This document shows positions 1-21,877 of a stretch of DNA of 21,877 nt, in pieces. A program made the translations under genes and the position numbers. Each line of letters begins with the position of its first letter. Position 1 is the first letter of the stretch. The notes beneath the pieces were generated by a model. It searched no databases, was not told the DNA's origin, and was given only the letters and a program-made list of their open reading frames with translations. Source of the stretch: a virus; the IMG/VR virus record IMGVR_UViG_3300028025_004474, positions 1-21,877 of that record; one strand, given 5' to 3'.

Positions 1-3000
1 GTATAATAATTGTCCAGGTACATAAGCACTTGTATCAATTCCTATCAAAATACCTTCAGAAATAACATATCCAAAACTATCATTAGGGATATTTTGAGTA
101 GTAATACCTAAAGTATTAGCTGAATTAGCATCATTTGTATAAGAAGCTGTTTGAATTAAAGGATTATCTCCTACAGCATCTATAATTCTTACAACAGTGC
201 CCTTATTAATTTGAGCACCAGTCATGTTTTTTACATAAACATCTACTTGAGTTGTTCTAGTAGAAAACTCAGCGTTGGTAGAAGTTGATGCATAAGATGA
301 AGAAATAGCATATGATGAAGTTCCTAATAATGAACCTGTAATTCCACTAGTTACATTTAAAGAACCTGATATTGTTTCGTTTCCTATGAATGTATTTGAA
401 CCAGTAGTTGCAAAAGTACCGTTTAATATATTTTGAGATGCAGTATAATTTAATACTGAAGCACTAAAAGCATTTATTGAAGCTGAAGCTGCATACAATG
501 ATGCAGTTGCGTTGTATAATGATGCTGTAGCGTTTTGTAATTGAGCAATAGTTCCATTATTAGATGCTGTATAAGCATTTATAGATGCACTAAAAGCATA
601 TAAAGATGCTGTTGCAACTCTAATATCAGCTATTGCTTCATTATTAGATGCAGTATAAGCATTTATTGAAGCACTAGCTGCATATAAAGATGCTGTAGCA
701 TTTTGAATGTCAACTATTGTAGCGTTAGTACTTGCAGTATAGTTTAATATAGAAGCACTGAAATTGTATAATGAAGCAGTTGCATTCTGAATATCTAATA
801 TTGTAGCATTAGTACTTGAAGTGTAATTGTTAATTGAAGCACTAAAATTATACAACGATGCTGTTGCATTATAAATTGAAGCAGTAGCATTGTATAAAGA
901 TGCTGTAGCTCTGTTTAATGATTCAGTTGCTAAATTAATAGATGATGAAGCTGCTCTTAATGAAGCTGTCTCATTATATAATTGAGCAATAATATCATTA
1001 TTACTTGCAGTATAAGCATTGATTGATGCACTGAAATTGTATAATGAGGCTGTTGCTCTATTTAATGATTCTGTAGTTAAATATATTGATGCTGTTGCAT
1101 TATAAATTGATGCAGTAGCATTTTGGATTTGAGTTATTGTAGCGTTAGTGCTTGCAGTATAAGAATTCATACTAGCACTAAAATCATATAATGATGCTGT
1201 TGCTAAATAAATAGAAGCAGTAGCATTATAAAGAGAAGCTGTAGCTGAATAGATTGAAGCAGTTGCATTATAAAGAGAAGATGTAGCTAAATAGATTGAA
1301 GCAGTAGCTAAAAGTACTGATGCACTTGTTTGTTCTAAATTTAAAGTACGAGTACTAAATGAAGAACTATCGTTAATATGATTTCTACCATTTACAGTTA
1401 ATGAACCTGTAATTTCTACTGACCCAGTAAATGATTGAATATCAGTTAATTCATCACCAAATACATTTGATCCTGAACTGAATATTACAGATGAAGATAT
1501 AGTTTGTACAATTAACTTTTGAGCAGTAATTGTATCAGTTACAGTTAAGTTACCAACAATGTTTTGGTTACCTTGTAAAGCAATACTTCCACTTACTAAT
1601 ACAGAACCACTAACTGTTTCAGTACCATAGAAAGTATTTGAAGCAGTTGTAGCAAAAGTTCCGTTTAAAATATTTTGAGATGCTGTATAAGATAGTATAG
1701 AAGCACTAAATGCATTTATTGAAGCAGAAGCAGCATACAATGAAGCTGTTGCATTATAAATTGAAGCAGTTGCATTATAAATTGAAGCTGTTGCATTATA
1801 AAGTGATGCAGTAGCATTCTTTAATGATGATGTTGTAGCATACAACTGTGCTATTATATCATTATTGCTTGAAGTATAAGCATTTATACTTGCACTAAAT
1901 TCATATAATGAAGCTGTAGTGTTGTAAATTGATGCTGTAGAATTATACAAAGAAGCAGTAGCTAAATTAATAGAAGCAGTAGCTGCTTTTAATGAAGCCG
2001 TTTCAGCATATAATTGAGCAATAATGTCATTGTTGGATGAAGTATAAGCATTGATTGAAGCACTAAAATTATAAAGTGATTCAGTTGCATTATAAATTGA
2101 AGCAGTAGCATTGTATAAAGATGCTGTTGCTAAATATATTGAAGCAGTTGCATTTCTTAATGAAGCAGTTTCATTGTATAATTGTGCTATTACATCATTA
2201 TTTGATGCAGTATAAGCATATAATGAAGCTGTAGTATTGTAAATTGATGCTGTAGCATTGTAAATAGAAGCAGTTGCTCTATTTAAAGACTCTGTAGCTA
2301 AATAAATTGAAGCCGTTGCTCTATATAAAGAAGCAGTTGCTAATAATACAGAAGCACTTGTTTGTTCTAAGTTAAATGTTCTAATACTAAAGGAAGAACT
2401 ATCGTTAATATAATTTCTACCATTTACTACTAATGAACCTACTATATCAACTGAACTAGATAAATTTACAGATCCTGATTGAGCATAAGAGCCAGTAAAT
2501 ACAATTGTATCTACATTAGCAGTAATAGCTGTACCTGTACTTCCTGAAACATTAACTGAACCAGTTAGGTTTGTAGTGCCAAAAATATTTGTACTACCAC
2601 TTACAGTTAAAGAACCAGATATTACTTGGTTACCTTTAAAAATATTAGAACCAGTAGTTGCATAAGTACCATTTAATACATTTTGAGATGCAGTATAATT
2701 TAAGATACTTGCACTGAAAGCATATAATGAAGCAGTTGCGTTATAAAGTGATGCTGTTGCTCTGTATAAAGATTCTGTAGCATTTTTTAATGATGCTGTT
2801 GTAGCATATAGTTGTGCTACTACATCGTTATTTGATGATGTATAGGCATATAATGAAGCAGTTGCATTATAGATTGAAGCAGTTGCATTGTATAAAGAAG
2901 CTGTAGCTCTATATAATGAAGAAGTAGCTAAAAGTACAGATGCACTAAAATCATTTAATGAACCTGTAGTTACATTAAATATAGAAGCTGAAACATAGAC

Positions 3001-4230
3001 TGTACTGTCTAAAGAGCCATCTCCTTTTACAAATTGAGCTGCTGTAGCTCCTCTAGTTATAAATCTAGAAGCAGTAACTTGAGAATCAATATCTAAAGAA
3101 CCAGTCATTTGGTGATGACCAGTAGGATTTAATTGTAATTTTTTATCTGTATCAGCATTGTCTCCACCAACAAAAAATCCTAAATGTTTACCAGCTTTAG
3201 TATTACCAATATGTAAGTTATTACCTGTAGAATATAAGTAAGCATCATTTCCTTCACCAATAGGACCATTAAAGTTTTCACTATTAATACCCATATTGAT
3301 GTAATTGTTATTTTCATCACCGTTGTTAGCTGTAGCTACAACGTCTGAAGATGCACTTACACCTTGATTAGTATTTTGAATGTTTAGTTGTAAGTAATTA
3401 TCTGAATTACCTTTACCACTAATTACATTGAATGAATCTGTGTTTGGTTGCCAAACATATAATGCTTCAGGAGCTGCTGTTGTAACACCATTTTGGTTAA
3501 TAGCGATACTTGCACTACCAACTTGATACATAGCACTATCAGCTAATACTTGAGATGAGCTAAAGTATGGGATGTGTGTAGCAGTACCTTGTAAATTGTT
3601 TATTGAACCACTAAATGAACCAGTGAATGATACTGCTTCTATTTTACCAGAAGATGATATATTGTTATTAACAGTTAAAAATCCAGAAACAGATGATGTT
3701 GAAGCACCTAATGTTAAGGTACCACCACTTCTATCTGTGATTGTATTAACATTAATAGCATCTACATCTAATTCGTAACCAGCATTAATGCTTTGGTTAC
3801 CAACTAAATTTAATGAACCTGAAATATTAACACTACCTGTGAATGTTTGTGTATCACTTGTAGCATCACCAAATATGTTTGACCCTGAAGAGTAAATTAC
3901 TGATGAAGTAATTGTTTGCACAATTAAACGTCGTGCTGTAATATCGTTTCCTACAACTAATGAACCAGATATATATTGAGATCCATATACATTAACTGGG
4001 CCGTTAACTGTAAAATTGTCTGAGTATGAGGATGTTGAAGAGTAAGATGCACTAAGAATTGAACCACTTACATCGGCTAGTTGTACTATAGTTTCAACAC
4101 CATTATCTTTTTTAAGAAAAACTTTACCTTCGTAGGTATTAATTGCTAATTCTCCTAGGGCTAATGATGATGTGTTAGGCTCTTTGCCTGCAACGGCGCT
4201 GCGTTTTAACTGTAGTTTATTAACTGCCAT
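1..4230 (-). CDS. Giant fibre protein with heptad arrays, 3' end outside window
   Basis: I read the frame triplet by triplet from the ATG at 4230 to the window edge and found no stop, so 1410 residues are visible and the C-terminus is missing. Residues 1-50 (KLQLKRSAVAGK, then LALGELAINTYEGK) resemble the virion-attachment N-termini of many phage fibre proteins, including major-tropism-determinant-like ones. Residues about 50-230 are beta-type repeats rich in SGS and TGS. Residues about 235-365 look like a separate domain. Three arrays of seven-residue repeats (432-522, 628-858, 972-1272) are split by beta-rich connectors. Residues about 1326-1410 (VYVKNMTGAQINKGTVVRI) begin a terminal domain. 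An AAGGA ribosome site lies 9 nt before the ATG. It is probably a long trimeric tail fibre or adhesin acting outside the virion in host contact. A whisker or other long fibre is possible. The receptor is unknown. Confidence 0.85.
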   Translation of the reverse strand, partial: MAVNKLQLKRSAVAGKEPNTSSLALGELAINTYEGKVFLKKDNGVETIVQLADVSGSILSASYSSTSSYSDNFTVNGPVNVYGSQYISGSLVVGNDITARRLIVQTITSSVIYSSGSNIFGDATSDTQTFTGSVNISGSLNLVGNQSINAGYELDVDAINVNTITDRSGGTLTLGASTSSVSGFLTVNNNISSSGKIEAVSFTGSFSGSINNLQGTATHIPYFSSSQVLADSAMYQVGSASIAINQNGVTTAAPEALYVWQPNTDSFNVISGKGNSDNYLQLNIQNTNQGVSASSDVVATANNGDENNNYINMGINSENFNGPIGEGNDAYLYSTGNNLHIGNTKAGKHLGFFVGGDNADTDKKLQLNPTGHHQMTGSLDIDSQVTASRFITRGATAAQFVKGDGSLDSTVYVSASIFNVTTGSLNDFSASVLLATSSLYRATASLYNATASIYNATASLYAYTSSNNDVVAQLYATTASLKNATESLYRATASLYNATASLYAFSASILNYTASQNVLNGTYATTGSNIFKGNQVISGSLTVSGSTNIFGTTNLTGSVNVSGSTGTAITANVDTIVFTGSYAQSGSVNLSSSVDIVGSLVVNGRNYINDSSSFSIRTFNLEQTSASVLLATASLYRATASIYLATESLNRATASIYNATASIYNTTASLYAYTASNNDVIAQLYNETASLRNATASIYLATASLYNATASIYNATESLYNFSASINAYTSSNNDIIAQLYAETASLKAATASINLATASLYNSTASIYNTTASLYEFSASINAYTSSNNDIIAQLYATTSSLKNATASLYNATASIYNATASIYNATASLYAASASINAFSASILSYTASQNILNGTFATTASNTFYGTETVSGSVLVSGSIALQGNQNIVGNLTVTDTITAQKLIVQTISSSVIFSSGSNVFGDELTDIQSFTGSVEITGSLTVNGRNHINDSSSFSTRTLNLEQTSASVLLATASIYLATSSLYNATASIYSATASLYNATASIYLATASLYDFSASMNSYTASTNATITQIQNATASIYNATASIYLTTESLNRATASLYNFSASINAYTASNNDIIAQLYNETASLRAASSSINLATESLNRATASLYNATASIYNATASLYNFSASINNYTSSTNATILDIQNATASLYNFSASILNYTASTNATIVDIQNATASLYAASASINAYTASNNEAIADIRVATASLYAFSASINAYTASNNGTIAQLQNATASLYNATASLYAASASINAFSASVLNYTASQNILNGTFATTGSNTFIGNETISGSLNVTSGITGSLLGTSSYAISSSYASTSTNAEFSTRTTQVDVYVKNMTGAQINKGTVVRIIDAVGDNPLIQTASYTNDANSANTLGITTQNIPNDSFGYVISEGILIGIDTSAYVPGQLLY
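415..1317 (-). repeat. Heptad array 3 of fibre gene (43 repeats)
   Basis: Residues 972-1272 of the fibre divide exactly into 43 seven-residue units such as LYNATAS, IYNATAS, LYNFSAS, INAYTAS, TNATIVD and IQNATAS. Position 1 is mostly Leu or Ile and position 4 mostly Ala, Phe or Tyr, which fits a coiled-coil a/d pattern. Variant units with Asn or Thr at position 1 (NNDIIAQ, TNATILD) occur at intervals but keep the register. At DNA level this is a degenerate 21-bp tandem repeat. Confidence 0.9.
1297..1413 (-). repeat. Connector repeat, copy 2 (fibre residues 940-978)
   Basis: This segment reads I-T-G-S-L-T-V-N-G-R-N, then HINDSSSFSTRTLNLEQT, and leads straight into array 3. It is nearly identical in protein, and clearly similar in DNA, to the segment at 2329-2445 that leads into array 2. 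The offset is 344 residues. Confidence 0.88.
1453..1530 (-). repeat. Internal beta-segment repeat, copy 2 (fibre residues 901-926)
   Basis: The segment reads ITAQKLIVQTISSSVIF and then SSGSNVFGD. It matches residues 97-122 (3865-3942), where the same stretch reads ITARRLIVQTITSSVIY and SSGSNIFGD. The gene has therefore copied a piece of its N-terminal region into the connector before array 3. Confidence 0.85.
1657..2349 (-). repeat. Heptad array 2 of fibre gene (33 repeats)
   Basis: Residues 628-858 divide exactly into 33 seven-residue units. The array opens with VLLATAS and ends with QNILNGT, the same boundary units as array 3. NNDVIAQ or NNDIIAQ units, each followed by an LY(N/A)(E/T)T(A/S)S unit, recur three times inside it, spaced 8 units apart (56 residues). 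Confidence 0.9.
2329..2445 (-). repeat. Connector repeat, copy 1 (fibre residues 596-634)
   Basis: This is the partner of the repeat at 1297-1413. It carries NGRNYINDSSSFSIRTFN and then LEQTSASVLLATAS, which joins the connector to heptad array 2. Confidence 0.88.
2665..2937 (-). repeat. Heptad array 1 of fibre gene (13 repeats)
   Basis: Residues 432-522 divide into 13 seven-residue units, from VLLATSS to QNVLNGT. One Asn-led unit (NNDVVAQ) lies near the middle. This is the shortest array and the closest to the N-terminus. Confidence 0.88.
3865..3942 (-). repeat. Internal beta-segment repeat, copy 1 (fibre residues 97-122)
   Basis: This is the N-terminal partner of the segment at 1453-1530. 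About 20 of 26 residues are identical by eye. Confidence 0.85.
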
Positions 4231-4239
4231 ATGAATGGG

Positions 4240-4244
4240 TCCTT
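4240..4244 (-). promoter_or_regulatory. Ribosome binding site of fibre gene
   Basis: The minus strand reads AAGGA exactly 9 nt before the ATG at 4230. Most genes in the window lack such a site, so this supports the chosen start and suggests deliberate translation of the fibre. Confidence 0.6.
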
Positions 4245-4270
4245 ATTTAGTGGTATGTACCAGGATTGTG

Positions 4271-4292
4271 ATGTGACTTATATAAGCCACAT
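4271..4292. promoter_or_regulatory. 22-bp dyad before the fibre gene
   Basis: On the plus strand the halves are ATGTGACTTAT and ATAAGCCACAT. Ten of the 11 positions are symmetric, with one mismatch that would be a G-U pair in minus-strand RNA. It directly abuts the recurrent octamer at 4293-4300 and lies about 40 nt upstream of the fibre start. It could be an operator or an RNA hairpin. No U-run follows it, so it is not a typical terminator. Confidence 0.4.
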
Positions 4293-4300
4293 ATAAATAT
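4293..4300 (-). promoter_or_regulatory. Junction octamer ATATTTAT, copy 1
   Basis: The minus strand reads GGTATATTTATATG in the 75-nt gap before the fibre gene, 62 nt from its ATG. This is one of seven copies at gene junctions. It may be a late promoter element, but the function is not established. Confidence 0.35.
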
Positions 4301-4305
4301 ACCTA

Positions 4306-4533
4306 CTAATAAGAGCCCGCGTCGATTATATCGACGTTTATTGAACCGCTTGTATTGAAAGAAGCAGATGCTACGTTGTTTGAATTAACAATAAACATAG
4401 CACCAGATACAGCCAAGGCTGGTGTAAGGGATGATGATTGGATAATATTTACTGCACCTGAAACATACAGAATGTTATCATTTGGACTATAACTAATGTT
4501 ACTATTTATTTGTTTAAATTTAATTCTTGCCAT
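4306..4533 (-). CDS. Small structural-type protein, unknown function (75 aa)
   Basis: I do not recognise this 75-residue protein. It starts MARIKFKQINSNISYSPNDN and is rich in Ser, Asn and small hydrophobic residues. Its composition and its ending (ASFNTSGSINVDIIDAGSY) look like the beta-repeat style of the fibre encoded next. There is no signal peptide or membrane segment. It starts 2 nt after the stop of the gene upstream, so it is probably co-translated with the tail-completion genes. A small fibre-attachment or tail-tip component is a reasonable guess from position only. A 7-bp hairpin (CGTCGAT, loop ATA) lies inside its last codons at 4320-4336. Confidence 0.75.
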   Translation of the reverse strand: MARIKFKQINSNISYSPNDNILYVSGAVNIIQSSSLTPALAVSGAMFIVNSNNVASASFNTSGSINVDIIDAGSY

Positions 4534-4535
4534 TG

Positions 4536-4865
4536 TTATGCGAATTTACCTATTGCTATTATTTCATCATCTGTTTCTAAAGTATATCCTAATTGAGATA
4601 TGTTAAATGTAAATATTACATTTCCTCCTCCTGTTGTTAAAGTTACTAATGATGGTGTAACATTTTGTCCATTTATATAATACTCAAAACTAAAATTTGA
4701 TGTAGTTCCAAGTTGTGGTAATACGGGTTGTAATATAGAGGCACCAGTGAATATAGCAGTATCAGGAATAGTTATAGTATCAGCTTGCAATTGCTTTTTT
4801 GTATTAATATATAACAAATCGGCAGGTGATAATTCTTGATATGAGTTGATGTATGCGTTTGCCAT
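4536..4865 (-). CDS. Stand-alone copy of the gp15-like protein's C-terminal domain (109 aa)
   Basis: Residues about 14-109 align along their whole length with the last 97 residues of the 417-aa protein encoded just upstream. Shared marks are LLYINTKKQLQAD against LTYLNTNKPLKAD, FTGASIL against FVGASIL, YINGQ against YVNGQ, and a nearly identical ending LETDDEIIAIGKF. The 3' ends are also very similar in DNA. The start codon overlaps the upstream stop as TAATG, so translation is probably coupled. It looks like a tandem duplication of one beta-rich domain. It may assemble with, or substitute for, the same domain in the larger protein. The domain itself is unknown to me. Confidence 0.85.
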   Translation of the reverse strand: MANAYINSYQELSPADLLYINTKKQLQADTITIPDTAIFTGASILQPVLPQLGTTSNFSFEYYINGQNVTPSLVTLTTGGGNVIFTFNISQLGYTLETDDEIIAIGKFA

Positions 4866-6118
4866 TATGTAAATTTACCTATTGCTATTACTTCATCATC
4901 AGTTTCTAAAGCATATCCTATTGAACCCGTATTAAATTGGAATGTAATACCACCTACATTACTTGTAATTGAAGCAAATGTTGATGGGATATATTGTCCA
5001 TTAACATAGAATACAAAATTATTAACTGTAGTTGCTGGTAATTGTGATCCAGTTGGTGGGTTTAATATTGAAGCTCCAACAAATGCTGCTTGGTTTGGTA
5101 CTGTAACTATATCTGCTTTTAATGGTTTATTAGTATTTAAGTATGTTAAATCACCAATTGCAGCAGCATTAATAACAGTATTGTAAACAATATTACCATC
5201 ACCAATAAATGATGTTGATCCTGCTGTATTATTATCAGCCATCTGTGTTGATGGGGTGATAGTAACAAGATCATTTGTAGTTTCTAAACCGAATACTACT
5301 TGAGCAGGTGAATACAATAAATCTTCGTTTGCTAGTTGTTTATTAACTGTATCTGGTATTAAATAACCATTTAAAGTCATTGTAAATGTAGTTCTAGCTG
5401 CTCTATCATCTCCTTGCTCTACAACATTTGTTACAGCAAAAGTATCAATTCTAGTTCTAAAATGCCATCTTTTAAAATCGCCCCAATATGAATCAGAAGC
5501 ATATTCAATTGCTTCAATTAAGCTATTGTTTTGTTCTACAAAGTTTGTAAATAAAACACATTCATAAGTTACAGTAACATAATCTGGAACTACAGAAACA
5601 TAGTATTGTTTTGATGGTTTTCTATTAGTTAAAATATCAAACTTATCATAAAAGTTTTTAGCATTATATCTAGTTTCAAACACATTGAATAAATGAGCTT
5701 GGTTACCATCTATTTTACTTCCTAATGTTCTATTCTTTTCAACGTTAGTACGTTTGTACATAATAAGTGGTGCCATCAATTTACCATCTTTATCACGGTA
5801 AAAACCATCGTTTTGAACTGATTTCCATTTTTCAGCATCACCAAAAATAACAGGTACTGCTACTCTATTTCCATTTTGTACAACGTTAGGTTTAATAACA
5901 TTTTCAAAATAATATTGTATTGCACCATCTATATCATCCAAACCAATAGAAATATCCTTTATTTTATTACCTTTAAAAGATAAATCTTTACCTCTATTAC
6001 GCGAAAATACAGTACCCTCATCACTATCAGGTTTGCCCTGACTAGCAAGATAAGGTGTAATCTGTGCTTGTTCTACTTGAACAATATTACGCGGTATTGG
6101 TTTTAGATCGCGAGGCAT
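4865..6118 (-). CDS. gp15: gp15-like tail completion / sheath-stabiliser protein with extra C-terminal domain
   Basis: The first roughly 270 residues follow the pattern of T4 gp15, the hexameric cap that ends the tail tube and sheath and joins the head. VAVPVIFGDAEKWKSV corresponds to the gp15 stretch around its VPITYASKEHF. VTYECVLFTNFVEQNNSLIE matches the YELSIFTRYEDDM region, and TTFTMTLNGYLIPDT matches the end of gp15 (LTFEVNGWMYP). T4 gp15 has 272 residues, so about 145 are extra here. Of these, 321-417 form a domain repeated in the next gene. The assignment rests on remembered family patterns and on its place after gp13- and gp14-like genes. Both ends overlap neighbours as TAATG. Confidence 0.6.
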   Translation of the reverse strand: MPRDLKPIPRNIVQVEQAQITPYLASQGKPDSDEGTVFSRNRGKDLSFKGNKIKDISIGLDDIDGAIQYYFENVIKPNVVQNGNRVAVPVIFGDAEKWKSVQNDGFYRDKDGKLMAPLIMYKRTNVEKNRTLGSKIDGNQAHLFNVFETRYNAKNFYDKFDILTNRKPSKQYYVSVVPDYVTVTYECVLFTNFVEQNNSLIEAIEYASDSYWGDFKRWHFRTRIDTFAVTNVVEQGDDRAARTTFTMTLNGYLIPDTVNKQLANEDLLYSPAQVVFGLETTNDLVTITPSTQMADNNTAGSTSFIGDGNIVYNTVINAAAIGDLTYLNTNKPLKADIVTVPNQAAFVGASILNPPTGSQLPATTVNNFVFYVNGQYIPSTFASITSNVGGITFQFNTGSIGYALETDDEVIAIGKFT

Positions 6119-6453
6119 TATTTCTTATTTTGTAATTCAATCATTTTTTCTAAAGCAAATATTAACTGACTAACTTTAGTTAAATTAGTATTAATATCTT
6201 TAGCTACTTTAGCTATATCTTCGTTAGCTGAAAATTTAAATGGTTGAAATTCTTTACGCATTGTAAGGGCTTGTCTACGAATTTGTTCAAATGCAGGTAA
6301 ATAAGTTACATCAGTAACGCTAGCTCCTGTTTCAGGATCGATTGTTGCTTTACCTAATTTGAAACCTTGTTTCATAATGGTTTCATCGCCTTCTTCACCG
6401 TCTGGTGTTTGAACGTATACCTTTTCGTTTAATAAGTCTTTTAACTTTATCAT
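6118..6453 (-). CDS. Hypothetical protein with capsid-targeting-like N-terminus (111 aa)
   Basis: I do not recognise this 111-residue protein. It begins MIKLKDLLNE, closely matching the first ten residues of the 112-aa protein two genes upstream (MIKLTNILTE). Both end in the L-x-E signature that T4-type prohead proteases cut. The C-terminal third (residues about 75-111) is a charged amphipathic helix, DIAKVAKDINTNLTKVSQLI onward, probably a coiled coil. It sits between the gp14-like and gp15-like genes and overlaps both as TAATG. It could be a tail or neck accessory protein, or an internal head protein. Neither can be decided here. Confidence 0.8.
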   Translation of the reverse strand: MIKLKDLLNEKVYVQTPDGEEGDETIMKQGFKLGKATIDPETGASVTDVTYLPAFEQIRRQALTMRKEFQPFKFSANEDIAKVAKDINTNLTKVSQLIFALEKMIELQNKK

Positions 6454-6992
6454 TATAATCTATCTTTTTCTATGCCCAATTTCTCAACACGAGTGTAATG
6501 AGCGTTTACTATAATTGAAATTGAAGAACCAAAATTATCGTTATCTATTGAATAAGAATAATCTGGGTCTTTGCCTACAAAATATTGATTTTCTAAAACA
6601 TCATCTATTTCGTAGTAATTATTTTGCCATACGACTACATCTCCTACTTCAGGAAGGATACCATACTGAAATCCTTTACCACCTTCTGGTAGTTCTATTG
6701 ATAATTCATATCCTCTTAAATCATCTCTTAAAAATCTAAGCTGGATTTTTCTAGTGACATCAGGACCAAAACTGTCAGTTGTCCATTCTTGTGCTGATCT
6801 TTCTATTAGACAGTTTACTAATACAGGATCATAATATATTTTTGTTCCATTTGCCTCACCATACATGTTTGTTGAAGTTTTAGATAAGTCAATTTTATAA
6901 TAGCCCACCTGCTGCTCAATAATATTATTGATCAGCTCACGGCCTATATGTCTAATTAGACTAGCGTCTCTTGATGTTCCAAATAAACTCAT
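6453..6992 (-). CDS. gp14: gp14-like neck protein
   Basis: This 179-residue protein has two stretches that fit T4 gp14, a neck protein that joins the head to the tail with gp13. One is a beta segment ELSIELPEGG. The other is PEVGDVVVWQNNYYEIDDV, followed by YFVGKDPDYSY, which resembles the gp14 pattern of PKEGDLIYFP, LFEINWV and FYQLG. T4 gp14 is 256 residues, so this is a shorter version. Its position, one gene after the gp13-like gene and one before the gp15-like gene, agrees. A clear AGGAG lies 9 nt before the ATG, inside the end of the upstream gene. The assignment is by remembered motif, not by alignment search. Confidence 0.55.
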   Translation of the reverse strand: MSLFGTSRDASLIRHIGRELINNIIEQQVGYYKIDLSKTSTNMYGEANGTKIYYDPVLVNCLIERSAQEWTTDSFGPDVTRKIQLRFLRDDLRGYELSIELPEGGKGFQYGILPEVGDVVVWQNNYYEIDDVLENQYFVGKDPDYSYSIDNDNFGSSISIIVNAHYTRVEKLGIEKDRL

Positions 6993-6993
6993 A

Positions 6994-7332
6994 TTAGTAT
7001 TCTCCTACTTTTTCTAGTGTGTTAAAACGAGGAATAAACTGTAATAAACCTGGTATTCTAGTAGTCACTAAAGCATCCGTTTTAATAGAATTAATAGCGG
7101 CTTTAGGTTCTTCTGAAGCTAAATATTTCATCTTAAGCAATGCAAACTGGTGTTTTTCATTACTTTTAGTTTTTAAAAAATCATTTTGTTCAACAGTAAC
7201 TACAACTATATCTTTTAATCCTCTAATTTCATTATAGATGTATACTTGATTTTCATCTGTTGATGTTTTAATCAATACTTCAATCTTAAATAATACAAGA
7301 GCTTCTGTTAATATGTTTGTTAATTTAATCAT
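6994..7332 (-). CDS. Hypothetical protein with capsid-targeting-like N-terminus (112 aa)
   Basis: This 112-residue protein is not one I recognise. It begins MIKLTNILTE, the same layout as the 111-aa protein nearby: ten residues, M-I-K-L, then I/L-L-x-E. After that comes a compact alpha/beta-looking body. VLFKIEVLIKTS, VYIYNEIRGLKDIVVVTVEQ and FALLKMKYL suggest alternating strands and helices in a small ferredoxin-like fold. Its start overlaps the stop of the gp13-like gene as TAATG and only 1 nt separates it from the gp14-like gene. A neck or tail-completion accessory role is likely from context only. Confidence 0.8.
   Translation of the reverse strand: MIKLTNILTEALVLFKIEVLIKTSTDENQVYIYNEIRGLKDIVVVTVEQNDFLKTKSNEKHQFALLKMKYLASEEPKAAINSIKTDALVTTRIPGLLQFIPRFNTLEKVGEY
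7002..7006 (-). promoter_or_regulatory. Ribosome binding site of gp14-like gene
   Basis: The minus strand reads AGGAG 9 nt before the ATG at 6992. It is embedded in the last codons of the 112-aa gene and fixes the start of the gp14-like protein. Confidence 0.65.
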
Positions 7333-8501
7333 TAGAAGAAATATATTGGTAAAGGTACATTAGCTAATTGTTTTGTAATAAAATCTGCTTCTGTAGATTG
7401 TTGTTCTAATTGTGTTTTACGAGATGTTTGATCTAACATAGCACGTAATTGTTCTAATAAAGCTATTTTTTCTGCTCTAGCATCAGTCAATAAATCTTGT
7501 TGATTTAATGTTACCTCAGAGCCTGGGATAGGTACAGTAGAGTATTTACCTCTAACATATGCTAAAATTTCTTTAACAGTAGCTAAAGCATATTGACGAA
7601 TCCATTGTCTACCTATTGAATTAATTTGGAAATAAACTGGGTTAGCATAAGGTACATTTGATACATTAGTAATTAAACTGCCTGATGCTTGAGCGTTTTG
7701 TAAAGTTACAGGATTGTTTCTTTCTTCTTGTATAATGTAGTGAATAAACATTTTGTCATTATATCCCTCCGTAACTCCAGTTGGAATAGGAAATATTCTA
7801 ACATGGTTATTATGAATATCAAATGAGAAAGCTGCCTTTCTAATCTGATCATTTAATTGTATTGCTTGTACTTTTTGTACATCAAAATATATAGGCATTA
7901 GCAAGAAGTTAATACCAGGAGAAAATTGACCAAAGCCAAATGTTTCAAGTAATGATTGGATACCAGTACCAGTACCAGCGTATGGATCAAAATAACGAAC
8001 AATTGCTGGGGGTGATTCGTAAAATATTTTTTTAATTTCAATAGAGCCTGTGATGCCTTGGGCTTTTAATTGTGCCGCAACATCATAATCTTGTACATTA
8101 TTTTTTAATGTAAATGAACCAGTATACCAAGTAGTATAACCACCTGCTCCTGCTTCAGAAGCATATGTTTCAGAAACACGAATTACACTACCAAGATTTG
8201 GTGTTATAACTTGGTTATTGAATGAAGAACCAGTTGTACTACCTTCTAAATTAAGATAGTTTTCACGAACTTTCCATTGGTAAACTTCATTACCGTATGT
8301 AGTAACTGCTTCTTCAAAAGCAGCATAAAATGATCCTGATTGTAACTCAACTTCAACTAAGGGATAACCTAAACGCTGTGCACACCATTGTGCTACTTTA
8401 TCAGCATCTGCTCTAAATGCTAAATCAGCATCATAAAACCCAAATGGGGTTGAGCCAGTAGTGAATGTTGATGTTCCGTTCCAAATTGCTATATTGCTCA
8501 T
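7332..8501 (-). CDS. gp13: gp13-like neck protein
   Basis: The protein has 389 residues; T4 gp13 has 309. The C-terminal third is the most recognisable part. IGRQWIRQYALATVKEILAY (297-316) precedes PGSEVTLNQQDLLTDARAEK (326-345) and then a helical end, like the gp13 type of head-completion protein in marine T4-like phages. The N-terminal WNGTSTFTTGSTPFGFYDAD and the DADKVAQWCAQRLGYPLVEV stretch (residues 32-51) are also typical of that group as I remember it. gp13 binds the portal after packaging and recruits gp14. The gene opens the neck and tail-completion run and is coupled to the next gene by TAATG. A recurrent octamer lies 23 nt before its ATG. No Shine-Dalgarno is present. Confidence 0.65.
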   Translation of the reverse strand: MSNIAIWNGTSTFTTGSTPFGFYDADLAFRADADKVAQWCAQRLGYPLVEVELQSGSFYAAFEEAVTTYGNEVYQWKVRENYLNLEGSTTGSSFNNQVITPNLGSVIRVSETYASEAGAGGYTTWYTGSFTLKNNVQDYDVAAQLKAQGITGSIEIKKIFYESPPAIVRYFDPYAGTGTGIQSLLETFGFGQFSPGINFLLMPIYFDVQKVQAIQLNDQIRKAAFSFDIHNNHVRIFPIPTGVTEGYNDKMFIHYIIQEERNNPVTLQNAQASGSLITNVSNVPYANPVYFQINSIGRQWIRQYALATVKEILAYVRGKYSTVPIPGSEVTLNQQDLLTDARAEKIALLEQLRAMLDQTSRKTQLEQQSTEADFITKQLANVPLPIYFF

Positions 8502-8524
8502 TAACTAGGTAGTATTTAACGTGT

Positions 8525-8532
8525 ATAAATAT
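8525..8532 (-). promoter_or_regulatory. Junction octamer ATATTTAT, copy 2
   Basis: The minus strand reads GTAATATTTATACAC, with the octamer 23 nt before the ATG of the gp13-like gene. The same spacing (20-23 nt) is seen before the portal and the 284-aa gene, which would fit a promoter with a short leader. Confidence 0.4.
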
Positions 8533-8549
8533 TACTAGTATTAATAGGA

Positions 8550-9242
8550 TTATGCTACTCTATTAACGGTCAATATAATTGATGGCACAGCAGGACCTAA
8601 TGAAGGTGTTGCATACAATATTCGTGTATTATTATCAGTAGCAGCAAACATTAATTGGTAATAATCATTAGCAGAAGCAGATACAAAAAAGTTCCAAGCA
8701 GCAGCTAAGGCTTCATTAGCTCCACCAAATATTGCAACACCAGTATTAGAAATAGGAACATCAATACCATTTTTTCTTAACCAAATATAGACAGTAGCAT
8801 TAGAACTATTTGTTTTATCAAGTTGAGCTGAGAATTGAATGTTATAAACACCAGGATTAGTTATTTTAATTTTATCTTGATTAGATCCACTAATACTAAC
8901 TCCATAAGCAAAATCAGTAGTATTAAATGATGCTGAATAAGATGCATTAGTTACAGAAAGTAATATTGATGCTGTATGAAAAAATGAGCCATAATAAGAT
9001 GTAACACCAAATGAACTAGTAGCGTTATTAATAGATTGAGTATAACTATTAAATGTTGTACTGCTAGCAAATGAACTAGATTGAGAAGTAAGCACAACAG
9101 ATGATGATATTTGATTAAATACAGCACTGCCTACAGATTGTACTGTTGTTTTTTTAGTTACACTATTATTTACAATAGCAAAGACATCTGTTGGTTCTGG
9201 GGTAATTAGGGATGGTAGTCCCGATATTGGTAAATCTGGCAT
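8550..9242 (-). CDS. Small fibre-like or receptor-binding-type structural protein
   Basis: The N-terminus (residues about 5-36, PISGLPSLITPEPTDVFAI then TKKTTVQSV) is the short attachment segment seen at the start of many phage fibre proteins. The middle is Ser-rich. The last roughly 110 residues, NPGVYNIQFSAQL, YIWLRKNGIDVP, AWNFFVSASANDYYQLMF and PSIILTVNRV, form a pattern common in phage structural proteins, probably a C1q/TNF-like trimeric jelly roll. I infer a small trimeric fibre, decoration or receptor-binding protein of 230 residues. It lies between a small hypothetical gene (4-nt gap) and the gp13-like gene. There is no Shine-Dalgarno. Confidence 0.7.
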   Translation of the reverse strand: MPDLPISGLPSLITPEPTDVFAIVNNSVTKKTTVQSVGSAVFNQISSSVVLTSQSSSFASSTTFNSYTQSINNATSSFGVTSYYGSFFHTASILLSVTNASYSASFNTTDFAYGVSISGSNQDKIKITNPGVYNIQFSAQLDKTNSSNATVYIWLRKNGIDVPISNTGVAIFGGANEALAAAWNFFVSASANDYYQLMFAATDNNTRILYATPSLGPAVPSIILTVNRVA

Positions 9243-9246
9243 ATTT

Positions 9247-9507
9247 TTACATTTCTGTTGTTATATATATTTTTGATCCGTCTTCTTGTAGAATATAATA
9301 TAAATCTTCTTGTTGAAGAAATCCACTTTGTACTATTATTTTTCCTGAAGATCCTTTAGGTTGAGCATTATACCAGTTATTAAATCGAGCTACATTCAGT
9401 TGATCTAAATAAAAATTATACCTTTTTATTTTTTCTCTTTCAGATAAATTTTTAATTTCTCTAAGTTGTTGGAATTGAGGCCAAGATATTTCTTCAAAAA
9501 TATTCAT
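9247..9507 (-). CDS. Hypothetical protein (86 aa)
   Basis: An 86-residue protein I do not recognise. The N-terminal half is charged and helical (EISWPQFQQLREIKNLSER, then KIKRYNFYLDQLNVARFNNW). The C-terminal half is a likely beta hairpin ending LYYILQEDGSKIYI. The phrase L-Q-E-D-G-S-K-I is one I associate with small phage structural proteins and may be a virion-binding module. It follows the PhoH-like gene by 23 nt and precedes the fibre-like gene by 4 nt. The octamer ATATTTAT ends only 4 nt before the ATG, and no ribosome site is visible. Confidence 0.75.
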   Translation of the reverse strand: MNIFEEISWPQFQQLREIKNLSEREKIKRYNFYLDQLNVARFNNWYNAQPKGSSGKIIVQSGFLQQEDLYYILQEDGSKIYITTEM

Positions 9508-9511
9508 ATAT

Positions 9512-9519
9512 ATAAATAT
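9512..9519 (-). promoter_or_regulatory. Junction octamer ATATTTAT, copy 3
   Basis: The minus strand reads TTCAATATTTATATATATG, where the final ATG is the start of the 86-aa gene. The octamer is only 4 nt from the start codon. That is too close for a promoter of this start with a leader. Confidence 0.3.
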
Positions 9520-9530
9520 TGAATAATATT

Positions 9531-10199
9531 TTATTTCCCGTATTCGTATTCAAGTATTTTACCTACTAAGTCAGAACGATGGTTCTCTTTCAGCTTAATC
9601 CACTTGATTTCCTCGATTTTTTTAGATAATTCGATAACGTAGCTTAAGCCGTTTATTTCGCCTGTAGATGATTTGATATCGGTTTGTTCATTGTCACCGT
9701 TGATGACAATCTTACCATTTTTACCTAAGCGTGTCAATATGGCTAGCATTTCACCTTTAGTTAGGTTTTGTGCCTCCTCGACTATTAGAATATCATCAAT
9801 TGTTTTACCACGGATAAACTGAACGGGTAATGCTTTAACTTTACCGTCTTCGATTAATTTAGGTACTTCATTTTTGTCTGAACAACATTTGGCTAGGTTT
9901 TCAACTAGTGCTTCCATGTATGGATCAAATTTACCATTAATATCACCAGGTAAAAATCCTAAACTTCTACCTACCTCAATAGCGGCTCGTGTATTGTAGA
10001 TACAGTTAATTTGTTTTTTCTTAAGGAAATCTAAAGCGGCTTGAGCACATACTAACGATTTACCACTACCTGCTCTACCTGTAATTACTACGATTTGATT
10101 TTCTACTATTAACCTTTTTGCTTCTTTTTGCTCATCATTTAATTGTAGAGCGTTTATAGACTTGATTTCACTTTTTCTCTCACGATTAGGTTCTCTCAT
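9531..10199 (-). CDS. phoH: PhoH-like P-loop ATPase
   Basis: Counting from the ATG at 10199, the protein has 222 residues. It shows Walker A GRAGSGKS (41-48), Walker B ILIVEEAQN (137-145, with Glu where Asp is usual), GDNEQTD (168-174) and ENHRSD (205-210, likely arginine finger). These are marks of the PhoH family, RNA/DNA-helicase-like ATPases common in aquatic phages. The biological role in phages is not settled. A longer reading frame begins at a TTG at 10262, but it would run through the terminator at 10229-10260, so I reject it. The gene stands just after the capsid terminator and has no clear Shine-Dalgarno or obvious promoter. It may be expressed by read-through. Confidence 0.92.
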   Translation of the reverse strand: MREPNRERKSEIKSINALQLNDEQKEAKRLIVENQIVVITGRAGSGKSLVCAQAALDFLKKKQINCIYNTRAAIEVGRSLGFLPGDINGKFDPYMEALVENLAKCCSDKNEVPKLIEDGKVKALPVQFIRGKTIDDILIVEEAQNLTKGEMLAILTRLGKNGKIVINGDNEQTDIKSSTGEINGLSYVIELSKKIEEIKWIKLKENHRSDLVGKILEYEYGK

Positions 10200-10228
10200 G
10201 TATAACGATTTGGTTACGTATACATATG

Positions 10229-10260
10229 AAAAAAGAGACCCAAGCTTGCGCTTGAGTCTC
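10229..10260 (-). terminator. Rho-independent terminator after major capsid gene
   Basis: Minus-strand RNA would form GAGAC paired with GTCTC, one T-G wobble, and CAAGC paired with GCTTG, closed by a GCAA tetraloop. TTTTTT follows. It lies 42 nt after the gp23 stop and separates the capsid unit from the PhoH-like gene. Confidence 0.92.
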
Positions 10261-10301
10261 AATTTATAGCCTTACGGGGCTAATGTATATTGGAATTAAT
10301 A

Positions 10302-11885
10302 CTAGATAGTATCTAAACCAGCAACATAAACCTTACCATAGTAGTCAGGACGGATCATCTTCTTCGCGTAACGAGTCATAAGACCTTTACGTGGAGTGAA
10401 TGTAGATGGATCGTATAACAATGGAGTCATGATCAATGGAACATATGGAGCAAATACAGCACCACACTCTAAGAATTGAGCACCTTTGTAACCCATTAAG
10501 ATTACGTTCTCAGTCATGTAAGGGTTTTTGTAAACCTTATAACGACTGTTTAAAGAACCAACCTTTTGGATACCAAAGTTGAATTCCATTCTCTCGCCAT
10601 CACCATCAGAAGCAAATCCAGGGATTGATTCGATGATTGTAGCAACTGTAGGAGAAGTAACTAAGAAATTAGCACCACCTCTTAAAGTTAACTGATGGAT
10701 TGTGTTAGAAACTTTTTGTAACTTTGTACCTAAAGTTTGGAACCAACCACCTTGTGTGTTGTAGTAACCTAAGTTGTTGTTAGGTACACCAGCAGCATTC
10801 AAAGACTGATTGTTAACTGCAGACCATCTTTCAGTTGTGAAAGCGTTTTGGATTAACATATCTAAGATCTCTAAATCAATCTCCATAGAGATGTATTGAG
10901 ATAAGATACCTGTTAATTCAGCTTCAGCATCTACTGAATGGTAAGCGTTTAAGTCTTGAGCAAATTCTGGAGTCCATTGTGCTTTTAACTTACGAGTTTT
11001 AGCAACGATTGCTTCAGATTTCAATTGAACATTGATTTCTGGGATAGCGATTGTTGTAGCACCGTTTGTTTTAGAAGAACCATCTTCGAAATCACCACGA
11101 GTTTCAGATGTTGGTTGTACTGAGTAGTACAATAACACGTTAGCTGGTTGGAAAGTAGAAGCAATAACTGAACCAGTAACGATGAAAGAAGCTGTATTGT
11201 TAGTTACTGTAGTAAATTGTTGGATCATATCTGTAGCAGCAACAGAACCTGTAGCAAATACAAATGATCTAACAGCGTTTAAATCAGCGTTTGTTGGTAA
11301 TGGAACTAATACTTTCTTGTAAGAACCAGTTACGATATAATCTGAGTTAAAGTTAACATCAGCAAAAGTTACTGAGCTAGTTACTGCAGAAATAGAAGCT
11401 GAGTATTGGTTGATTGAATAACCAAAACGACCAGCACCGTATAATGATTGAGAAGCGATGTTAGTAGTGTTGTTCACTGTGCTAGCACCGTATAAAGAAT
11501 CACCTGCACGGAAAGGAGCTTCGTTAGTACCGTATTTGAAATCAAGATAGAATACAAGACCTGAAGGTAAGTTCATTGGTTGTACGCTAACGAATTCTTT
11601 AGCAGCGATTTCACCGAATACACGGCGAACTAATGGTAATGCAACACCATTCCAGCTTTCGCCAGAATATGCACCTGCACCAGAAGCTTGACCACCTGTT
11701 TGAGATGCTTCTGTAACTAATTGCTTAGCTTGGTTTTCCAATAGCATAGCCATTGTGTTTTTGTCTGTAGTGTTCTTGATACCTTCTAAAAGGCCAGATT
11801 TTTCCCACTTACTAGACAATTTCTTTGAATCTTCCATTACACTCTTGTATTGGTTTGATGATTCTAATAATTGTTGTACGTTCAT
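10302..11885 (-). CDS. gp23: Major capsid protein, gp23 type
   Basis: At 527 residues it is close to T4 gp23 (521). The N-terminal region mirrors gp23's removable part: KWEKSGLLEG (27-36), AMLLENQAKQL (46-56), then VTE-ASQTGG, placing the likely protease cut after Glu59. The core signature VQPMNLPSG (101-109) followed by LVFYLDFKYG is the gp23 family hallmark. Residues about 130-270 are a Ser/Thr-rich beta region, probably an inserted surface domain. The C-terminus ends RPDYYGKVYVAGLDTI. It forms the hexamers of the head. It is preceded by the scaffold gene (32-nt gap) and followed by a strong terminator. No Shine-Dalgarno is seen, only A/T-rich sequence before the ATG, which is notable for an abundant protein. 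I found no gp24 paralogue in the window. Confidence 0.95.
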   Translation of the reverse strand: MNVQQLLESSNQYKSVMEDSKKLSSKWEKSGLLEGIKNTTDKNTMAMLLENQAKQLVTEASQTGGQASGAGAYSGESWNGVALPLVRRVFGEIAAKEFVSVQPMNLPSGLVFYLDFKYGTNEAPFRAGDSLYGASTVNNTTNIASQSLYGAGRFGYSINQYSASISAVTSSVTFADVNFNSDYIVTGSYKKVLVPLPTNADLNAVRSFVFATGSVAATDMIQQFTTVTNNTASFIVTGSVIASTFQPANVLLYYSVQPTSETRGDFEDGSSKTNGATTIAIPEINVQLKSEAIVAKTRKLKAQWTPEFAQDLNAYHSVDAEAELTGILSQYISMEIDLEILDMLIQNAFTTERWSAVNNQSLNAAGVPNNNLGYYNTQGGWFQTLGTKLQKVSNTIHQLTLRGGANFLVTSPTVATIIESIPGFASDGDGERMEFNFGIQKVGSLNSRYKVYKNPYMTENVILMGYKGAQFLECGAVFAPYVPLIMTPLLYDPSTFTPRKGLMTRYAKKMIRPDYYGKVYVAGLDTI

Positions 11886-11917
11886 TTTAAACGAATTTAG
11901 TTTTTAAATTAATAATC

Positions 11918-13042
11918 TTATTTGATAATGTTTGCAAGTTTTTGCATACGAGCAATTACATCATTTGATTCAACGATTGTTGATTTTGGAGCAACACCAG
12001 CAGCTTTAGAAGCAAATCCTAAAGATTCTTTAATAGATGACTTCTTAGAAGCACCTAAAGTAGAACTTTGAATAGATTCAAATAATTCTTTAGCTTGTTT
12101 TGGTGTAGTTGCTTTGTCGAATGAAGCAATTACTTTTAATTTTTGAGATTCAGATAAGTTTTTAGCTTTGAAGATTTTGTTTACATACAATAACTTAGCA
12201 TTTAATAAGTTTTGCTCATGTAATTCAGCACGTAATGCTTCGATTGTTTCAATCGCTTCTTTCATTTCGTCCTTTTCGTCTTCTTTCTTAGCGTCTTTTT
12301 TCTTAGCTTCATACATTGTGTCTTCGTCTGATTTTTCTTCATCTAAAGCATCTAATTCAGCTAATAATTCTTCTAAGTCAACTTCATCTTCTTCTTCAGC
12401 AATTTCCATTTCTGGTTCTTCAGCACCCATTTCCATTCCCATTTCTTCGGCACCCATTTCAGCTGCTTCTTCGCCTGGAGTTTCGTACTCTTCAGCTTCT
12501 AATTCAGATGAGATAATGTCTCTGATGATGTCTTTTAATGCGTCTACTGTTAAATCAGTAATTTTGTCGCCTTCAGCTTCAGCTTCTTCTTCAGCAGGTT
12601 CTTCAGTAGGTTCCATTTCAGACTCTTCGTCTTCAACTTCTTCTTCTTCACCAACTTCTTCTTCTTCTTCAGCTTCTTTCATTTCTTCTTTTTCTTCGTC
12701 TTTAGCTTCTTCTAAAGATTCTTCAGAATCTAATTCAGCTAAAATTTCAGATAAATCGAAATCTTCTTCTAAATCTTCGCCTTCTGACATTTGACCTGCG
12801 TCAATAGCTTTTTTTCTGATCATATCAGAATCATTGCTTCTGTCGTTAGCTGAGATGTAGTCTACTTCTTCAAGTTTCTCGTCATCTTCACTCTCCATTT
12901 CTTGCAATTTTGCAGAAATCATAGATTGTAATTGAGGACCAAGAGCTTCTTCAAGAGCAGCTTTTGCATTTGCCAATGCAGCTTCGCGTACTTGTTTAGC
13001 GTCAGCAATAGCTTCCTTAAACAAATCTTTGTTTGTACTCAT
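11918..13042 (-). CDS. gp22: Prohead core scaffolding protein, gp22 type
   Basis: The 374-residue protein lies between the protease and the capsid gene, exactly as gene 22 does in T4. It has an Ala-rich helical start (EAIADAKQVREAALANAKAA), a very acidic middle (residues about 70-260, long Glu runs) and a basic helical C-terminus. The latter contains LLNAKLLYVNKIFKAKNL and SESQKLKVIASFDKATT, the most conserved part of marine gp22 proteins as I remember them. T4 gp22 is 269 residues, so the acidic middle is expanded. Scaffolds of this type are cut to peptides by gp21, and many L-x-E sites are present. It has the best Shine-Dalgarno in the window (AAGGAG, 9 nt). The last residues (MQKLANIIK) resemble the end of the partial protein at 20961-21877. 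Confidence 0.9.
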   Translation of the reverse strand: MSTNKDLFKEAIADAKQVREAALANAKAALEEALGPQLQSMISAKLQEMESEDDEKLEEVDYISANDRSNDSDMIRKKAIDAGQMSEGEDLEEDFDLSEILAELDSEESLEEAKDEEKEEMKEAEEEEEVGEEEEVEDEESEMEPTEEPAEEEAEAEGDKITDLTVDALKDIIRDIISSELEAEEYETPGEEAAEMGAEEMGMEMGAEEPEMEIAEEEDEVDLEELLAELDALDEEKSDEDTMYEAKKKDAKKEDEKDEMKEAIETIEALRAELHEQNLLNAKLLYVNKIFKAKNLSESQKLKVIASFDKATTPKQAKELFESIQSSTLGASKKSSIKESLGFASKAAGVAPKSTIVESNDVIARMQKLANIIK

Positions 13043-13051
13043 TTTGTGTTT

Positions 13052-13057
13052 CTCCTT
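13052..13057 (-). promoter_or_regulatory. Strong ribosome binding site of scaffold gene
   Basis: The minus strand reads AAGGAG 9 nt before the ATG at 13042. It is the longest anti-16S match in the window, consistent with the large amount of scaffold needed per head. Confidence 0.75.
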
Positions 13058-13074
13058 AAATTTAATTTTGGAAA

Positions 13075-13096
13075 TAAGCTTATTGTAAAAAGCTTA
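13075..13096 (-). other. Hairpin in scaffold gene leader
   Basis: The minus strand carries TAAGCTT, an 8-nt loop and AAGCTTA, a perfect 7-bp stem. It lies between the terminator at 13125-13157 and the gp22 ribosome site. It has no proper U-run and could be a leader hairpin that stabilises the gp22-gp23 mRNA. The role is inferred. Confidence 0.35.
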
Positions 13097-13124
13097 ATAG
13101 AATTGTTTGTAATACCTGAGTTGC

Positions 13125-13157
13125 AAAAAGATGGGCAACCCATTTTAGGTTACCCAT
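13125..13157 (-). terminator. Rho-independent terminator after prohead protease gene
   Basis: Minus-strand RNA would pair ATGGGTAACC with GGTTGCCCAT (one T-G wobble) around a 7-nt loop, followed by CTTTTT. It lies 34 nt after the protease stop and before the scaffold gene, so it would limit read-through into gp22-gp23. Confidence 0.85.
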
Positions 13158-13163
13158 AAATAT
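13156..13163 (-). promoter_or_regulatory. Junction octamer ATATTTAT, copy 4
   Basis: The minus strand reads CATATATTTATGGG. The octamer touches the upstream side of the terminator stem, 113 nt before the gp22 start. A promoter here would start transcripts inside the terminator, so this copy argues against a simple promoter role. Confidence 0.3.
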
Positions 13164-13191
13164 ATGTAGATACGTTAAAACGCGATCCTTT

Positions 13192-13800
13192 CTAGCAAAG
13201 TTGGCAAGCTCCTGTTGTAGTACAGATAATTTCTGTAATTAAACTATTAACTTTACTATAATCTGCGTTAAGTTGTGTTTGTTTTCCTTCAGATAATGAC
13301 ATATAAGCGTTTGGTGTAGATGGTACTGATACCAAATCCCAACATACTAATTCAAAATCGTCTTGTACTTCAACTGTTTCACCGATTTGTTGTACAGAAC
13401 CCATACCGCGTGATGATATACCTAATGGGATACCTGCTGATATAATTTCTTGTGCAATTTTACCTGATGGTGTGTTTAGTAATTCTAGTTCACCCATTAA
13501 GTCATTACCTTCCCACCAAATACGTTTAATATTGTGTGATACGTTATTTAAGTTAACAATTGTAGATTCAGGATGATCTAATTCACCCATAGCGGTATTT
13601 GATTTGATAGGACCATCAGCATATTTTTTAGCTTCACGCTCTAATACTGATTTAGGATAAACACGTCCGTTTCCGTTTTTTACTTCAGATTCTTGTAATT
13701 TACCCTTAATGCGCATTCTACCACCTGACATTGCTTTAGCTTCAGATAAAGTTAATTTAGCAATGTGGAATGGTGTATGATCTATTAATAATTGTTTCAT
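13192..13800 (-). CDS. gp21: Prohead core protease, gp21 type
   Basis: The 202-residue protein carries the two motifs of the herpesvirus/T4-type serine protease family: GELDHPES with the likely catalytic His76, and GISSRGMGSV with Ser129/130 as the nucleophile region. RGRVYPKSVL-like sequence (GNGRVYPKSV, 44-53) and WDLVSVPSTPNAYMS (154-168) are also typical. The enzyme cleaves scaffold, capsid N-termini and itself after I/L-x-E. Such sites occur near both of its own ends: LSE (18-20) and ITE (188-190). The latter would release a Cys-containing tail ending GACQLC. It starts 4 nt after the 430-aa gene and ends before a terminator. T4 gp21 is 212 residues. Confidence 0.93.
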   Translation of the reverse strand: MKQLLIDHTPFHIAKLTLSEAKAMSGGRMRIKGKLQESEVKNGNGRVYPKSVLEREAKKYADGPIKSNTAMGELDHPESTIVNLNNVSHNIKRIWWEGNDLMGELELLNTPSGKIAQEIISAGIPLGISSRGMGSVQQIGETVEVQDDFELVCWDLVSVPSTPNAYMSLSEGKQTQLNADYSKVNSLITEIICTTTGACQLC

Positions 13801-13804
13801 TTTA

Positions 13805-15097
13805 TTATTTTGTATCGTCTGAAATATTTGTTAAATTATCACGGCCGTCAAAATATTCATCCATAACCATTGCCATGTCATCTATTTCCTGGTCAGCAGA
13901 TTCCATTTCTTTCATTATCTCACGAACCATGTTTTTTAATTTTTCCATTGAACCACCTAGGTTAACACCTGGTCTAAATTCTGGTTTTCCTGCTTCTAAG
14001 CCATCAATATCGATACCAGCAAAGAACATTCCTTTATTATATATTGCTTTAACCTTACCTTGACTTTCTTCGAATTTAACTATTTTAATTTCTTCACCAT
14101 CATATGTTTTAGCAACATCACCTTTTTGGAATTCAACTCCGTCAGCGTTTGTTGCTTTGATGATGTAATTTTTGCTATCTCTTACTATTTTATATTTTTC
14201 AGGATCAGCAGGTAAATCTTGAAAGCGCATTCTTTCTTCTACGTTTTCTTTAATCTTTTTTTTTTCCTCAACCTTAGGCATCTTAACTTTCTTCATACCT
14301 CTAGCTGTATCAACTGCTGTTTTTTCTGTATAAAATTTCATTTGATGATCTTCAGGTTTTGAAGAATCCATCGTTTGTGCTGTATAATCTCTAATACCAG
14401 TTAATTTATAATTAGTATAGTATAATGGATTTTTTTTAATGTTTTTCTTAACCATCTTTTCAATCTCATCATAAGATTTAGCAGGAAAACATTCATGTTC
14501 AGTAGTAATACCTAATGTTACTTCTTCTAAATTTTCATCTACTGCTTTTGGTTCTTTATTTTCAAATAAATTACCAGCATTTAACATTAACATTGCTAAA
14601 TCAGTTGAATCACCTTTTATTGCTTTTTCAGCAGCTGCTTTAACTTGAGCTGGGTCAATCTTTTTATTATCAATTGCTTTTTCAACAGCAACTGCGTCAG
14701 CTGTTATACCTTCTGCTTCTTCTAATGGCTCATCTAAAACATCAGATTTAACAGCTCTTTCACCAGCCATTTGATCTTCAAGTTGTTTCAATATAGCATC
14801 AAATTCAGCATCGCTGTTAGAAGTTTCATCATTTTCTTCACTAACGCTATCATACCCAGCAGTTGTATTTGTTGTTGTTACACTTTCATCTTGAGTACCT
14901 TGAGAAAATACTTCTTCTTCTTCATTTGTCAATACTTCAGAAATAATACCCTTATTTTTAAGGATTCTAACTGCATCACCAAATGATGTTACATTAGTTA
15001 CATATTGTGGTACAGTCATACGTAAATTTCTCATGAAATTACCTTGTGACATTTTACCTTCTGTTAAGTCGATGTACTGTTGTTTTATACTTTTCAT
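13805..15097 (-). CDS. Probable prohead-core or internal head protein (430 aa), unknown family
   Basis: I cannot name this 430-residue protein. Its first 55 residues (YIDLTEGKMSQGNFMRNLRM, then PQYVTNVTSFGDAVRILKNK and GIISE) form a compact block I associate with T4-like phages of aquatic bacteria. After that come an acidic, low-complexity stretch (55-160) and a Lys/Glu-rich second half. Residues about 300-370 look like a small beta domain (YKIVRDSKNYIIKATNADG, FQKGDVAKTYDGEEIKIV). The last 50 residues form a helix. An early L-T-E site (11-13) would suit gp21 cleavage. The place between portal and protease matches T4 genes 67/68, which make prohead core, but no sequence likeness to those is visible. 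Confidence 0.8.
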   Translation of the reverse strand: MKSIKQQYIDLTEGKMSQGNFMRNLRMTVPQYVTNVTSFGDAVRILKNKGIISEVLTNEEEEVFSQGTQDESVTTTNTTAGYDSVSEENDETSNSDAEFDAILKQLEDQMAGERAVKSDVLDEPLEEAEGITADAVAVEKAIDNKKIDPAQVKAAAEKAIKGDSTDLAMLMLNAGNLFENKEPKAVDENLEEVTLGITTEHECFPAKSYDEIEKMVKKNIKKNPLYYTNYKLTGIRDYTAQTMDSSKPEDHQMKFYTEKTAVDTARGMKKVKMPKVEEKKKIKENVEERMRFQDLPADPEKYKIVRDSKNYIIKATNADGVEFQKGDVAKTYDGEEIKIVKFEESQGKVKAIYNKGMFFAGIDIDGLEAGKPEFRPGVNLGGSMEKLKNMVREIMKEMESADQEIDDMAMVMDEYFDGRDNLTNISDDTK

Positions 15098-15107
15098 TTT
15101 CTATATT

Positions 15108-15230
15108 TTATCTACCTTGACCTCTATAAGTTTTAGGGCGTGGTGTATGTTTGTTGTATTTTTTCTTTGCTGAACCTACTTTACGTTTGCCAAATGATAA
15201 CTTATTGTTGTTGCCTACCGTCTTTGCCAT
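15108..15230 (-). CDS. Very basic 40-aa protein in prohead-core region
   Basis: This small gene starts with an ATG whose A is also the last base of the preceding TAA stop (TAATG), and ends with TAA at 15108-15110. The 40 residues begin MAKTVGNNNKLSFGKRKVGS and continue AKKKYNKHTPRPKTYRGQGR. About 13 residues are Lys or Arg and none is Asp or Glu. The start overlap, the neat fit in the gap (10 nt to the next gene) and the composition make it a real gene. A DNA- or scaffold-binding head component is plausible, since T4 also has small charged core proteins at this locus. It is not recognisable by family. Confidence 0.82.
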   Translation of the reverse strand: MAKTVGNNNKLSFGKRKVGSAKKKYNKHTPRPKTYRGQGR

Positions 15231-15772
15231 TACTGCTTAAGATTGTTTATTTTATTGGTTAAATGATTTACCATTTCTGCAATTTGAGCAACCGCTTTTT
15301 CTGTTCTACCCCAATAAGCAACACCATCACCTTCGCTCAATTCTTGTTTCATACGTTGTGTATAATCAACAATACGATCAATTTCATTAATTTTTTTCTT
15401 TACCTCACGCATTGCTTTATGCAATTGTTCAGCTTTAGTTCTATGTTTAACTTCTTTTTTAAATTGTTTATAAGTTGCCTCATTTAACAATTCTTCTTGA
15501 ATTAATTTTTCCAAATTTTCTTTATACATTTTGTATGATGGTTTTTCAGCTGATTTCCAAACGGCTTTATAATCCCTTACTTTAGAATCACTTGGCATTC
15601 CTGTAGGTGCTAGTTTCATTCCTTGAGACTTAGCAGTTTTAGTAGCAGCATTTGTTTTTTGACCTTTAGGAGAAAAAGCATTTGCTGATAAATAACCAGG
15701 TACACCAGCTGTAGTAGATTCTTCATCTAACAACTCACGTACCAATGTTTTAATATACTCTTTTATGTCCAT
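15230..15772 (-). CDS. Hypothetical protein in prohead-core region (180 aa)
   Basis: Not recognised. The N-terminus MDIKEYIKTLVRELLDE is an amphipathic helix ending in L-D-E (15-17), a possible gp21 cut site. A flexible Gly/Pro/Lys-rich segment follows (residues about 20-70). The rest is helical and lysine-rich (EVKHRTKAEQLHKAMREVKK, KINEIDRIVDYTQRMKQEL), probably coiled coil. The start overlaps the stop of the 284-aa gene, and its stop overlaps the start of the 40-aa gene, both as TAATG, so the three are probably translated together. The location argues for an internal or core protein of the prohead. Confidence 0.8.
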   Translation of the reverse strand: MDIKEYIKTLVRELLDEESTTAGVPGYLSANAFSPKGQKTNAATKTAKSQGMKLAPTGMPSDSKVRDYKAVWKSAEKPSYKMYKENLEKLIQEELLNEATYKQFKKEVKHRTKAEQLHKAMREVKKKINEIDRIVDYTQRMKQELSEGDGVAYWGRTEKAVAQIAEMVNHLTNKINNLKQ

Positions 15773-16626
15773 TATTTAACGGCTTTTAATTCAGCTATTA
15801 ACTGATGGTATTGTAAAAGTGAAACTATATTCTCGTCTTTTACATTTTGATTTTTATCTAATGGATTTAATAACGTAATAACTTCAGTCAATTTAATTTG
15901 AACTGTTCTATCAGCTACTAATGGTGTTAATTCAGTTAATGATTTTTTAATTTGAGCATATTGTTCATTAACAAATTCTCTTAATTTAACAGTATTAGTA
16001 ACATTGTTAATATATTCTTTTAATACTGATTTTTGTGCAGGTATTAAATCGCCATATTTTTCGTTAAATTTCTCTAATAACATTTTGTATGCTAAAATAC
16101 GTGTACCAGAATCCATTTTGCTGTATTCTTCTAATACGCGATCTTTTACTTCTTCAATATTAACTTCTTTACGAGTAATGTGTTCAAGCAATGTTACTTT
16201 GTTATCGATAACTTGAGAAGGCTCAATGAATTCTAATGATCCATGAGCTTCAATTAAATTAGATACAGCAGCATATTGTGTATAGTTGCTAATTTTTGCT
16301 TTAAAGAATACTTCGATATCATAATGACTACGAATTTCTTTAATAATGTTGTACTTTTCTTTACGTAAAGCCGTTTTATTAAGACGTGAAGAAATTTCAA
16401 GCACTGAATTAATTAGTGATTCAGCTTTACCTTCGGTTAAAGCTTTACTCGTAATTAATGCTTGGTATAACTTATGTTCTTTTGTTAATTCAGTTTTGCC
16501 GAAAAATTTTTTAACAATACCGATAGCGGCAGAATCTTTACCAGACACAGTGTCTGATGCGATTTGGCGCACTAATAATTCAAATAAGATACCGGTATTT
16601 TTATATTTGCTGTGTTTTATTTTCAT
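15772..16626 (-). CDS. Conserved-looking helical protein after the portal gene (284 aa)
   Basis: I do not know the family. The start MKIKHSKYKNTGILFELLVR and the repeated long helices (RKEKYNIIKEIRSHYDIEVF, LVRQIASDTVSGKD, LKEYINNVTNTVKLREFVNE) suggest an almost all-alpha protein without membrane segments or a signal peptide. I recall similar proteins directly after gene 20 in aquatic T4-like phages, but I cannot cite a function. It opens a coupled run with the 180-aa and 40-aa genes. The octamer ATATTTAT lies 21 nt before its ATG. Prohead core, portal chaperone or packaging accessory are all possible from position. Confidence 0.8.
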   Translation of the reverse strand: MKIKHSKYKNTGILFELLVRQIASDTVSGKDSAAIGIVKKFFGKTELTKEHKLYQALITSKALTEGKAESLINSVLEISSRLNKTALRKEKYNIIKEIRSHYDIEVFFKAKISNYTQYAAVSNLIEAHGSLEFIEPSQVIDNKVTLLEHITRKEVNIEEVKDRVLEEYSKMDSGTRILAYKMLLEKFNEKYGDLIPAQKSVLKEYINNVTNTVKLREFVNEQYAQIKKSLTELTPLVADRTVQIKLTEVITLLNPLDKNQNVKDENIVSLLQYHQLIAELKAVK

Positions 16627-16647
16627 AGTGTATAGTATGCACTACCT

Positions 16648-16655
16648 ATAAATAT
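16648..16655 (-). promoter_or_regulatory. Junction octamer ATATTTAT, copy 5
   Basis: The minus strand reads ACATATTTATAGG, 21 nt before the ATG of the 284-aa gene, in the 36-nt gap after the portal stop. It is flanked by ACTAC and GTAGT, which could pair. Confidence 0.4.
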
Positions 16656-16662
16656 GTAGTCG

Positions 16663-18567
16663 TTATATGCCCTTGATATTGTTTTCGTTAAGTAATGATG
16701 GTTCTTGATCAGGTCCAAATACTATTTCTTTACGTATTTCTTTAGGAATAGCACCTAATGCAAACTTATTTTTATATGCTTCAGCTATTGCTAATGGTGA
16801 ACCACCTTTTGGCGTGCCACTACCCTCATCAGGTATATTAGCAGTATACAATGTACCATTCTCACCAGCACCTAATCTATCTTTACCTAATGGATCATTT
16901 TGTGTATTGATCATAGATACTTTTTCTTCAGGACGACCTACAGCACGTTTTTCATCATACCCTGATGGTAAATTTGTTGATGTTTGTGTACCTTGTCCCA
17001 TTCTACCTTTACCATACAATGAAGCTAGATCATGTGGTGTACCATATGATTTACCAGTTTTAGCTGGGTCGTTACCTTCATTTTCAATTTGGCCTAAACG
17101 GAATGCACGTTTTTTATCTTCAATAACTAAATCACGGAACTCATCATATTGATCTTCACTGAATTGGAATATCTTATCATAGATAAAGTCTGAAGGCATT
17201 AGGTTAGTGTCTTGCATTTGTTTAGCTAAGTCAACTTTTTCTTTCCATAATGCAATCTTTTCTTGTTCGAATATGATTGATGGGGTGGTTAATGTTAATT
17301 CAAAGTTGGTTAACGCAGCACCATCATATCCTTGAACGTATAAATGAACTAACGCCATTTTATACAATTCGGATAATGTGATACGTTGGATACGTTCAAC
17401 TGTACGAGCGAAACGAATATCTTCGGCAGCTAATGTAGCTTTACCCGTTAAATCTTTTTCAAATCCGAAGAATGCTTTAGGCACCTTAAGTGCAGCTAAC
17501 ATTTCATCACGTAGGAATACTACGTCATCAATTGCATTATATTCTAATCCTTTAATTGTGTCGATTTTTGTTGATGCTCTATCACCACGAGTTGGTAGAT
17601 AAAAATCTTCCATCATGTTCATCAAGTTATAGCGAAGATTATATTCACCTGTTTGTTGGTCAACATAAGGTGTTTTCTTCATCTTCTGCATTAAACGTTG
17701 CATGTATGCATCTACCTCATTTGGAGGGATATTACCTACGTCAATTGTGAATACGCGTTTTTCCGGGGCACGTGTTACACGATGCAATAACATCGCATCT
17801 TTCATCAACACATACTGTTTGTAAGTTTTACGAGCAGGCTCAATAAACGAGCGCCCATAAGGCAAGTAGTTAGCATCAGTTAATAGCCTAAAATGCGCTA
17901 CTTCGTAGTTTTCAAATTGAATTTTACCATCTCTATCTTTAACACGACTAGACATACCACCAGCCGCGATTACCATTGGGTCTATCTTAAATGTTACCGC
18001 TGTTGGGTTAGTTGGATCTTGACCTTCTTCACGAACCATGTCGTACACTGATAATGGTATTACATTATATATACCAAATTTTTCAGCTATCTCCATGTGT
18101 AAATAAAAATCACCATACTTACACATATTACGAGTCCACAACCATAAGTTAAACTCAATATTTAATATATCGTAAAATAAGTTATATAGTATTTTTTGAA
18201 TATTTTCATCAGCACTTCTAATCTGAAGTACCTCACCCATTTCATTTTTTAATGTAGATTCATCAGCGATAATATCTAATGCTGATGCGATGATTGATTC
18301 TGTATCCATTGCTTCATAATCAGTATATAACTGAAGGCGCAATGTTTGATAGTTTATTGTTGGGTTGTACGGCATATTAGCTCCGTAGCGGTGCAACTTA
18401 GTAAATCTATCGATTAATGCATTTGTTTTAACATTACCAAAGGCTTGGATTTTATCAACGTCTGTAACCTTTAATTGATTTCCTCCGACATTTCTAATGA
18501 TTACATCTGTATTGAACAGACGAGTTAATCTAGTAAATAATCCAGGATTATTATTTAATTCAGCCAT
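16663..18567 (-). CDS. gp20: Portal vertex protein, gp20 type
   Basis: The protein has 634 residues; T4 gp20 has 524. The family core is clear: GRSFIEPARKTYKQYVLMKD (238-257), RVTRAPEKRVFTIDVGN (263-279), then YMQRLMQKMKK, TGEYN, and MMEDFYLPTRGD (318-329), followed by FLRDEMLAALKVPKAFFGFE. The C-terminal roughly 130 residues are Gly/Pro-rich and probably extend beyond the T4 protein. It forms the dodecameric ring at one head vertex, starts prohead assembly and serves as the channel for gp17. The terminase gene is directly upstream (35-nt gap), as expected. The octamer ATATTTAT lies 20 nt before the ATG and no Shine-Dalgarno is present. Confidence 0.95.
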   Translation of the reverse strand: MAELNNNPGLFTRLTRLFNTDVIIRNVGGNQLKVTDVDKIQAFGNVKTNALIDRFTKLHRYGANMPYNPTINYQTLRLQLYTDYEAMDTESIIASALDIIADESTLKNEMGEVLQIRSADENIQKILYNLFYDILNIEFNLWLWTRNMCKYGDFYLHMEIAEKFGIYNVIPLSVYDMVREEGQDPTNPTAVTFKIDPMVIAAGGMSSRVKDRDGKIQFENYEVAHFRLLTDANYLPYGRSFIEPARKTYKQYVLMKDAMLLHRVTRAPEKRVFTIDVGNIPPNEVDAYMQRLMQKMKKTPYVDQQTGEYNLRYNLMNMMEDFYLPTRGDRASTKIDTIKGLEYNAIDDVVFLRDEMLAALKVPKAFFGFEKDLTGKATLAAEDIRFARTVERIQRITLSELYKMALVHLYVQGYDGAALTNFELTLTTPSIIFEQEKIALWKEKVDLAKQMQDTNLMPSDFIYDKIFQFSEDQYDEFRDLVIEDKKRAFRLGQIENEGNDPAKTGKSYGTPHDLASLYGKGRMGQGTQTSTNLPSGYDEKRAVGRPEEKVSMINTQNDPLGKDRLGAGENGTLYTANIPDEGSGTPKGGSPLAIAEAYKNKFALGAIPKEIRKEIVFGPDQEPSLLNENNIKGI

Positions 18568-18587
18568 TTTATGTTTTTATTATATCA

Positions 18588-18595
18588 ATAAATAT
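18588..18595 (-). promoter_or_regulatory. Junction octamer ATATTTAT, copy 6
   Basis: The minus strand reads GCATAAATATTTATTG, 20 nt before the portal ATG. This copy is palindromic over 12 bases, so it also contains CATAAATA in the minus-strand direction. That is close to the T4 late promoter TATAAATA, and it is the only copy with a near match in the sense orientation. Confidence 0.45.
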
Positions 18596-18602
18596 TTATG
18601 CT

Positions 18603-20189
18603 CTATAGTACCCATGTCATATCTTCGAATTGTCCGTGTCCATTGTTTATCATATATGGATTTTGAGTTCCATTAGGTAATGCAGGACCGTAATAGGCAT
18701 TTTCTCCACCTGTTCTTGTAATACCATCAACTGCAGCTCTAGCTAAATTCATACCTTGCTCGTAGAATTTCATTGCAGTATCTCTTACGAATAATCCCAT
18801 TCCCAATGCCATTACCAAGTCATCATTATAACCATTTTGCGCTTGTGCTTTACCATGCATCCAAATGAATACTCTTAATTCTTCAAGTAAACGCTTTGAA
18901 TGAAAGGTGAATTGTCTATCTCGAATATACGCCTCCATCTTTGAGATAACAAGTGGTCTTGTCTTAGCTGATGTAGTAAATCCAGGAACTGTTTGTTCAG
19001 ACTCCATCTTAGCCATCCATTTATCCATTTGCATTTCACCATAAGCACGAGGTGAATAATATGTGTTAGGATATCCTTTTTCTATTATCGTATTAATAAC
19101 ATCCCATCCAATATTAGCATTTTCTACTACAAGTAAAGCATTGTTGTACTCAGTAGCAACAGATACCAACATATTTCCATAAGTGCGGGTATCCACTTGT
19201 GATTTATACTCAGCCACTTGTTCAAGCGATATAGCATCGATAACATGGAATGCCGAATAGTCTGCACCATCGCCACGAGCAACGTCAGCGCAAATAACAT
19301 ACTGTTTGCTATAATCAGGATAAGCCCATATCCAAAAATCACCACCCATAAAGCGACGCTCAATAGGGTCAGTAATAAAAGTTTCTTCATAAAATGATAA
19401 TATATCAGGTTCAATAACTGAATTTCCAGATCCTAAAAAGTCACAATCATACTCTTGGGCAAATTCTCTTGAAGACATGTTTGCGCGCTCTGTTTCTTCC
19501 CATCTTTCATCTCTATCAGGATGTAAATCCCATCTTAATTTAATTGCTTTAAATTCATTCTTTCCAATTTCAGCATCGGTATACATTCTATGGAACCAGT
19601 TACCTACACCATTTGGTGATGATAATGCTATAATTCCACCACCCGTTGCAATGGTTGGTTTAATACTCGTATAGATTCTATCAATTCCTTCAATAAAGGC
19701 AGCCTCATCCACAATAAGTAACGAAACAGCGTACGATCTACCTGCATCTGATGCAGCTGATGTAGCAACAATTTGAGAGTTATTGGCTAGTTTTAATGAT
19801 AATTTATTATCTGATATTGGTTTTATATTACCTTTTAACCAAGATGGTAATGAATTGTACATAAATTGTACTTTCTCTACCATTCCTTTAGCTGTTTCTT
19901 GCTTTGTTGCAATACACAACACAGTTTTATCCTTTTGAAACAACATTGTCCATAACGCAAAACCAGCTGATAGTGTTGAGATACCTAACTGTCTTGATTT
20001 ATTTATAATGCTAAATCTATTATTTCTAAGATCATTTAATACATCCTCTTGGAATGGGTATAAATGAAATAATACTCTACCTTTTACAGGATGGGTAATA
20101 TAACAATATTTTCTAAAGAAATGTACAGGATCAGTAGCACATTTGATATATTCCGCCTTGATTATTTCTTTAATATTTGCTTGACTCAT
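18603..20189 (-). CDS. gp17: Large terminase subunit, gp17 type
   Basis: 528 residues. The ATPase domain has a variant Walker A, KSRQLGIST (64-72), Walker B LLIVDE (157-162, catalytic Glu162) and the coupling motif ALSSPNG (188-194). The nuclease domain has the acidic triad in ICADVARGDGADYS (Asp302), LLVVENANIG (Glu356) and YNDDLVMA (Asp456/457). T4 gp17 (610 residues) has SRQLGKT, so the usual P-loop lysine is Ile here and a Lys stands at the front instead, as in phage lambda gpA. It pumps and cuts DNA at the portal. The first gene after a strong terminator, it has the octamer ATATTTAT 4 nt before the ATG and no ribosome site. No small terminase (gp16) is in the window. Confidence 0.95.
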   Translation of the reverse strand: MSQANIKEIIKAEYIKCATDPVHFFRKYCYITHPVKGRVLFHLYPFQEDVLNDLRNNRFSIINKSRQLGISTLSAGFALWTMLFQKDKTVLCIATKQETAKGMVEKVQFMYNSLPSWLKGNIKPISDNKLSLKLANNSQIVATSAASDAGRSYAVSLLIVDEAAFIEGIDRIYTSIKPTIATGGGIIALSSPNGVGNWFHRMYTDAEIGKNEFKAIKLRWDLHPDRDERWEETERANMSSREFAQEYDCDFLGSGNSVIEPDILSFYEETFITDPIERRFMGGDFWIWAYPDYSKQYVICADVARGDGADYSAFHVIDAISLEQVAEYKSQVDTRTYGNMLVSVATEYNNALLVVENANIGWDVINTIIEKGYPNTYYSPRAYGEMQMDKWMAKMESEQTVPGFTTSAKTRPLVISKMEAYIRDRQFTFHSKRLLEELRVFIWMHGKAQAQNGYNDDLVMALGMGLFVRDTAMKFYEQGMNLARAAVDGITRTGGENAYYGPALPNGTQNPYMINNGHGQFEDMTWVL

Positions 20190-20193
20190 GTAT

Positions 20194-20201
20194 ATAAATA
20201 T
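20194..20201 (-). promoter_or_regulatory. Junction octamer ATATTTAT, copy 7
   Basis: The minus strand reads TTTTATATATTTATATACATG, where the ATG is the terminase start. The octamer sits between the U-run of the terminator and the start codon, 4 nt from it. Confidence 0.3.
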
Positions 20202-20203
20202 AT

Positions 20204-20234
20204 AAAAGTGAGCTCAACCTTGCGGATGAGCTCA
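20204..20234 (-). terminator. Rho-independent terminator before terminase gene
   Basis: Minus-strand RNA would pair TGAGCTCA with TGAGCTCA, then one T-T mismatch and CC paired with GG around a GCAA tetraloop. CTTTT follows. It lies 46 nt after the stop of the 224-aa gene, and its U-run merges with the A/T-rich start region of the terminase gene. Confidence 0.85.
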
Positions 20235-20236
20235 GA

Positions 20237-20258
20237 GCTATAATACGGAGACTATAGC
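20237..20258 (-). other. Second hairpin next to terminator
   Basis: GCTATA and TATAGC form a 6-bp stem with a 10-nt loop, just upstream of the terminator in transcript direction. It has no U-run of its own. It may protect the 3' end or may be chance. Confidence 0.3.
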
Positions 20259-20280
20259 GGGGTATGTTCCTAAGGTAGAA

Positions 20281-20955
20281 CTATTTTGCAACCATCAAGT
20301 ATACTAATCCACCAACTACAATACCTGCTCCAATCTTAGTGATTTTATTCTTAAATTTAAGCTTTTGGTTTTGTAAGTATAATGTTTGGTATTGGTTTTT
20401 CCAATCTTTGATTTGTAAATCTTGATTGGTCATAATATTTCTGTATGTGCCTTCTTTCTTAATGTAAACTGAGATAACACTATCTTTACCACTCACTCTA
20501 GATTCAGTTAATGCAATAACACTATCTTTAATTGTAATGATTTGTTTTGCACCATCTAATTCTGCTAAATCTTTAGCTGTAGATACTAATACTGGTTGGG
20601 CTAAAGGTAGCGGGTTAGTTACTGTATCTGTAGGGTAACGATTGTTAAAGAATGTAATTATTTCTTTTTCGTTATAAGTATCAATTGCTGCTTTGGATGA
20701 ATCAACAAATTTAGTAACTGTTTTTACATGTGATTTAGCATAAGCTAATTTATCTTGTAATTGTACATCTACTAATATCAATGAATCAATTTTAATACTA
20801 TCTTGTACTAAATCTAATTTCATTGAGTCAACAGCTTGTACTAAGCTATCTTGTTTTTGTAAAAATTCTTTTGATAAACCAGCATCACTAACTTTATCAA
20901 ATATAATATAAGCACCTACGATAACTGCTAATATTAATAAAACTGCTTTTTTCAT
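20281..20955 (-). CDS. Membrane protein with coiled-coil middle (224 aa), unknown function
   Basis: Not recognised by family. Residues about 4-20 (AVLLILAVIVGAYIIF) are a membrane segment without a lipobox cysteine. Residues about 35-100 and 130-200 are charged, helical and rich in Lys, Asp, Gln and Ser with heptad-like spacing (MKLDLVQDSIKIDSLILV, LKFKNKITK). Residues 206-222 (GAGIVVGGLVYLMVA) are a second hydrophobic segment. The layout of membrane, coiled coil, membrane resembles lysis spanins in general shape. The missing lipobox and the place among late head genes leave this open, and it could equally be a virion or membrane-associated structural protein. It begins 5 nt after the upstream gene, and a terminator follows its stop. 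Confidence 0.75.
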   Translation of the reverse strand: MKKAVLLILAVIVGAYIIFDKVSDAGLSKEFLQKQDSLVQAVDSMKLDLVQDSIKIDSLILVDVQLQDKLAYAKSHVKTVTKFVDSSKAAIDTYNEKEIITFFNNRYPTDTVTNPLPLAQPVLVSTAKDLAELDGAKQIITIKDSVIALTESRVSGKDSVISVYIKKEGTYRNIMTNQDLQIKDWKNQYQTLYLQNQKLKFKNKITKIGAGIVVGGLVYLMVAK

Positions 20956-20960
20956 ATATT

Positions 20961-21877
20961 TTATTTTATAATTCCTGCGTAAAATTTCATTTTGTTAAGA
21001 TCGTATTGATCAATTTCTTGTATTGGTTCTTCTGTATCTTCTAATTCGATATCATCTGCTTCAACACCACTACGTTTTTGTAAGTATTTTGATCCTGCTA
21101 CTAAATCAGCTAAACGCTGTTCTAATGATATTTTTAAAGTACGTAAACGATCTAATTCTGTAGATGGTTCAGATGAAAACTCACCACCTGGTTTTGAACG
21201 TTTAGTTTTTGCAATATCACTTTTAACTTTAGCAATACGATCTTCTAATGTAGATGCTTTTAAGAATGCTTCATAATCTTCGTCTGATAATTGACCTGCT
21301 ACTGGTGCTTTTTCAATTTCACCTGCTTCTGGTTCAATAAAATCTTCAGAACCATCAGCATTTGGTTCACCATCGAAATACATTGCTAATGGATTTTCAG
21401 CACCACCAACAAACATATCTTCAGCATCAGTTGCTGCTGGAGCTTGTGATTGAACACCTGCTGGTTCTTCTTCACCACCAGCACCTAATTTAACTAATAC
21501 ACCTGCATCCATTAAGCCATTAACAATAGCGTTAGCGATTTGTGGGCGAGCAAAATTAAATTGTGTTTGTAATGTTTTCTTATCAGCACCTGGATTTTCT
21601 CTAAAGTAATTAATAACATCAGCTAATGATGTACCTGAGATTGTTTTAGTGAATCTTGATGTATCAACATTATCATCAGCTAATCTATAGCCTTTAGCGA
21701 TACGAGCTAATTCATCAATATCTCCTTCTTCAACAAACTCAACTGGATCGTCAGCTGTACCTAGTTTTGGATTTTTCTTTGCTTGGCGTGCTTTTTGGAT
21801 CATCGCTTGTTTTTGAGGATCAGTCAATGCATTTGGATTACTTACATCGATTACTTCTTCAGATAATACTTCAGCGA
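20961..21877 (-). CDS. Acidic protein with winged-helix-like segment, 5' end outside window
   Basis: The frame is open to the window edge. The 16 codons before the TTG at 21827 read AEVLSEEVIDVSNPNA without a stop, so I treat the gene as truncated at its N-terminus, with 304 residues visible. Within the visible part, SLADVINYFRENPGADKKTL, QTQFNFARPQIANAI and MDAGVLVKLG look like a small winged-helix fold. A long acidic linker rich in Glu, Ala, Gly and Pro follows, then a helical coiled-coil segment (LEDRIAKVKSDIAKTKRS, ELDRLRTLKISLEQRLADLV). The end NKMKFYAGIIK resembles the end of gp22. Possibly a head-related or DNA-binding protein. I do not recognise the family. Confidence 0.75.
   Translation of the reverse strand, partial: AEVLSEEVIDVSNPNALTDPQKQAMIQKARQAKKNPKLGTADDPVEFVEEGDIDELARIAKGYRLADDNVDTSRFTKTISGTSLADVINYFRENPGADKKTLQTQFNFARPQIANAIVNGLMDAGVLVKLGAGGEEEPAGVQSQAPAATDAEDMFVGGAENPLAMYFDGEPNADGSEDFIEPEAGEIEKAPVAGQLSDEDYEAFLKASTLEDRIAKVKSDIAKTKRSKPGGEFSSEPSTELDRLRTLKISLEQRLADLVAGSKYLQKRSGVEADDIELEDTEEPIQEIDQYDLNKMKFYAGIIK

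Follow-up and report, generated by a model that had tools for sequence, protein, structure and literature searches.

Two of the described systems closest to the phage fibre analysed here serve as a starting point. The fibritin (wac) of phage T4 is trimeric and measures 530 Å (53 nm) in all (PMC3004832), while the stalk of UspA1, a trimeric autotransporter adhesin, is a trimeric coiled coil that tolerates both polar core layers and hendecads (PMC6839023). We describe a fibre gene from a bacterial virus of an environmental sample whose product carries three long heptad arrays. A T4-like myovirus is likely to use this protein as a long fibre of its tail or baseplate, in which the arrays form parallel, probably homotrimeric coiled coils separated by beta joints, with a length tuned by whole heptads.

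The window, meaning the entire 21,877-bp IMG/VR virus record that was analysed, encodes a T4-like structural module, recognised by Pfam matches to Gp23 (PF07068, E = 3.4e-77) and the T4-type terminase (PF03237, E = 4e-11). Its gene order runs terminase, portal, prohead genes, gp23, PhoH, neck gene, gp53-like gene and fibre, where the portal, prohead and PhoH names are taken from position and from the annotation of Flavobacterium phage immuto, and the gp53 match is weak. The closest cultured gp23 is that of immuto (61% identical), so a host within the Bacteroidota is likely from sequence comparison. Elsewhere in the window, a putative scaffold upstream of gp23 (11918-13042) is extremely acidic, its middle part holding long stretches rich in Glu, and a second, small fibre-like protein of 230 residues lies between the PhoH and neck genes (8550-9242; weak PHROG tail fiber match, E = 0.0034). 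By eye, the 109-residue ORF at 4536-4865 and the C-terminal ~90 residues of the gp53-like protein (4865-6118) look paralogous, sharing the motif YLNT.K.L.AD...TDDE.IAIGKF.

The fibre ORF occupies the first 4,230 nucleotides of the window on the minus strand and meets no stop codon before the contig edge, which makes its 1410 residues a minimum length. Its modules are as follows, where a polar-a unit is a heptad with Asn or Thr at position a.

1..4230, minus strand: fibre gene, 5' part; 1410 codons, cut by the contig end before any stop
4072..4230, minus strand: N-terminal beta domain, residues 1-53; tblastn matches, AlphaFold2 (AF2) strands at 7-53
3187..3594, minus strand: globular region, residues ~213-348 (HIPYFSSSQ...NYLQLNIQN...VATANNG...MGIN...); conserved, modelled without confidence by AF2
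2665..2937, minus strand: array 1, residues 432-522, 13 heptads; polar-a unit at 467, AF2 helix 416-520
2350..2664, minus strand: linker 1, residues 523-627; beta-type by sequence (FxGNQxISGSLTVSGS), without seven-residue periodicity
1657..2349, minus strand: array 2, residues 628-858, 33 heptads; polar-a units at 677, 733 and 789, AF2 helix 611-853
1318..1656, minus strand: linker 2, residues 859-971; beta-type by sequence
415..1317, minus strand: array 3, residues 972-1272, 43 heptads; polar-a units at 1028, 1077, 1140, 1168, 1196 and 1224, heptad indels relative to locus L089
1..414, minus strand: residues 1273-1410; beta-type beginning of the next segment, running off the contig

Residues 1-53 are 55-63% identical to cyanophage and vibriophage proteins whose annotations read tail fiber, collagen-like, tail or hypothetical, all tblastn matches falling within this segment, which is presumed to be the attachment end of the fibre. 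An AF2 model of residues 1-545 places a small beta domain at 7-53 (block pLDDT 50-79) and is without confidence for the N-terminal part beyond it. The region around residues 213-348 drives the recovery of 107 relatives from IMG/VR. Searches of the window fibre against Pfam, PHROGs and NCBIfam gave weak compositional matches only, among them some to the coiled-coil regions of SMC proteins that scored far short of the cut-off.

The original prediction had divided the three arrays into 13, 33 and 43 heptads, and this holds to the residue: the arrays are exactly 91, 231 and 301 residues long, none contains a phase break, and every one of the 89 units, variants included, stays in register. Identity at a lag of seven residues is 0.45, 0.48 and 0.39 in arrays 1, 2 and 3 (z = 9.8, 16.3 and 13.9), against 0.12-0.13 in shuffled sequences, and is near background at lags that are not multiples of seven. 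Mean column entropy is likewise reduced, at 1.71 bits against 3.14 ± 0.015 after shuffling. Numbering the unit positions from 0, the preferences are Leu/Ile at 0, Tyr/Asn at 1, Asn/Ala at 2, Ala and then Tyr/Phe/Thr at 3, Thr/Ser at 4, Ala at 5 and Ser at 6. The register extends one unit upstream of each array (LNDFSAS or LEQTSAS), and the final unit of each is QNxLNGT, at which the modelled helix terminates. The arrays are parted by 105 and 113 non-heptad residues, leaving arrays 2 and 3 mutually out of phase. The three polar-a units of array 2 are spaced exactly 56 residues apart.

At the DNA level the units are far from uniform, the 89 heptads comprising 53 different peptides and 88 different nucleotide sequences, with a longest exact repeat of 44 nt within the fibre ORF, and synonymous codons mixed at each conserved unit position. 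Synonymous divergence (dS) is 1.00 between adjacent units and 1.02 between random ones, so neighbours are no more similar than random pairs. Together these features indicate an old repeat that is maintained at the protein level. They rule out recent slippage, and on the same grounds an assembly artefact is unlikely. The contigs of the window, L081 and L025 all break off within the fibre gene, perhaps because assembly tends to fail where such genes are repetitive.

A search for the unit consensus, suggested alongside the original prediction, succeeded among uncultured viruses. The sole other IMG/VR contig with two consecutive YNATAS units is L089, while 84,980 prokaryote genomes contained none, an array-type query against cultured phages (low-complexity filter on) returned no match, and our literature search found no paper on this heptad repeat. 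At the DNA level L089 matches array 3 and the flanking sequence with 91% identity. Gaps in the array alignment comprise 14, 28 and 7 residues, all of them whole heptads, and the dN/dS of 0.23 places the array, as judged from these two sequences, under purifying selection. L089 retains a polar-a unit at every aligned site, the single missing one falling in a deleted block.

Two further relatives share the N-terminal region. The L081 fibre, of at least 2235 residues and also cut by the contig end, is 78% identical to the window fibre over residues 1-400 and has heptad arrays broken by 11-residue FDTRI units; L082 is a complete homologue of 2911 residues with eight array-end motifs, 66% identical in its N-terminal region. 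More broadly, a survey of 245 loci yielded 29 distinct ORFs with at least six motif matches in one phase, which suggests that rods of this kind, usually shorter, are spread across many uncultured phages; no array in the survey exceeds the 43 units reached in the window. Unit-to-unit spacings in the relatives, with the window and one duplicate excluded, are multiples of seven in 453 of 502 cases. The remaining 49 are most often +4 (21) and then +3 (9), although the +4 events are not independent, having few origins and including many copies of one FDTRI hendecad in L081 (identical to L169) and some from other repeat types. Insertions of four (stutters) and three (stammers) are the best understood coiled-coil discontinuities (PMC4786415). 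Some loci carry other repeats: L017 (19295-21601) has a different short repeat of about six residues (SYALSA) upstream of the heptads in the same fibre, and the more distant relatives L062 (16890-20096) and L066 (17406-21491) have Gly-containing heptads (ALNATTG) in place of Ala/Ser heptads.

Taken together, the coiled-coil reading of the arrays is well supported in silico. Single-chain AF2 models, one built from an alignment of the window with homologous array modules and the other from residues 1-545, gave one unbroken helix over array 2, with block pLDDT mostly 67-87 and stopping at the linker, and another over array 1, with block pLDDT up to 87. Single-chain prediction may favour helix for Ala-rich repeats, and the models cover arrays 1 and 2; for these arrays they support a helical structure with position 0 (Leu/Ile) at a. 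A PDB fold search with the array 2 model gave no match. The arrays present continuous 3-4 hydrophobic heptads with register-preserving discontinuities, the pattern expected of a coiled coil. The assignment of Leu/Ile to a in the original prediction is thus borne out by the models of arrays 1 and 2 and by the register-preserving variation, whereas the companion assignment of Ala to d describes only about half of the units, most others having Tyr, Phe or Thr. Thr at e is conserved about as strongly as the core.

A standard coiled-coil predictor, which had been proposed as a check, did not recover the arrays. Our re-implementation of COILS, whose matrix and score parameters may deviate from those of the original program and which scored the GCN4 control as positive, gave P below 0.5 almost everywhere, exceeding 0.5 in at most 13% of one array and nowhere in the other two. 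The arrays nevertheless score on average above shuffled sequences, mostly with position 0 at a, and the relatives are missed too, except for a short stretch of L089. Such misses are common, NCOILS missing 63.5% (PMC8203680).

The alternative that survives best is that the arrays are beta-structured, as a beta-solenoid, triple beta-helix or beta-spiral shaft, with seven residues forming a beta repeat as in many phage fibre shafts. Thr, Ile and Tyr favour strands, and the flanking linkers look beta-type. The periodicity of the arrays is itself ambiguous: bulky hydrophobics have power at 7 and 3.5 residues, with the 7/2 harmonic stronger than 7/3 (2.33 residues), while the Kyte-Doolittle and Eisenberg scales both place more hydropathy power at 7/3, probably because of Ala at positions 3 and 5. 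We regard the hydropathy harmonics as real evidence for beta structure, outweighed by the unbroken AF2 helices in two arrays and by indels that come in sevens. Moreover, the 623 array residues contain only 4 Gly and no Pro, and seven residues would make an unusually short solenoid coil, so that a beta-structured shaft appears improbable.

A helical but non-trimeric assembly, whether dimer, tetramer or intramolecular hairpin, has a slimmer chance still. Leu at a with Ala at d also suits narrow, Alacoil-type dimeric packing, but solved phage fibres of such architecture are usually trimers, and the AF2 models lack turns that could form hairpins. Furthermore, L082 couples the same kind of rod to a YadA_head repeat (PF05658, 27.9 bits against a Pfam cut-off of 25), located between heptad arrays at residues ~640-730 and matching the solved heads of autotransporters, which are trimeric. 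A second array protein, L100, shares the SHAEG repeat with L082, and among natural solved structures the array-end profile best matches a fragment of a trimeric autotransporter stalk (E = 0.016), PDB matches being weak and partly compositional. With the polar layers of UspA1, these indirect observations make trimeric arrays likely on grounds of homology and analogy. YadA-head-like SHAEG repeats also occur in 21 further phage ORFs without arrays, another link to trimeric autotransporter heads. Least credible of all is that the arrays are disordered Ala/Ser/Thr-rich spacers conserved only in composition, for although their low charge, richness in Ala, Ser, Thr and Asn and negative COILS result would suit this, the strict hydrophobic periodicity across 623 residues, purifying selection with whole-heptad indels and AF2 pLDDT of mostly 67-87 argue against it.

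Returning to the segmented coiled-coil fibre, we propose that a T4-like myovirus carries a very long fibre on its tail or baseplate, that the fragment supplies the N-terminal 1410 residues of this fibre, and that attachment to the virion is through residues 1-53. Each array would form a parallel alpha-helical coiled coil, most plausibly a homotrimer, with position 0 (Leu/Ile) as a, position 3 (Ala/Tyr/Phe/Thr) as d and Thr/Ser as e. At 0.1485 nm per residue the predicted rods measure 13.5, 34.3 and 44.7 nm. The original estimate of about 90 nm is therefore close in total (~92 nm), although the continuous rod it envisaged gives way to three helices of ~13.5, 34 and 45 nm split by beta-rich linkers. 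These joints would divide the rods and probably help to set chain register. It is plausible that the rods hold C-terminal receptor-binding modules, encoded beyond the contig, away from the baseplate, a long adsorption fibre being the most likely role, and that gain and loss of whole heptads tunes fibre length. The ten Asn/Thr-at-a units (NNDIIAQ, TNATIVD and others) may act as register locks against seven-residue slip of near-identical heptads.

Charged residues are nearly lacking from the arrays (31 of 623, 5%) and are absent from unit positions 0 and 4. The observation that such low charge is unusual for a coiled coil stands as to the count, less so as to its singularity: charge is 0-11% across the 29 surveyed ORFs, making low charge a trait of the whole group of phage fibres and not peculiar to the window protein, and polar stalks are known in trimeric autotransporters (PMC6839023). 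More tentatively, these proteins could constitute a distinct and widespread class of nearly uncharged rod that COILS fails to detect, with Leu/Ile at a, small or aromatic residues at d, Thr/Ser at e, Ala at f and Ser at g. Asn/Thr-at-a units set at intervals, together with the beta joints, would prevent slip, and the rod would evolve heptad by heptad as an adjustable spacer; we find this possible, yet somewhat doubtful.

If our reading is correct, long trimeric coiled coils can be made almost without charged residues, although salt bridges at the surface are usually held to give such assemblies their specificity and stability, and rods of this kind escape a standard predictor. The rods would then offer natural templates for uncharged fibre materials. 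Their near-identical heptads raise a question that can be tested, namely how register slip is avoided in coiled coils that are long and repetitive, and the repeat provides a means to annotate large 'hypothetical' fibre genes of uncultured phages.

Comparison with known systems places the fibre among several partial likenesses. The tail-fibre and collagen-like proteins of Synechococcus phages S-CBS2, S-B43 and RN05-S resemble it at 55-63% identity over residues 1-53, but the similarity ends there and they gave no match to the heptad arrays (low-complexity filter on). Flavobacterium phage immuto is of the same lineage, with a similar gene order, yet no fibre gene in the stretch read carries arrays. 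T4 fibritin is also a segmented coiled-coil fibre of a T4-like phage; unlike it, the window fragment alone has ~92 nm of predicted rods, hardly any charge, and beta-rich joints of 105-113 residues, and its gene, whose 3' end is missing, has no Pfam match to the Fibritin_C foldon. The trimeric autotransporter adhesins (SadA, UspA1, YadA and AtaA) share long, polar stalks built of heptads, in which Ile/Leu/Val occupy a and hendecads interrupt the repeat (PMC6839023), as well as head-and-stalk modules, reflected in the YadA_head repeat of L082 and the weak profile match to a stalk; Pfam found no YadA_head in the 1410-residue window fragment. The window fibre differs in being a phage gene product with an N-terminal fibre domain, and no match to the YadA membrane anchor was found in the complete L082, in L089, in L081 or in the window fragment, which lacks its C-terminus. 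It is also without the Asn-at-d ion layers of these adhesins: Asn occurs at unit position 3 in 0 of 89 units, d being mostly Ala, Tyr, Phe or Thr, and its polar layers lie at a. We therefore view the protein as a segmented coiled-coil fibre in a variant form that is poor in charge, unusual but of a known kind, whose properties are those of a group and not of a unique object.
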